Assembly (NCBI RefSeq): GCF_002741075.1
Contig: NZ_CP016634.1
Coordinates: 3,564,001 to 3,628,000, forward strand
DNA length: 64,000 nucleotides
Source of the DNA: Pseudomonas putida
GTDB taxonomy: Bacteria; Pseudomonadota; Gammaproteobacteria; Pseudomonadales; Pseudomonadaceae
Direction of reading: 5' to 3'
Position 1 is the stretch's first letter, and every line of letters begins with the position of its first letter. The translations under genes and the position numbers were made by a program. The notes under the pieces are model-generated. The model worked only from the letters and a program-made list of their open reading frames with translations. It was not told the DNA's origin and did no database searches. Shown here piece by piece: positions 1 to 64,000 of the stretch.

Positions 1-949
1 TCTCATACTCGTTGCGGTGCACGGTGAAGGTGAAGTCGGTGGTGTTATCGTGCGAGACGTTCTGCACGATCATGTCGACTTCGATGTTCGCCGCACTGAT
101 CGGACCGAGGATCTTGAAGGCAACGCCCGGGGTATCCGGCACGCCGCGAATGGTCAGCTTGGCTTCATCACGGTTGAAGGCGATACCGGAAATGATCGGC
201 TGTTCCATGGATTCCTCTTCATCAATGGTAATGAGGGTACCCGGACCCTCCTTGAAGCTGTGCAGCACGCGCAGCGGAACGTTGTACTTGCCTGCGAACT
301 CGACCGAACGGATCTGCAGCACCTTGGAGCCGAGGCTGGCCATTTCCAGCATCTCTTCGAAGGTGATCTTCTCCAGACGCTGTGCCTGCGGCACTACGCG
401 CGGGTCGGTGGTGTAGACACCATCGACATCGGTGTAGATCTGGCACTCGTCGGCCTTGAGCGCTGCCGCCAGGGCCACGCCGGTGGTGTCGGACCCCCCA
501 CGACCGAGGGTAGTGATGTTGCCGTGCTCGTCGACACCCTGGAAACCTGCCACCACGACCACGCGACCGGCCTTGAGGTCGGCACGAATCTTCTGGTCGT
601 CGATCTGCAGGATGCGCGCCTTGTTGTGCGCGCTATCGGTGAGGATTCGCACCTGGTTGCCGGTGTAGGACACTGCCGGCACGCCACGCTTGATCAGGGC
701 CATGGTCAACAGGGCAATAGTCACCTGTTCGCCAGTCGATACGATCACATCCAGCTCACGCGGGACGGGGTGATCGGTAATCTGCTTGGCCAGGTCGATC
801 AGGCGATTGGTTTCTCCGCTCATGGCCGACAGCACCACCACCAGGTCGGTGCCTTGGTCGCGGAATTTCTTGACCTTGTCGGCAACCTGCTCGATCCGCT
901 CGATGGAACCGACAGAGGTGCCGCCAAATTTCTGTACGATCAACGCCAT
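1..949 (-). CDS. lysC: aspartate kinase (5' part, runs off window start)
   Basis: LysC phosphorylates aspartate, the first committed step to lysine, threonine, methionine and diaminopimelate. About 316 codons are visible, starting with MALIVQKFGGTSVGS, the KFGGTSV nucleotide-binding signature of aspartokinases. The phosphotransferase domain is followed by the start of the regulatory ACT region (residues about 265 onwards, ISGIAFNRDEAKLTI and VPDTPGVAFKILGP), the usual lysine/threonine feedback site. Pseudomonas LysC is about 411 residues, so roughly 95 residues are missing beyond base 1. It lies directly downstream of alaS, separated by a hairpin. The alaS-lysC order is that of Pseudomonas aeruginosa, where rsmA/csrA follows. 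The ATG at 947-949 is the only plausible start because it gives the canonical N terminus. Confidence 0.97.
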   Translation of the reverse strand, partial: MALIVQKFGGTSVGSIERIEQVADKVKKFRDQGTDLVVVLSAMSGETNRLIDLAKQITDHPVPRELDVIVSTGEQVTIALLTMALIKRGVPAVSYTGNQVRILTDSAHNKARILQIDDQKIRADLKAGRVVVVAGFQGVDEHGNITTLGRGGSDTTGVALAAALKADECQIYTDVDGVYTTDPRVVPQAQRLEKITFEEMLEMASLGSKVLQIRSVEFAGKYNVPLRVLHSFKEGPGTLITIDEEESMEQPIISGIAFNRDEAKLTIRGVPDTPGVAFKILGPISAANIEVDMIVQNVSHDNTTDFTFTVHRNEYE

Positions 950-999
950 TTCAAAGCTGCCTCAGCCCACGATGGGCACCCAATAAACAATCCATCACG

Positions 1000-1030
1000 C
1001 CGAGGCCCACTACTAGACAGTGGGCCTCGG
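1000..1030 (-). terminator. hairpin between alaS and lysC
   Basis: An 11-bp perfect stem (CCGAGGCCCAC with GTGGGCCTCGG) and a 9-nt loop lie six bases beyond the alaS stop codon. On the minus strand no long U tract follows, so it may be a partial terminator that sets the ratio of alaS to lysC transcript, or a processing stop. Confidence 0.6.
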
Positions 1031-1035
1031 TCATC

Positions 1036-3660
1036 TCAAAGCCCCTGCTCGGCGAACGGCACGGCCAGGGCCAGGGCATCGTCCAGCGCGGCGACGTCGA
1101 CGCCACCACCCTGAGCCATGTCCGGACGACCACCGCCCTTGCCACCGACTTTCGCAGCGGCCTGTTTCATCAGGTCACCAGCCTTGAGTTGGCTGGAGAG
1201 GTCCTTGGTCACGCCGGCCACCAGCACGACCTTGCCCTCATGCTCGCTGCCCAGCAGGATCACTGCGTGGCCGAGCTTGTTCTTCAGTTGATCGACGAGG
1301 GCCAGCAGGGCCTTGCCGTCCTGCCCATCCAGGCGAGCAGCAAGAACCTTGGCGCCCTTGACCTCAACGGCCGCATTGGAGAGATCGTCCCCGGCGGCGC
1401 TGGCGGCCTTGGCCTGCAGCTGTTCCAGCTGCTTTTCCAGCTGACGGTTGCGCTCGAGCACAGCCGACAGCTTGTCGATCAGGTTGTCACGATTGCCCTT
1501 GACCAGTTGTGCGGCTTCCTTGACCTGCTCTTCGGCAGTGTTCAGGTAGGCCAGCGCAGCGGCGCCGGTGATCGCTTCGATACGGCGTACGCCAGAGGCC
1601 ACACCGCCTTCGCTGATGATCTTGAACAGGCTGATATCGCCGGTGCGCTTGGCATGGATACCACCGCACAGCTCTACCGAGAAATCCCCGCCCATGGTCA
1701 GTACACGCACGGTATCACCATACTTCTCGCCGAACAGGGCCATGGCGCCCTTGCGCTTGGCGGTTTCGATATCGGTGACTTCGGTTTCCACCGGCGTGTT
1801 CTTGCGCACTTCGCGGTTGACGATGTCTTCCAGTGCCTTGATCTGCTCGGGCTTCACCGCCTCGAAATGGCTGAAGTCGAAACGCAGACGCTGGCTGTCG
1901 ACCAGCGAACCCTTCTGCTGGACATGCTCGCCCAGCACCTGACGCAGCGCTTCGTGCAGCAGGTGAGTGGCGGAGTGGTTCAACGAGGTGGCGTGCTGCA
2001 CGTCGGCATCGACGCAGGCCTCGACCTCGGCACCGACGCTCAGCGCGCCACTGGCGACCACGCCGTGGTGCAGGAAAGCGCCACCGGTCTTGGTGGTGTC
2101 ACGCACATCGAAGCGCACGCCGCCGGCCTGCAGGTAACCGGTGTCACCCACTTGGCCGCCGGACTCGGCGTAGAACGGGGTGCGATCGAGAATCACGACG
2201 CCCTGCTCGCCTTCGCCCAACTGTTCGACAGCCTGGCCGTCCTTGTACAGGGCAATGACCTTGCCCTGGCCTTCAGTGGCGCTGTAGCCGAGGAAGTCAG
2301 TGGCGACGTCGACCTTCACCAGGCTGTTGTAGTCCATGCCGAAGGCGCTGGCGGAGCGGGCACGCTCGCGCTGGGCTTCCATCTCGCGCTCGAAGCCGGC
2401 CTCGTCGATGGTCAGCTCGCGCTCGCGGGCGATGTCGGCAGTCAGGTCCATGGGGAAGCCGTAGGTGTCATACAGCTTGAACACCACGTCGCCCGGCACC
2501 ACGTCGCCCTTGAGCTGGGCCAGGTCCTGCTCGAGGATGCGCAGGCCTTGCTCCAGGGTCTTGGCGAACTGCTCTTCCTCGGTCTTGAGGACGCGTTCGA
2601 TGTGCGCCTGCTGCGCCTTGAGCTCAGGGAAGGCTTCGCCCATCTCAGCCACCAGCGCAGCGACGATCTGATAGAAGAAGCTGCCCTTGGCGCCGAGCTT
2701 GTTACCGTGGCGGCATGCGCGACGGATGATGCGGCGCAGCACATAGCCGCGGCCCTCGTTGGACGGCAGTACACCATCGGCGATCAGGAAGCCACAGGAA
2801 CGGATATGGTCGGCGACGACTTTCAGCGACGGCTGATCGTCGTTGCTGCAACCGATGGCCTTGGCCGCGGCGGCCAACAGGCTGCGGAACAGGTCGATCT
2901 CGTAGTTCGAGTGCACGTGCTGCATGACCGCACTGATGCGCTCCAGTCCCATGCCGGTGTCCACCGACGGTGCCGGCAGCGGGTGCAGGACACCATCGGC
3001 AGTGCGGTTGAACTGCATGAAGACGTTGTTCCAGATCTCGATGTAGCGGTCGCCGTCTTCTTCAGGTGAGCCGGGTGGGCCGCCCCAGATGTCCGGGCCA
3101 TGGTCGTAGAAGATCTCGGTGCAAGGGCCGCATGGGCCGGTGTCGCCCATGGTCCAGAAGTTGTCGGAGGCGTACGGCGCTCCTTTGTTGTCACCGATGC
3201 GCACCATGCGCTCGGCCGGCACGCCGACTTCCTTGGTCCAGATGTCGTAGGCTTCGTCGTCGCTGGCGTAGACGGTGACCCAGAGCTTTTCCTTCGGCAG
3301 GTTCAGCCATTTGTCGGAAGTCAGGAAGGTCCAGGCGAAGGTGATGGCGTCGCGCTTGAAGTAGTCACCGAAGCTGAAGTTGCCCAGCATTTCGAAGAAC
3401 GTGTGGTGACGAGCGGTATAACCGACGTTTTCCAAGTCGTTGTGCTTGCCGCCGGCGCGTACGCACTTCTGGCTGCTCACGGCACGGGTGTAGGCGCGCT
3501 TCTCCGCCCCCAGGAAGCAGTCCTTGAACTGGTTCATGCCTGCGTTGGTGAACAGCAGGGTCGGGTCGTTGTTCGGGATCAGCGAACTGGAGGCGACTCG
3601 GGTATGTCCCTGCTCTTCGAAGAAGCGAAGGAAGGCTTCACGGATTTCGGCGCTTTTCAT
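1036..3660 (-). CDS. alaS: alanine--tRNA ligase
   Basis: AlaS charges tRNA-Ala in the cytoplasm and edits mischarged Ser/Gly-tRNA. At 874 residues it has the full bacterial length. The class II catalytic core opens with [19 protein letters not shown] and includes the [10 protein letters not shown] segment. The editing domain shows the zinc site [11 protein letters not shown] (HxxxH) and, about 100 residues later, [11 protein letters not shown] (CxxxH). The C-terminal C-Ala/DHHA1 domain ends in a glycine-rich stretch ([15 protein letters not shown]) that binds the tRNA elbow. The frame stays open upstream to about 3873, but the ATG at 3658-3660 gives the conserved N terminus and is preceded by GGAAGA. 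Confidence 0.98.
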
Positions 3661-4052
3661 AGGTTCTTCCACGGAAACGGCGGCCCTAGGGGGCAAACAC
3701 GTCGACGAAACGACGGCAAAGGGCCGCATTATATCGGTCCTGCAAGCAAGGTGCAGTGTGTTTATGCGATAGAAAGCGTCGTTTGGACGGCTTTTAAGGC
3801 GCTTGCAAACTAAAAAGGCATGGCCGGATGCTAAATGCAGCCTTTCGCCACTGGCAAGCCCATTACCGCCCAAGGGAAAGGAAAATGGAACAGGCGGTGA
3901 ATTAAAAGGTTTTTATCCGGGATCCGGAGACGGGATCGCGCTGATCGAGCGCCGCCTAGCACAGTGATCGCCTCCACGGCCCTACATGTGTAACGACGTA
4001 TCTGCCCGCCACCGGCCTAGTCTGCCCTCCCCATTCAAAGGAGGTCATGCTG
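3661..4052. other. intergenic region between alaS and the orphan gene
   Basis: About 390 bases separate the divergent alaS and the orphan gene at 4053. The region must hold both promoters. It is locally AT-rich around 3725-3800 and 3895-3925. I see no convincing small gene, repeat or named operator. A strong Shine-Dalgarno (AAAGGAGGT, 4037-4045) belongs to the orphan gene. Confidence 0.5.
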
Positions 4053-4889
4053 ATGACAACCCCAGCAGCAAACACGCGAATCATCGATGGCAACGGCAAG
4101 CTTCAGGAGGTCGCGATCGGCGAGATGGACGAGGCCATCGCCTATGACAATCCAACCTCGTCACAGCTCAATGCAGCACGCGTCTATTTCAACTACGAGC
4201 TGTTCGATCTCTACAAGGCAGCCAATGTCCACATCCAGCGCAGGTTGATCGAGGCGCTGGACGACGGGGCAGTCGTCGCCAGCGTTGACGAAATGCTGGT
4301 ATGGCTCACCACCACCGACGTGACCCTGCACCAGGACAGCGCTCTCATCCTGCAAGCCGATGGCCAAGCCTTGACGATCCGACAGGCCTCGCCGGAGCAG
4401 CGCATTCATTTGCTGTTCATGGGCGCAGAAGCCCCGGCGCAGGTCACCGACGGCCTCACCCTCCCCCTGCGGGTGGACGGCAATGCGGGTGCGCAGGCGC
4501 AATTCGAGGTCACCGCGATCGATCACCTGTACCTGTACGGCACACCGCAGTTCCAGGAACGGGTATTCGAGCAGTTGGCGTTACTGCCAGGGTATCCGCA
4601 GCTCAACCAGTTACTGGAGGGGGCACGCAAGCAGTACACCACCGTGCCCGATATCGTGCTGATGCAGTGCCATGCCGGCCCTACCCAGCAAGGCCCTGGC
4701 TTCGACCTGCACAGGGCGATGCCGGAAAAGTACGCCCACTTGCTGCCCGCAGGTTACATTGCCGTGCTCTACGACCCCTACGACGCAACAGGCCTCGATG
4801 GGTTGACCACGCTCCTGCGAATGCTGCAAAACGCCTATGACTCGCTGGCGTCCGGCATGTTGCTCCCAGCTCCCGCGCTGACCGACTGA
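4053..4889 (+). CDS. conserved-looking protein of unknown function, 278 aa
   Basis: I do not recognise this protein. It is soluble, with no signal peptide, membrane segment or cysteine cluster. It looks alpha/beta with an acidic N-terminal third containing RVYFNYELFDLYKAAN and a hydrophobic beta-rich middle. The C-terminal part has YIAVLYDPYDATGLDGLTT followed by an amphipathic helix. Codon use (G/C at third positions) matches the flanking housekeeping genes. The Shine-Dalgarno AAAGGAGGT at 4037-4045 leaves only about 2 nt before the ATG at 4047 but 8 nt before the ATG at 4053, so 4053 is the better start. It is the only plus-strand gene in a 17-kb block of minus-strand genes and has its own terminator, so it is probably monocistronic. 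Confidence 0.85.
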   Translation: MTTPAANTRIIDGNGKLQEVAIGEMDEAIAYDNPTSSQLNAARVYFNYELFDLYKAANVHIQRRLIEALDDGAVVASVDEMLVWLTTTDVTLHQDSALILQADGQALTIRQASPEQRIHLLFMGAEAPAQVTDGLTLPLRVDGNAGAQAQFEVTAIDHLYLYGTPQFQERVFEQLALLPGYPQLNQLLEGARKQYTTVPDIVLMQCHAGPTQQGPGFDLHRAMPEKYAHLLPAGYIAVLYDPYDATGLDGLTTLLRMLQNAYDSLASGMLLPAPALTD

Positions 4890-4927
4890 CTGCCTCAGGA
4901 CCGGTCACCGACACCGATACGATGAGA

Positions 4928-4967
4928 AGCCCTGCCCCAAGGCCACTATTGGCCTTGGGGCAGGGCT
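4928..4967. terminator. strong bidirectional terminator
   Basis: A 17-bp perfect stem (AGCCCTGCCCCAAGGCC and its complement) with a 6-nt loop sits between the convergent orphan gene (ends 4889) and astE (ends 5048). It can stop transcripts from both sides. Confidence 0.85.
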
Positions 4968-5047
4968 CGTTTCTGGACATGCGTTTTGGCCACGGCCAGC
5001 ACGGACGCGCCAGGCGTGGAAGATAGCGGCCGGAGATAGACGAGCTG

Positions 5048-6055
5048 TCAGCCGAGTTCACCGGCTAGGGCAGGCACGATCAGGATGCCGGCACGCAACC
5101 CATTCCTGACCTTGGGGTTGGGGAAGATGATGCGCGCCCCCTCCTCCTCCACCACCCAGCGCATTTCGGCCAGGTCTTCAGCCAGCAGGTAGCCCTTGCT
5201 GAGCTCGGAGAAGTTCTCGATATCGGCAGGCAGGTGCAGATGGAAGCTGTCGCTGTGCTTGATGATCTCGCGGGCCACGCTGAACAGCTGCAGTCCATCG
5301 AGGGTCTCTTCGCCCTCAGGCTCGTTACCCTCGATGATCTGCAGCAGGCGCGCCTGCAGACGGTCGAGGTTGACCTGCTGGTTATGGCCGAACGGCCGCG
5401 CCTTGCCCAGCTCCAGGGTGAAAGCCTCGGCTTCCAGCTGCTCGTAGGTGAAAGCACTGAAGGTGATCGACGACTTGTTCTGCAGCAACACCGCTTCCAT
5501 GCCCGCAGCGTTCAGTCGGGCCAGCTCACGACGGGAATGGCGACGCCCTTCCTTGTACGGATACAACGCGAACTGCTCGATCTTCGAGCCACGGATCGCC
5601 GTGTGCAGGTCGTAATGAAGGCGTGTACGCCCCGGCAGGCTGAAGAACACCCGGGCAAACTGCTCCAGCTCCGCCGCGCGCAACGCCTCAGCGCCACTGG
5701 ACAGCTCATGCCGACCGTTGAACAGGCGGTTGATGTCCTGCTCGACGTAACGCTCACCCTTGCGGATCGCCTCAGGATTGCCGAACAGGAACAGAACACG
5801 TGCCCGCGGCTTGATCTCGCCACGAGCCACCCCATGGAGCAACTCGTCGAGCAGCTCGATGGGCGCGGTTTCATTGCCATGGATGCCGGCCGACAGCAGC
5901 AAGTCCAGGCCGTTGTCCTTGCCTTCGGGCGGACGCACCTCAAGGGCGCCCTCCCCCAGCCAGCGCAAGCGCACACCCTCGACCGTCACTTGTGTCTTCT
6001 CGGCCGGTTCGTGATCGGCCAGGGTCAGGTCAAGCAGTTTTCCGAGGGCGAGCAT
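5048..6055 (-). CDS. astE: succinylglutamate desuccinylase
   Basis: AstE catalyses the last step of the arginine succinyltransferase pathway, hydrolysing N-succinylglutamate to glutamate and succinate. The 335-residue protein belongs to the AstE/aspartoacylase branch of the M14 zinc peptidases. The zinc ligands are visible in GIHGNETAP (H and E, about residue 60) and in [10 protein letters not shown] (H, about residue 155). It is the last gene of the AST operon (also called aruE in Pseudomonas) and is 11 bases from the preceding small gene. The Shine-Dalgarno AAGGA lies about 9 bases before the ATG. Confidence 0.96.
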
Positions 6056-6066
6056 AAGGCGTTTCC

Positions 6067-6354
6067 TTAGTGATGGTGACCGCAGTCCGGGCCATGCACG
6101 TGGTCGTCGTCACCGACTTCAGCCGGCTCCATTTCCAGCTGCAAGCTGACCAGGTTGGTGGCCATCGGGCGCAGCAGCAGGTTGGCGTACTCGGCGTCGC
6201 CCTCCTCAACGTCGACGCCGATCAGCAGTTGGCCCCGGCCGTCCTGCTGAATCCAGACTTCCATACCTTGCCAGACCACGGCAAAGCGCGTGCAGGAGGT
6301 TTCCAGCTGGGTACCATCGTTGTCTTCTAGGATCAGCCGCAGGGCATCGGACAT
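6067..6354 (-). CDS. small conserved AST-operon protein with a His-rich tail, 95 aa
   Basis: This 95-residue acidic protein sits between astB and astE. Homologues in the same place in other pseudomonads are annotated as hypothetical, sometimes as topoisomerase II, for which I see no support. It has a short beta-rich body ([20 protein letters not shown]) and ends in [14 protein letters not shown], a His/Cys/Asp tail that could bind a metal. Tight spacing (13 nt to astB, 11 nt to astE) shows co-transcription. AstE is zinc-dependent, so a role in metal delivery is conceivable, but this is only inference. Confidence 0.88.
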
Positions 6355-6367
6355 TGCAAGTTCTCTC

Positions 6368-7717
6368 TCAAGGTTGGCGTTGGAACGGATAGACCGAACC
6401 CAGCTTCAGGATCTGGGTCAGTTCATCCAGTGCCGTACGGCATTCGTCCAGCAGTTGCGGGTCGGCCAGGTCCGCTTCGCCCAAGCGATCGCGGTAGTGT
6501 TTGTCGACCCACTGGACCAAGGTTTCGTACAGCGGCGCGGTCATGATAACGCCTGGATTGACCGCCGCCAGTTCGTTGTCCTTCAAAGCGACCCGCAGAC
6601 GCAGGCACGCAGGGCCTCCGCCGTTCTGCATGCTCTGCTTGAGGTCGAACACCTTGACCTCCTTCACCGGGCCGCCCTGACTGGTCAATTGCCCCAGGTA
6701 GGACCATACCCGCTCGTTGTTACGGCACTCTTCCGGCACCACCAGCAGCATGGAACCATCATCGCGGCTGAGCAGTTGGCTGTTGAACAGGTAGGAGCGC
6801 ACCGCGTCCTCCACTGTCACTGCAGCCCGCGGCACACGGATCGCCTGAAAGTTGCCGCCCTTGCTGGCCAGTTTAGCCTGCAGCTGGCCAAGCACCGTAT
6901 CGGTCTCGAGGAAGGCGTCCTCGTGATAGAACAGTACCTCGCCATTGCCGACCGAAATCACGTCGTTGTGGAACACACCCTGGTCGATCACCGCTGGGTT
7001 CTGTTGAGCGTAGACCACGCCCTCATCGGCGAGCCCGTGCAGCCGCGCCACGGCCTGGGACGCTTCCAGGGTCTGGCGCGCCGGGTACTTCTGCGGCGCA
7101 GGGTAACGGCTGTCGAAGGCACTGCGCCCGTAGACGAAGAACTCCACCCCCGGCTCGCCATAGGCACGACAGAAGCGCGTATGGTTGGCCGCGCCCTCGT
7201 CACCGAACTGGGCGACTGCCGGCAGGGCCTCGTGGTGGGCGAAGTGCTTTTCGTCCGCGAACATGGCGCCCAGCACGCGGCTGGTGGTGGGATGCTCGAT
7301 GCTGCGGTGGTACTTGCAGTTCAGGTTGGCGGCAGTGAAATGCACGCGGCCATCGGCGGTGTCGGCGCTGGGGCTGACGGTGGCGGCGTTGGCCACCCAC
7401 ATGCTCGAGGCCGAGCAGCTGGCCACCAGCAGGGGCATGGCCTCCTGCGCGGCACGACGGATCACCTCGGCGTCGCTGCCGGTGAAGCCTAGGCGACGCA
7501 AGGCTGCAACATCAGGACGCTCCTGCGGGGCCAGCACGCCCTGCTTGAAGCCCATGTCGGCCAGCGCCTTCATCTTCGCCAGGCCTTGGCGGGCCGCCTC
7601 ACGTGGGTTGGACTGCTGCTGGCTGTTGCTCTGCGAAGCCACGTTGCCGTAGGACAGGCCGCCGTAGTTGTGGGTAGGCCCCACCAGGCCATCAAAATTC
7701 ACTTCGTAGGATTTCAT
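6368..7717 (-). CDS. astB: N-succinylarginine dihydrolase
   Basis: AstB converts N2-succinylarginine to N2-succinylornithine, two ammonia and CO2, the second AST step. The 449 residues match the family length. The N terminus ([19 protein letters not shown]) is the characteristic amidinotransferase-fold opening. Near the C terminus [14 protein letters not shown] carries the expected nucleophilic cysteine. The gene lies 23 bases downstream of astD in the same operon; GGAG precedes the ATG at 7715-7717. Also called aruB in Pseudomonas. Confidence 0.97.
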
Positions 7718-7740
7718 CGGCTAGGCTCCGAGACCTGTTG

Positions 7741-9204
<1,464 letters not shown>

Positions 9205-10230
9205 TTATTGGGCCTCCCGGCTGGCGGACAGCGTCACGGCGCGCACACTGTCGCCGGCTCCCAGGCGCAGGCGCTTGGCGGTCTGCGGATCGACCACCAG
9301 GGTGCCGGCCGCCAGGCGTGCCGGCGCCGCAGTGATGCGGCAATCCTCGCGCTTGCGGTTGTGAATCAGGTAAGGGGTCGCATCGTCGCCCGGCGTACCG
9401 ACCGCCAGCACCAAGGTCTGGCTTTCGCGCACGGCACGGATCTTCGAGGTTTCGCACTCGATGGCAGGGCCTGCGTCGAAGATATCGACATACCCCTGGT
9501 AGCTGAAGCCCTCGCGCTTGAGCATGGCCAGCGCAGGCTCGGTATCCGGGTGCACGCGACCGATGATGTTGCGCGCCGCCTCGGACAGGAAGCAGGTATA
9601 CAGCGGGAACTTGGGCATCAGTTCGGCGATGAAGGACTTGTTGCCCACGCCAGTGAGGTAGTCGGCCTGACTGAATTCCATCTTGAAGAAGTGCCGACCC
9701 AGGCTTTCCCAGAACGGCGAACGGCCATTCTCGTCGGACATGCCGCGCATCTCGGCGATGATCTTGTTGCCGAACAACTCAGGGAACTCGGCGATGAACA
9801 GCATGCGCGCCTTGGACAGCAGGCGACCATTGAGGCCGCTGCGGTAGTCGCCCCGCAGGAACAGCGAGCACAGCTCAGAGTTGCCGGTCAGGTCGTTGGC
9901 CAGGAACAGCGTCGGGATCTCGCGGTAGATCTTCAGCTCCTGGGAGGCGCTGACGGTCAGGCCGACCCGGTAGTTGTACCAGGGCTCACGCAGGCCGACG
10001 GCACCGGCTATGGCGCAGATGCCGACCACCAGGCCTTCGTCGTTCTCCAGTACGAACAGGTAGTCGGTATCAGCGCGCTCGGCCTCGCCACGGAAGCTCT
10101 TCTCGGCCCAGCCGACGCGGTGCCCGAGACGGCCTTCGTTGGCCGGCAATGTGGTCAGGCCGGTACCGGTGCTGCGTGCCAATTCGATCAGCGCGGGTAA
10201 GTCGCTGCTGCGTACGGGACGAACGATCAT
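9205..10230 (-). CDS. aruG: arginine N-succinyltransferase, beta subunit
   Basis: AruG and AruF form the heteromeric arginine/ornithine N-succinyltransferase that starts the AST pathway using succinyl-CoA. The 341-residue protein begins MIVRPVRSSDLPALIELA, typical of the AstA family (acyl-CoA N-acyltransferase fold), and is a paralogue of the adjacent aruF. The order aruC-aruF-aruG-astD matches P. aeruginosa and identifies this as the second (beta, AruG) subunit. The ribosome site AAGGAG is clear. The gap to aruF is about 80 bases. Confidence 0.95.
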   Translation of the reverse strand: MIVRPVRSSDLPALIELARSTGTGLTTLPANEGRLGHRVGWAEKSFRGEAERADTDYLFVLENDEGLVVGICAIAGAVGLREPWYNYRVGLTVSASQELKIYREIPTLFLANDLTGNSELCSLFLRGDYRSGLNGRLLSKARMLFIAEFPELFGNKIIAEMRGMSDENGRSPFWESLGRHFFKMEFSQADYLTGVGNKSFIAELMPKFPLYTCFLSEAARNIIGRVHPDTEPALAMLKREGFSYQGYVDIFDAGPAIECETSKIRAVRESQTLVLAVGTPGDDATPYLIHNRKREDCRITAAPARLAAGTLVVDPQTAKRLRLGAGDSVRAVTLSASREAQ

Positions 10231-10311
10231 GCTATCTCCTTGTGCGGCGGCTCGTGCCTGCCGCGAATCTCTCTGAACCGGCGCCCCGACACGGGCGGCC
10301 CGGGTGCAGGC

Positions 10312-11331
10312 TTAGACGGCGACCAGACGGACGCTGCCGCCCTCACCGACCCCCAGGGCGTCGGCAGCTTCGTGGCTCAGGCTGACCGGCTTGCCCGGCA
10401 CCCAATCCAGCTCCAGCAACACGGCGCGGTAATCCTGCAACTGGCCGTTGCAAACCAAGTAGGCGCGCCCGCCCTTGATCGGGCTGTCGTCGAGCTTGAC
10501 CGGCACCACCCGGCTCTGGGCGATCGAGCGAATGCCCGAGGTGCGCGCGTGCAGCGTCGGGCCACCGTCGAAGATGTCGATGTAGTGCTCGGTCTCGAAG
10601 CCTTCACGCATGAGGATGTCGAAGGTGATCTGCGCCCGCGGATGGACCTGCCCCATGGCTTCCTGGGCCTCATCGGCCAGCAGCGGCACATAGATCGGGT
10701 AGTGGGGCATCAGCTCGGCGAGGAAGGTGCGGCTCTTCAGGCCGCACAGACGCTCGGCGTCGGCGTAGTTGAGGTCGAAGAAGTTGCGACCGATGGCGTC
10801 CCAGAACGGCGATTCGCCCTGCTCGTCGCTGTAGCCGACGATCTCGGTGACCACCGAATCGGCGAAGCGCTCCGGGTGCGAGGCCATGAACAGCAGGCGG
10901 CCGCGGGAATTGAGCTCGGCGAAGGCGCTGTTCACCAGTTCCGGCAGCACGTAGAAGCTGGTCAGCAAGCTGTTGCCTGTCAGGTCGTGGCACAACGACA
11001 GGACGTGGATCTTGTTGTGGATCTTCAGCTCGCGCGAGGCGTGCACGAAGGTCTCGTTACGAAAGCTGTAGAACGGCTCGGAGTAGCCCGCCGAAGCGAC
11101 GATGGCCGAGCAGCCGACAAGCTTGCCGGTTTCGTTGTCTTCGAGGACAAAGAAGTAGCTCTCTTCGCCGTTGAAGCTCACTTCGGCGGCAAAAGATGTT
11201 TCCGAGGCGGCGATCTTGTCGCCCAGGCGACCGGCGTCGTCAGGCAGCGAGGTGACACCAATGGGGCTGTCGGCAGCCATACGCTGCACTTCGTTCAGAT
11301 CCGCCATTTGCGCGGGGCGCATCACCAGCAT
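10312..11331 (-). CDS. aruF: arginine/ornithine N-succinyltransferase, alpha subunit
   Basis: This is the other subunit of the succinyltransferase, 339 residues, starting MLVMRPAQMADLNEVQRMA. The fold and several segments (SELMPHYPIYVPLL, HPRAQITFDILMREGFE, YIDIFDGGPTLHA) are shared with AruG, which points to an old duplication. Members act on arginine and ornithine with succinyl-CoA. It follows aruC after a 147-base gap holding two hairpins, so its level may differ from that of aruC. The ribosome site is AAAGGAG. Confidence 0.95.
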   Translation of the reverse strand: MLVMRPAQMADLNEVQRMAADSPIGVTSLPDDAGRLGDKIAASETSFAAEVSFNGEESYFFVLEDNETGKLVGCSAIVASAGYSEPFYSFRNETFVHASRELKIHNKIHVLSLCHDLTGNSLLTSFYVLPELVNSAFAELNSRGRLLFMASHPERFADSVVTEIVGYSDEQGESPFWDAIGRNFFDLNYADAERLCGLKSRTFLAELMPHYPIYVPLLADEAQEAMGQVHPRAQITFDILMREGFETEHYIDIFDGGPTLHARTSGIRSIAQSRVVPVKLDDSPIKGGRAYLVCNGQLQDYRAVLLELDWVPGKPVSLSHEAADALGVGEGGSVRLVAV

Positions 11332-11431
11332 GGTGTCACTCCTTTGGGAAAACAGGCCGACGCATCGGCACGGAAAAACAACGGGCGCGCTACTTGATCT
11401 AAAAGCGGGCGCCCGCGAAGAAATTCGGGTA

Positions 11432-11462
11432 TCGCCAGCCCGACCGTAGTCAGGGCTGGCGA
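11432..11462 (-). terminator. hairpin between aruC and aruF
   Basis: A 10-bp perfect stem (TCGCCAGCCC with GGGCTGGCGA) and an 11-nt loop start 17 bases past the aruC stop codon. A second palindrome, GCGGGCGCCCGC, lies at about 11405-11416. There is no U tract, so this is more likely a partial stop or an mRNA-stabilising structure than a full terminator. Confidence 0.5.
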
Positions 11463-11478
11463 AGGTGACCGCGAGCGA

Positions 11479-12819
<1,341 letters not shown>

Positions 12820-12829
12820 TCAGGCAGGT

Positions 12830-12845
12830 TTTCGGCAATGCGACA
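12830..12845 (-). promoter_or_regulatory. candidate ArgR half-site, distal, upstream of aruC
   Basis: This second exact TGTCGC-N8-AA match on the minus strand lies 51 bases (close to five helical turns) upstream of the proximal one, in direct orientation. A further TGTCGC occurs on the other strand at 12851-12856. The arrangement fits arginine-dependent activation of aruC by ArgR. Confidence 0.6.
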
Positions 12846-12925
12846 AACACTGTCGCAATCGCGCAGTGTACGGGAGAGAAAGGAATGGGTGAACGGGTGT
12901 TCACATAAGAGCAGCGGGGAGTTGC

Positions 12926-13026
12926 GGGGACCTCTTCGCAGGCGAACCCGCGCCCATAGGGGCCAGGCCGAACGTCAACGCCAAGGGGTACTTGTGGGGG
13001 CCGGCCCACCCGCGAAAAAGCCGACC
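12926..13026. repeat. REP-like inverted pair between argR and aruC
   Basis: Two degenerate REP arms, one with CCTCTTCGCAGGCGAACCCGCG (about 12926-12960) and one in the opposite direction with CCACCCGCGAAAAAGCC (about 12991-13026), flank a short spacer. They resemble the P. putida REP element found in at least eight other gaps of this window. Confidence 0.6.
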
Positions 13027-13040
13027 CAAATGACCAGGGC

Positions 13041-14021
13041 TCAGCCCTTTTCAGCAGGCGCCGAACTGAGCTCGAACGGGCTGGCACTGCGCCGCTGATT
13101 ACGGTCTTCACGCGGCGTGGCGCCGAAGAAGTTGCGGTAGGCACTGGAGAAGTGCGGCCCGGAAGAGAACCCACACGACAGGCCGATCTGGATGATCGAC
13201 TTGCTGGTCTGCATCAGCATCTGCCGCGCTTTGTTCAGACGCAGTTCCAGGTAGTACTGGCTAGGCACGCGATTGAGGTATTGCTTGAAGATCCGCTCGA
13301 GCTGCCGGCGGGACACGCACACATGCTGGGCGATTTCGTCGGTGGTGAGCGGCTCTTCGATGTTGGCTTCCATCAACAGCACCGCCTGGGTGAGCTTCGG
13401 ATGGCTGGAGCCCAGACGATTCTGCAACGGAATACGCTGGCGCTCGCCCCCTTCACGGATGCGCTCGACCACCAGCTCCTCGGACACCGCACCGGCAAGC
13501 TCGGCACCGTGGTCACGCGCCAGCACCGCCAGCAGCAGGTCGGTCACCGCCATGCCGCCGCAGGCGGTCAGGCGATCACGGTCCCAGTCGAACAGATGAC
13601 TGGTGGCGATGACCTTGGGAAAGCGCTCAGCGAAATCATCTTGCCAGCGCCAGTGCACCGCGGCGCGATAACCATCGAGCAGGCCCAGCGCCGCCAGCGG
13701 ATACACCCCGGCCGACAGCGCACCAATCATGCAACCGCTACGCGCCAACTGCTTGAGTGCCGACGACAAGGCCGAACCCAGCGCCGCAGGGGGCTCATCC
13801 GCGAGGAGAAACAGTTTCTGACAGCCTTCCAGGCGCCCATTCCACGGCTCGCCCGGCAGACGCCAGGCTTCTTCGGGCGCAGCTTCGGCCTGGAGAAAGA
13901 CGAGGTCATAGGCCACATCCGGATGCACCCGCTGGGCCACCTGCAGCACTTCTTCGGCCAGCGCCAGGGTCAGCGGCCGAGTGCTGGGCCAGATGAGAAA
14001 TCCGATTCGCTGGGTGGTCAT
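13041..14021 (-). CDS. argR: arginine-responsive transcriptional regulator ArgR
   Basis: This 326-residue AraC/XylS-family regulator has an N-terminal class I glutamine-amidotransferase-like domain ([18 protein letters not shown] onward) and a C-terminal double helix-turn-helix ([20 protein letters not shown] and [20 protein letters not shown]). In P. aeruginosa ArgR activates the aru and aot operons in the presence of arginine and represses arginine biosynthesis. It sits directly after aotP, as the last gene of the aot transport operon, and just upstream of the aruC operon it should control. The start ATG at 14019-14021 gives the canonical [14 protein letters not shown]. Confidence 0.95.
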
Positions 14022-14068
14022 AGGGCGTGGTCCGAAACCTGGGGTCGTTCATGTCTGTGGCGCCGGGT

Positions 14069-14094
14069 CATGCTGCGCTTCGCTGCGCAGCATG
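14069..14094. terminator. hairpin between aotP and argR
   Basis: A 10-bp perfect stem (CATGCTGCGC with GCGCAGCATG) and a 6-nt loop lie in the 99-base gap between aotP and argR. No U tract follows on either strand. It may limit read-through into argR or stabilise the upstream message. Confidence 0.45.
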
Positions 14095-14120
14095 CCCTAT
14101 TCTGGTGCAAGGCGCAGCCT

Positions 14121-14885
14121 TTACTTCAGACTGCCGGAAAGGAACTGCTTGAGTCGCTCCGACTGCGGATTGACCAGCACTTCACGCGGGTTGCCGCGCT
14201 CTTCCACCAACCCTTTGTGCAAGAACACCAACTGGTTGGAAACCTCACGGGCGAAGCCCATTTCGTGGGTCACCACGACCATGGTGCGCCCCTCCTGGGC
14301 CAGCGACTGCATGACCTTGAGCACATCCCCCACCAGCTCAGGGTCCAGCGCCGAGGTCGGCTCGTCGAACAGCATCACCTCAGGCTCCATGGCCAGGGCC
14401 CGGGCGATCGCGACCCGCTGCTGCTCGCCACCGGACATGTGCCCAGGGAAAGCCTCCTTGCGATGGGCCACGCCCACCTTGTTCAGGTAGTGCTCGGCCT
14501 TTTCCAGCGCTTCCTTACGATTCACACCCAGCACGTGCACCGGCGCTTCGATCACGTTCTCCAGCGCCGTCATGTGCGACCAGAGATTGAAGTGCTGGAA
14601 CACCATCGACAGGCGCGAACGCATGCGCTGCAACTGCTTGGGATCGGCAGCCTTGAGCGCGCCATCCTTGCCAGGGACCAGCTTGAGCTCTTCGTTGTTG
14701 AGCAGAATCTTCCCGGCGTGCGGCTGCTCGAGCAGGTTGATGCAGCGCAGAAAGGTCGACTTGCCCGAACCACTGGAGCCGATGATGCTGATCACGTCGC
14801 CCGCCTTGGCTTCGAGCGAAATGCCCTTGAGCACCTCGTGGCTGCCATAGCGCTTGTGCAGGTCTTGAACTTGAAGTTTGTACAT
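14121..14885 (-). CDS. aotP: arginine/ornithine ABC transporter, ATP-binding protein
   Basis: AotP is the 254-residue ATPase of the arginine/ornithine importer (PAAT/HisP family). Walker A is GSSGSGKST, the signature is [15 protein letters not shown] and Walker B is [14 protein letters not shown]. The ATG at 14883-14885 ([14 protein letters not shown]) gives the standard length; a GTG five codons upstream is less likely. In P. aeruginosa an extra gene, aotO, lies between aotM and aotP; here the gap is only 22 bases, so aotO is absent from this locus. Confidence 0.95.
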
Positions 14886-14907
14886 GCTGTCGGTTCTCAC
14901 AGAGCGA

Positions 14908-15606
14908 TCAGTGCTTGCGTGGCGCCAGGTAGCTGAGCCAGCGGCGTTCGGCCATCTTGAACAGGCGCACCAGGATGAAGGTCAGGCACAGGTAGAACAC
15001 GCCCGCCGTGATGTAAGCCTCGAAAGGCAGGTAGTACTGGGCATTGACGGTACGTGCCGCGCCAGTGATGTCGATCAGGGTGACGATCGAGGCAAGGCTG
15101 GTGGTCTGCAGCATCATGATCACCTCGTTGCTGTACTGCGGCAGCGCCCGGCGCAGGGCCGAGGGCAGCAGGATGCGGCGGTACATCTTCATGCGCGACA
15201 TGCCCATGGCCTTGGCCGCTTCGATTTCACCGTGCGGGGTGGCCCGCAGGCTACCGGCGATGATCTCGGCAGTGTAGGCACTGGTATTGATCGCAAAGGC
15301 CAGGCACGCACAGAAGGTTGCGCTCGACAGCCATGGCCAGAGGAAACTCTCGCGCACGGCTTCGAACTGCGCCAGGCCGTAGTAGATCAAAAACAGCTGC
15401 ACGAGCATCGGCGTGCCGCGGATCACATAGGTATACAGCCAGGCGATGAGGCTCACCAGCGGTTGCTTGGAGACCCGCATCAGGCCCAAGGGAATGGCCG
15501 TCAGCAAACCGAAGAACAGCGACAGCGCCAGCAGCTTCAGGGTGGTCAGCAGGCCGCCCAGGTAAAGGGGCATGGCTTCCCAGATGACGTTGTAGTCGAA
15601 GATCAT
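14908..15606 (-). CDS. aotM: arginine/ornithine ABC transporter, permease AotM
   Basis: This 232-residue inner-membrane permease of the HisM type has about five hydrophobic segments. The cytoplasmic EAA loop, [20 protein letters not shown], docks the ATPase AotP. It pairs with AotQ to form the transmembrane channel. Its first codon overlaps the aotQ stop by 4 bases (15603-15606), showing translational coupling. Confidence 0.95.
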
Positions 15607-16292
15607 AGTTCAGCCACCTTTACGCCCACCGAATAGCGTCGCTCGAGGTACTTCAGGGCCAGCAGCGAGATGCTGGTGAGCACCAGGTACAGGGCCGCCA
15701 CCGCCAGGAAGAAGGTAAAAGGCTCGCGCGTGGCATCGGCTGCCTGCTTGGCCTTGAACATCATGTCCTGCAAGCCGACCACCGAGATCAGCGCCGTGGC
15801 CTTGGTCAGCACCAACCAGTTGTTGGTGAAACCAGGGATCGCCAGACGGATCATCTGCGGCACCATGATGCGGAAGAAGACCTGCACACCGCTCATGCCA
15901 TAGGCCATGCCCGCCTCGGCCTGCCCCTTGGGAATACCCAGGAACGCGCCACGGAAGGTTTCAGAAAGGTACGCACCGAAAATGAAGCCCAAGGTGCCCA
16001 CACCCGCCACGAACGGATTGAGGTCGATGTAGTCGTCATAGCCGACCAGCGGCGCGATGCGGTTGATCAGATCCTGACCGCCGTAGAAGATCAGCAGGAT
16101 CAGCACCAGGTCAGGGATGCCACGGATCACCGTGGAATACATATCGCCCAGCCAGGCCAACCAGCGCACTGGCGACAAACGCAGCGCCACGCCGATCAGG
16201 CCAAGCACGATGGCCAGGGCCATCGACGACAGGGCGAGCTGCAGCGTCAGCCATGCCCCATCGAGGATGACTGCCCCGTAGCCTTTCAACAT
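15603..16292 (-). CDS. aotQ: arginine/ornithine ABC transporter, permease AotQ
   Basis: This 229-residue HisQ-type permease starts MLKGYGAVILDGAWLTLQLA. It has about five membrane spans and the EAA-type loop KGQAEAGMAYGMSGVQVF. It heterodimerises with AotM. It follows aotJ after a gap holding a strong hairpin that probably lowers its expression relative to the binding protein. Confidence 0.95.
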   Translation of the reverse strand: MLKGYGAVILDGAWLTLQLALSSMALAIVLGLIGVALRLSPVRWLAWLGDMYSTVIRGIPDLVLILLIFYGGQDLINRIAPLVGYDDYIDLNPFVAGVGTLGFIFGAYLSETFRGAFLGIPKGQAEAGMAYGMSGVQVFFRIMVPQMIRLAIPGFTNNWLVLTKATALISVVGLQDMMFKAKQAADATREPFTFFLAVAALYLVLTSISLLALKYLERRYSVGVKVAEL

Positions 16293-16314
16293 GATTGGGA
16301 TTCCTCGGGACTTG

Positions 16315-16361
16315 GAATGAAAAATGGTGCAAACCTCAGAGCCTCTGCTGTTTGCACCATT
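16315..16361 (-). terminator. attenuating hairpin between aotJ and aotQ
   Basis: A 12-bp perfect stem (AATGGTGCAAAC with GTTTGCACCATT) encloses a further small stem and, on the minus strand, runs into five Ts followed by CATTCC. It starts about 20 bases after the aotJ stop. Such partial terminators after a binding-protein gene are typical of ABC import operons, where the periplasmic protein is made in excess. Confidence 0.75.
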
Positions 16362-16382
16362 GCACAGGTGAAACCCGACGTC

Positions 16383-17168
16383 TTACTGAGCTTCTGGCCC
16401 ATAGATGTCGAAGTTGAAGTACTTGGCTTCGATGGCCTTGTACTTGCCGTTCTTGCGGATCGCGTCGATCGCGGCGTTGATACGCTCACGATTGGCGTTG
16501 TCGCCCTTGCGCACGGCGATGCCGACGCCGTCACCGAAGTACTTCACGTCGGTGAACGACGGCCCGACGAAGGCGAAACCTTTGCCAGCGTCGGTCTTGA
16601 GGAAGCCGTCTTCGAGCAGGGTGGCATCGGCCACGGTGCCATCCAGGCGGCCGGCGGCGACGTCGAGATAGATTTCGTTCTGGGTGCCATAAGGCACGAC
16701 GGTGGCCCCTTTGGGCGCCAGGACTTCCTTGGCGAAGCGGTCATGGATCGAGCCGCGCTGCACGCCGATCTTCTTGCCGCTGAGCTCATGCAGGTCTTCG
16801 CTGACCTGAGTGCCGTCCTTCATGACCAGGCGAGCCGGGGTCAGGTAGTAGCGCTTGGTGAAGTCGACCGACTTCTTGCGGTCTTCAGTGATCGACATGG
16901 ACGAGAGGATGGCGTCGATCTTACGCACCTTCAGTGCAGGGATCAGGCCGTCGAACTCCTGCTCGACCCAGGTGCACTTGGCTTTCATCTCTTCGCACAG
17001 GGCGTTGCCGATGTCGTAGTCGAAACCGGCGATGCTGCCGTCAGGTTGCTTGAAGGCGAAGGGTGGGTAGGCGGCCTCGATACCGATCTTCAACGGTTTC
17101 TCATCGGCCTGCGATGCCAGGGACAACACGGACAGCGCCAGGGCGCCAAGCAGTGCGAGCTTCTTCAT
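16383..17168 (-). CDS. aotJ: arginine/ornithine periplasmic binding protein
   Basis: AotJ captures arginine or ornithine in the periplasm and delivers it to AotQMP. The 261-residue precursor starts [23 protein letters not shown], a clear type I signal peptide likely cut after the SQA. The mature protein is a family 3 solute-binding protein ([29 protein letters not shown]). The frame is open to 17276, but the ATG at 17166-17168 gives the signal peptide directly. It is the first gene of the aot operon and has ArgR-type sites upstream. Confidence 0.95.
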
Positions 17169-17287
17169 CAGGTAACTCCATCGGTACAGGGCAATACAAG
17201 GCAGGTGTAACGACTGCCCGACATGCGAATGGGTACAACGCGAGCCGCGGGGGTATCGACCAAGGTCGCAGACCACGAGCGAGTGAG

Positions 17288-17334
17288 TGGCATTTTAACG
17301 ACAGCCCGGTGACCGATATTTCTTCAAAGCGACA
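17288..17334 (-). promoter_or_regulatory. candidate ArgR operator upstream of aotJ
   Basis: On the minus strand an exact TGTCGC-N8-AA half-site lies at 17319-17334. A degenerate one (TGTCGT, 17298-17303) follows 31 bases closer to the gene, in the same orientation. The pair lies about 120-165 bases upstream of aotJ and fits arginine-dependent control by ArgR, which is encoded at the end of the same operon. Confidence 0.5.
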
Positions 17335-17610
17335 ACTACTTACAGAAGCGCCTTGAACCGCGGCGGGCGATATTGACAGCTCCCGCACAATATGCAAGAG
17401 CAAAAGAAAAATAACCTATAAGCCAAGCAATAAGCGGGCCTATTATTGGCAAAGCCTTGTACGACGGCAAGTCCAGCGTGCCAGCTTGCAAAAAAAGCCC
17501 CCGCGCCGCACCACATTAGTATCTAACTGTTTCGACTCGCCCCGCTTTTGTGCGAAATCGGTGACAGGAAAGGTTACCGATGAATGTCGGGTAACATCCC
17601 TCCAGTAAAG
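17335..17610. other. remaining aotJ-acsA intergenic sequence
   Basis: This stretch is AT-richer than its surroundings and has no reading frame with the codon bias of the neighbours. It includes the distal aotJ promoter region and a weak GCAAG/CTTGC hairpin near 17468-17490. I see no RNA gene. Confidence 0.4.
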
Positions 17611-17645
17611 CAAAAACCCCGCCGGTTGCCCGAGCGGGGTTTCAT
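17611..17645 (-). terminator. acsA terminator
   Basis: The stem AACCCCGC/GCGGGGTT (17615-17622 with 17634-17641) is followed on the minus strand by TTTTTGC. It lies about 70 bases downstream of the acsA stop and is a standard intrinsic terminator. Confidence 0.8.
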
Positions 17646-17712
17646 TATGTTGCCTGCTCTATAGGTGCGGCCTCGCGCCGCGAACAGGGCCGCCAAGCGG
17701 CCCCACCCGAGC

Positions 17713-19674
17713 TCAAGCCGACGCCAACGCCATCGCCTTGTGGGTGTCGATCAGATGCTGCACCACCCCAGGATCGGCCAGCGTCGAGATATCCCCCAAC
17801 GCATCGTATTCACCCGTGGCGATCTTGCGCAGGATGCGTCGCATGATCTTGCCCGAGCGAGTCTTGGGCAGCCCCGGCGCCCACTGGATCACATCCGGCG
17901 AGGCGATCGGACCGATCTCCTTGCGCACCCAGTTCTTCAGCTCCAGGCGCAGCGCCTCGCTCGGCTGCTCGCCGGCATTGAGGGTCACGTACACATAGAT
18001 GCCCTGCCCCTTGATGTCGTGCGGCACGCCCACCACCGCCGCCTCGGCGACCTTGGCGTGCGCCACCATGGCGCTTTCGATCTCGGCGGTGCCCATGCGG
18101 TGGCCGGAGACGTTGAGCACGTCATCGACCCGGCCGGTGATCCAGTAGTAGCCATCCTCGTCGCGGCGCGCGCCGTCGCCGGTGAAGTACATGCCACGGA
18201 AGGTCTTGAAGTAGGTGTCGACGAAACGGTCGTGGTCGCCGTACAGCGAACGCGACTGGCCCGGCCAGGAGTCGAGGATCACCAGGTTGCCCTCAGCCGC
18301 GCCTTCGATCAGGTTGCCCAGGTTGTCCACCAGCGCCGGCACCACGCCGAAGAACGGACGGGTCGCCGAGCCAGGCTTCAGGCCCGTGGCACCCGGCAGC
18401 GGGCTGATCAGGATGCCGCCGGTTTCGGTCTGCCACCAAGTGTCGACGATCGGGCAACGCTCCTTGCCCACGGTCTGGTAGTACCAGTTCCAGGCCTCGG
18501 GGTTGATCGGCTCGCCCACCGAGCCCAGCAGGCGCAGGCTCGAGCCATCGGCACCGGCCACTGCGGCCTGCCCTTCGGCCATCATGGCGCGGATGGCGGT
18601 CGGTGCGGTGTAGAGGATGTTGACCTGGTGCTTGTCGATGATCTTCGACACGCGGGTGATGTCCGGGTAGTTCGGCACGCCTTCGAACAGCAGCGTGGTC
18701 GCGCCGTTGGCCAGCGGCCCGTAGACGATGTAGCTGTGGCCAGTGACCCAGCCCACGTCGGCGGTGCACCAGTAGACCTCACCCGGGCGGTAGTCGAACA
18801 CCCGCTCGTGGGTCAGCGCGGCGTACACCAGGTAGCCGCCAGTGGTGTGCAGCACACCCTTGGGCTTGCCGGTGGAGCCGGAGGTATAAAGGATGAACAG
18901 CGGCTCCTCGGCCCCCATCTCCTTCGGCGCGCAGTGGCTGGAGGCGACCTTCATCAGGTCTTCGTACCAGATGTCGCGGTGCTGGTGCCAGGCGATGTCG
19001 CCACCGGTGCGCTTGCACACGATGATCTTCTGCACGCTGCTGGTTTCAGGGTTGGTCAGGGCCAGGTCGACATTGGCCTTGAGCGGGGTACGGCGGCCAC
19101 CGCGCACGCCTTCGTCGGCGGTGATGACGATCTTCGAGCGGCAGTCGATGATGCGCCCGGCCAGCGCCTCGGGCGAGAAGCCACCGAACACCACCGAGTG
19201 GATCGCACCGATGCGCGCACAGGCCAGCATGGCCACCACGGCTTCAGGGATCATCGGCATGTAGATGGTCACCACGTCGCCGCGATGCACGTCCTGGCCA
19301 CGCAGGGCGTTGGCGAACTTGCAGACTTGCTCGTGCAGCTCGCGGTAAGTGATGTTGCGGCTGTCGGCCGGGTCGTCGCCTTCCCAGATGATGGCGACCT
19401 GATCGCCACGCTCGGCCAGATGGCGGTCGAGGCAGTTGTAGGAAACGTTCAGAGTGCCGTCAGCGAACCACTTGATGTCGACATGGTGATCGTCGAAGGA
19501 GGTCTGCTTGACCTTGGTGAAGGGCTTGATCCAGTCCAGGCGCTGGGCCTGCTCGCGCCAGAAGCCGTCCGGGTTGATCACCGACTGCTGGTACATGGCC
19601 TTGTAGGTGGCCTCGTCGGTCAGGGTAGTGGCCGCAACCTCGGGACGAACGGGATACAGGGGAGCCGCACTCAT
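17713..19674 (-). CDS. acsA: acetyl-CoA synthetase
   Basis: AcsA activates acetate to acetyl-CoA through acetyl-AMP. The 653-residue protein has the ANL-superfamily P-loop [14 protein letters not shown] (about residue 265), the TWWQTETGG motif (about 413) and the C-terminal [11 protein letters not shown], whose final lysine is the acetylation site in this family. The frame is open to 19746, but the ATG at 19672-19674 ([13 protein letters not shown]) gives the normal length and has GAGGT upstream. In pseudomonads acsA is usually activated by a two-component system (CrbSR/MxtR-ErdR); no such genes lie here. Confidence 0.97.
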
Positions 19675-20034
19675 CTGTTTTACCTCGGTGTAATAGTTGT
19701 TTTTGTATGGAATCGTTTGTAACTGTACCAGAGCGCGAAAAGCCATTCGACGTTGGTAGTAGCGAAACGCTGGAATCCCTACAAAAACTTACACAACCGC
19801 TCTAACCCAGCACTCACAGGGCTGCGACGAAAAAAACCGATGACGCGACCCTGGGGATTGTTACAGATTCTGTCAAAAGGCAAAAAAACTTTATCAAAAC
19901 GCCATCTGTTTCAATGCACTGCCCCACCATAAAATTCATCTCGCCAACAACGGCAAGGCGATTAACTCAAGTTGCAGCCCCCACGAAGGCAAGTTGATCC
20001 CCTCTAAATACGATAGTTAAAACTTGGCTGTACT
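19675..20034. other. acsA / DUF2790 gene intergenic region
   Basis: About 360 bases of AT-rich DNA separate the divergent acsA and the small DUF2790 gene. The region should hold both promoters. A run of A/T-rich segments lies at 19850-19945. I could not identify a specific operator with confidence. Confidence 0.45.
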
Positions 20035-20055
20035 CGCGGCGCCAAAAGCGCCGCG
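20035..20055 (+). other. hairpin in the leader of the DUF2790 gene
   Basis: An 8-bp GC-only perfect stem (CGCGGCGC with GCGCCGCG) and a CAAAA loop lie 34 bases before the ATG at 20090. No U tract follows, so it is likely a leader structure rather than a terminator. Confidence 0.45.
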
Positions 20056-20089
20056 TGCCCCCTCACGACCTTAGACAGGTAAATTGAAA

Positions 20090-20347
20090 ATGAAAGCGTT
20101 ACTGGCATTGGTACTTGGCGGTCTTTGCAGCGCGGCGATGGCCGACGAAGTTGCAAAGGATGTCGAGCAGATTCCGGTTGAGCAGTACAGTTATTCGCAG
20201 CATCTGGACATCGCCCGCGTACTCTCCATGAGCGAAGTCCCGAACGTCTGCGAAGTGGTTCCAGCCCGCATGACCTATGAGGACTCCCAAGGTCAGAAGC
20301 ATATTCTGGAGTACCGCGTGATGGGCAACGGCTGCTCCAACGGCTGA
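20090..20347 (+). CDS. DUF2790 family small secreted protein, 85 aa
   Basis: This 85-residue protein begins with a type I signal peptide (MKALLALVLGGLCSAAMA, cut before DEVA). The mature part shows the DUF2790 pattern: YSYSQHLDIARVLSM, then CEVVPARMTYEDSQGQ, and a final LEYRVMGNGC. The two cysteines could form a disulphide in the periplasm. Pseudomonads carry several copies of this family; the function is unknown and members are often linked to metal stress or stationary phase. A TTG two codons upstream is also in frame, but the ATG at 20090 gives a better signal peptide. Confidence 0.9.
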   Translation: MKALLALVLGGLCSAAMADEVAKDVEQIPVEQYSYSQHLDIARVLSMSEVPNVCEVVPARMTYEDSQGQKHILEYRVMGNGCSNG

Positions 20348-20366
20348 TCCAGACCGTAACGCCTGC

Positions 20367-20391
20367 CGCGCCTCGAACATCCCGAGGCGCG
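20367..20391 (+). terminator. hairpin after the DUF2790 gene
   Basis: A 9-bp GC-rich perfect stem (CGCGCCTCG with CGAGGCGCG) and 7-nt loop lie about 20 bases past the stop codon, between this gene and the convergent phhR end. The U tract is poor. Confidence 0.5.
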
Positions 20392-20443
20392 CGGCGCCGA
20401 AAGTTTCATCCATGCACGTTCTGAGCACTTAACCTCTTTAACT

Positions 20444-22003
20444 TCATTCCGCCGATTTGTTGAGCGAATAATCGCGCAACTTGTTGGCTATTGTCGTATG
20501 GGAAACGCCTAGACGCTTACCCAACGCTCGACTACTGGAATATTCCGTCATCAAGGATTCCAGCACGGCCTTTTCAAATCGTCCGACAATTTGCGCAAGA
20601 TCCCCTTCGAGCGAAAATTCGCCCAACGGCTGCCGCGCCCCATAGTCCGGCAGGCGAATATGCTCTCCTTTCACGACTCCGCCCTCGCACAACGATACCG
20701 CCTGGAACAGCACGTTCTCCAACTGGCGCACGTTGCCTGGCCAGTGATACTGGCTGAGTTTGTCCATCGCCGCTGGCGCCAGACGCGGCATGGGGCAACC
20801 GATCTGCCGGCTGGCCTGGTCGAGAAAATGCTGTACCAGCCCATCCAGGCCATCCATGCATTCGCGCAGCGGCGGGATGTGCAGCGACAGCACATTGAGC
20901 CGGTGATACAGGTCCTGGCGGAACTCGCCCCGGGCGCACAATTCGGAGAGATCGACCTGGGTGGCACAGATGACCCGCACATCGAGGTACACCTCTTCGT
21001 CACTGCCCACTCGGCGGAAGCAGCCATCCTGCAGGAACCGCAGCAGCTTGACCTGCAGGCGCGGGCTCATCTCCCCCACCCCATCGAGGAACAACGTGCC
21101 ACCGGCAGTCAGCTCCAACAGCCCGAGCTTGCCTTCGGCTCGTGCTCCCTCGAAAGCACCGGGGCCATAACCGAACAGCTCGGTTTCAGCCATCGACTCC
21201 GGCAGGCCTGCGCAATTGAGCGCCATCAGCGGCGCCTGACCGCGCGGGCTGGCCAGGTGGCAGGCACGCGCCAACAGTTCTTTGCCGGTGCCGGTTTCAC
21301 CTTCGATCAGCAACGGCGCATCCAGAGGCGCCATCCGCCGCGCCTCGCGCACCACAGCGGCCATCACTCGAGAGCTCTGGAAGATACTGTCGAAGCCGCG
21401 CAACTCCTGCTTGCGAACGTTGTAGATGCGTTCACCAATACGATCTGCCCGGTGCAAAGTCAGTACCGCGCCGGCCAGCGCCTCGCTGTCGTCGTGCTCT
21501 GATTGCAGCGGCGCGATGTCGGCGAGGAACACATCGCCCTTGACCTTGATGCGCAGGCCGTTGATCCGTGATTTGTTGGCCCGTACCAGCTCCGGCAGAT
21601 CGAAGTCCTCGACATAACGCGCCAGCGGGAGCCCCGGCACCTCATCGACCCGTACGCCCAGCAGTTGGGCGGCGCTGCGGTTGGCCGCGACGATGCTGCC
21701 GCCCATGTCGATCGACAGCACCGGGAAGTCCAGCGCACCCAGCAAGGCGTTGAGTTCCATGTGCCGCCGCTCGCTGGGCATCAGGCCAACACGCTTGACC
21801 CCGAACACCCCGGCGATCGACTCGAACTTGGGCCGCAGCGCCTGGAACTGCAGATTGATCAGGTTCGGGCAATGCAGGTAGATGGCGTTGCCGTGATCGC
21901 CACCGACCTCCCCGCGCAACACGTTGATGCCGTATTCCACCAGCAGGTTGAGGATGTCCCGCAGGATGCCGATGCGGTTCTGGCAATGCACTTTGATACG
22001 CAT
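20444..22003 (-). CDS. phhR: TyrR-like aromatic amino acid regulator PhhR
   Basis: PhhR activates phenylalanine and tyrosine catabolism genes. The 519-residue protein has an N-terminal ACT domain (MRIKVHCQNRIGILRDILN), a PAS domain (about residues 80-190) and an AAA+ module with Walker A GETGTGKELLAR and Walker B GTLFLDGVGEM. It ends in a Fis-type helix-turn-helix (ALGKRLGVSHTTIANKLRDY). The GAFTGA loop that contacts sigma-54 reads GAFEGA, which fits TyrR/PhhR proteins acting at sigma-70 promoters. The frame is open far upstream, antisense to phhA and phhB, but the ATG at 22001-22003 starts the ACT domain. Confidence 0.96.
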   Translation of the reverse strand: MRIKVHCQNRIGILRDILNLLVEYGINVLRGEVGGDHGNAIYLHCPNLINLQFQALRPKFESIAGVFGVKRVGLMPSERRHMELNALLGALDFPVLSIDMGGSIVAANRSAAQLLGVRVDEVPGLPLARYVEDFDLPELVRANKSRINGLRIKVKGDVFLADIAPLQSEHDDSEALAGAVLTLHRADRIGERIYNVRKQELRGFDSIFQSSRVMAAVVREARRMAPLDAPLLIEGETGTGKELLARACHLASPRGQAPLMALNCAGLPESMAETELFGYGPGAFEGARAEGKLGLLELTAGGTLFLDGVGEMSPRLQVKLLRFLQDGCFRRVGSDEEVYLDVRVICATQVDLSELCARGEFRQDLYHRLNVLSLHIPPLRECMDGLDGLVQHFLDQASRQIGCPMPRLAPAAMDKLSQYHWPGNVRQLENVLFQAVSLCEGGVVKGEHIRLPDYGARQPLGEFSLEGDLAQIVGRFEKAVLESLMTEYSSSRALGKRLGVSHTTIANKLRDYSLNKSAE

Positions 22004-22124
22004 GGAAAAGCCCCGAGGCGCGCCAGATATTTCAGCGTCGCATGGAAAAGTCGTAAAGATAAGCTGACAAAAACCAAGGGTAGGCCAGCTCGATGGCTGT
22101 GATTTTCCGGCATCCGGGTAGTTT

Positions 22125-22142
22125 TGTAAAATTATCGTTACA
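22125..22142. promoter_or_regulatory. TyrR/PhhR box upstream of phhA
   Basis: TGTAAA-N6-GTTACA matches the TyrR-type consensus TGTAAA-N6-TTTACA in 11 of 12 positions. It lies in the 258-base gap between the divergent phhR and phhA, about 120 bases from each start codon, and is the natural binding site for PhhR. Confidence 0.7.
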
Positions 22143-22261
22143 GAAAGGAGGCCTTCAATCGCTCCTCCAGCATCGGTCACCCCGTGCAAAGGCTCAGGTA
22201 AGGGGATATTCCTTAAGGCATGTCCTGCACATAACAAGAAAGCCCTCACCAGGAGAGCCAC

Positions 22262-23050
22262 ATGAAACAGACGCAATACGTGGCACGCGAGCCCGATGCG
22301 CATGGTTTTATCGACTACCCGCCACAGGAACACGCGGTGTGGAACACCCTGATCACCCGCCAGCTGAAAGTGATCGAAGGTCGCGCCTGCCAGGAATACC
22401 TCGACGGCATCGAGCAGCTCAAGCTGCCCCACGACCGCATCCCGCAGTTGGGCGAGATCAACAAGGTCCTGGGCGCCACCACCGGTTGGCAAGTTGCCCG
22501 CGTTCCGGCGTTGATCCCCTTCCAAACCTTCTTCGAACTGCTGGCCAGCAAGCGCTTCCCGGTGGCCACGTTCATCCGTACTCCGGAAGAGTTGGACTAC
22601 CTGCAGGAGCCGGACATCTTCCATGAAATCTTCGGCCACTGCCCGCTGCTGACCAACCCCTGGTTCGCAGAGTTCACCCACACCTACGGCAAATTGGGCC
22701 TGGCGGCCACCAAGGAAGAACGCGTCTACCTGGCTCGCCTGTACTGGATGACCATCGAGTTCGGCCTGATGGAGACCCCGCAAGGTCGCAAGATCTACGG
22801 CGGCGGCATCCTCTCCTCGCCCAAGGAAACCGTCTACAGCCTGTCCGGTGAGCCGGAGCACCAGGCGTTCGATCCAATCGAGGCCATGCGCACGCCGTAT
22901 CGCATCGATATCCTGCAGCCTCTGTACTTTGTACTGCCCAACCTCAAGCGTCTGTTCGACCTGGCCCACGAAGACATCATGGGCATGGTCCACCAGGCCA
23001 TGAAGCTGGGCCTGCACGCACCCAAGTTTCCACCCAAGGCGGCTGCCTGA
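22262..23050 (+). CDS. phhA: phenylalanine-4-hydroxylase
   Basis: PhhA converts phenylalanine to tyrosine with O2 and a pterin cofactor. The 262 residues match bacterial monomeric hydroxylases. The iron ligands are visible as the two histidines in FHEIFGHCPLL (about residue 120) and the glutamate in YWMTIEFGL (about 165). The ribosome site AGGAG is well placed. It heads the phhABC operon and needs PhhB to recycle the pterin. Confidence 0.98.
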   Translation: MKQTQYVAREPDAHGFIDYPPQEHAVWNTLITRQLKVIEGRACQEYLDGIEQLKLPHDRIPQLGEINKVLGATTGWQVARVPALIPFQTFFELLASKRFPVATFIRTPEELDYLQEPDIFHEIFGHCPLLTNPWFAEFTHTYGKLGLAATKEERVYLARLYWMTIEFGLMETPQGRKIYGGGILSSPKETVYSLSGEPEHQAFDPIEAMRTPYRIDILQPLYFVLPNLKRLFDLAHEDIMGMVHQAMKLGLHAPKFPPKAAA

Positions 23051-23089
23051 GCCGCCTTGTCGATAACAACTCAAATCGGAAAAACACCC

Positions 23090-23446
23090 ATGAATGCCTT
23101 GAACCAAGCCCATTGCGAAGCCTGCCGCGCCGACGCACCGAAAGTCACCGACGAAGAACTGGCCGAGCTGATCCGTGAGATCCCGGACTGGAACATTGAA
23201 GTGCGTGACGGCCACATGGAGCTGGAGCGTGTCTTCCTGTTCAAGAACTTCAAGCACGCCCTGGCCTTCACCAACGCCATCGGTGAAATCGCCGAGGCCG
23301 AAGGCCACCACCCTGGCCTGCTGACCGAGTGGGGCAAGGTCACCGTCACGTGGTGGAGCCACTCGATCAAAGGCCTGCACCGCAACGACTTCATCATGTG
23401 CGCGCGCACCGACGAAGTCGCAAAGACCGCCGAAGGGCGCAAGTGA
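23090..23446 (+). CDS. phhB: pterin-4a-carbinolamine dehydratase
   Basis: PhhB dehydrates 4a-hydroxytetrahydropterin made by PhhA, regenerating the cofactor; in P. aeruginosa it is also needed for PhhA expression. The 118-residue protein has the family motif [23 protein letters not shown]. The ATG at 23090 gives the right length; the frame opens 33 bases earlier without a good start. The ribosome site (CGGA) is weak. Its stop codon overlaps the phhC start by one base (TGATG). Confidence 0.97.
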
Positions 23447-24639
23447 TGCATTTCGCGGCCATTGGCCGGGTCCCCGGCGACCCGATCCTCGGGCTGATGG
23501 AGGCCTACGCCCGCGACACCAACCCAGCCAAGTTCGACCTGGGCGTGGGCGTGTTCAAAGACGCACAGGGCCTGACCCCGATCCCTGCGGCGGTCAAGCA
23601 GGCCGAGCAGCGCCTGGTGGAGCGGCAAGCCACCAAAAGCTATGTGGGCGGTCATGGCGATGCCGACTTCGGCCGCCTGGTCAGCGAGCTGGTCCTGGGC
23701 AGCGCCTCGCCGCTGCTCGCCAGCCAGCGTGCCGGTGCCACCCAGACCCCGGGCGGCACCGGTGCCCTGCGCCTGGCGGCGGAGTTCATCGCCCATTGCC
23801 TGCCGGGCCGTGGCATCTGGCTCAGCGACCCCACCTGGCCGATCCACGAGACTATCTTTGCCGGCGCCAAGCTGAAAGTGTCCCACTATCCCTACGTGGG
23901 CGCGGACAACCGCCTGGATGTCGCCGGCATGCTGGCGGCCCTGGAACAGGCCCCGGAAGGCGACGTGGTTCTGCTGCATGCGTGCTGCCACAACCCCACC
24001 GGTTTCGACCTGAGCCAGGACGACTGGCGCGCCGTGCTTAAGGTAGTGCGCAAGCGCAACCTGCTGCCGCTGATCGACTTTGCCTACCAAGGTTTCGGTG
24101 ACGGCCTGGAAGAGGACGCCTGGGCAGTTCGCCTGTTCGCGGCCGAACTGCCGGAGCTGCTGATCACCAGCTCCTGCTCGAAGAACTTCGGCCTGTACCG
24201 CGATCGCACCGGCGCCTTGCTGGTCTGCAGCCATGACGCCGAAAAGCTGCTGGATGTGCGCAGTCAACTGGCGCTTTTGGCGCGCAACCTGTGGTCCACA
24301 CCGCCAGACCATGGCGCGGCGGTGGTCGCGCAGATCCTCGGCGACCCGGACCTCAAGGCCCTCTGGGTCGAAGAGGTGAACGCCATGCGCCAACGCATCG
24401 CCGAACTACGCGAGGGTTTGGTCAAGGCCTTGGCGCCGCACGGCCTGGCCGAGCGCTTCGCCCACATCGCCGCGCAACGCGGGATGTTCTCCTACACAGG
24501 GCTGAACCCGGAGCAGGTCCGCCTGCTGCGTGAAAAGCACAGCGTGTACATGGTCGGCACAGGCCGGGCAAACGTCGCCGGGGCCGATGCCCTGCGACTG
24601 GAGCAACTGGCAGCGGCCATCGCCGACGTCTGCCGGTAA
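23446..24639 (+). CDS. phhC: aromatic-amino-acid aminotransferase
   Basis: PhhC transaminates tyrosine and phenylalanine to their 2-oxo acids. The 397-residue protein is a fold type I aspartate/tyrosine aminotransferase: HACCHNPTGFDLS, LIDFAYQGFGDG and the PLP lysine in SSCSKNFGLYRDRTG. The N terminus is [21 protein letters not shown]. The start is set by the one-base overlap with phhB, so translation is coupled. No clear terminator follows; a REP pair lies just downstream. Confidence 0.97.
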   Translation: MHFAAIGRVPGDPILGLMEAYARDTNPAKFDLGVGVFKDAQGLTPIPAAVKQAEQRLVERQATKSYVGGHGDADFGRLVSELVLGSASPLLASQRAGATQTPGGTGALRLAAEFIAHCLPGRGIWLSDPTWPIHETIFAGAKLKVSHYPYVGADNRLDVAGMLAALEQAPEGDVVLLHACCHNPTGFDLSQDDWRAVLKVVRKRNLLPLIDFAYQGFGDGLEEDAWAVRLFAAELPELLITSSCSKNFGLYRDRTGALLVCSHDAEKLLDVRSQLALLARNLWSTPPDHGAAVVAQILGDPDLKALWVEEVNAMRQRIAELREGLVKALAPHGLAERFAHIAAQRGMFSYTGLNPEQVRLLREKHSVYMVGTGRANVAGADALRLEQLAAAIADVCR

Positions 24640-24641
24640 GT

Positions 24642-24735
24642 GCCTGTTCGAGGTAAGCCCGCTCTCACAGATACGACGCCACGCCCTAGGGCAGCAGCGC
24701 ATTTGTGGGTCGGGTTTACCCGCGAAGAAGCCTCC
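24642..24735. repeat. REP inverted pair after phhC
   Basis: A degenerate arm at 24642-24670 and a good REP arm at 24701-24735 (GGGTTTACCCGCGAAGAAGCC) face each other directly after phhC. They may act as a transcript-end structure. Confidence 0.65.
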
Positions 24736-24884
24736 CCGATTGTCCGATAGCCGCCCGCATAACCACGCCGCAGGGCGGAAAAAACTCAAACTGTCATTCG
24801 GACTCCTGTATCCTGCCCCAGCTTTTCGAAGCCACACACGCGCCTGGCGCAGTCTTTTCACTCACACTTGCGAGGAACGACGAG

Positions 24885-25013
24885 ATGCATGAAATCCCGA
24901 ATCTTCCCTTCCCAAGCCTGAACCCCGAAGAGCAAACCGTTGCTGCCCACACCGAACCGACGCCTGCCGTCGAACAGGATGGCGACGATCAATCCAGCGC
25001 CGACCAGGAATAA
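24885..25013 (+). CDS. putative small acidic protein, 42 aa
   Basis: The frame encodes MHEIPNLPFPSLNPEEQTV followed by an acidic tail ending DQE. The Shine-Dalgarno GAGGA lies 8 bases before the ATG, and codons prefer C or G at the third position. It has no signal peptide and looks disordered. I know of no function. It stands alone between phhC and the MFS gene, with a large hairpin just downstream. It could be a chance frame, but the ribosome site is good. Confidence 0.5.
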   Translation: MHEIPNLPFPSLNPEEQTVAAHTEPTPAVEQDGDDQSSADQE

Positions 25014-25032
25014 ATCGCGCATCCCTCCGACT

Positions 25033-25083
25033 GTGTGAAAACGGCTGACTCGCGGGAACTTGCCCGTCATCGCGTTTTCACAC
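25033..25083. repeat. nested inverted repeat (perfect 11-bp outer stem)
   Basis: GTGTGAAAACG (25033-25043) pairs perfectly with CGTTTTCACAC (25073-25083) around a 29-base insert that itself holds a CGGG/CCCG stem. It lies between the putative 42-aa gene and the MFS gene. It could be a terminator, a small non-autonomous element remnant or an operator. Confidence 0.7.
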
Positions 25084-25114
25084 CGTCCAGAACCCCTACC
25101 TGCAAAAGGCCTCC

Positions 25115-26305
25115 ATGCCCGACTCACCGCGCCCTCTTGCGGTCACCCTGCAAGTCGTTTCCATCGTCCTTTTCACCTTCATCGGCTACCTGAACATCGG
25201 CATTCCCCTGGCCGTGCTGCCAGGCTATGTGCACAACGACCTGGGTTTCAGTGCCATCGTCGCAGGGCTGGTGATCAGCGTGCAGTACCTGGCCACCCTA
25301 CTCAGTCGCCCTCGGGCCGGGCGCATCATCGACAATCTCGGCAGCAAGAAGGCCGTGATGTACGGCCTGTTCGGCTGCGGCCTTAGCGGCGTGTTTATGT
25401 TGGCCAGCAGCTTTTTCACCCACCAGCCCTGGCTGAGCCTGGCGTGCCTGCTCATTGGCCGCCTGGTGCTGGGCAGTGCGGAAAGCCTCGTCGGCGCAGG
25501 CGCCATCGGCTGGGGCATCGGCCGAGTCGGTGCTGAGCACACGGCCAAGGTGATTTCCTGGAACGGCATCGCCAGCTATGGCGCCCTGGCCGTCGGTGCG
25601 CCGCTCGGGGTGCTGATGGTGAAGAACCTGGGGCTGTGGAGCATGGGTGTGAGCATCATGCTGCTGGGAGGTATTGGCCTGCTGCTGGCCTGGCCCAAGC
25701 GTGCCGCGCCGATCGTCGCCGGCGTGCGGCTACCGTTCCTGCGGGTTCTGGGCAAGGTATTCCCGCATGGCTCGGGGCTTGCCCTGGGCTCGATCGGGTT
25801 TGGCACCATCGCCACCTTCATCACCCTCTATTACGCCAGTCGCGATTGGAACAACGCCGCGCTGTGCCTGAGCCTGTTCGGCGCCTGCTTCATCGGTGCC
25901 CGCTTGCTGTTTGGCAACCTGATCAATCGTATCGGCGGGTTTCGCGTGGCCATTGCCTGCCTGGCGGTGGAAGCCCTTGGCCTGTTGATGCTGTGGCAAG
26001 CGCCTAGCGCTGAGCTGGCCCTGGCAGGCGCGGCACTCAGTGGCTTCGGTTTTTCGCTGGTGTTCCCGGCGCTGGGCGTGGAGGCGGTCAACCAAGTGTC
26101 AGCCGCCAACCGCGGGGCTGCGGTGGGCGCCTATTCGCTGTTCATCGACTTGTCGCTGGGGATCACCGGGCCGCTGGTGGGCGCCGTGGCAGCGGGGTTC
26201 GGATTTGCCTCGATGTTCCTGTTCGCGGCGGCGGCAGCGGGGTGCGGGTTGACGCTGAGCCTGTATCTGTATCGCCAGGCACAGCGCTTGCGGCAAAACC
26301 TCTGA
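25115..26305 (+). CDS. MFS transporter, YhhS/YfcJ-like
   Basis: This 396-residue integral membrane protein has about 12 hydrophobic segments and a major facilitator signature in the first cytoplasmic loop ([21 protein letters not shown]). The overall sequence resembles the YhhS/YfcJ (UPF0226) family of putative drug or metabolite exporters; the substrate is unknown. The ribosome site is weak (AAGG). It is probably monocistronic, and a REP pair follows. Confidence 0.88.
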
Positions 26306-26321
26306 AAACCTGAAGCTCGCC

Positions 26322-26416
26322 ACAGGCTTGTTCGCGGGTAAACCCGCTCCCACAGGTACAGCACCGCCATCAAAGGCAGCGACGATCCTGTGGGTTTACC
26401 CGCGAAGAGGCCTGCA
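26322..26416. repeat. REP inverted pair between MFS gene and ydiJ
   Basis: Arm one contains TTCGCGGGTAAACCCGCTCC (26322-26356) and arm two, inverted, contains GGGTTTACCCGCGAAGAGGC (26386-26416). This is the clearest copy of the P. putida-type REP here. It separates two convergent genes and can fold as a transcript end for both. Confidence 0.85.
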
Positions 26417-26430
26417 CCGAATGACCCACC

Positions 26431-29400
26431 TCAGCGCTGCGCGTACTGCAACACCACTTCCAGCGGATGGCGCATCTGACGCTCGGTCATCCGCTTGACC
26501 TGGCTGCGGCACGAATACCCCGTGGCCAATGGCTCCCCTTCTTTGTCCAGCTTGGTCGCCCAGGACTGCTCGAAGATGGTCCTTGAGGTCTGCTGGTTGC
26601 GCGCCTCGTGACCATAGGTGCCGGACATGCCGCAGCAACCGGTGGCTTCGGTGACCAGTTTCAGGCCCAGCCGCGCGAACACCTGCTCCCACTGTCGGGT
26701 ACTGGCTGGCACGTTGGTCTTTTCAGTGCAGTGGGCCATCAGGCGGAAGCTGCCAGCATCGACGCCAGCCTGCTCCGGCAGCACGTCCATCAGCCATTCC
26801 TGGGGCAGCAGTACGTTCGGGCACCCGTCCAGCCCCTCGACCTTCTGGTACTCCTGGCGATACACCAGGGTCATGGCCGGGTCCAGGCCTACCAGCGGTA
26901 CGCCGCATTCGGCCAAGGCCTTGAGCTGGGTGGCATTGCGGATCGCCGCCTTGGCGAAGGCGCCCAGGAAGCCCTGCACGTGCAGCGGCTTGCCATTGGC
27001 GCTGTAGGGCGCCAGGAACACCCGATGACCCAGACGGTGCGCCAACTCGATGAAGGCTGCCAACAATGGCGTCTCGAAGTAACGGGTGAAGGCATCCTGA
27101 ACCAGCACAATGGAGCGCTCGCGTTGGGCCGGGGTCAGCTCACGCAGGGCCGGCACGCTGGCCACACCGACGCGGCAGCGGGTCAGGGTCGACTGGAAGT
27201 TGAAGCGGCTGATCAACGGGCTGTCGACCATCCCGACTTTGTCGGCCAGCAGCTTGCTCACCCATTTGGACCCCATCACGGCGTTGTACAGCCCAGGGGC
27301 GTGAGCCAGATACGGAATGGTGAACTCCAGCGAACCGATCAGGTAATCACGCAGCGGGCGCTGGTAGCGGCCGTGGTACAGCTCTAGGAAGCGCGAACGG
27401 AAGTCCGGCACATTGACCTTGATCGGGCACTGCCCCGCGCAGGACTTGCACGCCAGGCAGCCCGCCATGGCGTCATAGACCTCGTGGGAGAAGTCCTCCT
27501 GCCCTTGTTGGCGAGCGCGGGCATTGCGCAGGCGCGCCGGCAGGCCCTTGAGCCAGGACACCTTGCCACGAGCGGCGGCGAGCACATCGATATCCGACTC
27601 GCCCTGCAAGCGCAGCCACTCACGGATCAGCGAAGCACGGCCCTTGGGCGAATGCTGACGCTCGCGGGTGGCTTTCCACGATGGGCACATGGCGTCGTTG
27701 GGGTCGTAGTTGTAACAGGCGCCATTGCCGTTGCAATGCACGGCGCTGCCAAAGCTCTGCCACACACGCTCGTCGATGGTGCGGTCCAGGTCGCCGCGCA
27801 GGGTCACGCCATCGACCGGAGTCAGGCCTTCGGGGCTGTCTGGCGGCGTGCAGATCTTGCCCGGGTTGAGCTGGTTGTGCGGGTCGAAAGCGCCCTTGAG
27901 GCGTTGCAGCGCCGGGTACAACTCGCCGAAGTACTCCGGCACGTATTCAGAGCGCAGGCCCTTGCCGTGCTCGCCCCATAGCAGGCCGCCGTAACGCTGG
28001 GTCAAGGCGGCGACTGCATCGGAGATCGGTTTGACCAGCGCGGCCTGGGCCGGGTCTTTCATGTCCAGGGCCGGGCGCACGTGCAGCACGCCGGCATCGA
28101 CGTGACCGAACATGCCATAGGCCAGGCCATGGCTGTCGAGCAGCGCACGGAAATCGGCGATGTAGTCAGCCAGTTGCTCCGGTGGTACCGCGGTGTCCTC
28201 GACGAACGGCTGTGGGCGAACCTCCCCTTCGACGTTGCCCAGCAGGCCCACCGAGCGCTTGCGCATGGTGTAGACCTTGGTCACGGCCTCGGCGCCCTCG
28301 GCCAGGGTGTGGCCCAGACGCTCGACGCTGGTATCGCTTTTAAGGTGGGCGATGAACGCCTCGACCCGAGCGTTGACCTCGGCCGGTTCGTCACCGCAGA
28401 ACTCGACCAGGTTGATGCCAAGCGTCGGACGCTCGGGGTCGGCCGGGAAGTATTCGGCGACGCTGTGCCAGACGATGTCCTGCATCGCCAGCATCAAGAC
28501 CTTGGAGTCGACGGTCTCGATCGACAATGGCTTGTGCGCCATCAGCGCGTTGGCATCGCGCAGGGCGTCCATGAAGCTGGTGTAGCGCACGTTGACCAGC
28601 ACCGCGTACTTCGGAATCGGCAGTACGTTGAGCTTGGCCTCGACCACATAGCCCAGGGAGCCCTCGGCGCCACACAGTACGCTGTTGAGGTTGAAGCGGC
28701 CCTGCTCGTCGCGCAGGTGCGCCAGGTCGTAGCCGGTCAGGCAGCGGTTGAGCTTGGGGAAGGTACTTTCGATCAGCTCGCCCTGGGTTTGCTGGATATC
28801 CCGGGCCATGCGGTACACCTCACCGATGCGACCAGGCGCCGCACAGGCCTGCTCCAGCGCGGCATCGTCGATCGGCAGGCTGTGCAGGCGCTCCCCACCG
28901 AGCAGGACGCTGTGCAGCTCGAGCACGTGGTCGCGGGTCTTGCCGTAGGTGCAACTGCCCTGCCCGCTGGCGTCGGTGTTGATCATGCCGCCGACGGTGG
29001 CGCGGTTGGAGGTGGACAGCTCCGGGGCGAAGAACAGCCCGTGGGGCTTGAGCGCAGCGTTGAGCTGATCCTTGACCGTGCCGGCCTGAACCCGTACCCA
29101 ACGCTCCTCGACGTTGATCTCAAGGATCTTGTTCATGTGCCGCGACAGGTCGACCACGATGCCATCAGTGAGCGACTGGCCATTGGTACCGGTACCGCCG
29201 CCGCGTGGCGTCAGCTTGATCTGGCGAAAGCGCGGCTCGGCCATCAGCGTGGCAACCCGCGCCACATCGTCGGCATCCATGGGGAACACGGCCGCCTGGG
29301 GCAGGCGCTGGTAGATGGAGTTGTCGGTGGCCAGCACGGTACGGGTGCCGTAGTCGGCGCTGATCTGGCCACGGAAGCCACTGTTGCGCAGGGCTTCGAG

Positions 29401-29451
29401 GAATTCTGGGTAGTGGGCGGCAGGCGCACGGGTCGACAGCTGGGCGATCAT
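26431..29451 (-). CDS. ydiJ: FAD/Fe-S dehydrogenase, YdiJ-type (D-2-hydroxyglutarate dehydrogenase-like)
   Basis: This 1006-residue protein joins an N-terminal PCMH-type FAD-binding domain (PRGGGTGTNGQSL, about residue 80), an FAD-oxidase C-terminal domain, a 4Fe-4S ferredoxin segment (CLACKSCAGQCP, about 665) and a C-terminal CCG domain (TGCCGMSGTYGHEARN). This is the YdiJ architecture; E. coli YdiJ and relatives oxidise D-2-hydroxyglutarate, and older annotation calls them D-lactate dehydrogenases. It probably passes electrons to quinone at the membrane. A LysR regulator is encoded divergently 150 bases away and may control it. Confidence 0.93.
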   Translation of the reverse strand: MIAQLSTRAPAAHYPEFLEALRNSGFRGQISADYGTRTVLATDNSIYQRLPQAAVFPMDADDVARVATLMAEPRFRQIKLTPRGGGTGTNGQSLTDGIVVDLSRHMNKILEINVEERWVRVQAGTVKDQLNAALKPHGLFFAPELSTSNRATVGGMINTDASGQGSCTYGKTRDHVLELHSVLLGGERLHSLPIDDAALEQACAAPGRIGEVYRMARDIQQTQGELIESTFPKLNRCLTGYDLAHLRDEQGRFNLNSVLCGAEGSLGYVVEAKLNVLPIPKYAVLVNVRYTSFMDALRDANALMAHKPLSIETVDSKVLMLAMQDIVWHSVAEYFPADPERPTLGINLVEFCGDEPAEVNARVEAFIAHLKSDTSVERLGHTLAEGAEAVTKVYTMRKRSVGLLGNVEGEVRPQPFVEDTAVPPEQLADYIADFRALLDSHGLAYGMFGHVDAGVLHVRPALDMKDPAQAALVKPISDAVAALTQRYGGLLWGEHGKGLRSEYVPEYFGELYPALQRLKGAFDPHNQLNPGKICTPPDSPEGLTPVDGVTLRGDLDRTIDERVWQSFGSAVHCNGNGACYNYDPNDAMCPSWKATRERQHSPKGRASLIREWLRLQGESDIDVLAAARGKVSWLKGLPARLRNARARQQGQEDFSHEVYDAMAGCLACKSCAGQCPIKVNVPDFRSRFLELYHGRYQRPLRDYLIGSLEFTIPYLAHAPGLYNAVMGSKWVSKLLADKVGMVDSPLISRFNFQSTLTRCRVGVASVPALRELTPAQRERSIVLVQDAFTRYFETPLLAAFIELAHRLGHRVFLAPYSANGKPLHVQGFLGAFAKAAIRNATQLKALAECGVPLVGLDPAMTLVYRQEYQKVEGLDGCPNVLLPQEWLMDVLPEQAGVDAGSFRLMAHCTEKTNVPASTRQWEQVFARLGLKLVTEATGCCGMSGTYGHEARNQQTSRTIFEQSWATKLDKEGEPLATGYSCRSQVKRMTERQMRHPLEVVLQYAQR

Positions 29452-29601
29452 CGAAGGATGGCCTCTTGATAGGGCTAATTCACGGAAATCCTGTCACACC
29501 GGCATGAATGGAGCATGCGAGGATGACGAATACGCCAATGTTCCTGTAGTTTCCAGCCAAGGGCAAACGGATATTCCTGCCGCTATCGATGAGTTTTGCG
29601 A

Positions 29602-30486
29602 ATGAATTACCGCCACCTGACACCGTCGATGTCGTTGCTGCTGGCCTTCGAGGCCGCCGCGCGGCATGAAAGCTACACCCGCGCCGCCGCAGAACTGTCT
29701 CTGACCCAGAGCGCCGTCAGCCGACAGGTGCAGGCGTTGGAGCAACAGCTTGGCCTGACGCTGTTTCGCCGCGAGGGGCGTCAGGTCCAGCTGACCGACG
29801 TGGGTCGACTGTACCAACGCGAGCTCAGCGAGGCCTTGGGACGTATCCGCAGCGCCACCTTGCAGGCCCTGGCCTATCAGTCGGGCGTCGGCACCTTGCG
29901 CTTGGCCACCTTGCCGACCTTCGGCTCCAAATGGCTGCTGCCGCGCCTGCATGCGTTCTACACCGCGCACCCGGGAATGCTGGTGCACATCCATTCACGG
30001 ATCGAAGCGATCAACTTCGACACCAGCGAGATCGACGCGGCCATCGGTGTCGCCACCCATGACTTGCCAGGCCTGATCTGCCATCGACTGCATGCCGAGG
30101 AACTGGTGGTCATCTTGCCGCCACCGGCTGCAGCCGATGCCCGCGGCTGGGACCCTGCACGCATCAGCGAACAGGTGCTACTCAATGTCGCCAACAACCC
30201 CCATGCCTGGGGTGAGTGGTTTTCCCACCACGGCTTGGCGCACCGCAGCATGCGCCTTGGGCCCAGCTTCGAGCTGACGTCGCATTTGATCCAGGCGGTG
30301 AGGGCCGGGATCGGGATCGGCCTGGTGCCGAGGATTCTGGTGGAAGACGAACTGGCCAGCGGCGAGCTGTTCAGTCCCGGGGACGCCTTTGCCAGCCAAC
30401 GCAGCTATTACCTGATCTACCCCCCACGCAACGAGGCACTGCCTTCATTGCGAGCGTTCCGGGGGTGGTTGCTGGAGCAGATCTGA
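29602..30486 (+). CDS. LysR-family regulator, GcvA-like
   Basis: The 294-residue protein has an N-terminal winged helix-turn-helix (SYTRAAAELSLTQSAVSRQVQALEQQLG, split over about residues 25-52) and a type 2 periplasmic-binding effector domain. The sequence GLTLFRREGRQVQLTD is typical of the GcvA/AmpR-like subgroup. The effector is unknown. It is divergent from ydiJ, which suggests that gene as a target. A TTG two codons upstream is in frame, but the ATG at 29602 is preferred. Confidence 0.92.
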   Translation: MNYRHLTPSMSLLLAFEAAARHESYTRAAAELSLTQSAVSRQVQALEQQLGLTLFRREGRQVQLTDVGRLYQRELSEALGRIRSATLQALAYQSGVGTLRLATLPTFGSKWLLPRLHAFYTAHPGMLVHIHSRIEAINFDTSEIDAAIGVATHDLPGLICHRLHAEELVVILPPPAAADARGWDPARISEQVLLNVANNPHAWGEWFSHHGLAHRSMRLGPSFELTSHLIQAVRAGIGIGLVPRILVEDELASGELFSPGDAFASQRSYYLIYPPRNEALPSLRAFRGWLLEQI

Positions 30487-30493
30487 TCGCCGT

Positions 30494-31087
30494 CTAGCCG
30501 TGATTGCGCTCGAACGTCTCACGTCCCATGGCCTTGATCTGCCCTTCGATCAAGGCATCGAAGGGCCTGCACAGCGCATCGAAACGCCCTGCCCCCTCCA
30601 ACGCATTCAAGGCTTCGACCACCGCCTCGATGGTCGACAGGGCACCCGGCTCCGGCGCCTTGCGCAAGCGGTAGCGTGAAGGCGGCACATGGCCCAGGGT
30701 CACCCGCGGCAACGCTTCGAGCAGCGGGTTGAGGTAGAGCAGTTTGCGCGCCTTGCGCCAGGTGCCATCGGGGACGATCAACAGCAACGGCGTGTCGTCT
30801 CCGGTCGGATAAGCCGACAGCACCTGGGCTTGTTCACCCGGGAACAACAGCACCGGCCGATACCCGGGCGTGGCGAGCAGCGCCTGCAGGTCATCGAACA
30901 CCTCGCCCACCCGCAGCTCGGCGTTCACCAGGCCCAACGCGGTCAGACGCGCGGTATTCAGGGCATGGGACACTTCACTGGGGTGCTGCAGCAGAACCAC
31001 GCGGGTCCGGCTGTGGAGGCTGGGAATCAGCGGGCAAAGGCAGTGATCGAGCGGACGCTGACAGCGTTCGCAGCGGGGTCTGGACAT
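30494..31087 (-). CDS. tapT: tRNA-uridine aminocarboxypropyltransferase (DTW domain)
   Basis: TapT-type enzymes transfer the aminocarboxypropyl group of SAM to uridine 47 of tRNA, forming acp3U. The 197-residue protein has an N-terminal zinc ribbon (CERCQRPLDHCLCP) and the DTW-domain motif VPDGTWRKARKLLYLN. The ATG at 31085-31087 has AAGGAG upstream; the longer frame lacks support. It ends 8 bases from the convergent LysR gene. The function is taken from the family. Confidence 0.88.
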   Translation of the reverse strand: MSRPRCERCQRPLDHCLCPLIPSLHSRTRVVLLQHPSEVSHALNTARLTALGLVNAELRVGEVFDDLQALLATPGYRPVLLFPGEQAQVLSAYPTGDDTPLLLIVPDGTWRKARKLLYLNPLLEALPRVTLGHVPPSRYRLRKAPEPGALSTIEAVVEALNALEGAGRFDALCRPFDALIEGQIKAMGRETFERNHG

Positions 31088-31125
31088 CGGCTTCTCCTTA
31101 CCGGGCGCAGTGTGCCACAGCCACT

Positions 31126-31150
31126 CGGAAAAGCCCCACATCCATGTGGG
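31126..31150 (-). terminator. aer terminator
   Basis: CCCACAT/ATGTGGG (31135-31150, 2-nt loop) is followed on the minus strand by GGCTTTTCC. It lies 13 bases past the aer stop and before tapT, so the two genes are probably separate transcripts. Confidence 0.65.
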
Positions 31151-31162
31151 AGAAGCGAATCG

Positions 31163-32728
31163 TCAGCGGTTGAAACGTTCTGCCAGGCTGTGCAGGTACT
31201 CGGCCATGCGTTCAAGGTCCTGGCTGATCTGCGCGCCCTGTTTGGCTTGTCCGGCACTCTCGTCGCACAAGTGGGCGATGCGCACGATCTGCTGGTTGAT
31301 GTCCTCGGCGACATGGCTCTGCTGCTCCGAGGCCGTCGCCATTTGCTGGCTCATGCCCGTGATACGGCTGACCGCCTGGACAATACCGGACAGCGCTTGC
31401 TGGACCGCCTCGACGCTGTGCACGCTGTCACGGGAGATCTGCTCGCCGCGATTGGCGGTGGTGACCGCCCGCTCGGCGCCCGAACGCAGCGACGCGATGA
31501 TGTGATGGATTTCGTCGGTGGAGGCCCGGGTGCGCTGGGCCAGGGAGCGCACTTCATCGGCCACGACCGCGAATCCTCGCCCCTGCTCGCCGGCCCGCGC
31601 AGCCTCGATCGCCGCATTGAGTGCCAGCAGGTTGGTCTGCTCGGCGATCGACGTGATCACGTCCACCACGCTGCCGATCGACTGGGTCTGCTCGGCCAGC
31701 GCATTGACCGCCTGGCCGATGTCGTTGACCGCATCGCTCATGCTGCCCATGGCCTTGAGGCTCTGTTGCGCCAGCTCGCTGCCTTGCTGGGCCAGATGGT
31801 CGGCATCACTGGCTGCGTGAGCGGTGCTCTGCACGTTGTGGGTGACCTGCTGGATGGTCGCGGCCATCTGCGCGATGGCGGTGGCCGACTGGTCGGTCTC
31901 GCTGCGCTGGCGATCGAGCATCTGCGCCTGGGCATCGGACAAACCGGCTGACTGCGCGGCCCGCGACTTGACCCCTACACCGGCATCCACCAGTCGGGTC
32001 AGGGCTGTATGCAAGCGCGCCTCCTCACTGATGATGGCCAGATCCAGTTGCCCTTGCAGGCCCGGATTGTCGCTGTAGGTCAAAGCCACCAGCGGGCTGG
32101 TGAAGGCCTTGGGATGCTCAGCCAGGGTCCGGCGGATGGCCTGGTTCTGGCGATGTTCGATCCAGTACCAGGCCCCCAGCATGCTGGCCATCAGCACGCC
32201 CAGCGCCGCGTACTGCGGTAACCAAAGATACGCAGCCGCCGACGCGAGGCCCGCGCCGATCAACGGCAGGCCATGTTGCAGCCCAGAGCCGATGCGTGCC
32301 GCCCAAGGCACTGCCGAACGTGCGCCGCGCAAACGCGCATAAAGCGCCTCGGCGCGGCGAATCTGATCACGGGTCGGGACCGAACGCACCGACTCGTAGC
32401 CGCTGATCCGGCCATTCTCGTAAATGGCCGTGACGTAGGCACTGACCCAATAGAAGTCACCGTTCTTGGCGCGGTTCTTGACCACCCCCATCCAAGGTTT
32501 GCCCTGCTTGATGGTTTCCCACATGTGGCCGAAGACCGAAGGTGGCATGTCGGGGTGGCGCACCAGGTTGTGCGGCTGGCCCACCAGCTCGTCGTAGGTG
32601 AAACCGCTGATGGCCACGAATGCGTCATTGCAATAGGTGATGCGGCTGTTCAGATCGGTGGTGGAGATCAGCCGCTGGTCGGACGGGAAGGTTCTTTCTT
32701 GCTCTGTGACGGGCAAATTCATGCGCAT
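31163..32728 (-). CDS. aer: aerotaxis receptor (PAS-MCP)
   Basis: Aer senses redox state through FAD bound in a PAS domain and signals to CheA/CheW. The 521-residue protein has the PAS domain at about 20-115 ([39 protein letters not shown]), a short hydrophobic hairpin at about 165-200, and a methyl-accepting signalling domain with the conserved tip [20 protein letters not shown]. The start ATG at 32726-32728 has AGGA 7 bases upstream; a second ATG two codons later is possible. Pseudomonads have several Aer paralogues, and which one this is cannot be told here. Confidence 0.93.
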
Positions 32729-32865
32729 CTGGCAGTCCTTGCTTTGTGTAGATGATGGGAAATTTCATCAAAGCAAATAGATGTTTAGCAGAACGCCATC
32801 ACTCCAGTCGCATGCCTAGCGGGAAATTTACACAGTCTGACGCAATGTTCTAAAAACGACGTTTT

Positions 32866-33759
32866 CTAACTGACATTCAGTTGCGACTTGAGCAAGTCGC
32901 GGAAGGTCTGGATCAACGGTTCGCGGCTGCGCCCACGGCGGATGATCAACGAAAACGGCGCCTGATAGCCAAAGGTGGCCGGCGACAGGACGCGCAGGTC
33001 GCCCTTGTCGACCCAGGCCTGGGCGTAATGCTCGGGCAGATAACCGATATAGGCCCCGGAGAGAATCAGGATCAACTGCGCCTCCATGCTCTCCACTGTC
33101 GCCGCGCTGTGCTTGAAGCCGTGACGCGCCAACTCCGCCTGGCTCCAGTAACCCCGCCCAACCATCCGTTGCTGGGTGATCACTTCTTCCGGTACCCGAC
33201 GCTCGCCGAACAACGAGTGCCGGCTGCTGCAGTACAGCCAGTGCTGCTCCCGGTACAACGGCTGGTACACCAGGCCGCTCATGCGTGAGGAAAAGGCGCC
33301 GATGGCCAGGTCCAGGCGATTGTCCTGCACCCCCAACTGCAGTTCGTAGGGGCTGGAGACCGACAGATGCAGGTGCACCGCCGGATGTTCCTGACTGTAC
33401 GCGCCGATGGCCTCGGCCAGCGGCAGGGCGCGGTCGCCCACGGTGGAGTCGATCACCCCCAGGTTGAGGGTACCGCGCAGCTCGCCCTTGAGCGCTGCGG
33501 CGTATTGCTCGAAACCATCGAGTTCGGCCAGCAGACGCAAGGTCTCCTGATGGAACAGCTCGCCTTTGCTGGTCAGGCTGAAACCGCCACGGCCTCGGTG
33601 GCATAGGACAATGCCCAAGGCGCTTTCCAACTGGCTCATGTAGGTGCTGATGGCCGACGTGGAAAGGTTCAGCTCACGCTGGGCATTGGCGAAGCCCTGG
33701 TGGCGCACCACGCTGATGAAGATACGCAGCAGTTTCAGGTCGGGCAGTGAAGAAGCCAT
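32866..33759 (-). CDS. gbuR: LysR-family regulator, probable GbuR
   Basis: The 297-residue protein has an N-terminal LysR helix-turn-helix (GFANAQRELNLSTSAISTYM) and a C-terminal substrate-binding domain. It is divergent from gbuA, as gbuR is in P. aeruginosa, where it activates gbuA in response to 4-guanidinobutyrate. The ATG at 33757-33759 (MASSLPDLKLLRIF) is chosen over a GTG ten codons upstream. A perfect 7-8-7 inverted repeat lies just upstream and is a likely operator. The name rests on synteny. Confidence 0.85.
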   Translation of the reverse strand: MASSLPDLKLLRIFISVVRHQGFANAQRELNLSTSAISTYMSQLESALGIVLCHRGRGGFSLTSKGELFHQETLRLLAELDGFEQYAAALKGELRGTLNLGVIDSTVGDRALPLAEAIGAYSQEHPAVHLHLSVSSPYELQLGVQDNRLDLAIGAFSSRMSGLVYQPLYREQHWLYCSSRHSLFGERRVPEEVITQQRMVGRGYWSQAELARHGFKHSAATVESMEAQLILILSGAYIGYLPEHYAQAWVDKGDLRVLSPATFGYQAPFSLIIRRGRSREPLIQTFRDLLKSQLNVS

Positions 33760-33795
33760 GGAGCGACGGTTCCGCAGGGTGGAAATCACCAGAGT

Positions 33796-33817
33796 CTAAC
33801 CCGCTGCGAAGGGTTAG
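33796..33817. promoter_or_regulatory. inverted repeat between gbuR and gbuA (candidate GbuR operator)
   Basis: CTAACCC-N8-GGGTTAG is a perfect dyad 36 bases upstream of gbuR, in the intergenic region shared with gbuA. Its size and position fit a LysR-type binding site. Confidence 0.6.
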
Positions 33818-33984
33818 TTTAGAAAATCCTGAAGTAAGTATTTGTCTGTAGCGATTCCTCCCGCCCACTACCTTGCGCAGACTGAGCCCCAATGTCCCTG
33901 CCCGCCGGCGCCTGCTTGCCTGCCTGGCACGCTGCGGCACAGGTTCGAACAAACAGAACAATCGACCGACTGATGAGGCCCACC

Positions 33985-34935
33985 GTGGAAAAGATTCTCC
34001 ACCAACCACTGGGCGGCAACGAAATGCCGCGTTTCGGCGGCATCGCCACCATGCTCCGTCTCCCCCACCTGCAAAGCGCCGAAGGCCTGGACGCCGCGTT
34101 CATTGGCGTACCGCTGGACATCGGCACCTCGCTGCGTTCGGGCACTCGCTTCGGTCCGCGTCAGATCCGCGCCGAGTCGGTGATGATCCGCCCGTACAAC
34201 ATGGCGACCGGCGCCGCCCCGTTCGACTCGCTGTCGGTCGCCGACATCGGTGACGTGGCGATCAACACCTTCAACCTGCTCGACGCCGTGCGCATCATCG
34301 AAGAAGCCTACGACGAAATCCTCGAGCACAACATCATTCCCCTGACCCTCGGTGGCGACCACACCATCACCCTGCCGATCCTGCGCGCGCTGCACAAAAA
34401 GCACGGCAAGATCGGCCTGGTGCATATCGACGCCCACGCCGACGTCAACGATCATATGTTCGGTGAGAAGATCGCCCACGGCACCACCTTCCGCCGTGCG
34501 GTGGAAGAAGGTCTGCTCGACTGCGACCGCGTCGTCCAGATCGGCCTGCGCGCCCAGGGCTACACCGCCGATGATTTCAACTGGAGCCGCCGCCAGGGCT
34601 TCCGCGTCGTGCAGGCCGAAGAGTGCTGGCACAAGTCGCTGGAGCCACTGATGGCCGAAGTGCGCGAGAAGGTCGGTGGCGGCCCAGTCTACCTGTCGTT
34701 CGACATCGACGGCATCGACCCGGCCTGGGCCCCAGGCACCGGTACCCCGGAGATCGGTGGCCTGACCACCATCCAGGCGATGGAGATCATCCGTGGCTGC
34801 CACGGCCTGGACCTGATCGGCTGCGACCTGGTCGAGGTCTCGCCGCCCTACGACACCACCGGCAACACCTCGCTGCTCGGCGCGAACCTGCTGTTCGAGA
34901 TGCTCTGCGTGCTGCCGGGCGTGGTACGCCGCTGA
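33985..34935 (+). CDS. gbuA: guanidinobutyrase (ureohydrolase)
   Basis: GbuA hydrolyses 4-guanidinobutyrate to 4-aminobutyrate and urea, in arginine catabolism by the transaminase or decarboxylase routes. The manganese motifs of the arginase/agmatinase family are all present: LGGDHTITLP, HIDAHADVND and SFDIDGIDPAWAPGTGTPE. The sequence closely follows P. aeruginosa GbuA as I remember it, including HQPLGGNEMPRFGG. I place the start at GTG 33985 (316 aa) because GAGG lies 6 bases before it; ATG 33973 has no ribosome site. Similar genes are often annotated speB (agmatinase). The divergent LysR gene and the downstream symporter support GbuA. Confidence 0.9.
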   Translation: MEKILHQPLGGNEMPRFGGIATMLRLPHLQSAEGLDAAFIGVPLDIGTSLRSGTRFGPRQIRAESVMIRPYNMATGAAPFDSLSVADIGDVAINTFNLLDAVRIIEEAYDEILEHNIIPLTLGGDHTITLPILRALHKKHGKIGLVHIDAHADVNDHMFGEKIAHGTTFRRAVEEGLLDCDRVVQIGLRAQGYTADDFNWSRRQGFRVVQAEECWHKSLEPLMAEVREKVGGGPVYLSFDIDGIDPAWAPGTGTPEIGGLTTIQAMEIIRGCHGLDLIGCDLVEVSPPYDTTGNTSLLGANLLFEMLCVLPGVVRR

Positions 34936-34949
34936 GCGAGTAGTCACAC

Positions 34950-35046
34950 ACCTGTGTAGGTGCAAGCTTGCCCTGCGATGACGATGGCATGACCGGCCAT
35001 GCAGTCCACCGGACCGTGATCGCAGGACACGCCGCCCCCACACAGG
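34950..35046. repeat. imperfect long inverted repeat between gbuA and the symporter
   Basis: An arm with CCTGTGTAGGTGCAAGC (34951-34981) is mirrored at about 35018-35046 (ending CCCCCACACAGG). Between them is a small GCATG/CATGC hairpin. It differs from the GCGGGTAAACCCGC REP family but resembles other pseudomonad REP classes. Confidence 0.65.
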
Positions 35047-35182
35047 ATGTGAACGCAACACCTGCGGCAGGAGCCATTAGGAAGGGCCATTGAGGCCCGC
35101 CAACACAAGACAAGACCGCCGGGCGCCATGAACCGCTCGGACAGTCGATCTCGCCATAATAAAGATAATCGGGAGCCCCCCA

Positions 35183-36562
35183 ATGGCCTTGGACATCATC
35201 GTTGTACTGATCTATGCCGCCGGCATGCTCGGCCTCGGCTGGTATGGAATGCGCCGCGCGAAAACCCATGAAGACTACCTGGTGGCAGGGCGCAACCTCG
35301 GCCCTACCCTGTACATGGGCACCATGGCCACCACCGTGCTGGGCGGCGCGTCCACCGTCGGCACCGTGCGCCTGGGCTACGTGCACGGCATCTCCGGCTT
35401 CTGGCTGTGCGCCGCCCTGGGCCTGGGGATCATCGCCCTCAACCTGTTCCTGGCAAAGCCGCTGCTGCGCCTGAAGATCTTCACCGTCACCCAGGTGCTG
35501 GAGCGCCGCTACAACCCGATGGCTCGCCAAGCCAGTGCAGCGATCATGCTCGCCTACGCCCTGATGATCGCGGTCACCTCGACCCTGGCCATGGGCACCG
35601 TGCTGCAGGTGCTGCTGGATGTACCGTTCTGGATGGCACTGCTGTTCGGCGGTGGCGTGGTGGTGGTGTACTCGACCATCGGCGGCATGTGGTCGCTGAC
35701 CCTGACCGACATCGTCCAATTCGTCATCAAGACCGTGGGCCTGATGTTCATCCTGCTGCCGATCTGCCTGTACAAGGCCGGTGGCTGGAACACCCTGGTA
35801 GCCAAGCTGCCGGCGGCCAGCTTCAGCTGGACCACCATCGGCTGGGACACCATCATTACCTACTTCCTGATCTACTTCTTCGGCATCCTCATCGGCCAAG
35901 ATATCTGGCAGCGGGTGTTCACCGCCCGTGACGAGAAGGTCTGCCAGCGCGCCGGTACCGTCGCCGGTGTCTACTGCGTGCTGTACGGCCTGGCGTGCGC
36001 CCTGATCGGCATGGCTGCCCACGTGTTGCTGCCTGACCTGGCCAACCCGAACAACGCCTTTGCCGAAATGATCAAAGGTCAATTGCCCGAGGGTATCCGT
36101 GGCCTGCTGATGGCCGCGGCCCTGGCGGCGATGATGTCCACCGCCAGCGCAGGCCTGTTGGCCGCCTCGACCACCCTGACCGAAGACCTGCTGCCCAAAC
36201 TGCGTGGCGGCAAGCAGTCGAGCCTGGGCGTGAACCGCCTGTTCACCCTGATCACCGGTCTGGTGGTACTGGGCATCGCCCTGGCGGTGAACGATGTGAT
36301 CAGCGCCCTGACCCTGGCCTACAACCTGCTGGTCGGCGGCATGCTGATCCCACTGATCGGTGCGATTTTCTGGAAGCGCGCCACCACCGCCGGCGCCATC
36401 ACCAGCATGTCGCTGGGCTTCGTCACCGCACTGCTCTTCATGTTCAAGGATGGTCTGGACGCCAACTCGCCGATCTACTACAGCCTGGCGATCGGCCTGG
36501 TGAGCTTCGTGGTGGTCAGCCTGCTGTCGCGCCGCTCTGTGGCAACCGTCAACCTGGCGTGA
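35183..36562 (+). CDS. sodium:solute symporter family protein
   Basis: This 459-residue SSS-family transporter has about 13 hydrophobic segments. The N terminus ALDIIVVLIYAAGMLGLG, the GRNLGPTLYMGTMATTVLGG region and the STIGGMWSLTLTDIVQF segment are typical. It imports an organic solute with sodium. Placed downstream of gbuA, as PA1418 is near gbuA in P. aeruginosa, it may carry guanidinobutyrate or a related amine; this is inferred from context only. The ribosome site is GGGAG. Confidence 0.9.
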   Translation: MALDIIVVLIYAAGMLGLGWYGMRRAKTHEDYLVAGRNLGPTLYMGTMATTVLGGASTVGTVRLGYVHGISGFWLCAALGLGIIALNLFLAKPLLRLKIFTVTQVLERRYNPMARQASAAIMLAYALMIAVTSTLAMGTVLQVLLDVPFWMALLFGGGVVVVYSTIGGMWSLTLTDIVQFVIKTVGLMFILLPICLYKAGGWNTLVAKLPAASFSWTTIGWDTIITYFLIYFFGILIGQDIWQRVFTARDEKVCQRAGTVAGVYCVLYGLACALIGMAAHVLLPDLANPNNAFAEMIKGQLPEGIRGLLMAAALAAMMSTASAGLLAASTTLTEDLLPKLRGGKQSSLGVNRLFTLITGLVVLGIALAVNDVISALTLAYNLLVGGMLIPLIGAIFWKRATTAGAITSMSLGFVTALLFMFKDGLDANSPIYYSLAIGLVSFVVVSLLSRRSVATVNLA

Positions 36563-36610
36563 TGTAAAGTGAACACTTGGCGCCCCGACGGGCGCCAGGC
36601 AGGAAAAAAG

Positions 36611-36645
36611 AAAGGCCGCGGCATCGTGAGATGCGGCGGCCTTTT
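36611..36645 (-). terminator. strong terminator of the PA1414-like transcript
   Basis: AAAGGCCGC (36611-36619) pairs with GCGGCCTTT (36636-36644), and an inner GCATC/GATGC stem with a GTGA loop continues it. On the minus strand it runs into TTTCTTTTTTCC. It lies 5 bases past the stop codon of the mini-gene at 36650-36778, and could also stop plus-strand transcripts from the symporter. Confidence 0.9.
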
Positions 36646-36649
36646 CGTT

Positions 36650-36778
36650 TCAGCGACGACGCGGTTGGCGCTTGCGCTGCTCTTCGTCGGTTGGGATCGG
36701 TACCGGCTGCAGCGGAGGTGGGAGCAAGCCCAGGGCGACGGCGAGGTCGTGGAGCCAGTTGTACATTCGCTTGTTCAT
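36650..36778 (-). CDS. PA1414-family mini-protein, 42 aa (possible sRNA host)
   Basis: The minus strand encodes MNKRMYNWLHDLAVALGLLP, then a proline-rich stretch and a basic end (KRQPRRR). I recognise this as the PA1414 family, a short protein conserved across Pseudomonas. The start ATG at 36776-36778 has GAAGGGGG 5 bases upstream. In P. aeruginosa the PA1414 transcript is, as I recall, the low-oxygen-induced regulatory RNA SicX. Here the transcript would run from a TATTAT -10 element at 36836-36841 to the strong terminator, roughly 215-220 nt, with an Anr box upstream. Neighbouring symporter and LysR genes match PA1418 and PA1413. The protein has no membrane span. Confidence 0.85.
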   Translation of the reverse strand: MNKRMYNWLHDLAVALGLLPPPLQPVPIPTDEEQRKRQPRRR

Positions 36779-36835
36779 AATGCCCCCTTCACGGGTCAGC
36801 CTCACGGCGATTCAGTCCTTCGATGTTCCATACAG

Positions 36836-36841
36836 ATAATA
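36836..36841 (-). promoter_or_regulatory. -10 element of the PA1414-like gene
   Basis: The minus strand reads TATTAT about 60 bases upstream of the mini-gene ATG. No -35 match is seen at the proper spacing, which fits activator dependence. The centre lies about 61 bases from the centre of the Anr box, putting that box near -71. Confidence 0.55.
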
Positions 36842-36892
36842 GCCCGATGTCCTACATCGCGCATGCCTCTGCTCCTACAGATAGGGGCGAGT

Positions 36893-36906
36893 TTGACGCG
36901 GATCAA
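36893..36906 (-). promoter_or_regulatory. Anr/FNR box
   Basis: The minus strand reads TTGAT-CCGC-GTCAA, a nine-of-ten match to the Anr consensus TTGAT-N4-ATCAA. It overlaps the last codons of the LysR gene and stands upstream of the PA1414-like mini-gene, at a class I distance from the -10 element. Oxygen-limited induction by Anr is expected. Confidence 0.75.
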
Positions 36907-37796
36907 GCGGAAATGGCACTTGCCGACCGTCGGTCAATTGTTTCCCCTTGTTGCACATCGATCCACGCCTGCAGGTTGGCCCCCAGCATGCCCTGGCGCC
37001 ACATCAGCCAGGTGACCGCATGATCGAACGGCGCCTGCAAACGGTGCGCCTGCACCTGGTCACGTCCAGGAAGGGTGTCGAGCATGGACTGGGCCATCAA
37101 TGCCACCCCTGCGCCGGCGATCACACAGGCCAGCATGCTCTGGTACGACTCGATCTCCATCACTCGCCCCATGGGCGTGTGGTCGTGGGCATACCAGGCT
37201 TCCAGACGCATCCGGTAGGAGCACCCTTGACGGAAGGTGAACACCGCACGCCCGGCGACGTCCCGCGCGCTGCGCACCGGCGGATGCTCCGGGCGGGTGA
37301 TCAGCACCAGCACCTCCTCGCACAACGGCACGCCATCGAGCCCGGCCAGGCTCAGCGGGCCGTCCACCAGCGCTGCATCGAGTCGATGGGCCAGCAATCC
37401 TTCCAGCAATTCGCCACTGGGTGCGGCCTGCACTTGCAGATTCACCGCAGGGTAGGCCTGGTGATAACGCGCCAGCAGTGGCGGCAGATGCGTCGCCGCG
37501 GTGCTGTACATGGTGCCGAGCACGAAGTCGCCGGCCGGTTGGCCACCTTGCACCGCAGCGATCGCCTCATCGCGCAAGGTCGACAGGCGATTGGCGTAGT
37601 CCAGCAGGACTTTACCTGCCGGGGACAGTTGCAGGCGCTGGCGCTCACGCACGAACAATTCCACCCCCAGTTGCTCCTCCAACTGACGCAATCGCGTCGA
37701 CAGGTTCGATGGCACCCGGTGCAAACGCTCGGCGGCACGCGTGACCGACCCCTCCTCGGCCACAGCCTGGAAGATGCGCAGTTGGCTGAACTCCAC
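36903..37796 (-). CDS. LysR-family regulator (PA1413-like position)
   Basis: This 297-residue regulator begins (M)EFSQLRIFQAVAEEGSVTRA with the LysR helix-turn-helix at about residues 15-45 and an effector domain after it. GTG at 37794-37796 is chosen because GGAG lies 6 bases before it; TTG four codons upstream has no ribosome site. It is divergent from the YbfB-like transporter, and two overlapping dyads lie between them, so that gene is the probable target. The 3' end overlaps the Anr box. Confidence 0.9.
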   Translation of the reverse strand: MEFSQLRIFQAVAEEGSVTRAAERLHRVPSNLSTRLRQLEEQLGVELFVRERQRLQLSPAGKVLLDYANRLSTLRDEAIAAVQGGQPAGDFVLGTMYSTAATHLPPLLARYHQAYPAVNLQVQAAPSGELLEGLLAHRLDAALVDGPLSLAGLDGVPLCEEVLVLITRPEHPPVRSARDVAGRAVFTFRQGCSYRMRLEAWYAHDHTPMGRVMEIESYQSMLACVIAGAGVALMAQSMLDTLPGRDQVQAHRLQAPFDHAVTWLMWRQGMLGANLQAWIDVQQGETIDRRSASAISA

Positions 37797-37812
37797 AATG
37801 TTCTCCAAAACA

Positions 37813-37847
37813 GAATAACTTGATCATCATTATTCAATTTTATTGAA
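37813..37847. promoter_or_regulatory. overlapping dyads between LysR gene and MFS gene
   Basis: GAATAA-N11-TTATTC (37813-37835) overlaps TTCAAT-TTT-ATTGAA (37833-37847). Both have the T-N11-A form of LysR sites and lie in the 105-base divergent region in AT-rich DNA. Confidence 0.5.
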
Positions 37848-37901
37848 AGTCAATCCTCACTAACCTGCCCCCATCACTTTCGCCTGGCAGGAGAGGCCGC
37901 C

Positions 37902-39074
37902 ATGTCACCCTTCGTACAACTGCTGGCCAGCGCCGTGGCCTTGATGATGGCCATGGGCATCGGCCGCTTTGCCCTCACCTCGCAGTTGCCGCGCCTGATT
38001 GCCGAAGGTCAGCTCGACCTGACCGCAGGCGGCCTAGTCGCGGCGGCCAATTACCTGGGCTACTTTCTTGGCGCTGTCGATGGCATGTTCGCCCGTCAGC
38101 CGAGCCAAGTTCGCCTGCGTCTGCATGCCGGTCTCTGCCTGTGCGTATTGCTGACTCTCGCCTCCTGGGCGGCCGATGGTTTCTGGAGCCATGCGCTGCT
38201 GCGCTTTGGCACCGGTGTGGCCAGTGCCTGGGTGCTTGTGATGATCACCAGCCTCAGCCAACAACTGGCCGCCGCACACGGCCGCGCTCGCCTCGGCGCC
38301 CTGGTGTTCGCCGGGCCTGGCATGGGTATCGCCGTGACCGGTTTGCTGGCACTGGGAGCACACCTGCTGGGCCTGGACTCCGCGGCCCTGTGGTTGGTCT
38401 ATGCGGTAGCTGCGTTGGCCATGCTGTTGGCCGTATTGCCCTGGCTGCCGCAGCCAATGGCCACCAGCGTGCCGCCGAGTGCGACCGACAGCGCCGCCGC
38501 CCGCGCCACCGGGATCGGGCGGCTGGGCGTGATCTACGCCCTGTACGGCATCGGCTACATCCTGCCCGCCACCTTTCTGTCGCAGATGGCCAGCCATCAG
38601 TTTCAGGGGCATTGGGCGGCCGATCTGTTCTGGCCGGCGTTCGGCCTGGCGGCAGCGTTGGGCGTGATGCTGGTCGGTCTGCGCCGTCCCGGCCGGACAT
38701 CCGCCTGGCTGAGCGCGACCTTGTGGCTGCAAGGCCTGGGTGTGCTGGCGTGCTTGCTGGGCGATGGGCTGGGTCTGGCCTTGGGCGTCGTGCTGTGTGG
38801 TGCGCCGTTCCTGGCCTGCATGCAGCTTGTGATGCAACGTTCGCGGGAGCTGGCGCCCCATGCCACCCAACGTAATGCCGGCCTGTTGACCGCCTGTTTC
38901 GCCGCAGGCCAGCTCAGCGGCCCCCTTCTGGCAGCCGTGAGCAATCACTACTGGGGCGGGTTGCAGCCTGCCTTGTTACTGGCCGCAGGCGGGCTGGGGC
39001 TGGCCGGCCTGTTGGCACTGACCGGCATTGGCGCTGTGCACGCCAGCCCGGCCAATGCCTGCCCCTCATCTTGA
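37902..39074 (+). CDS. YbfB/YjiJ-family MFS transporter
   Basis: This 390-residue membrane protein has about 12 spans. The opening MSPFVQLLASAVALMMAMGI with the following GRFALT segment, and LVAAANYLGYFLGA, are typical of the YbfB/YjiJ family of major facilitators, whose substrates are unknown. The ribosome site AGGAGAGG is good. It is divergent from a LysR gene, which suggests induction by its substrate. It ends about 25 bases before the convergent EamA gene. Confidence 0.9.
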   Translation: MSPFVQLLASAVALMMAMGIGRFALTSQLPRLIAEGQLDLTAGGLVAAANYLGYFLGAVDGMFARQPSQVRLRLHAGLCLCVLLTLASWAADGFWSHALLRFGTGVASAWVLVMITSLSQQLAAAHGRARLGALVFAGPGMGIAVTGLLALGAHLLGLDSAALWLVYAVAALAMLLAVLPWLPQPMATSVPPSATDSAAARATGIGRLGVIYALYGIGYILPATFLSQMASHQFQGHWAADLFWPAFGLAAALGVMLVGLRRPGRTSAWLSATLWLQGLGVLACLLGDGLGLALGVVLCGAPFLACMQLVMQRSRELAPHATQRNAGLLTACFAAGQLSGPLLAAVSNHYWGGLQPALLLAAGGLGLAGLLALTGIGAVHASPANACPSS

Positions 39075-39099
39075 GGGCCCTTGAGGGCATGGGGTGCGC

Positions 39100-40026
39100 T
39101 CAGCCCACCAGCCTGCGCAATTGCTTGCGCACCCACCGTTCCGCGCTGACCAGGATGACCCCGCCCAACACCATCAACGCGCCCAATACGAAGTTCAGGC
39201 TCAATGGCTCGTCCAGCAACAGCACGCCAAAGGTCACGCCGAACAGCGGTGTGATGAACGAGAACACGGCCAGGTTGGACGCCAGGTACTTTCGCAGCAA
39301 CCAAAACCAGGTCAGATAACTGACGAAGGACACCACGACGGCCTGGAACAGCACGCTACCCACAGCCAGCGGTGTGAATGAGACCTTGCCGATCTGGCCG
39401 CTGACCAGCGCAATCAGCAGCAACCCGACAAAGCCCACCAACAACTGGTAGAACAGCGTGAGATCGACCGGGGCTTCCGACAGCCGTGACCCACGCACCA
39501 CCACGGTGGTCGCGCCCCAAGCCAAGCCCGCCAGCACGCCCAGCGCGTCTCCGAGCAACATGCGCCCATCGAGTTGGTTCAGCGACATCCCGCCAGCGAA
39601 TGCCGTGGCGATCCCGGCGAAGGCCAACAGGATGCCCAACCACTGCAACAGCCGCAGGCGCTCGCTTGGCAATGTAAAGTGCAGCCCCAGGGCCGTGAAC
39701 ACTGGCGCGGTGTAGAGAAACACCGACATGTGCGCCGCCGACGTCAGTTTCAGCCCCTCGGCGATGAACAGGAACTCCAGGCCAAACAACCCACCGGCCA
39801 GCAAGCCCGCCCGCCAGGTGCTGCCTACCATGGACCACCCGCCCCGCCAGCAGACCAGAAGCCCCACCAGCACCGCGGCGATACCGGAACGCAGCGCAGC
39901 CTGCATCACCGGCGCGATCTCGCTGGCAGCCCATTTGATCAATACCTGCTGGCTACCCCAGATCAGGCACAGCCCCAACATGACCTGCAACGCAAAAGCA
40001 TCGGGGTTCTTGCGAGCCGCGCTCAT
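39100..40026 (-). CDS. DMT/EamA-family transporter
   Basis: The 308-residue protein has ten hydrophobic segments in two EamA repeats (first about residues 15-145, second about 160-295), each with the usual glycine-rich pattern (GLAWGATTVVVRGS begins the second half). Members export amino acids or other metabolites. No substrate can be named. It stands alone and is convergent with the MFS gene. Confidence 0.9.
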   Translation of the reverse strand: MSAARKNPDAFALQVMLGLCLIWGSQQVLIKWAASEIAPVMQAALRSGIAAVLVGLLVCWRGGWSMVGSTWRAGLLAGGLFGLEFLFIAEGLKLTSAAHMSVFLYTAPVFTALGLHFTLPSERLRLLQWLGILLAFAGIATAFAGGMSLNQLDGRMLLGDALGVLAGLAWGATTVVVRGSRLSEAPVDLTLFYQLLVGFVGLLLIALVSGQIGKVSFTPLAVGSVLFQAVVVSFVSYLTWFWLLRKYLASNLAVFSFITPLFGVTFGVLLLDEPLSLNFVLGALMVLGGVILVSAERWVRKQLRRLVG

Positions 40027-40132
40027 GGGCGGCCCCCGTGGTCTATCGATGGCATGGGCGAGGTCCGTTCTCTGGTAAATGAGTACCGATTATCGGGTTT
40101 GCCGGGGTGCCCATGCCAGTCTCAAAACGACC

Positions 40133-40525
40133 TCAAGCGATTTGCGCCTTGGTGGCGACCTGTTCGAAGGTCGCCTCGTCGAGCGCATCGTCCTGTTCGT
40201 CGAGCACCTGTCGAGGGTGCTCGAACCCCGGAATACTGCTGTCGATCAGGCTGAGCAGGCGCGAACCCCGCTCGGTGAGGACGAAGTTCTCGCCATTGCC
40301 GCCGTCCTCTTCCGGACGACTTTCAATGTAGCCGCGCTCGAAGAGGATCTTCTCGTACTCGCAGGCCCGCGTCTTCAGATGATCCAGGTCACCCACCGGC
40401 TGACCGGTGGCGGCCAAGGCAGCCGCATGCTGCTCGGCATAGGGGCGTGGTGTGAAGCTGTGACCCGCGCTGTTCTGCACTTCATGCAACAAGCGCTCGA
40501 TCAGGTCCCAGTCGTAGGTGCTCAT
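40133..40525 (-). CDS. hypothetical protein, 130 aa, DUF2513-like
   Basis: The 130-residue acidic protein starts MSTYDWDLIERLLHEVQNSA and continues with a region resembling a winged helix (LKTRACEYEKILFERGYIE; FVLTERGSRLLSLI). This layout resembles the DUF2513 family, but I am not certain. The start ATG at 40523-40525 has GGGAGG 8 bases before it; the longer frame has no support. It lies next to the toxin-antitoxin pair and is divergent from it. Confidence 0.75.
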   Translation of the reverse strand: MSTYDWDLIERLLHEVQNSAGHSFTPRPYAEQHAAALAATGQPVGDLDHLKTRACEYEKILFERGYIESRPEEDGGNGENFVLTERGSRLLSLIDSSIPGFEHPRQVLDEQDDALDEATFEQVATKAQIA

Positions 40526-40642
40526 GAGGTGGCCTCCCGCTGTGAACGTGTGGGTACACAGCATGGGACCGGTGGGGGTTGGTGGGTGTTCCAAGCGAAT
40601 CACCCGAGAAATAGACCGAAACCATTCATTGTTTTCATCACC

Positions 40643-40660
40643 TGTAGTTTATAAACTACA
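40643..40660. promoter_or_regulatory. 18-bp perfect palindrome at the toxin-antitoxin promoter
   Basis: TGTAGTTTATAAACTACA is a perfect dyad ending 8 bases before the toxin start codon. It includes a TATAAA -10-like core. Binding of the antitoxin (HTH) here would repress the operon. The near-start position implies a very short leader. Confidence 0.75.
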
Positions 40661-40668
40661 TTCAGCCG

Positions 40669-40971
40669 ATGAATAAAATTGAATCAAGCACCTTCAGACA
40701 TTGGCTGAATAACCTCAAGGATGAAATTGGAAAAGCTCGCATCGTTGCGCGCATCAACCGGCTGATCGAAGGCTTACCCGGCGATATCTCGCCGATAGGA
40801 CACGGCGTGAGCGAACTCCGTATCCATTACGGACCTGGTTATCGCGTGTACTTTCATCAAATGGGCGATACGTTACTGATTCTGCTGTGCGCAGGCGATA
40901 AGGGCAGCCAACGTCGCGATATCAAGACGGCCCATCAAATCTTACGGTCGTGGAGGATGCAAAATGACTGA
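40669..40971 (+). CDS. type II toxin, RelE/HigB family
   Basis: The 100-residue basic protein matches the addiction-module killer group (RelE/ParE superfamily, Gp49-like): FRHWLNNLKDEIGKARI, GHGVSELRIHYGPGYRVYFH and the C-terminal LLLCAGDKGSQRRDIKTAH. Such toxins are ribosome-associated mRNA endonucleases. The toxin gene comes first and overlaps the antitoxin by 8 bases, as in HigBA modules. The gene is more AT-rich at its start than the neighbours, hinting at acquisition. Confidence 0.9.
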   Translation: MNKIESSTFRHWLNNLKDEIGKARIVARINRLIEGLPGDISPIGHGVSELRIHYGPGYRVYFHQMGDTLLILLCAGDKGSQRRDIKTAHQILRSWRMQND

Positions 40972-41257
40972 AACGTTCCATGAATTCGATCCTGCGGACT
41001 ACCTCACGACCCCCGAGGCCATTGCAGCCTTCATGACAGATGCCCTCGAAACTGGAGATGCCAGCTACGTCGCCAAAGCCGTCGGTGTCGTGGCTCGCGC
41101 CAAAGGCATGACTGAACTGGCGAGAGAAACAGGGCTATCTCGTGAGCAGCTGTACCGCTCCTTCAGCGAACACGGCAATCCCACCCTCAAGTCGTTCCTG
41201 ACCGTCATGAAGGCGCTCGGCATCGACATGAGTGCACGCCCCCATCCGCCGCCTTGA
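40964..41257 (+). CDS. type II antitoxin, HigA-like
   Basis: The 97-residue protein starts MTETFHEFDPADYLTTPEAI and has a Cro/C1-type helix-turn-helix (MTELARETGLSREQLYRSF). It matches the addiction-module antidote family that partners the toxin just upstream. It should neutralise the toxin and repress the operon through the palindrome at 40643-40660. Confidence 0.9.
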   Translation: MTETFHEFDPADYLTTPEAIAAFMTDALETGDASYVAKAVGVVARAKGMTELARETGLSREQLYRSFSEHGNPTLKSFLTVMKALGIDMSARPHPPP

Positions 41258-41371
41258 CTAGTGCCTCAGGCTTTCCCGAGCCAACTCGCGTATCTTCCGC
41301 CGAGCGATTTACCTGAACTTCCCGATATCCCGCCTTTCAACCGCATATACCCCTGCCGGGAGAGGAAACGG

Positions 41372-41644
41372 ATGAAACGCTTACTGCCCATCATGTGCAC
41401 GAGCACACTGCTCTGCGCCCTGCCCGCCTGGGCCTGCACGCCGGAAGAAGCGACTCAGAAACGCGAGGAACTGGCCGGGCTGGTCACCCAGTTGACGGAG
41501 CAGAATCCGCCGAAGGCCAAGGAGATCAACGAAGAGTTGCAAGGGATGGACCTGGGCACGGCCAGCAAGGACCTGCCGGACAAATGCCAACTGATCGACA
41601 AGCGAATCCAGGAACTTAAAGCCGCGGAGAAAAAGGCAGACTAA
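41372..41644 (+). CDS. small secreted protein, 90 aa
   Basis: MKRLLPIMCTSTLLCALPAWA is a signal peptide, likely cut before the cysteine (AWA|C). The last residues before it do not form a good lipobox, so export by type I peptidase is more likely. The mature part is helical and charged (TPEEATQKREELAGLVTQ; a C-terminal KKAD), with two cysteines. Function unknown. The ribosome site is GAGAGGA. The frame is open to 41261 but the ATG at 41372 gives the signal peptide. Confidence 0.8.
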   Translation: MKRLLPIMCTSTLLCALPAWACTPEEATQKREELAGLVTQLTEQNPPKAKEINEELQGMDLGTASKDLPDKCQLIDKRIQELKAAEKKAD

Positions 41645-41650
41645 CCGCTG

Positions 41651-41763
41651 TGGGGCGCGGCAAGCCCTGTCGCGGATAATCCCGCGGCCACAAGGATTGC
41701 TCCGATCCTGAGAGGATCACCTCAATCCTGTGGTGGCGGGTTCACCCGCGAGGCCCGCACAGG
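41651..41763. repeat. REP-like inverted pair between the secreted protein and the DEAD-box gene
   Basis: A variant arm (CGCGGATAATCCCGCGGCC, about 41651-41693) faces a second arm (GGCGGGTTCACCCGCGAGGC, about 41726-41763). They separate two convergent genes. Confidence 0.7.
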
Positions 41764-41774
41764 CCCCGATGAGC

Positions 41775-43100
41775 TTATTCTGCCTTCGGCGCGCGCTTCT
41801 TCAGCGGGGCCATGCCATCGGAGCTGGCCAGTGGCGCCTTGGTCTTGGGCTTGGAGGCCGGCTTGCGCTTGGCGGTTGCGCCTTTCTTCTCGCCCGTCTT
41901 CTTCTCGACCTTTTTCTTCTTGGTACCGGCGGCCTTGCCCGAAGCTTTGACCTTCTTCGGCCCGCTGTAGGTGCCCTTGACCTCCTTGATGACCCGGCGC
42001 TCGAACTGCTGCTTGAGGTAGCGCTCGATGCTCGACATCAGGTTCCAGTCGTTATGGCAGATCAGCGAGATCGCCAGACCTTCGGCACCCGCCCGGCCGG
42101 TACGGCCGATGCGGTGCACGTACTCATCGCCACTGCGCGGCATGTCGAAGTTGATCACCAGGTCCAGGCCGTCGATGTCCAGACCACGCGCGGCCACGTC
42201 GGTCGCCACCAGCACCTTGGAGCCGCCTTGCTTGAAGCGGTCGATCGCCAGTTTGCGGTCCTTCTGGTCCTTCTCGCCGTGCAACACGAATGCCTTCACG
42301 TCCTTGGCCACCAAGTGACCGTAAATACGATCGGCCAGGGCACGGGTGTTGGTGAAGATGATCGCCTTCTGGTAAGTCTCGTTGGCCAGCAGCCACTGGA
42401 CGATCTGCTCTTTGTGCTGGTCGTGGTCGGCCGTGATGATCTGCTGGCGGGTGCCCTCGGACAGCTGCGAGACACTGTTGAGCATCAGATGCTCAGGGTC
42501 CTTGAGCACCTTGCCGATGATGTCGCGCAAGGCCGCGCCACCGGTAGTGGCGGAGAACAGCAGGGTCTGCTCACGGTTTTCGCATTCTTTGCACAGGCGC
42601 TCCATGTCCTCGGCAAAACCCATGTCGAGCATGCGGTCGGCCTCGTCCAGCACCAGCACCTGGACGTGGGAAAGGTCCAGGTTGCCGGCATTGAGGTGCT
42701 CCAGCAGACGGCCCGGGGTACCGATCAACACGTCCGGGACCTTGCGCAGCAGCGCGGCCTGCTCCTTGAAGTCCTCGCCACCGGTGACCAGGCCCGACTT
42801 GACGTAGGTGAACTGGGAGAAACGCTGTACTTCCTTGAGGGTCTGTTGGGCCAGCTCGCGGGTCGGCAGCAGGATCAACGCACGGATCTCGACGCGGCGC
42901 TCGCGCAGATCGACGAGGCGATTGAGCAATGGCAGCACGAAGGCGGCGGTCTTGCCGCTGCCGGTCTGCGCGGTCACCCGCAGGTCACGCCCTTGCAGGG
43001 CCAGGGGAATGGCCGCTGCCTGCACCGGGGTCGGCTCGACAAAGTTCAGCTCGGCCACAGCTTTGAGCAGGCGTTCGTGCAGGGCGAATTGGGAAAACAC
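41775..43100 (-). CDS. DEAD-box RNA helicase with Lys-rich tail
   Basis: The 441-residue ATP-dependent RNA helicase has Q motif (PTPVQAAAIPLAL), Walker A AQTGSGKT, DEAD as VLDEADRMLDMGF, SAT as LLFSATTGG, and HRIGRTGRAG. After residue about 380 a low-complexity lysine/alanine-rich tail probably binds RNA. It resembles SrmB/RhlE-type helicases acting in ribosome assembly or RNA decay. I set the start at GTG 43098-43100 (MFSQFALHERLLKA) because GAGGT lies 7 bases upstream; the frame is open to 43679, antisense to the channel gene. Confidence 0.92.
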   Translation of the reverse strand: MFSQFALHERLLKAVAELNFVEPTPVQAAAIPLALQGRDLRVTAQTGSGKTAAFVLPLLNRLVDLRERRVEIRALILLPTRELAQQTLKEVQRFSQFTYVKSGLVTGGEDFKEQAALLRKVPDVLIGTPGRLLEHLNAGNLDLSHVQVLVLDEADRMLDMGFAEDMERLCKECENREQTLLFSATTGGAALRDIIGKVLKDPEHLMLNSVSQLSEGTRQQIITADHDQHKEQIVQWLLANETYQKAIIFTNTRALADRIYGHLVAKDVKAFVLHGEKDQKDRKLAIDRFKQGGSKVLVATDVAARGLDIDGLDLVINFDMPRSGDEYVHRIGRTGRAGAEGLAISLICHNDWNLMSSIERYLKQQFERRVIKEVKGTYSGPKKVKASGKAAGTKKKKVEKKTGEKKGATAKRKPASKPKTKAPLASSDGMAPLKKRAPKAE

Positions 43101-43244
43101 GGATGTACCTCGGGCAGTCGCTGGAAATTCAGTTGCATAGGGTAACGTTTTCCGTCGCTGACGCCGAATTTCTTTTGGCACCTTCATGCCGTTCCGCGCT
43201 CTAATGGGCCTCGTTTTCGCAACACAGACCCTGCTATTACCCCC

Positions 43245-44537
43245 ATGGATATACAACGACTCTGGAACGACGCCCTGGACCTCTGGGGCACCCTCGATCA
43301 ACACCCCATGCTGCACGCGGCCCTGGGCCTGACGGTGCTGCTGTTGATTTCCCTGATCATCGGCCGCCTGGCACGCTTTCTGATGCTGCATGCCAGCCGC
43401 CTGCTGGCTCGGCAGCAGCCGCTCAAGTGGCTCGACGACCTTCGCCACAACAAGGTTTTCCACCGCCTGGCCCAGACCACTCCATCGCTGGTGATCCAGT
43501 TCGGCCTCAAACTGGTGCCGGAGTTGAGCGACACCGCCCAGCACTTCCTCGGCAACGTCGCCCTGGCCTTCACCCTGCTGTTCATGACCATGGCCGTCTC
43601 CTGCCTGCTCGATGCCCTGCTGGACATCTACTCCCGCACCGAGCACGCCCGCACCCGCTCGATCAAGGGCTATGTGCAATTGGCCAAGATGATGCTGTGG
43701 ATCTTCGCCTCCATCGTCATCGTCGCCACCCTCATCGACCGCTCGCCGCTATTGCTGCTCTCCGGCCTGGGCGCCATGTCGGCAGTGCTGCTGTTGGTAT
43801 ACAAGGACACCCTGCTGTCGTTCGTCGCCAGCGTGCAGCTGACGAGCAACGATATGCTGCACGTGGGTGACTGGATCGAGATGCCCCAAGTGGGCGCCGA
43901 TGGTGACGTGGTGGACATCACGCTGCACACGGTCAAGGTGCAGAACTTCGACAAGACCATCGTCTCCATCCCCACCTGGCGCCTGATGAGCGAGTCATTC
44001 CGCAACTGGCGTGGCATGCAGCAATCGGGCGGTCGCCGCATCAAGCGCAGCCTGTTCATCGATGCCGCGGGTGTGCGTTTCCTTACCTCCGAAGAAGAAC
44101 AGCGCCTGGGCCAGGTCCGTCTGCTGGGCGATTACCTGGCGCAAAAACGCCAAGAGCTGAGCGCCTGGAACGAGTCGCTAGGGCCGGTGGCCGCGCTGTC
44201 GGCCAATCGTCGCCAGTTGACCAACCTCGGCACCTTCCGCGCCTTCGCCCTGGCCTACCTGCAGAATCATCCCGACGTGCAGCAAGACATGACCTGCATG
44301 GTCCGCCAGATGCAGGCCACCGCCGAGGGCGTGCCCCTGGAGATCTACTGCTTTACCCGCACCACGGCCTGGGGCGAGTACGAGCGGATCCAGGGCGATA
44401 TCTTCGACTACCTGCTGGCCGTATTGCCGGAGTTCGGGCTGAGCCTTTACCAGCAGCCAAGCGGCAACGATATGCGTGTAGGCCTTGCCGGCCGCGCTCA
44501 GCCAGCACAGCGGCTGAGTGAACTCACCGAGGCCTGA
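43245..44537 (+). CDS. mechanosensitive ion channel, YbdG-like
   Basis: The 430-residue protein has about five membrane spans in the first 200 residues, then the MscS core (LSGLGAMSAVLLLVYKDTLLSFVASVQLT, split at residues 180-210) and a long cytoplasmic domain. Length and the IPTWRLMSESFRNWRGM segment fit E. coli YbdG, a miniconductance channel opening on osmotic downshock. It is divergent from the helicase, with 144 bases between. Confidence 0.9.
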   Translation: MDIQRLWNDALDLWGTLDQHPMLHAALGLTVLLLISLIIGRLARFLMLHASRLLARQQPLKWLDDLRHNKVFHRLAQTTPSLVIQFGLKLVPELSDTAQHFLGNVALAFTLLFMTMAVSCLLDALLDIYSRTEHARTRSIKGYVQLAKMMLWIFASIVIVATLIDRSPLLLLSGLGAMSAVLLLVYKDTLLSFVASVQLTSNDMLHVGDWIEMPQVGADGDVVDITLHTVKVQNFDKTIVSIPTWRLMSESFRNWRGMQQSGGRRIKRSLFIDAAGVRFLTSEEEQRLGQVRLLGDYLAQKRQELSAWNESLGPVAALSANRRQLTNLGTFRAFALAYLQNHPDVQQDMTCMVRQMQATAEGVPLEIYCFTRTTAWGEYERIQGDIFDYLLAVLPEFGLSLYQQPSGNDMRVGLAGRAQPAQRLSELTEA

Positions 44538-44546
44538 GGGTCATGA

Positions 44547-44571
44547 AATGGGGCCGCATTGCGGCCCCATT
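44547..44571. terminator. bidirectional terminator
   Basis: An 11-bp perfect stem (AATGGGGCCGC with GCGGCCCCATT) and a 3-nt loop sit between the convergent channel gene (ends 44537) and the EamA gene (ends 44581). Confidence 0.85.
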
Positions 44572-44580
44572 CATTCGCTG

Positions 44581-45462
44581 TCAGCCCGATGCCGCCTGCC
44601 CGGGGGTTGCCGGGCGCTGCATGCCCAGCCGGCTCATCCAGACGGACGCCAGGATCACCGCCCCTCCAATGAACAGCCGCCCAAGCGGCTCGTCCTGATT
44701 CCAGATCAGCAAGTTGAGCAGCAAGCCCACCGGCACATGCAGGTTATTCATCACCGCCAGCGTGCCGCCACTGACCAGGCACGCCCCCTTGTTCCACCAG
44801 TACAGCCCCAAGGCCGTCGGGAACAACCCTAGGAACAGCAACACCCACCACTGCACATCGGTGCTCGGCAGATGCTGGGCGTTGCCGAACAACACGAAGG
44901 CGGGCAGCACGACGATCAACGCCCCCAGATAGAAATAGCCAAAGCGCCGGTAGTGCGGCAGGTCGCTGGGATGCCGGGCGACCAGGTGACGATACAGTAC
45001 CTGGCCTGCGGCATAGGTGAAGTTGGCCAATTGCAGCAGCAAGAAACCCACGAAGAACTCACCACTGATGCTGTCGAAGCGGATCACGGCGGCGCCGGCC
45101 ACCGCCACCAGGGCGGCCAACAGAGCCCAGGCGTTGAACCGGCGATTCAGGGCATCTTCGATCAAGGTCACGTGCAATGGCGTGAGGATGGTGAACAGCA
45201 GCACTTCCGGCACCGTCAGCACACGGAAGCTCAGGTATAGGCAGACATAGGTGATGCCGTACTGCAGCGCCCCGATCAACAACATCGCACGCATGAAACG
45301 CGGTTCCACCTGGCGCCAGCGGGTCAGCGGCAGGAACACCAGCAGCGCCAGTACCACCCGCGCCAGCACCGCGAAGTAGCTGTCCACGTTGCCGGCCAGG
45401 TACACCCCGATCAGGTTGAAGGAGAACGCCTGGATCAGCGCGACGATTATCAGGTAGCCCAT
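44581..45462 (-). CDS. EamA/DMT carboxylate-amino acid-amine transporter
   Basis: This 293-residue protein has ten hydrophobic segments in two EamA repeats. The opening MGYLIIVALIQAFSFNLIG and the segment YVCLYLSFRVLTVPEVLLF are typical of the group annotated as carboxylate/amino acid/amine transporters. The substrate is unknown. It stands alone, and its start at 45460-45462 lies upstream of a 200-base gap holding the azoR terminator. Confidence 0.9.
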   Translation of the reverse strand: MGYLIIVALIQAFSFNLIGVYLAGNVDSYFAVLARVVLALLVFLPLTRWRQVEPRFMRAMLLIGALQYGITYVCLYLSFRVLTVPEVLLFTILTPLHVTLIEDALNRRFNAWALLAALVAVAGAAVIRFDSISGEFFVGFLLLQLANFTYAAGQVLYRHLVARHPSDLPHYRRFGYFYLGALIVVLPAFVLFGNAQHLPSTDVQWWVLLFLGLFPTALGLYWWNKGACLVSGGTLAVMNNLHVPVGLLLNLLIWNQDEPLGRLFIGGAVILASVWMSRLGMQRPATPGQAASG

Positions 45463-45597
45463 GGTTGCCTCTCATGAATCAAGGCGGCGACCTTAGCCGG
45501 TTGGCCTGCAGGAGTTCAACCATGCGGGCTGTAGGGGCAGCGCAAGCACTACAAGACAGTGACTTTCACACGTCCGGTGCCGCCTCGGATGACAAGG

Positions 45598-45626
45598 CAA
45601 AAAAACCCGGCCATCACAAGGCCGGG
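45598..45626 (-). terminator. azoR terminator
   Basis: CCCGGCC (45606-45612) pairs with GGCCGGG (45620-45626). On the minus strand the stem runs into seven Ts. It lies about 50 bases past the azoR stop. Confidence 0.85.
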
Positions 45627-45678
45627 CGGATACACCCAAAGGAGCGACAGGTGTCAGGGGTTGGGAATGTGTTGCGTG

Positions 45679-46278
45679 TCAGGCCACCGCGGCCAGCTTG
45701 GCCTTGGCCTGGTTCAGGCCCTTCTCGTGGAAATCACCGCTCATGTTCAGGCCTTCAGCGTGAATGAAGTTCACGTCATGGATGCCGATGAAGGCCATGA
45801 CCTGACGCAGGTACGGTTCCTGGTGGTCGGTGGTGGCGCCGGCATGGATGCCGCCACGGGCGGTGAGCACAATGGCGCGCTTGCCGGTCAGCAGGCCCTG
45901 CGGGCCGGTCGGGGTGTACTTGAAGGTGATGCCAGCGCGCAGTACATGGTCCAGCCAGGCCTTGAGGGTACTGGGGATGGTGAAGTTGTACATCGGCGCT
46001 GCCATGACCAGCACATCGGCGGCCAGCAGTTCGTCAGTCAGTTCGTTGGAGCGACCCAGGGCATCCAGTTCAGCTGGCGAGCGCTGCTCCTGCGGCTTCA
46101 TCCAGCCACCGAGCAGATCGGCATCCAGATGCGGGACAGGTGAGACCGCCAGGTCGCGTACGCTGATCTCGTCGTGTGGATGAACGGTCTGCCATTGCTG
46201 GATGAAATCCCGGGTCAATTGACGAGAAACGGAATCCTGCTGGCGGGCGCTGCTTTCGATGATCAGTACGCGGGACAT
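45679..46278 (-). CDS. azoR: FMN-dependent NADH-azoreductase
   Basis: AzoR reduces azo dyes and quinones by two electrons with NADH and FMN. The 199-residue protein has the flavodoxin-like fold: the flavin site SSARQQDSVSRQLT near the N terminus and the conserved APMYNFTIPSTLKAWLDHV (about 94-112). The ATG at 46276-46278 has GGAGG 5 bases upstream and is preferred over two earlier in-frame ATGs. Two CTATCGAT repeats lie upstream. Confidence 0.95.
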   Translation of the reverse strand: MSRVLIIESSARQQDSVSRQLTRDFIQQWQTVHPHDEISVRDLAVSPVPHLDADLLGGWMKPQEQRSPAELDALGRSNELTDELLAADVLVMAAPMYNFTIPSTLKAWLDHVLRAGITFKYTPTGPQGLLTGKRAIVLTARGGIHAGATTDHQEPYLRQVMAFIGIHDVNFIHAEGLNMSGDFHEKGLNQAKAKLAAVA

Positions 46279-46338
46279 GGGAGCCTCCATCGGCAAACAA
46301 GGGGATGCGATTCGATGGAGGTGAGATTAAAACTTGAC

Positions 46339-46380
46339 CTATCGATAAAAAAGCGTAAAAAATGGGTGCAATCTATCGAT
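46339..46380. promoter_or_regulatory. CTATCGAT direct repeats upstream of azoR
   Basis: CTATCGAT occurs at 46339-46346 and 46373-46380, 34 bases (close to three helical turns) apart, in AT-rich DNA 61-102 bases upstream of azoR. The arrangement suggests a two-site operator for an unidentified regulator. The second copy ends at the stop codon of the next gene. Confidence 0.45.
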
Positions 46381-46706
46381 TAATCAGTTTGTTCAGCCTT
46401 GCAGCTCAATGCAATGCGCAGCTTGATGATCTCTCGGTTGAAGGTTGCCGTGACATCCCGGCTCTTGCCCGCCGGCACGTTCACCCGTCGAACCCGCGGC
46501 GCTTCGGGCCCGTTGCGAAAGGTCACCTTGCAGGCGGCCGGGACCTGCCCATAGTTGTTCAGGGTGATCGCGCCGATACTGCGCGCGGTGTCGTAGGTGG
46601 TGTAGTCGAGCTTGACCCCGTCCAGGTCCTTCTCCACATCGATGGGGTAATACGCCATCGCCCCAAGGGGCAGGCACATCAGCAATGCCGCACAACATTT
46701 CTTCAT
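46380..46706 (-). CDS. small secreted protein of unknown function, 108 aa
   Basis: The precursor has a signal peptide (MKKCCAALLMCLPLGAMA) followed by a beta-rich mature part (VKLDYTTYDTARSIGAITLN; ACKVTFRNGPEAPRVRRV) with two cysteines that could pair. Some pseudomonad homologues carry the name 3-phosphoglycerate kinase, which this clearly is not. It is divergent from the LysR gene at 46755, with a small dyad between. The azoR regulatory region begins at its stop codon. Confidence 0.85.
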   Translation of the reverse strand: MKKCCAALLMCLPLGAMAYYPIDVEKDLDGVKLDYTTYDTARSIGAITLNNYGQVPAACKVTFRNGPEAPRVRRVNVPAGKSRDVTATFNREIIKLRIALSCKAEQTD

Positions 46707-46709
46707 AGG

Positions 46710-46730
46710 GCGCTCTCCTTGACAGAGCGC
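46710..46730. promoter_or_regulatory. dyad between the secreted-protein gene and LysR gene
   Basis: GCGCTCT-N7-AGAGCGC is a perfect inverted repeat overlapping the ribosome site of the secreted-protein gene, in the 48-base divergent gap. It could be an operator or an mRNA hairpin hiding that ribosome site. Confidence 0.4.
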
Positions 46731-46754
46731 AGCTTAGGACAACAGGAGCCGAAG

Positions 46755-47678
46755 ATGAAAGCGCCACGCGTAACCCTGGACCAGTGGCGAACTCTGCAGG
46801 CAGTGGTCGATCATGGCGGATTCGCCCAGGCCGCCGAGGCCCTGCACCGCTCGCAATCGTCGGTGAGCTACACGGTCGCGCGCATGCAGGAGCAACTGGG
46901 CGTGCCCCTACTACGCATCGATGGCCGCAAGGCGGTACTGACCGAGGCCGGCAATGTGCTGCTGCGCCGCTCGCGTCATCTGGTCAAGCAAGCCAGCCAG
47001 CTCGAGGACCTCGCCCACCATATGGAGCAAGGCTGGGAAGCAGAGGTGCGCGTAGTGGTCGATGCCGCCTACCCCAGCGCCCGCTTGGTTCGCGCCCTGA
47101 GCGCCTTCATGCCGCAGAGTCGAGGTTGCCGCGTGCGCCTGCGCGAGGAGGTCCTGTCGGGCGTCGAGGAAGTGCTGCACGAGGGAATCGCGGACCTGGC
47201 CATCAGCAGCTACAGCATTGGCGGTTACCTGGGCGCCGAACTCAGCTCGGTGGAGTTCATCGCCGTCGCTCACCCCGACCACAGCCTGCATCGCCTGGGA
47301 CGGGAAATCACCTTCCAGGACCTGGAAAGCCAGTTGCAGGTGGTGATCCGCGACTCCGGTCGCGCCCAGCCGCGGGATGTCGGCTGGCTCGGCGCCGAGC
47401 AACGCTGGACGGTCGGCAGCCTGGGCACCGCCGCCACCTTCGTCAGCAGCGGCCTGGGCTTTGCCTGGCTGCCGCGGCACATGATCGAGCGCGAGCTTAA
47501 AGACGGCGTGCTCAAGCCCTTGCTGCTGGACCAGGGTGGCAGCCGCCATCCACTGTTCTACCTTTATTCGAACAAGGACAAGACCTTGGGTCCGGCCACG
47601 CAGATCCTCATCGAGCTGCTGCGCAACTTCGACACAGCGCCATTGGACGTGCCCTTCGCAGCCCCCCCACAAGCCTGA
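46755..47678 (+). CDS. LysR-family regulator
   Basis: The 307-residue protein starts MKAPRVTLDQWRTLQAVVDH with helix-turn-helix GFAQAAEALHRSQSSVSYTV, followed by an effector-binding domain (about 95-300). The ATG at 46755 has AGGAG upstream; the frame is open to 46362 without support. It lies 13 bases upstream of an alpha/beta hydrolase and is likely co-transcribed with it, and divergent from a secreted-protein gene. The effector is unknown. Confidence 0.92.
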   Translation: MKAPRVTLDQWRTLQAVVDHGGFAQAAEALHRSQSSVSYTVARMQEQLGVPLLRIDGRKAVLTEAGNVLLRRSRHLVKQASQLEDLAHHMEQGWEAEVRVVVDAAYPSARLVRALSAFMPQSRGCRVRLREEVLSGVEEVLHEGIADLAISSYSIGGYLGAELSSVEFIAVAHPDHSLHRLGREITFQDLESQLQVVIRDSGRAQPRDVGWLGAEQRWTVGSLGTAATFVSSGLGFAWLPRHMIERELKDGVLKPLLLDQGGSRHPLFYLYSNKDKTLGPATQILIELLRNFDTAPLDVPFAAPPQA

Positions 47679-47691
47679 GAGGACCGCGCCC

Positions 47692-48504
47692 ATGGCCTAT
47701 TTCGAACACGAAGGATGCACGCTGCATTACGAGGAATACGGCCAGGGCGAACCCCTGGTACTGCTGCACGGTCTGGGCTCCAGTTGCCAAGACTGGGAGA
47801 TGCAGCTCCCCGAGCTGAGTCAGCGCTATCGGGTGATTCTCATGGACATACGTGGCCACGGTCGCTCCGACAAGCCTCGCGATGGTTACCAGATCGCCAC
47901 TTTCAGTGCCGACCTGTTGGCACTGCTGGAGCATTTGCACACCGGCCCCGTGCACTTCGTCGGCCTGTCCATGGGGGGCATGGTGGGTTTTCAGTTCGCC
48001 GTCGACCACCCCACCTGGCTGCGCAGCCTGTGCATCGTCAACAGCGCGCCCGAGGTCAGGCGCAACTCCGTCGCTCACTGGGTCTGGTGGATCAAGCGCT
48101 GGAGCCTGGCCCGGATCCTGAGCGTCGAAACCGTCGGCAAAGGCCTGGCCGAGCGCCTGTTTCCCAAGCCAGAACAAACCGAACTGCGCCACAAGATGGC
48201 CCAGCGCTGGGCACGCAACGACAAGCGCGCCTACCTCAAGAGCTTCGATGCCATCGTCGACTGGGGCGTGCAGGAACGCATCGGGCAGATCCAGTGTCCC
48301 ACCCTGGTGATCGCTGCCGACCATGATTACACCCCGATACAACTGAAGGAGCGCTATGTCGCCCTGATGCCCCAGGCAACACTGGCAGTCATCGAGGATT
48401 CCCGGCACGCTACGCCCCTGGACCAACCCGAGGTCTTCAACCAGACCCTGCTGCGCTTTCTCGCAGCCGCCTCCACCCCTCAAGGATCTTTGAGCCCATG
48501 CTGA
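47692..48504 (+). CDS. alpha/beta hydrolase
   Basis: This 270-residue alpha/beta-hydrolase-fold enzyme has the oxyanion segment [13 protein letters not shown], the nucleophile elbow [10 protein letters not shown] (Ser about 95), an acid in [10 protein letters not shown] and a catalytic histidine in DSRHATPLD. It resembles 3-oxoadipate enol-lactonase-like esterases, but there are no aromatic-catabolism genes nearby, so the substrate is open. GAGAGGA is the ribosome site. Its end overlaps the ppiA-like gene by 7 bases. Confidence 0.92.
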
Positions 48505-49055
48505 AAAAACTTCTGCTCACCGCCTGCTCGGTCGCCTTCGCCACCAGCGTCATGGCCTCCGACAAGACCCCTCATGTCCTGCTGGACACCAGCTTCGGCC
48601 AGGTCGAAATCGAGCTCAATGCCGAGAAGGCGCCGATCAGCACGAAGAACTTCCTCGAGTACGTCGACAGCGGCTTCTACAACAACACCATCTTCCACCG
48701 CGTGATCCCGGGCTTCATGGCCCAGGGCGGCGGCTTCACCGACCGGATGGTGCAAAAGCCGACCCGTGACCCGATCCGCAACGAAGCCAGCAATGGCCTG
48801 GCCAACACCCGCGGCACCCTCGCCATGGCCCGCACCCCGGACCCGAACTCGGCCACCAGCCAGTTCTTCATCAACGTGGCCGACAACGATTTCCTCAATC
48901 CAGGCCGTGACCGTGGCTACGCCGTGTTCGGCAAAGTGACCAAAGGCATGGAAGTGGTCGATCAGATCGTCAATTCGCCGACCACCATCAAGCAAGGCAT
49001 GCGCGACGTGCCGGCGGACCCTGTGTACATCAAGTCCGCCAAACGCATCGACTGA
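48498..49055 (+). CDS. ppiA: periplasmic peptidyl-prolyl cis-trans isomerase (cyclophilin)
   Basis: This 185-residue cyclophilin has a signal peptide ([20 protein letters not shown], before SDKTP), so it acts in the periplasm on proline bonds of exported proteins. [15 protein letters not shown] and [19 protein letters not shown] are the active-site signatures. It overlaps the hydrolase gene by 7 bases, so translation is coupled. Confidence 0.94.
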
Positions 49056-49117
49056 CCGAAGGTCTCACAAGGACGTGAAGCCGCCTGAGGGTCGGATGGA
49101 ACAGGAGTGTGCCCATC

Positions 49118-50950
49118 ATGCTGTACCGCCGTTTCGAGCAACTGATCGACATCTTTCGCGAGGCGCCCAGCGAGGCGCCGCCCGGCAAGGTTTGGCCGTT
49201 CTACCTCTATTACCTGCGTCAGGTCTGGCCCAGCTTTCTCGCCCTGCTGGTCGTCGGGCTGGTAGCGGCCCTGATCGAAGTGGCCATGTTCAGTTACCTG
49301 AGCCGGATCATCGACCTGGCCCAGGCCACGCCAGGCAATGAGTTCTTCAGCCTGCACGGGGGCGAACTCATCTGGATGCTGGTGGTGGTCCTGGTCCTGC
49401 GCCCCGTGTTCTTCGGCCTGCACGACCTGCTGGTGCACCAGACCATCAGTCCAGGCATGACCAGCCTGATCCGTTGGCAGAACCACACCTACGTGCTCAA
49501 GCAGAGCCTGAATTTCTTCCAGAGCGACTTCGCCGGGCGGATTGCCCAGCGCATCATGCAGACCGGCAACTCCCTGCGCGACTCCGCCGTCCAGGCCGTC
49601 GATGCCCTGTGGCACGTGCTGATCTATGCGATCAGTTCACTGGTGCTGTTCGCCGAAGCCGATTGGCGCCTGATGCTGCCGTTGCTGACCTGGATCATCT
49701 GCTACATCGGCGCGCTCTACTACTTCGTCCCCCGGGTCAAGGAGCGTTCGGTGATCTCCTCCGATGCCCGCTCCAAGCTGATGGGGCGGATCGTCGACGG
49801 CTACACCAACATCGCTACCCTCAAATTGTTCGCCCACACCGACTACGAGCAACAGTACGCCCGTGAAGCGATCAGCGAACAGACCGAAAAAACCCAGCTG
49901 GCCGCACGGGTCGTCACCAGCATGGACGTCGTCATCACTGGCCTGAACGGGCTTCTGGTGGTGGGTACCACGGGCCTCGCCCTGTGGCTGTGGAGCCAGT
50001 CGTCGATCACTGTCGGCGCCATTGCCTTGGCCACAGGCCTGGTGATCCGCATCATCAACATGTCCGGCTGGATCATGTGGGTGGTCAACGGCATCTTCGA
50101 GAACATCGGCATGGTCCAGGATGGCCTGCAGACCATCGCCCAGCCGGTCAGTGTCACCGACAAGCCCAATGCACCGGCGCTCAAGGTCAGCCGTGGCGCG
50201 GTGCATTTCGATGACGTGAGCTTCCACTATGGCAAGGGCAGCAAGGTCATCGAAGGGCTGAGCCTGGACATCCGCCCCGGCGAGAAGATCGGCCTGATCG
50301 GCCCGTCCGGGGCCGGGAAATCCACCCTGGTCAATCTGCTGCTGCGCCTGTACGACGTACAGGGCGGGCGTATCACCATCGACGGCCAGGACATCGCAGA
50401 GGTCAACCAGGCCAGCCTGCGCGCGCAGATCGGCATGATCACCCAAGACACCTCGCTGCTGCACCGCTCGATCCGCGACAACCTGCTCTATGGCCGTCCG
50501 GACGCCAGCGAAGCTCAGGTTTGGGAGGCCGTGCGCCGGGCGCGGGCCGACGAGTTCATCCCCCAGCTCTCCGATGCCCAGGGGCGCACCGGCTTCGATG
50601 CCCATGTCGGCGAACGTGGGGTCAAGCTCTCGGGCGGTCAGCGGCAACGGATCGCCATTGCCCGGGTGCTGCTCAAGAACGCACCCATCCTGATCATGGA
50701 CGAGGCCACCTCGGCACTGGACTCAGAGGTCGAGGCCGCGATCCAGGAGAGCCTGGAAACCCTCATGCAGGGCAAGACGGTGATCGCCATCGCCCACCGC
50801 CTGTCCACCATCGCCCGCATGGACCGCCTGGTGGTGCTGGACAAAGGGCATATCGTCGAGAGCGGCACCCATGCCGAATTGCTAGCCCAGCGGGGCTTGT
50901 ATGCACGGCTCTGGCATCACCAGACCGGCGGGTTCGTTGGCGTGGATTGA
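49118..50950 (+). CDS. ABC exporter, fused membrane and ATPase domains
   Basis: The 610-residue half-transporter has an N-terminal membrane domain (six spans, about 30-330) and an ATPase with Walker A GPSGAGKST, signature LSGGQRQRIAIARV, and Walker B ILIMDEATSALDSE. It should dimerise as a lipid, drug or peptide exporter of the MsbA/MdlB type. AGGAG at 49103-49107 is 10 bases from ATG 49118 but only 1 base from GTG 49109, so I choose 49118. A 62-base gap separates it from ppiA. Confidence 0.93.
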   Translation: MLYRRFEQLIDIFREAPSEAPPGKVWPFYLYYLRQVWPSFLALLVVGLVAALIEVAMFSYLSRIIDLAQATPGNEFFSLHGGELIWMLVVVLVLRPVFFGLHDLLVHQTISPGMTSLIRWQNHTYVLKQSLNFFQSDFAGRIAQRIMQTGNSLRDSAVQAVDALWHVLIYAISSLVLFAEADWRLMLPLLTWIICYIGALYYFVPRVKERSVISSDARSKLMGRIVDGYTNIATLKLFAHTDYEQQYAREAISEQTEKTQLAARVVTSMDVVITGLNGLLVVGTTGLALWLWSQSSITVGAIALATGLVIRIINMSGWIMWVVNGIFENIGMVQDGLQTIAQPVSVTDKPNAPALKVSRGAVHFDDVSFHYGKGSKVIEGLSLDIRPGEKIGLIGPSGAGKSTLVNLLLRLYDVQGGRITIDGQDIAEVNQASLRAQIGMITQDTSLLHRSIRDNLLYGRPDASEAQVWEAVRRARADEFIPQLSDAQGRTGFDAHVGERGVKLSGGQRQRIAIARVLLKNAPILIMDEATSALDSEVEAAIQESLETLMQGKTVIAIAHRLSTIARMDRLVVLDKGHIVESGTHAELLAQRGLYARLWHHQTGGFVGVD

Positions 50951-50960
50951 TCGGAAGGTC

Positions 50961-50994
50961 TGGGCCTGTTCGCGGGTAAACCCGCGAATGGGCC
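50961..50994. repeat. single REP between ABC exporter and FemAB-like gene
   Basis: One REP copy, TTCGCGGGTAAACCCGCGAA, forms a perfect dyad directly after the ABC gene and before the convergent FemAB-like gene. It probably serves as transcript end for both. Confidence 0.85.
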
Positions 50995-51012
50995 ACGTCA
51001 GGCGCCACAGCT

Positions 51013-52140
51013 TCAATCCTTGCGGTAAGGCAACATCCCCCGCGCCTCTTCGGCATAGGCCTTCACCCCCGTACGCTCCTGCTCGAGAAAATCCTCCACC
51101 GCTCGGCGCAACCCTGGATGCAGCAGGTAATGCCAGGAACGGGTCAGCACCGGCTCGAACCCGCGGATCAGTTTGTGCTCCCCCTGGGCTCCGGCATCGA
51201 ACCGCTGCATCCCTTCACGGATAGCGAAATCCATGCCCTGGTAGAAACAGGTCTCGAAATGCAGACGGTCGAACTCATCCAGGCACCCCCAGTAACGGCC
51301 GAAGAGGCTGTCGCCACCGACCAGGCTGAAGGCCATGGCCACATCACGCCCTTGCTGGCGCGCAATGACCACGCGCACGGCTCCAGGCATGCGCTCAGCC
51401 AACAGGCTGAAGAAGTCACGGGTCAGGTAGGGCGCGCGCCGACGCACCGCGTAGGTGTTGGCATAGCACAGGTAGACGAAGTCCCACTGCACTTGGCTTA
51501 GCTCATCGCCACGGTACCAGTGGAAATCGATTCCCTGCCCCGCCACTTGCTCACGCTCCTTGCGCATCTGCTTGCGCTTGCGGGAACTGAGGGTATCGAG
51601 AAAATCCTGGAAGTCCCGATAGCCGCGATTGTGCCAATGAAACTGGCAGCCCAGCCGCTCCAGCCAACCCGGCACATGGGCGATCTGCTCATCCAGCACA
51701 CGGTCGGTGAAGTTGATATGAGCACCTGACAGCTCGCCCTTGACCAGGTACTCAGGGATCGCCTGAAGCAACAGCAGGCCATCAGCGCAGTCTGCCGCCA
51801 GCAAGCGCGGGCCGCTCACGGGGCTGAAAGGCACCGCACCGAGCAATTTGGGGTAATAGGGAATGCGTGCGCGCTCGCAGGCATCCGCCCAACCCTGGTC
51901 AAACACGTACTCCCCGAACGAATGCCATTTACGATACGCCGGCAAGACCGCGCGCACCTGTCCTTCACGCTCCAGCACCAAATGTTCGGCGGCCCAACCC
52001 GTGGCCGGTGCAACGCTGCCGCTGTCCTCCAGGGCGCTCAAAAAGGCATGGCGCAGGAAGGGCTGGCCGTCAGGCACCAGGGCATCCCAGGTTGCCGATG
52101 GCAGATCGTGCAAATGAGCAAGGCTGTACAAGCTGGTCAC
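51013..52140 (-). CDS. FemAB-like acyltransferase (GNAT fold)
   Basis: The protein of about 375 residues belongs to the FemAB-like group (former DUF482, annotated peptidogalycan biosynthesis or GNAT). Recognisable segments are GWADACERARIPYYPKLLGA, FSPVSGPRLL, SSRKRKQMRKER and RGFEPVLTRSWHYL. Relatives are thought to acylate an unknown amine; the function is not known. The GTG at 52138-52140 ((M)TSLYSLAHLH) is my choice of start, but a GTG 18 codons upstream is possible and no strong ribosome site decides it. Confidence 0.85.
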   Translation of the reverse strand: MTSLYSLAHLHDLPSATWDALVPDGQPFLRHAFLSALEDSGSVAPATGWAAEHLVLEREGQVRAVLPAYRKWHSFGEYVFDQGWADACERARIPYYPKLLGAVPFSPVSGPRLLAADCADGLLLLQAIPEYLVKGELSGAHINFTDRVLDEQIAHVPGWLERLGCQFHWHNRGYRDFQDFLDTLSSRKRKQMRKEREQVAGQGIDFHWYRGDELSQVQWDFVYLCYANTYAVRRRAPYLTRDFFSLLAERMPGAVRVVIARQQGRDVAMAFSLVGGDSLFGRYWGCLDEFDRLHFETCFYQGMDFAIREGMQRFDAGAQGEHKLIRGFEPVLTRSWHYLLHPGLRRAVEDFLEQERTGVKAYAEEARGMLPYRKD

Positions 52141-52392
52141 GATTTCGACTCGCTGCAAAGAGATGGCCAGTATCCCGGAAGTGAGGCCCAGCACTCAAAT
52201 GAAGGGGCGTTTGGATCCCACTCACTTAACCGCAGTGCCACTAAATAGACATTATTCTGTCATTCCCCCTCGCAATACTTGCGCCTGTTTTTCGGAACCC
52301 CGCGACCTGTCTGTTCAGGCCTTTTCCGATGACATGCCAACTTGGGGGTGGGCGCCAAAGCCTCCCCACTTTTTTCCAACAGGGAGAACCTT

Positions 52393-53637
52393 ATGCGTCT
52401 TGTTTCTACACTTACCGGAGTCAGCCTCAGCGGCATGATGCTGGCACTGAGTGCTCCGGCCAGTGCTGCAGTCGACGCCAAGCTGCTCGAAATGCTCCGC
52501 GCCAACGGCTCGATCAACCAGGCGCAGTACAACGAACTGCAGGCCGATCTGGCCAAGGAAACCAAGGAAAAGGCAGAGCAGAAAGCCCAGTCCGAGCGCC
52601 TGAGCTCCTTCGAACAAAAAGTGGCCTGGGCTGCCAAGACCCAAATCAAGGGGGACGTGCGCCTGCGCTACGAAGACGTCAACGTCGACGACCCCAACCG
52701 CAAGAGCCCCAACCAGGACCGCGAGCGCGTCCGTGCCCGTGTCGGCTTCTACAGCGAGATCAACCCGCAGGTCGACGCCGGCGTGCGCGTGGCCACCGGC
52801 AGCAGCCCCGATGCCCGCTCCACCAACCAGAGCCTGGACAATTACTTCGAGAAGAAATCGCTGTGGGTCGACCTGGCCTACCTCGACTGGCACCCCACCG
52901 CCGTGCCGAACCTACATCTGATCGGCGGTAAGATGATGCAGCCTTGGGTGAGCATGGGCGACATCATCTGGGACAGCGACATCAACCCCGAAGGCGTAGC
53001 CGTCACCTACAAGACCGACCTGGGCGCAGCCGAGCTGTTCGGCAGCGCCGGTCACTACAACCTCAAGGACAACGTCGACGGCGAAGGCGTGCAGTTCAAG
53101 CACGACGCACAGCTCTACCACGGCCAGTTGGGCGCCCGCTTCAATGCCGCCGACACCGTCAAGGTCACCGTGGGCACCAGCATCTACGGTTACGACAACG
53201 ACAAGGACGCAGCCCCGCTGCAAGCCTTCGGCAATACCACCAACGAGTTCAACCTGGTGGAAGGCTTTGGCCAGGTCGACTTCAGCGGCTTTGCCATTCC
53301 CCTGTCCGCCTACGGCCAGTACGTGAAGAACACCGAAAGCACCGACGGCGAAGACAAGGCCTGGCTGGCCGGTCTGAAGACCAAGCTCGGTGCCTGGAGC
53401 CTGGATTACAACTACCGCGACGTGCAGCGTAACGCGGTGGTCAGCGCCTTCACCGACTCCGACTTCGGTGCAGGCTACACCGGTTCCCGTGGTCACAAGT
53501 TCAAGGTCGGTTACGAAATCGACAAGAACTTCTCGCTGGGCGCGGCCTACCTGATGGCCAAGACCGACTTGTCCCAGCTGCCGAACAGCGATGCCGACGT
53601 CGACACCCTGCAGGTCGATCTGGAAGCCAAGTTCTAA
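52393..53637 (+). CDS. outer-membrane putative porin
   Basis: The 414-residue precursor has a signal peptide (MRLVSTLTGVSLSGMMLALS, ending at SAPASA), then a short helical stretch (about 27-75, rich in Lys/Glu/Gln) that may form a coiled coil, and a beta-barrel of alternating polar/hydrophobic strands ending in a terminal phenylalanine (LEAKF). It matches the putative-porin family (Porin_5). Its substrate is unknown. The ribosome site AGGGAG is good, and a very strong terminator follows, so it is a highly expressed single gene. Confidence 0.93.
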   Translation: MRLVSTLTGVSLSGMMLALSAPASAAVDAKLLEMLRANGSINQAQYNELQADLAKETKEKAEQKAQSERLSSFEQKVAWAAKTQIKGDVRLRYEDVNVDDPNRKSPNQDRERVRARVGFYSEINPQVDAGVRVATGSSPDARSTNQSLDNYFEKKSLWVDLAYLDWHPTAVPNLHLIGGKMMQPWVSMGDIIWDSDINPEGVAVTYKTDLGAAELFGSAGHYNLKDNVDGEGVQFKHDAQLYHGQLGARFNAADTVKVTVGTSIYGYDNDKDAAPLQAFGNTTNEFNLVEGFGQVDFSGFAIPLSAYGQYVKNTESTDGEDKAWLAGLKTKLGAWSLDYNYRDVQRNAVVSAFTDSDFGAGYTGSRGHKFKVGYEIDKNFSLGAAYLMAKTDLSQLPNSDADVDTLQVDLEAKF

Positions 53638-53661
53638 GCGCAAGCTCTCTTGCGTTGCTCA

Positions 53662-53705
53662 GGCGGGAGGTGCCGACCCCATCCGGCACTTCCCGCCTTT
53701 TTTTC
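53662..53705 (+). terminator. porin terminator
   Basis: A 14-bp stem (GGCGGGAGGTGCCG with CGGCACTTCCCGCC, one G-U pair) runs into seven Ts, about 25 bases past the porin stop codon. Confidence 0.95.
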
Positions 53706-53727
53706 GCCTGCCAGAAATGCGTCGCCC

Positions 53728-53818
53728 CCTCGCGGGACATGCCCGCTCCTCCGGGTACAGTGCCCCCCTAGAAGGGCAGCGCCGCGCTGGTGGGAGCGGG
53801 TTTACCCGCGAAGAGGCT
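53728..53818. repeat. REP inverted pair before the KAS III-like gene
   Basis: Arm one (CCTCGCGGGACATGCCCGCTCC, 53728-53757) faces arm two (GGGAGCGGGTTTACCCGCGAAG, 53789-53818). The pair separates the convergent porin and KAS III-like genes. Confidence 0.8.
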
Positions 53819-53837
53819 TACACGGTTGCTGCGAGAA

Positions 53838-54959
53838 TCAACGCTTGCGCAGGATCACACTACCGATCGAATAGCCTGCGCCAAACGAGCTCAGCACACC
53901 CAGCGCCCCCTTGGGCAGATCATCCTGGTACAGGTGGAACGCAATCACCGACCCTGCCGAACTGGTATTGGCGTAACGGTCCAGAATCACCGGTGCGTCC
54001 TCTTCGGCCACCTCACGGCCGACCAGCTTCTTGACGATCAGGTGGTTCATGCTCAGGTTCGCCTGGTGCAGCCAGAAGCGCTTGACGTCGGTGGGCTGCA
54101 AGCCGTTCTCGCCCAGGTGCTGGCCGATCAGCTCGGCGACCATCGGGCACACCTCGCGGAACACCTTCCGGCCTTCCTGGACGAACAGTTTGTCCGGCGC
54201 GCCGATACCCTCCTCCGCCGCGCGGTTGAGGAAGCCAAAGTTGTTGCGGATGTTGTTGGAGAACTGCGTCAGCAGCTTGGTACTGACAATGTCGAACTGG
54301 TGCGCGGAGGTGGCCTGGTCGGCACGCTCGATGAGCACCGCGGTGGCTGCATCACCGAAGATGAAGTGGCTGTCACGGTCGCGGAAGTTCAGGTGGCCGG
54401 TGCAGATCTCCGGGTTGACCATCAACACCGCACGCGCCTGACCCAGTTGCACGCTGTTGGCAGCGGTCTGGATGCCGAAGGTGGCCGAGGAGCAGGCCAC
54501 GTTCATGTCGAAGGCAAAGCCCTGGATGCCCAGCGCCTGCTGCACTTCGATGGAGATGGCCGGGTATGGGCGCTGCAGGTTGGAGCAGGCGACGATCACG
54601 CCGTCGACATCGGCCGCTGTGCGACCTGCCCGTTCCAGGGCCTGGCGGGCAGCTGCCACGGCCATCTCGCAGAGGATCGATGGCTCGTCGTTGGTGCGCT
54701 CCGGCAGGCGCGGCTTCATGCGCTGCGGATCGAGGATGCCGGCCTTGTCCATGACGAAGCGGCTCTTGATACCGGAAGCCTTCTCGATGAAGGCCGCATC
54801 GGACAGCGGCGCCGCTTCGATCTCGCCGCGCTCGATGGCAGCTGCGTTGTCTTTATTGAACTGCTGGGCCCACGCATTGAAGGAAGCCACCAGTTCTTCG
54901 TTGGAAATGCTCTGGGCCGGGGTGTACAGGCCGGTGCCGCTGATCACGACGTTATGCAC
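53838..54959 (-). CDS. beta-ketoacyl-ACP synthase III-like, PA3286 type
   Basis: This 373-residue FabH-family thiolase-fold enzyme has the triad Cys (MNVACSSATFGIQ, about 128), His (WLHQANLSMN, about 302) and Asn (YANTSSAGS, about 340). The sequence closely follows P. aeruginosa PA3286 as I recall it, which condenses octanoyl-CoA from beta-oxidation with malonyl-ACP and so links fatty acid breakdown to synthesis. GTG at 54957-54959 (MHNVVISGTGLYTP) is the start, with AGAGGA 7 bases before it. It stands alone. Confidence 0.9.
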   Translation of the reverse strand: MHNVVISGTGLYTPAQSISNEELVASFNAWAQQFNKDNAAAIERGEIEAAPLSDAAFIEKASGIKSRFVMDKAGILDPQRMKPRLPERTNDEPSILCEMAVAAARQALERAGRTAADVDGVIVACSNLQRPYPAISIEVQQALGIQGFAFDMNVACSSATFGIQTAANSVQLGQARAVLMVNPEICTGHLNFRDRDSHFIFGDAATAVLIERADQATSAHQFDIVSTKLLTQFSNNIRNNFGFLNRAAEEGIGAPDKLFVQEGRKVFREVCPMVAELIGQHLGENGLQPTDVKRFWLHQANLSMNHLIVKKLVGREVAEEDAPVILDRYANTSSAGSVIAFHLYQDDLPKGALGVLSSFGAGYSIGSVILRKR

Positions 54960-55100
54960 GGTCGTTCCTCTGGTCAAAGGCCACCACCACGCGGCGCTGG
55001 CCGAAAAAGGGCAACATAATGGCACTTTAGTGCCAATTTGTAGGCAAGGGTTGCTCGCTCGATCACAGGCAAACCCTCACCCACGCAGTACAACGCGGAA

Positions 55101-55134
55101 CCCGTGGGAGCGGGCGTGTCCCGCAATGGGCCGC
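55101..55134. repeat. single REP-like element between KAS III-like gene and hrpA
   Basis: GTGGGAGCGGGCGTGTCCCGCAA is a variant REP stem in the 218-base gap between the KAS gene start and the hrpA end. No gene is seen in this gap. Confidence 0.65.
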
Positions 55135-55177
55135 ACAACGGCCCAAATTCCCACAAGTTTGCCACATCTGCCGGGGT

Positions 55178-58100
55178 TTAGGCTTCCACCAGCCCCCACT
55201 GTTTGCTCAATCGTTTGTCGGAAACCGGCACTTTGGTCCCCAACTGCTGGGCGAACAACGACACCCGGTATTCCTCCAGCCACCAGCGGTAAACGGTGAG
55301 TTGCTCGTCACGCTTGCCCTCTTGGGCATGCTTGTCGGCCCGGGCCTTGTATTGCGCCCACAGATTGGCCAGCTCGCCACTCCAGACACGGTCCTTCTGC
55401 ACCTGGGCGCCAAGCTTCTCCAGACGAAGCTCGACCGCCTTGAGGTAACGCGGCAACTCCTTGAACCACACTGCCGGCGTTTCACGGACAAAGCCCGGAT
55501 AGACCAGGTTGGCCAGCTGCTGCTTGATGTCGTTCAGTGCCACCGCCTGGCTCAGGTCGATCTTGCCCTTGAAGCGCTTTTGTAAGCCGTGCCACAGCTT
55601 GAGCACTTCCAGGGTCTGACGGGCCAGGCGTTCGGCATGCTCGGCCCAACTGCCACGCTTGCGCTCGGCAAGCCCTGCCAGGGCAGCGCCGTCCCGTGGC
55701 AGCGACGCCTCGCCTTCGAGAATGCAACTGTCCAGGCTGGCCAGCAGAATGTCTTCCACCAAAGCCTCGACACGCCCCAACTCGCGGTACAGCAAGCCCA
55801 ATTCGGTCAGCCCCGGCAACTTGCCCCGCAGGAACTTGGCTGGCTCGGCCAGCTGTTGCAGCAACAGTCGCTGCAAGGCACGGCGATGCTGGAACTCGGC
55901 CTCGGCCTGGGTCGAGAAGCGCCCTTCACGCACAGCGCCGGCATCCTCCACCAGCGCCGGGTAGACCGTCAACGACAGGCCGGCGATCTTCTGCTGGGCC
56001 GTTTGCGCCACTTGAGAAAACGCCTTGGCCTGCACTGGCTGCTCGGCCTTGTCGTTGCGCGGCATGGCCAATGCCGCCTGGCTCGCGGCGGCGAACCGCG
56101 CCGTCAACTCGGCCAGGTCACGGCCTTCGCCGAGGAATTTGCCCTGGCCATCGACCACCTCGATGTTCATGCGCAGGTGACCCTCGACCAGACCGGCAGC
56201 CTCCGCCCACGCCTCATCGGACACCCGAGCGCCCGTCATGCGCAGCAACTCCTGGCCCAACGACTGGGGCAAGGCCCCCTCGCCGAAGGTCATGCGTGCC
56301 AGGGCGGCCTTCACGAAGTCCGGCACCGGGACGAAGTTCTTGCGCAGGGCCTTGGGCAGGTTGCGCACCAGGGCCACGCACTTGGCCTCCAGCAAACCTG
56401 GCACCAGCCACTCCAGGCGCTCGCCCGGCAGGTTCGGCAACAGCGGTGCCGGGACCCGCACAGTGACGCCATCTCGCGGGTGGCCCGGTTCGAAGTGATA
56501 GGTCAGCGGCAGGCGCAGCGCGCCGATTTGGAGGCTGTCCGGATATTGTGCGGCGGTGACTTCACTGGCTTCCCGGGCCAGCACATCCTCTTCGCGCATG
56601 ATCAGCAGGTTCGCATCCTTCTGGCTGTTCATCCGGTACCAGCTGTCGAACGTTGCAGTCTGGTGGATTTCCGCTGGCAACCGCGCCTCATAGAAGGCAT
56701 AGAGCGTTTCTTCGTCAGCCAGGATGTCGCGCCGACGCGCCTTGGCCTCCAGCTCGTCGAGCTGTTCGAGCAAGCGCTTGTTGGCCGTCAGGCACTTGGC
56801 CCGCGACTGGATCTCACCGCCGACCAGGCCTTCACGGATGAACAGCTCGCGGGAGGTGACCGGGTCGATCGGCCCGAAATGCACAGGTCGGCGGCCGACC
56901 AGGATCAGCCCGTACAGGGTGATCTGTTCGTAGGCCACCACCTGGCCACGCTTTTTCTCCCAATGCGGTTCGAAGTGGTTCTTCTTGACCAGGTGCGTGG
57001 CCAGCGGCTCGATCCAGTCCGGTTCGATCTTGGCCACCATGCGCGCGTAGAGCTTGGTGGTTTCCACAAGCTCTGCGGCCATCACCCATTGTGGGCGCTT
57101 GCGACCGATGCCCGAGGACGGGTGAATCCAGAAGCGCCGCTGACGTGCGCCCTGGTAGTCGCCCTCTTCGGTCTTGTGGCCGATCTGGCTGAGCAGGCCG
57201 CTGAGAATGGCCTTGTGCATGCGCGGGAAATCCGCCGGCTCCTTGTTGATCGCCAGTTGCAGGTCGCGACAGATCAGCGCCAGCTGGCGATGGGCATCAC
57301 GCCACTCGCGCAGGCGCAGGTAGTTGAGGAAATGCTTGCGGCACCAGTTGCGCAGCGGGTTGGCGGTGAGCGCCTGGCGCTGCTCCTCGAACCCACGCCA
57401 CAGGTTGACCAAGGCGGCGAAGTCGGAGTCGGGGTCCTTCCACAGGGCGTGGGCCTGGTCGGCAGCCTGCTGGCGCTCCGGTGGGCGTTCGCGCGGGTCC
57501 TGCACCGAGAGGGCGCTGGCGACGATGAGCACTTCCTGCAGGCTGCCTTGGCGAGCCCCCTCGAGCAACATGCGCCCCAGGCGCGGGTCGATCGGCAAGC
57601 GCGCCAGCTGGCGGCCCAGAGGCGTCAGCTGGTTTTCGCGGTTGACCGCCGAGAGCTCCTGCAACAGGTTGAAACCATCGCTGATGGCCTTGCCATCCGG
57701 CGGCTCGATGAACGGAAACGCATCGATCGCCCCCAGGCGCAGGTGCAGCATCTGCAGGATCACCGCGGCCAGGTTGGTCCGCAGGATCTCCGGATCGGTG
57801 AAGGCGGGACGTGCGTTGAAGTCTTCTTCGCTGTACAGACGCACGCAGATGCCCGGCTCGACCCGGCCGCATCGGCCCTTGCGCTGGTTGGCGCTGGCCT
57901 GGGACACCGCCTCGATCGGCAGGCGCTGGACCTTGGCGCGGTAGCTGTAGCGGCTGATACGCGCGGTGCCGCTGTCGATCACGTAGCGGATACCCGGCAC
58001 GGTCAGGGAAGTTTCGGCAACGTTGGTGGCCAGCACCACCCGGCGCCCGGTATGGGGCTGGAAGATCTTCTGCTGCTCGGCCGGTGTCAGGCGCGCATAC

Positions 58101-59083
58101 AACGGCAGGATCTCGGTGTGACGCAACTGAGCCTTGCGCAAAATCTCGGCGGCATCGCGGATCTCCCGCTCGCCCGGCAGGAACACCAGCACATCGCCTG
58201 GGCCCTTGCCTTCGCTGCGCTCGTGATGGGCCAGCTCGTCGAGGGTGGCGAGGATCGCCTGGTCGACGGTCAGATCGTCCTCGACCCGGTTGCCCTCCTC
58301 GTCTTGTTCGCTGGTCAGCGGGCGATACCAGGTTTCCACCGGGAAGGTACGACCGGACACCTCGATGATCGGGGCGCCATCGAAATGCTGGGAGAACCGC
58401 TCCAGGTCGATGGTCGCCGAGGTGATGATCAGTTTCAGGTCCGGGCGTCGGTGCAGCAGAGTCTTGAGGTAGCCGAGCAAAAAGTCGATGTTCAGGCTGC
58501 GCTCGTGGGCTTCGTCGACGATGATCGTGTCGTAGCGCTCAAGGAAGCGATCATGCTGGGTCTCGGCCAGCAGGATACCGTCGGTCATCAGCTTGACCAG
58601 GGTGCCCGCGTCGCTCTGGTCCTCGAAACGCACCTGGTAGCCCACCAGAGCGCCCAGCGGTGTGCCAATCTCCTCGGCCACCCGCGCCGCGACGCTGCGC
58701 GCGGCGATCCGTCGGGGCTGGGTATGGGCGATCAGGCCATGTTGGCCGCGGCCCATTTCAAGGCAGATCTTCGGCAACTGGGTGGTCTTGCCCGAGCCGG
58801 TCTCGCCAGCAATCACCAGGACCTGGTGCTCGGCCAGGGCTTTCTTGATCTCTTCACGCTTGGCGGCGATCGGCAGGCTGTCGTCGTAGCGGATGCTCGG
58901 CACGCTGTGCTGACGCGCGACAACCTGGGCACAGGATGCCTGGACCCGTTCCACCCATTGGGCAAGCTTGGCCTCGTCGGGGCGCTTGCGCAGCTCGTGA
59001 AGTTGCCGCCGCAGCCGATGGCGGTCGGCGATCATGGCGTGGTCGAGGTTCTTCAGCAGTTGATCGATGGCGTGGTCTGTCAT
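55178..59083 (-). CDS. hrpA: ATP-dependent RNA helicase HrpA
   Basis: HrpA is a DEAH-box helicase; in E. coli it rescues stalled ribosomes and helps mRNA processing. The 1301-residue protein has Walker A GETGSGKTTQLPK, DEAH as IIVDEAHERSLN, motif VI QRKGRCGRVEPG, then helicase-associated and OB-fold regions and a long C-terminal DUF3418 domain. The ATG at 59081-59083 (MTDHAIDQLLKNLDHA) gives E. coli-like length; the frame is open 16 codons further. No strong ribosome site is seen. It is a single gene flanked by REP elements. Confidence 0.96.
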   Translation of the reverse strand: MTDHAIDQLLKNLDHAMIADRHRLRRQLHELRKRPDEAKLAQWVERVQASCAQVVARQHSVPSIRYDDSLPIAAKREEIKKALAEHQVLVIAGETGSGKTTQLPKICLEMGRGQHGLIAHTQPRRIAARSVAARVAEEIGTPLGALVGYQVRFEDQSDAGTLVKLMTDGILLAETQHDRFLERYDTIIVDEAHERSLNIDFLLGYLKTLLHRRPDLKLIITSATIDLERFSQHFDGAPIIEVSGRTFPVETWYRPLTSEQDEEGNRVEDDLTVDQAILATLDELAHHERSEGKGPGDVLVFLPGEREIRDAAEILRKAQLRHTEILPLYARLTPAEQQKIFQPHTGRRVVLATNVAETSLTVPGIRYVIDSGTARISRYSYRAKVQRLPIEAVSQASANQRKGRCGRVEPGICVRLYSEEDFNARPAFTDPEILRTNLAAVILQMLHLRLGAIDAFPFIEPPDGKAISDGFNLLQELSAVNRENQLTPLGRQLARLPIDPRLGRMLLEGARQGSLQEVLIVASALSVQDPRERPPERQQAADQAHALWKDPDSDFAALVNLWRGFEEQRQALTANPLRNWCRKHFLNYLRLREWRDAHRQLALICRDLQLAINKEPADFPRMHKAILSGLLSQIGHKTEEGDYQGARQRRFWIHPSSGIGRKRPQWVMAAELVETTKLYARMVAKIEPDWIEPLATHLVKKNHFEPHWEKKRGQVVAYEQITLYGLILVGRRPVHFGPIDPVTSRELFIREGLVGGEIQSRAKCLTANKRLLEQLDELEAKARRRDILADEETLYAFYEARLPAEIHQTATFDSWYRMNSQKDANLLIMREEDVLAREASEVTAAQYPDSLQIGALRLPLTYHFEPGHPRDGVTVRVPAPLLPNLPGERLEWLVPGLLEAKCVALVRNLPKALRKNFVPVPDFVKAALARMTFGEGALPQSLGQELLRMTGARVSDEAWAEAAGLVEGHLRMNIEVVDGQGKFLGEGRDLAELTARFAAASQAALAMPRNDKAEQPVQAKAFSQVAQTAQQKIAGLSLTVYPALVEDAGAVREGRFSTQAEAEFQHRRALQRLLLQQLAEPAKFLRGKLPGLTELGLLYRELGRVEALVEDILLASLDSCILEGEASLPRDGAALAGLAERKRGSWAEHAERLARQTLEVLKLWHGLQKRFKGKIDLSQAVALNDIKQQLANLVYPGFVRETPAVWFKELPRYLKAVELRLEKLGAQVQKDRVWSGELANLWAQYKARADKHAQEGKRDEQLTVYRWWLEEYRVSLFAQQLGTKVPVSDKRLSKQWGLVEA

Positions 59084-59180
59084 GGGGCTTTTTTGATGAT
59101 GCAGGTGAGCCTGCTTTTTCATGATCGGCATTCGGAAAGTCGGGCGATTGTCGCAGATTTGCCGGTTCTCTGCTGCCTAT

Positions 59181-59269
59181 GCGGGCCTCTTCGCGGGTAA
59201 TCCCGCACACAAGGGCTAATGCTGCGGGGTACCTGTGGAAGTGGGTTTACCCGAGAAGAGGCCTGCACC
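59181..59269. repeat. REP inverted pair upstream of hrpA
   Basis: Arm one (CCTCTTCGCGGGTAATCCCGC, 59181-59213) faces arm two (GTGGGTTTACCCGAGAAGAGG, 59232-59269), in the divergent gap between hrpA and the glutamine synthetase-like gene. Confidence 0.8.
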
Positions 59270-59346
59270 AATGTTTAGCCAGTCACGGAATGAAGGTTGC
59301 CATTCACTGCTTTAATCAACCTTACGCCCCATGTGAGTATCCACCG

Positions 59347-59499
59347 ATGACCTGCCCACCGAGCAATGCGCGCCCCACCCTTCCCAAGGCCCGGGCCCGC
59401 GCCGGCGAAAACCCGCTGGTACACGTCATCCTCGCCTTCTGGGCCCTGTGGCACTGCCGCCACGCTCGCCCACCGGATACTTCGTTCGCGTCCCACTGA
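59347..59499 (+). CDS. possible small protein, 50 aa
   Basis: This open frame encodes MTCPPSNARPTLPKARARAG, then a hydrophobic, tryptophan-rich stretch (LVHVILAFWALWHCRHAR). Third codon positions are mostly G or C, as in the neighbouring genes. No good ribosome site is seen. It is 92 bases upstream of the glutamine synthetase-like gene and could be a leader peptide or membrane mini-protein, or chance. The remaining 100 bases before 59592 hold the promoter region; I see nothing else in the 508-base gap. Confidence 0.3.
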   Translation: MTCPPSNARPTLPKARARAGENPLVHVILAFWALWHCRHARPPDTSFASH

Positions 59500-59591
59500 T
59501 CCAGCCTCGGCCCCCCTGGCCGACATCAATCAGCCCGACTCGCCGTCCATCTGCGGCCGGTCCTGTGCGCCTGCGGGCGCGAGCGAACACC

Positions 59592-60956
59592 ATGCACTTT
59601 GCCCACCCCGAGCAAGCCCGTCGTTTTTTGGCCGACAATCCCGATATCGAACTGTTCGAGCTGTTCATCCTCGATGCCAACGGCGTGCCTCGCGGCAAGC
59701 TGCTTCATCGCGATGAACTGTTGGCCGTCTATGAAAGCGGTCGCCCGCTGCCCAGCACCATCCTGGGCCTGACCTTGAATGGCGACGATGTGGAAAACTC
59801 AGGCCTGGTCTGGGATGTCGGTGACATCGACTGCCGCGCCTACCCCCTGGAAGACAGCCTGGTGCGCCTGCCCTGGCGGCGTGTGCCGACCGCAGCCGTG
59901 CAGGTCAGCATGCACCCCAGCCAAGGGCTGCCCGCCAGCGTCGCCGATCCGCGCCACGTGCTGATGCGCACCCTCGATGCGCTAAAGGCCGACGGCTACC
60001 ACCCAGTGATGGCCTGCGAACTGGAGTTCTACCTGCTCGACCAGCAGCGCGATGCTCAGGGCCGTCCGCAACCGGCACTGGACAACGACGGTGGCCGCCC
60101 CCGCACCACCCAGGTCTATGGCCTGCGGGAGCTGGAGCAGATCGAGCCGTTTCTCGCCGACCTCTATGCCGCCTGCAAGGCCCAGGGCATTCCGGCGCGC
60201 ACGGCCATCTCCGAATATGCGCCGGGCCAGGTGGAAATCACGCTGGAACACGGCGATGCGCTGCAGGCCATGGACCAGGCCGTGCGCTACAAGCGCCTGG
60301 TCAAGGGCATCGCCCATGCCCATGGCATGCAGGCCTGCTTCATGGCCAAACCCTTCGCCCACCTGGCTGGCACCGGCATGCACATGCACTTGAGCCTGGC
60401 GGATGCCGAAGGCCGCAACCTGTTCGCCAGCGATGACCCCGCCGGTACGCCGCTGCTGCGTCAGGCGGTGGGTGGCATGTTGCGCCACCTGCGCGAGTCG
60501 CTGTTGCTGTTCTGCCCCAACGCTAACTCTTACCGGCGCTTCCAGGCCAACAGCTATGCGCCGCTGGCGCCCACCTGGGGCGTGGACAACCGCACCGTGA
60601 GCCTGCGCGTGCCGGGCGGGCCTGCCAATAGCCGGCATGTGGAGCACCGCATCTGTGGTGCCGACGCCAACCCCTATCTCGCTGCAGCTGCGATTCTCGC
60701 CGCCACCCATCGGGGCGTGCGCGAACAGCTCGACCCCGGCGCACCGGTCGAAGGCAATGGCTATGCCCAGGCCAAGGAACATCTGCCCACCGAGTGGCTC
60801 ACCGCCCTCGACGCCTTGGAACACTCGGCCTGGGCTCGGGAGGCACTCGGCGAGGCGTTCCTCGGCGTCTACCTGAAGGTCAAGCGCGCCGAGTACCGCC
60901 AGTTCATGGCCGAAGTCGGCGAACAGGACTGGCGCTGGTACCTGCACCAGGCCTGA
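59592..60956 (+). CDS. gamma-glutamylpolyamine synthetase (glutamine synthetase family)
   Basis: The 454-residue protein belongs to the glutamine synthetase superfamily, PuuA/PauA branch, which joins glutamate to putrescine or other polyamines with ATP. The Gln-synt catalytic domain shows ACELEFYLLD, GQVEITLEHGDAL and GTGMHMHLSL; NRTVSLRVPGG and EHRICGADANPYLA follow. The adjacent FAD oxidase is the partner for the next step, so a role in polyamine use is likely, though substrate choice is open. The start at ATG 59592 is uncertain, as the frame is open to 59448 and no strong ribosome site is present. Confidence 0.88.
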   Translation: MHFAHPEQARRFLADNPDIELFELFILDANGVPRGKLLHRDELLAVYESGRPLPSTILGLTLNGDDVENSGLVWDVGDIDCRAYPLEDSLVRLPWRRVPTAAVQVSMHPSQGLPASVADPRHVLMRTLDALKADGYHPVMACELEFYLLDQQRDAQGRPQPALDNDGGRPRTTQVYGLRELEQIEPFLADLYAACKAQGIPARTAISEYAPGQVEITLEHGDALQAMDQAVRYKRLVKGIAHAHGMQACFMAKPFAHLAGTGMHMHLSLADAEGRNLFASDDPAGTPLLRQAVGGMLRHLRESLLLFCPNANSYRRFQANSYAPLAPTWGVDNRTVSLRVPGGPANSRHVEHRICGADANPYLAAAAILAATHRGVREQLDPGAPVEGNGYAQAKEHLPTEWLTALDALEHSAWAREALGEAFLGVYLKVKRAEYRQFMAEVGEQDWRWYLHQA

Positions 60957-60982
60957 GCCCCTATTCACAGTAAGGAACGAAC

Positions 60983-62290
60983 ATGAATGCAGCAGTGAAC
61001 AATGGACCGGCCCAACGCGCGCCGTCCTACTACACCGCCACCCTCAACGACCCGACCCAATACCCGACCCTGACGGGGACCGAGCAGGTCGACGTCGCCA
61101 TCATTGGCGGTGGCTTCACGGGCGTCGCCACTGCCGTGGAGCTGGCCGAGCGCGGCCTGAAAGTCGCCATCGTCGAAACCAACCGCATCGGTTGGGGCGC
61201 CAGCGGACGCAACGGCGGCCAGGTCACCGGCAGCCTGTCGGGCGATGAGGCCATGCGCACGCAGATGCGCAATCGCCTGGGTGAGCAGGTGGATGACTTC
61301 ATCTGGCACTTGCGTTGGCGGGGTCACGAGATCATCGAGCGCCGGGTGCAGCGCTACGGCATCGACTGCGACCTCAAGCGCGGGCACCTGCACGCGGCAA
61401 TGAAGCCGTCTCACATGAATGAGCTGCAAGCGAGCTACGATGAAGCCCAGCGCCGTGGCATGGGCGACCTGGTGCAACTGCTCGATCGCCATGCGGTCGG
61501 CGAACACCTGCAAAGCCCGCTGTACCTGGGCGCACTCAAGAACCGCCGCAACCTGCACCTGCACCCGCTCAACCTGTGCCTGGGCGAGGCCCGGGCGGCC
61601 CATGGCCTGGGCGCGCTGGTGTTCGAGAACTCCGAGGTGCTGGAGATTGTCCATGGGCCGCGTCCGGCGGTGGTCACCGCCCGCGGCCGGATCGAGGCGC
61701 GCCAGGTGCTGCTGGCCGGCGATGTCTATCACAAGCTGGAAAAGCGCCAGCTCAAAGGCAAGATCTTCCCGGCCATGGGCGGCATCGTCACCACCGCGCC
61801 ACTGGGAGAGCTGGCCGACCAGATCAACCCCCAGGACCTGGCGGTGTACGACTGCCGTTTCGTCCTCGACTATTACCGCCTGACTGCCGACAAGCGCCTG
61901 CTGTTCGGTGGCGGCGCCAACTATTCGGGCAAGGATTCGCGAGACATCGAAGCCGAACTGCGCCCGTGCATCGAGCGCACCTTCCCGGCGCTCAAAGGCG
62001 TACCGATCGAGTTCAAGTGGAGTTGCGCCATGGGCATCGTGGTCAACCGCATTCCGCAGTTGGGCAAACTGTCGGACAACGTCTGGTACTGCCAGGGTTA
62101 CTCCGGGCACGGCATCGCCACCAGCCACATCATGGGCGAAATCATGGCCGAGGCGCTGACCGGGACACTGGAAAAGTTCGACACTTTCGCGGCGTGCAAG
62201 CACATCAAGGTGCCGATGGGGGACTTGCTGGGCAATCCGCTGTTGGCGGCGGGAATGTGGTACTACCAGATGCTCGAGAAACTGCGCTGA
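60983..62290 (+). CDS. gamma-glutamylpolyamine oxidase-like FAD oxidoreductase
   Basis: This 435-residue FAD-dependent amine oxidoreductase (DAO family, PuuB/PauB type) has the Rossmann motif VDVAIIGGGFTGVATAVELA, a second flavin motif GASGRNGGQV and CQGYSGHGIATSHIMGE near the C terminus. It should oxidise gamma-glutamylputrescine to the aldehyde. It lies 26 bases after the synthetase, with AAGGA as ribosome site, so the two form an operon for polyamine degradation. Confidence 0.92.
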   Translation: MNAAVNNGPAQRAPSYYTATLNDPTQYPTLTGTEQVDVAIIGGGFTGVATAVELAERGLKVAIVETNRIGWGASGRNGGQVTGSLSGDEAMRTQMRNRLGEQVDDFIWHLRWRGHEIIERRVQRYGIDCDLKRGHLHAAMKPSHMNELQASYDEAQRRGMGDLVQLLDRHAVGEHLQSPLYLGALKNRRNLHLHPLNLCLGEARAAHGLGALVFENSEVLEIVHGPRPAVVTARGRIEARQVLLAGDVYHKLEKRQLKGKIFPAMGGIVTTAPLGELADQINPQDLAVYDCRFVLDYYRLTADKRLLFGGGANYSGKDSRDIEAELRPCIERTFPALKGVPIEFKWSCAMGIVVNRIPQLGKLSDNVWYCQGYSGHGIATSHIMGEIMAEALTGTLEKFDTFAACKHIKVPMGDLLGNPLLAAGMWYYQMLEKLR

Positions 62291-62294
62291 TCTT

Positions 62295-62317
62295 CTGGGG
62301 CCGCGTGGCGGCCCCAG
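62295..62317. terminator. hairpin between the oxidase gene and fadD
   Basis: CTGGGGCCGC pairs perfectly with GCGGCCCCAG around GTG, just past the oxidase stop and before the convergent fadD end. The U tract is poor, so the strength is uncertain. Confidence 0.7.
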
Positions 62318-62369
62318 CATCCGAAGCTGCAGACGCAAAGGGCCGCAAGGCAGCCCTGGCTCGATGACC

Positions 62370-64000
62370 TCAGGCGATCTTCTTCAGGCCCTGCTTCTTG
62401 AGCTCTTCGTCACGTAGTTCGCGGCGCAGGATCTTGCCGACGTTGGTGGTCGGCAGCGCATCGCGGAACTCGATATGGCGAGGGACTTTGTAGCCGGTGA
62501 CGTTGGCGCGCATGTGCTCCATCACCTGCTCTTTGGTCAGGGTCATGCCCGGCTTGACCACGATGAACATCTTGATCACTTCGCCTGACTTTTCGTCCGG
62601 CACACCGATCGCCGCGCACTGCAGCACACCCGGCAAGCTGGCGAGCACGTCTTCGAGCTCGTTCGGATAGACGTTGAAGCCAGAAACCAGAATCATGTCC
62701 TTCTTGCGATCGACGATGCGCATGTAGCCATCGGGCTGGATGACCGCGATATCGCCCGTCTTCAGCCAACCGTCCTGGTCGAGGATTTCGGCGGTGGCCT
62801 CTTCGCGCTGCCAGTAGCCCTTCATCACTTGCGGGCCCTTGACACACAGCTCACCGACTTCGCCCAGGCCCAACTCGCGGCCGCTGTCATCGATCACCTT
62901 GCACAGGGTCGACGGCACCGGAATGCCGATGGTCCCGACCTGATTGGCCTCGGCGGGGTTGACCGCCGCGACCGGGCTGGTCTCGGTCATGCCGTAGCCT
63001 TCGCAGATCGCGCAGCCGGTAACGGTCTTCCAGCGCTCGGCCACGCTCAACTGCAAGGCCATGCCACCAGAGAGGGTGATTTTCAGGGCCGAAAAGTCCA
63101 AGGCACGGAAGGCGTCGTTGTTGCACAGGGCAACGAACAGGGTATTGAGGCCAACGAAGCCGCTGAACTTCCACTTGCCCAGCTCCTTGACCATGGCCGA
63201 CAGGTCACGGGGGTTGCTGATCAACACGTTGTGGTTGCCGATCAGCATCATCGCCATGCAATGGAAGGTGAAGGCATAGATGTGGTACAGTGGCAACGGG
63301 GTGATGAGGATCTCACAGCCTTCCTGCAGGTTCGCACCCATCAGGGCGCGGCACTGCAGCATGTTGGCCACCAGGTTGCGGTGAGTCAGCATGGCGCCCT
63401 TGGCAACCCCGGTGGTACCGCCGGTATACTGCAGCACGGCGACGTCGTTTGGTTGCGGATTGGCCTCGGTCACCGCACCGCCCTTGCCCAGTGCCAGAGC
63501 ATCATTGAAGCGTACAGCGCCAGGCAGGTTGTAGGCCGGCACCATCTTCTTCACGTACTTGATCACGCTGTTGATCAACAGGCGTTTGAGCGGTGGCAGC
63601 AGGTCGGCCACCTCGGTGACGATGACGTGCTTGACCTGGGTCTTGGGCACCACCTTTTCGGCCAAGTGCGCCATGTTGGCCAGGCACACCAGGGCCTTGG
63701 CGCCAGAGTCGTTGAACTGGTGTTCCATCTCGCGCGCGGTGTAGAGCGGGTTGGTGTTGACTACGATCAGCCCTGCGCGCATGGCACCGAACACGGCCAC
63801 GGGGTATTGCAGGACATTGGGCAGTTGCACGGCAATCCGATCACCGGGCTTGAGGTCGGTATGCTGTTGAAGCCAAGCGGCAAAAGCGCCCGACAGGGTG
63901 TACAGCTCCCCATAGGTAAGGGTCTTGCCCAGGTTGCTAAAGGCCGGTTTGTCGGCAAAGCGTTGGCAGGATTGCTTGAGCACCGCCTGGATGTTGGGGA
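62370..64000 (-). CDS. fadD: long-chain fatty acid--CoA ligase (5' end beyond window)
   Basis: FadD activates long-chain fatty acids to acyl-CoA for beta-oxidation at the inner membrane. About 543 codons are seen; the family length is about 560, so some 20-30 N-terminal residues lie beyond base 64000. The frame continues open to the window end, and PNIQA precedes the internal methionine at 63983. The ATP motif is QYTGGTTGVAKGA, with EGYGMTETSP and the C-terminal lysine in NVGKILRREL. P. putida has two tandem fadD genes; this is probably one of that pair. It is convergent with the polyamine operon. Confidence 0.96.
   Translation of the reverse strand, partial: PNIQAVLKQSCQRFADKPAFSNLGKTLTYGELYTLSGAFAAWLQQHTDLKPGDRIAVQLPNVLQYPVAVFGAMRAGLIVVNTNPLYTAREMEHQFNDSGAKALVCLANMAHLAEKVVPKTQVKHVIVTEVADLLPPLKRLLINSVIKYVKKMVPAYNLPGAVRFNDALALGKGGAVTEANPQPNDVAVLQYTGGTTGVAKGAMLTHRNLVANMLQCRALMGANLQEGCEILITPLPLYHIYAFTFHCMAMMLIGNHNVLISNPRDLSAMVKELGKWKFSGFVGLNTLFVALCNNDAFRALDFSALKITLSGGMALQLSVAERWKTVTGCAICEGYGMTETSPVAAVNPAEANQVGTIGIPVPSTLCKVIDDSGRELGLGEVGELCVKGPQVMKGYWQREEATAEILDQDGWLKTGDIAVIQPDGYMRIVDRKKDMILVSGFNVYPNELEDVLASLPGVLQCAAIGVPDEKSGEVIKMFIVVKPGMTLTKEQVMEHMRANVTGYKVPRHIEFRDALPTTNVGKILRRELRDEELKKQGLKKIA

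What the first reader, a model, noticed from the sequence alone, without database searches (positions are those of the whole stretch)
36611..36906. Unannotated PA1414/SicX-like mini-gene with Anr box, promoter and terminator
Between the symporter and a LysR gene the minus strand holds an Anr box (36893-36906), a TATTAT -10 element (36836-36841), a 42-codon frame with a good ribosome site, and an intrinsic terminator with a long U tract. The expected transcript is only about 215-220 nt. The protein belongs to the PA1414 family and the flanking genes match P. aeruginosa. There the transcript is known, as I recall, as the anaerobically induced sRNA SicX. In an environmental, mostly aerobic pseudomonad its targets would be unknown. 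Such a gene is easily missed by annotation because it is short.
Basis: partly seen in the sequence, partly recalled or inferred. Interest (0 to 1): 0.7.

Follow-up and report, generated by a model that had tools for sequence, protein, structure and literature searches.

The report
Low-oxygen small-protein gene, not SicX
A tiny gene under a probable oxygen-sensing switch encodes a 42-residue protein that nearly all sampled Pseudomonas share, and it lacks the regulatory RNA (SicX) for which its relative in P. aeruginosa is known.

Summary
In detail: minus-strand Anr box, TATTAT, ribosome site, 42-codon frame, strong terminator. The frame is a PA1414-family protein (NF041729, 77.6 bits, cut-off 28), matched in 289 of 298 genomes of the genus. 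It evolves as a protein: 74/48/388 differences at codon positions 1/2/3, pN/pS 0.11, as constrained as the neighbouring regulator. In 34 P. putida-like loci the box keeps 57-58 bp to the -10, putting its centre near -70.5. SicX itself is not here: the loop GAGAGTGGGACGCCG is exact in 16 of 148 family genomes, all of the P. aeruginosa genus, is absent from this transcript, and ubiU/ubiV, part of the known target, are missing from this genome. In P. aeruginosa PA7 the conserved 44-codon frame lies downstream of the SicX region; a GTG 99 bp upstream opens a frame of exactly 234 bp, the length reported for PA1414. SicX thus looks like a leader-derived RNA on an old small-protein gene; the printed 'no homologues' (PMC10247376) fits its >90% identity threshold.

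The parts
36893..36906 (-). Anr/FNR box TTGATCCGCGTCAA, centre 36899.5, inferred -70.5 from the TSS; overlaps the LysR stop codon
   Evidence: 33 of 34 P. putida-like loci
36836..36841 (-). -10 element TATTAT (TATGAT in the relatives listed); 57-58 bp downstream of the Anr centre in the 34 loci listed
   Evidence: -10 to TSS 0.990 mean pairwise identity
36779..36829 (-). predicted 51-nt leader (TSS inferred at 36829); CCC/GGG mini-hairpin over the ribosome site; lacks the SicX loop
   Evidence: 0.878 mean pairwise identity
36783..36789 (-). Shine-Dalgarno AAGGGGG
   Evidence: alignment
36650..36778 (-). 42-codon PA1414-family small protein MNKRMYNWLHDLAVALGLLPPPLQPVPIPTDEEQRKRQPRRR (coordinates include the stop)
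   Evidence: NF041729 77.6 bits; codon selection
36604..36644 (-). intrinsic terminator: stem 36611-36644, then T-rich tract
36903..37808 (-). context, upstream neighbour: LysR-type regulator, PtrR equivalog model (459.7 bits, cut-off 400)
35183..36562 (+). context, convergent neighbour: sodium/solute symporter-like protein (below the curated cut-offs)

Best explanation
This is a monocistronic small-protein gene, probably induced at low oxygen. Anr, active when oxygen is scarce, binds the box centred near -70.5 and recruits sigma-70 RNA polymerase to a promoter with a good -10 and no good -35 (class-I style activation). A transcript of about 225 nt is translated from an AAGGGGG ribosome site into a 42-residue protein (predicted N-terminal helix, conserved LQP-V/I-P-V/I segment, basic tail) and ends at an intrinsic terminator. 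The protein, rather than the RNA, is the conserved product; it most likely acts by binding a partner that most Pseudomonas share. In the P. aeruginosa genus the same gene carries a longer, structured leader that is the regulatory RNA SicX; that part is absent here. Shown by computation: family, codon selection, fixed box-to--10 spacing, terminator, absence of the SicX loop and of ubiU/ubiV. Inferred: TSS, Anr binding, class-I mode, translation, partner binding (the last at about 0.3).
For: Family match, 34 of 36 genomes of the genus and 289 of 298 (285 over the cut-off). Differences by codon position 74/48/388 over 1,923 codons in 47 disjoint pairs, in-frame pN/pS 0.11 (0.131 over 50 pairs). 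In 16 disjoint pairs chosen on the LysR neighbour, pN/pS 0.075 for the small protein and 0.097 for LysR. Third codon positions (0.687 identity) are about as variable as the flanks (0.670 upstream, which is the end of the LysR gene; 0.721 downstream, which includes the terminator), so no RNA-level constraint is apparent inside the frame. Box-to--10 distance 57-58 bp in the 34 loci listed, one of them with a degenerate box (score 7.75), while box-to-ATG distance is 120-125 bp in the 33 that score at least 8.5. Terminator. UbiU- and UbiV-type hits are missing from this genome and from 32 of the 34 genomes of its genus.
Against: No expression, translation or Anr-binding data. Anr control is not conserved across the family, so it may be peripheral to the protein's role. 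The leader (0.878) is more conserved than the flanks, so an RNA function of the leader is not excluded. Synonymous divergence is lower than in LysR (pS 0.258 against 0.347; 0.270 against 0.404 in 37 pairs picked on the small protein). One antisense frame also gives a low pN/pS (0.20; 0.38 over all clades), as expected where its wobble positions coincide with the true ones. The structure model is weak (mean pLDDT 70.8, pTM 0.31), and the N-terminal helix is not significantly amphipathic in any of 5 members.
Confidence: 0.75

Rival explanations
1. Dual-function RNA: besides coding for the protein, the conserved 51-nt leader (CCGUGAGGCUGACCCGU...AAGGGGG) acts as a base-pairing regulator with a lineage-specific seed, similar in logic to SicX but with other targets.
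For: Leader identity 0.878 in the 35-locus alignment, between codon position 3 (0.687) and position 1 (0.908) and above the flanks; in P. aeruginosa the 5' region of this gene is a regulatory RNA (PMC10247376, sections read).
Against: No leader pair predicted by RNAalifold has a change on both sides; the whole transcript folds no better than shuffles; part of the conservation belongs to the ribosome site; no SicX loop.
Confidence: 0.2
2. A true SicX orthologue that activates ubiUVT translation.
For: Same family, LysR neighbour, Anr box.
Against: SicX loop absent from the transcript and exact only in one genus; no covarying leader structure; ubiU and ubiV not found in this genome.
Confidence: 0.03
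3. The Anr box is without function here or serves something else, and the small protein is expressed from the -10 promoter without Anr.
For: No box at the usual place in 84 of 90 P. fluorescens/syringae-like loci and none within 200 bp in 21 of 21 P. stutzeri-like loci (threshold 8.5); a centre at -70.5 is not the commonest Anr position (recalled).
Against: Box in 33 of 34 P. putida-like loci with fixed spacing to the -10, against 1.9% of mononucleotide-shuffled upstream regions reaching that score; no -35 consensus, which fits activator dependence; sicX is Anr-dependent in P. aeruginosa (PMC10247376).
Confidence: 0.12

Closest known systems
PA1414 family protein (NCBIfam NF041729; Pfam PF28105 as precomputed label)
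   Same: Full-length match, 77.6 bits against a cut-off of 28; core ALGL..PPLQPVPI; LysR neighbour
   Different: PPP where the P. aeruginosa genus has E-PP-R; N-terminal residues 2-6 variable
SicX small RNA of P. aeruginosa (PMC10247376)
   Same: Same gene family and LysR neighbour; Anr box upstream
   Different: No SicX loop; box near -70.5 instead of about -42 (both inferred); leader 51 nt instead of about 110 nt (inferred); ubiU/ubiV absent
5'-UTR-derived and dual-function small RNAs (general kind, recalled)
   Same: In the P. aeruginosa genus the SicX region lies in the leader of the conserved small-protein frame
   Different: The window's gene shows only the coding half
Class-I FNR/CRP-type promoters (recalled)
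   Same: Activator site about 71 bp upstream of the inferred start, fixed spacing
   Different: Not tested by experiment

Membership tests
PA1414 family protein | Score above the curated cut-off over the full profile | tested here: met
   77.6 bits, cut-off 28, residues 1-42 on profile 1-43 of 43
PA1414 family protein | Conserved as a protein (codon selection) | tested here: met
   pN/pS 0.11 in 47 pairs; 0.075 in 16 pairs
PA1414 family protein | LysR gene upstream on the same strand | tested here: met
   32 of 34 P. putida-like loci; in P. aeruginosa sicX is said to lie downstream of the LysR gene PA1413 (PMC10926688, passage)
SicX small RNA | Anr box upstream | tested here: met
SicX small RNA | Invariant loop GAGAGUGGGA, probable seed (my inference; the paper's seed is in a figure I could not see) | tested here: not met
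   absent from the predicted transcript; GAGAGTGGGACGCCG exact in 16 of 148 family genomes, all one genus
SicX small RNA | Two-hairpin 5' region ahead of the conserved frame | tested here: not met
   supported in 19 leaders of the P. aeruginosa genus; no counterpart in 35 P. putida-like loci
SicX small RNA | Target operon ubiUVT in the same genome | tested here: not met
   only two PF01136 hits, in frames of 468 and 672 aa, none of UbiU or UbiV type; ubiT was not searched
SicX small RNA | Short anaerobic transcripts restricted to the 5' region | not testable with these tools
   needs RNA-seq or northern blot
Anr regulon | Anr-dependent induction at low oxygen | not testable with these tools
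   only the site and its spacing could be tested

The most novel reading that the evidence does not exclude
PA1414 is an old small-protein gene of Pseudomonas, and SicX, described in print as an RNA from a PA1414 without homologues elsewhere, is a leader-derived RNA carried by this gene in one genus. In P. aeruginosa PA7 a frame with the reported length of PA1414 starts 33 codons before the conserved ATG, inside the SicX region, so a change of that start codon would leave the conserved 44-residue protein intact; its function is untested. SicX very likely also has targets other than ubiUVT, since its exact loop is kept in 4 genomes without ubiU/ubiV.
Probability: 0.55. Interest if true: 0.72.

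Novelty: new variant of a known kind. Interest (0 to 1): 0.5.

Why it matters
sicX is reported as the most highly expressed P. [quoted passage not shown] These data say that its gene is a small-protein gene found in nearly all sampled Pseudomonas, under codon selection like that of its neighbouring regulator; that the SicX loop belongs to one genus; and that the small protein may never have been tested. Two questions become directly testable in harmless species: what the protein does at low oxygen, and what SicX regulates where ubiUVT is missing.

Tried and rejected
Rfam: 6 hits, all below gathering scores. Pfam (local copy) and PHROGs: no family. PDB sequences: none. The AlphaFold model was too weak for a fold search, so none was run. 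Amphipathic helix: not supported against shuffles in any of 5 members. Plasmid records: no match. RNAduplex of leaders with ubiU 5' regions: uninformative because the program ignores internal folding; PA7 and G689 scored no better than their shuffles (0.755 and 0.670 as good), G015 0.105, G007 0.010; not used as evidence. A six-base match between the PA7 SicX loop (AGUGGG) and CCCACU in its ubiU leader was seen by eye and rests on no statistic. Second gene copy in genome G003: the two lie about 15.4 kb apart across the ends of one contig, probably an assembly overlap. The weak G330 hit lies inside a 679-residue frame and is taken as chance. G716 is filed in the P. aeruginosa genus but carries a P. 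putida-type locus: unexplained, counted as it stands.

In one search, 205 frames of 30-55 residues gave 174 unique CDS; pairs outside pS 0.1-0.6 were dropped. The structure counted came from the same alignment.

Full report
What is there. The terminator folds at -24.2 kcal/mol with z -5.05. In 35 P. putida-like loci 96.7% of the cells of its stem pair, and four pairs have changes on both sides. The simple promoter scan found no sigma-70 consensus and did not list this terminator; the promoter claim rests on the -10, the Anr box and their conservation. The Anr patterns are rare in this 5.85-Mb genome: 17 matches of TTGATNNNNGTCAA and 12 sites of TTGATNNNNATCAA (the consensus is recalled).

The frame behaves as a protein gene. 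It matches NCBIfam NF041729, PA1414 family, over its full length at 77.6 bits against a cut-off of 28. The family was matched in 34 of 57 relatives, all of them among the 36 genomes of the same genus; in 289 of 298 genomes of the genus, 285 over the cut-off; in 81 of 148 genomes of the wider family, 80 over the cut-off, and in 11 of its 19 genera; and in 3 of 274 genomes of the class: this genome, one of the same family, and one weak match taken as chance. In 47 disjoint pairs from the own genus 1,923 codons differ at positions 1/2/3 by 74/48/388; pN/pS is 0.11 in frame, 1.89 and 3.42 in the other forward frames, and 1.42, 0.20 and 4.44 in the reverse frames, the 0.20 being the frame whose wobble positions coincide with the true ones. 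Over 84 pairs from all clades the counts are 320/252/820 and the ratio 0.28, with slightly different pairs, gave 0.131 and 0.310. With 16 pairs chosen on the LysR neighbour, the ratio is 0.075 for the small protein and 0.097 for LysR, with pS 0.258 and 0.347. Third codon positions (0.687 identity) are about as variable as the flanks (0.670 and 0.721); the leader (0.878) and the -10-to-TSS stretch (0.990) are conserved.

Promoter. Among 34 distinct P. putida-like upstream regions, 33 hold an Anr-like box scoring at least 8.5 of 10 (29 at least 9), centre 120-125 bp from the ATG; the distance from the best box centre to the -10 is 57 or 58 bp in all 34, including one degenerate box. These loci were mostly found by DNA similarity to the window, which favours conservation. 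With a start inferred 7 bp after the -10 hexamer, the centre is near -70.5, a class-I type position (class recalled). In the P. aeruginosa genus 20 of 20 loci have a box scoring at least 8.5 (none reaches 9) at 146-158 bp from the ATG, and a -10-like TAGTCT or TAAAGT follows about 29-30 bp after its centre, a class-II layout (read by eye). P. resinovorans-like loci have a box in 11 of 13; P. fluorescens/syringae-like loci in 14 of 90, of which 6 lie at 108-123 bp; P. stutzeri-like loci in 0 of 21. Anr control is thus a trait of some lineages, not of the family.

Is it SicX? Of PMC10247376 I saw the abstract and outline, sections 6, 7, 8, 13, 16 and 35 and passages, not its figures or supplement. 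It reports PA1414 as 234 bp, transcripts restricted to the 5' end and encompassing the annotated start codon, function unaffected by a start-codon or frameshift change, a truncated 5' allele as sufficient, ubiUVT as target, and no homologues in other species; orthologues were sought by blastn and kept above 90% identity and coverage. In P. aeruginosa PA7 (L147/L076) the conserved protein has 44 residues (NF041729, 86.1 bits), and a GTG 99 bp upstream of its ATG opens a frame of exactly 234 bp including the stop. I take this as the annotated PA1414 frame; PAO1 and PA14 were not among the sequences that I found. The upstream part of that frame is not kept in the genus: 5 of the 11 leaders printed have an in-frame stop between that place and the ATG. 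So the conserved protein starts downstream of the SicX region, and changing the upstream start codon would not remove it; where the published frameshift lay I could not see.

SicX anatomy. In 19 leaders of the P. aeruginosa genus a long stem closes an invariant loop GAGAGUGGGA and a second hairpin follows: 99.6% of cells paired, five pairs changed on both sides, 0 of 500 shuffles as high, the structure coming from the same alignment. The exact string GAGAGTGGGACGCCG occurs in 16 of 148 family genomes, all of that genus, 17 members of which were among the 148. A hairpin like the second one (GGGTGGCCC...GGGCCACCC) is also seen by eye in several P. resinovorans-like leaders, without the loop, so the second hairpin is not confined to the P. 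aeruginosa genus. The window's transcript has none of the four seed strings tested, and no leader pair of its group covaries.

Target. UbiU- and UbiV-type hits to PF01136 are missing from this genome, which has only hits in frames of 468 and 672 aa (YegQ- and RlhA-type by size and score; names recalled). In one search UbiU-type hits occur in 19 of 25 genomes of the P. aeruginosa genus, 2 of 34 of the window's genus and 0 of 4 of a third. Of the six P. aeruginosa-genus genomes without one, four (G599, G683, G661, G726) keep the exact SicX loop; G716 lacks it and G731 was not among the 148. So the small protein does not depend on ubiUVT, and SicX probably has other targets.

Function. The protein has a predicted N-terminal helix (residues 3-15), a conserved LQP[IV]P[IV] segment and a basic tail, but the model is weak and the helix is not significantly amphipathic. 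I commit to a low-oxygen-induced small protein that works by binding a partner common to Pseudomonas; the partner is unknown, and this step is the least certain (about 0.3).

Literature. Searches for SicX with P. aeruginosa (12 papers, all listed), PA1414 (20 of 32 listed), 'PA1414 family' (none), SicX with small protein (1) and PA14_46160 (3) listed no paper that, from title or start of abstract, treats the conserved small protein or homologues outside P. aeruginosa. Besides PMC10247376, passages were read in PMC12300143 (the matches were other PA14 locus tags), PMC10926688 and PMC12087490. The library lacks most subscription papers.

Mended against the calls: the claim that the two-hairpin leader occurs only in one genus, the way the P. 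putida-like set was picked, the in-frame stops upstream of the conserved ATG, and the distance between the G003 copies.

Noticed in passing
window 40669-40971 (+) and 40964-41257 (+): Overlapping pair matching TIGR02683 (RelE/ParE-family toxin) and TIGR02684 (addiction module antidote), both above cut-off: a type II toxin-antitoxin pair.
   Followed up: partly
window 36903-37808 (-) and 33892-34935 (+): The LysR neighbour matches the putrescine utilization regulator model PtrR (459.7 bits, cut-off 400) and a nearby gene matches agmatinase (TIGR01230, 206.6 bits, cut-off 174.3).
   Followed up: no
L022 and L108 (genome G003): Two copies of the gene about 15.4 kb apart across contig ends, the second with an altered N-terminal frame; probably an assembly overlap.
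   Followed up: partly
   Followed up: no
L006, L013, L017, L034, L050, about 100-125 bp upstream of the ATG: Several P. fluorescens-like loci share a TCAATTCAGTAACAGATCATTGC-like stretch where the Anr box sits in P. putida-like loci: a decayed box or another regulator's site (seen by eye).
   Followed up: no
L077, L085, L028, L110 and L151, leader upstream of the ATG: P. resinovorans-like leaders hold a GGGTGGCCC...GGGCCACCC hairpin like the second SicX hairpin but lack the SicX loop (seen by eye).
   Followed up: no
genomes G599, G683, G661, G726: Exact SicX loop kept although no UbiU- or UbiV-type hit was found.
   Followed up: partly
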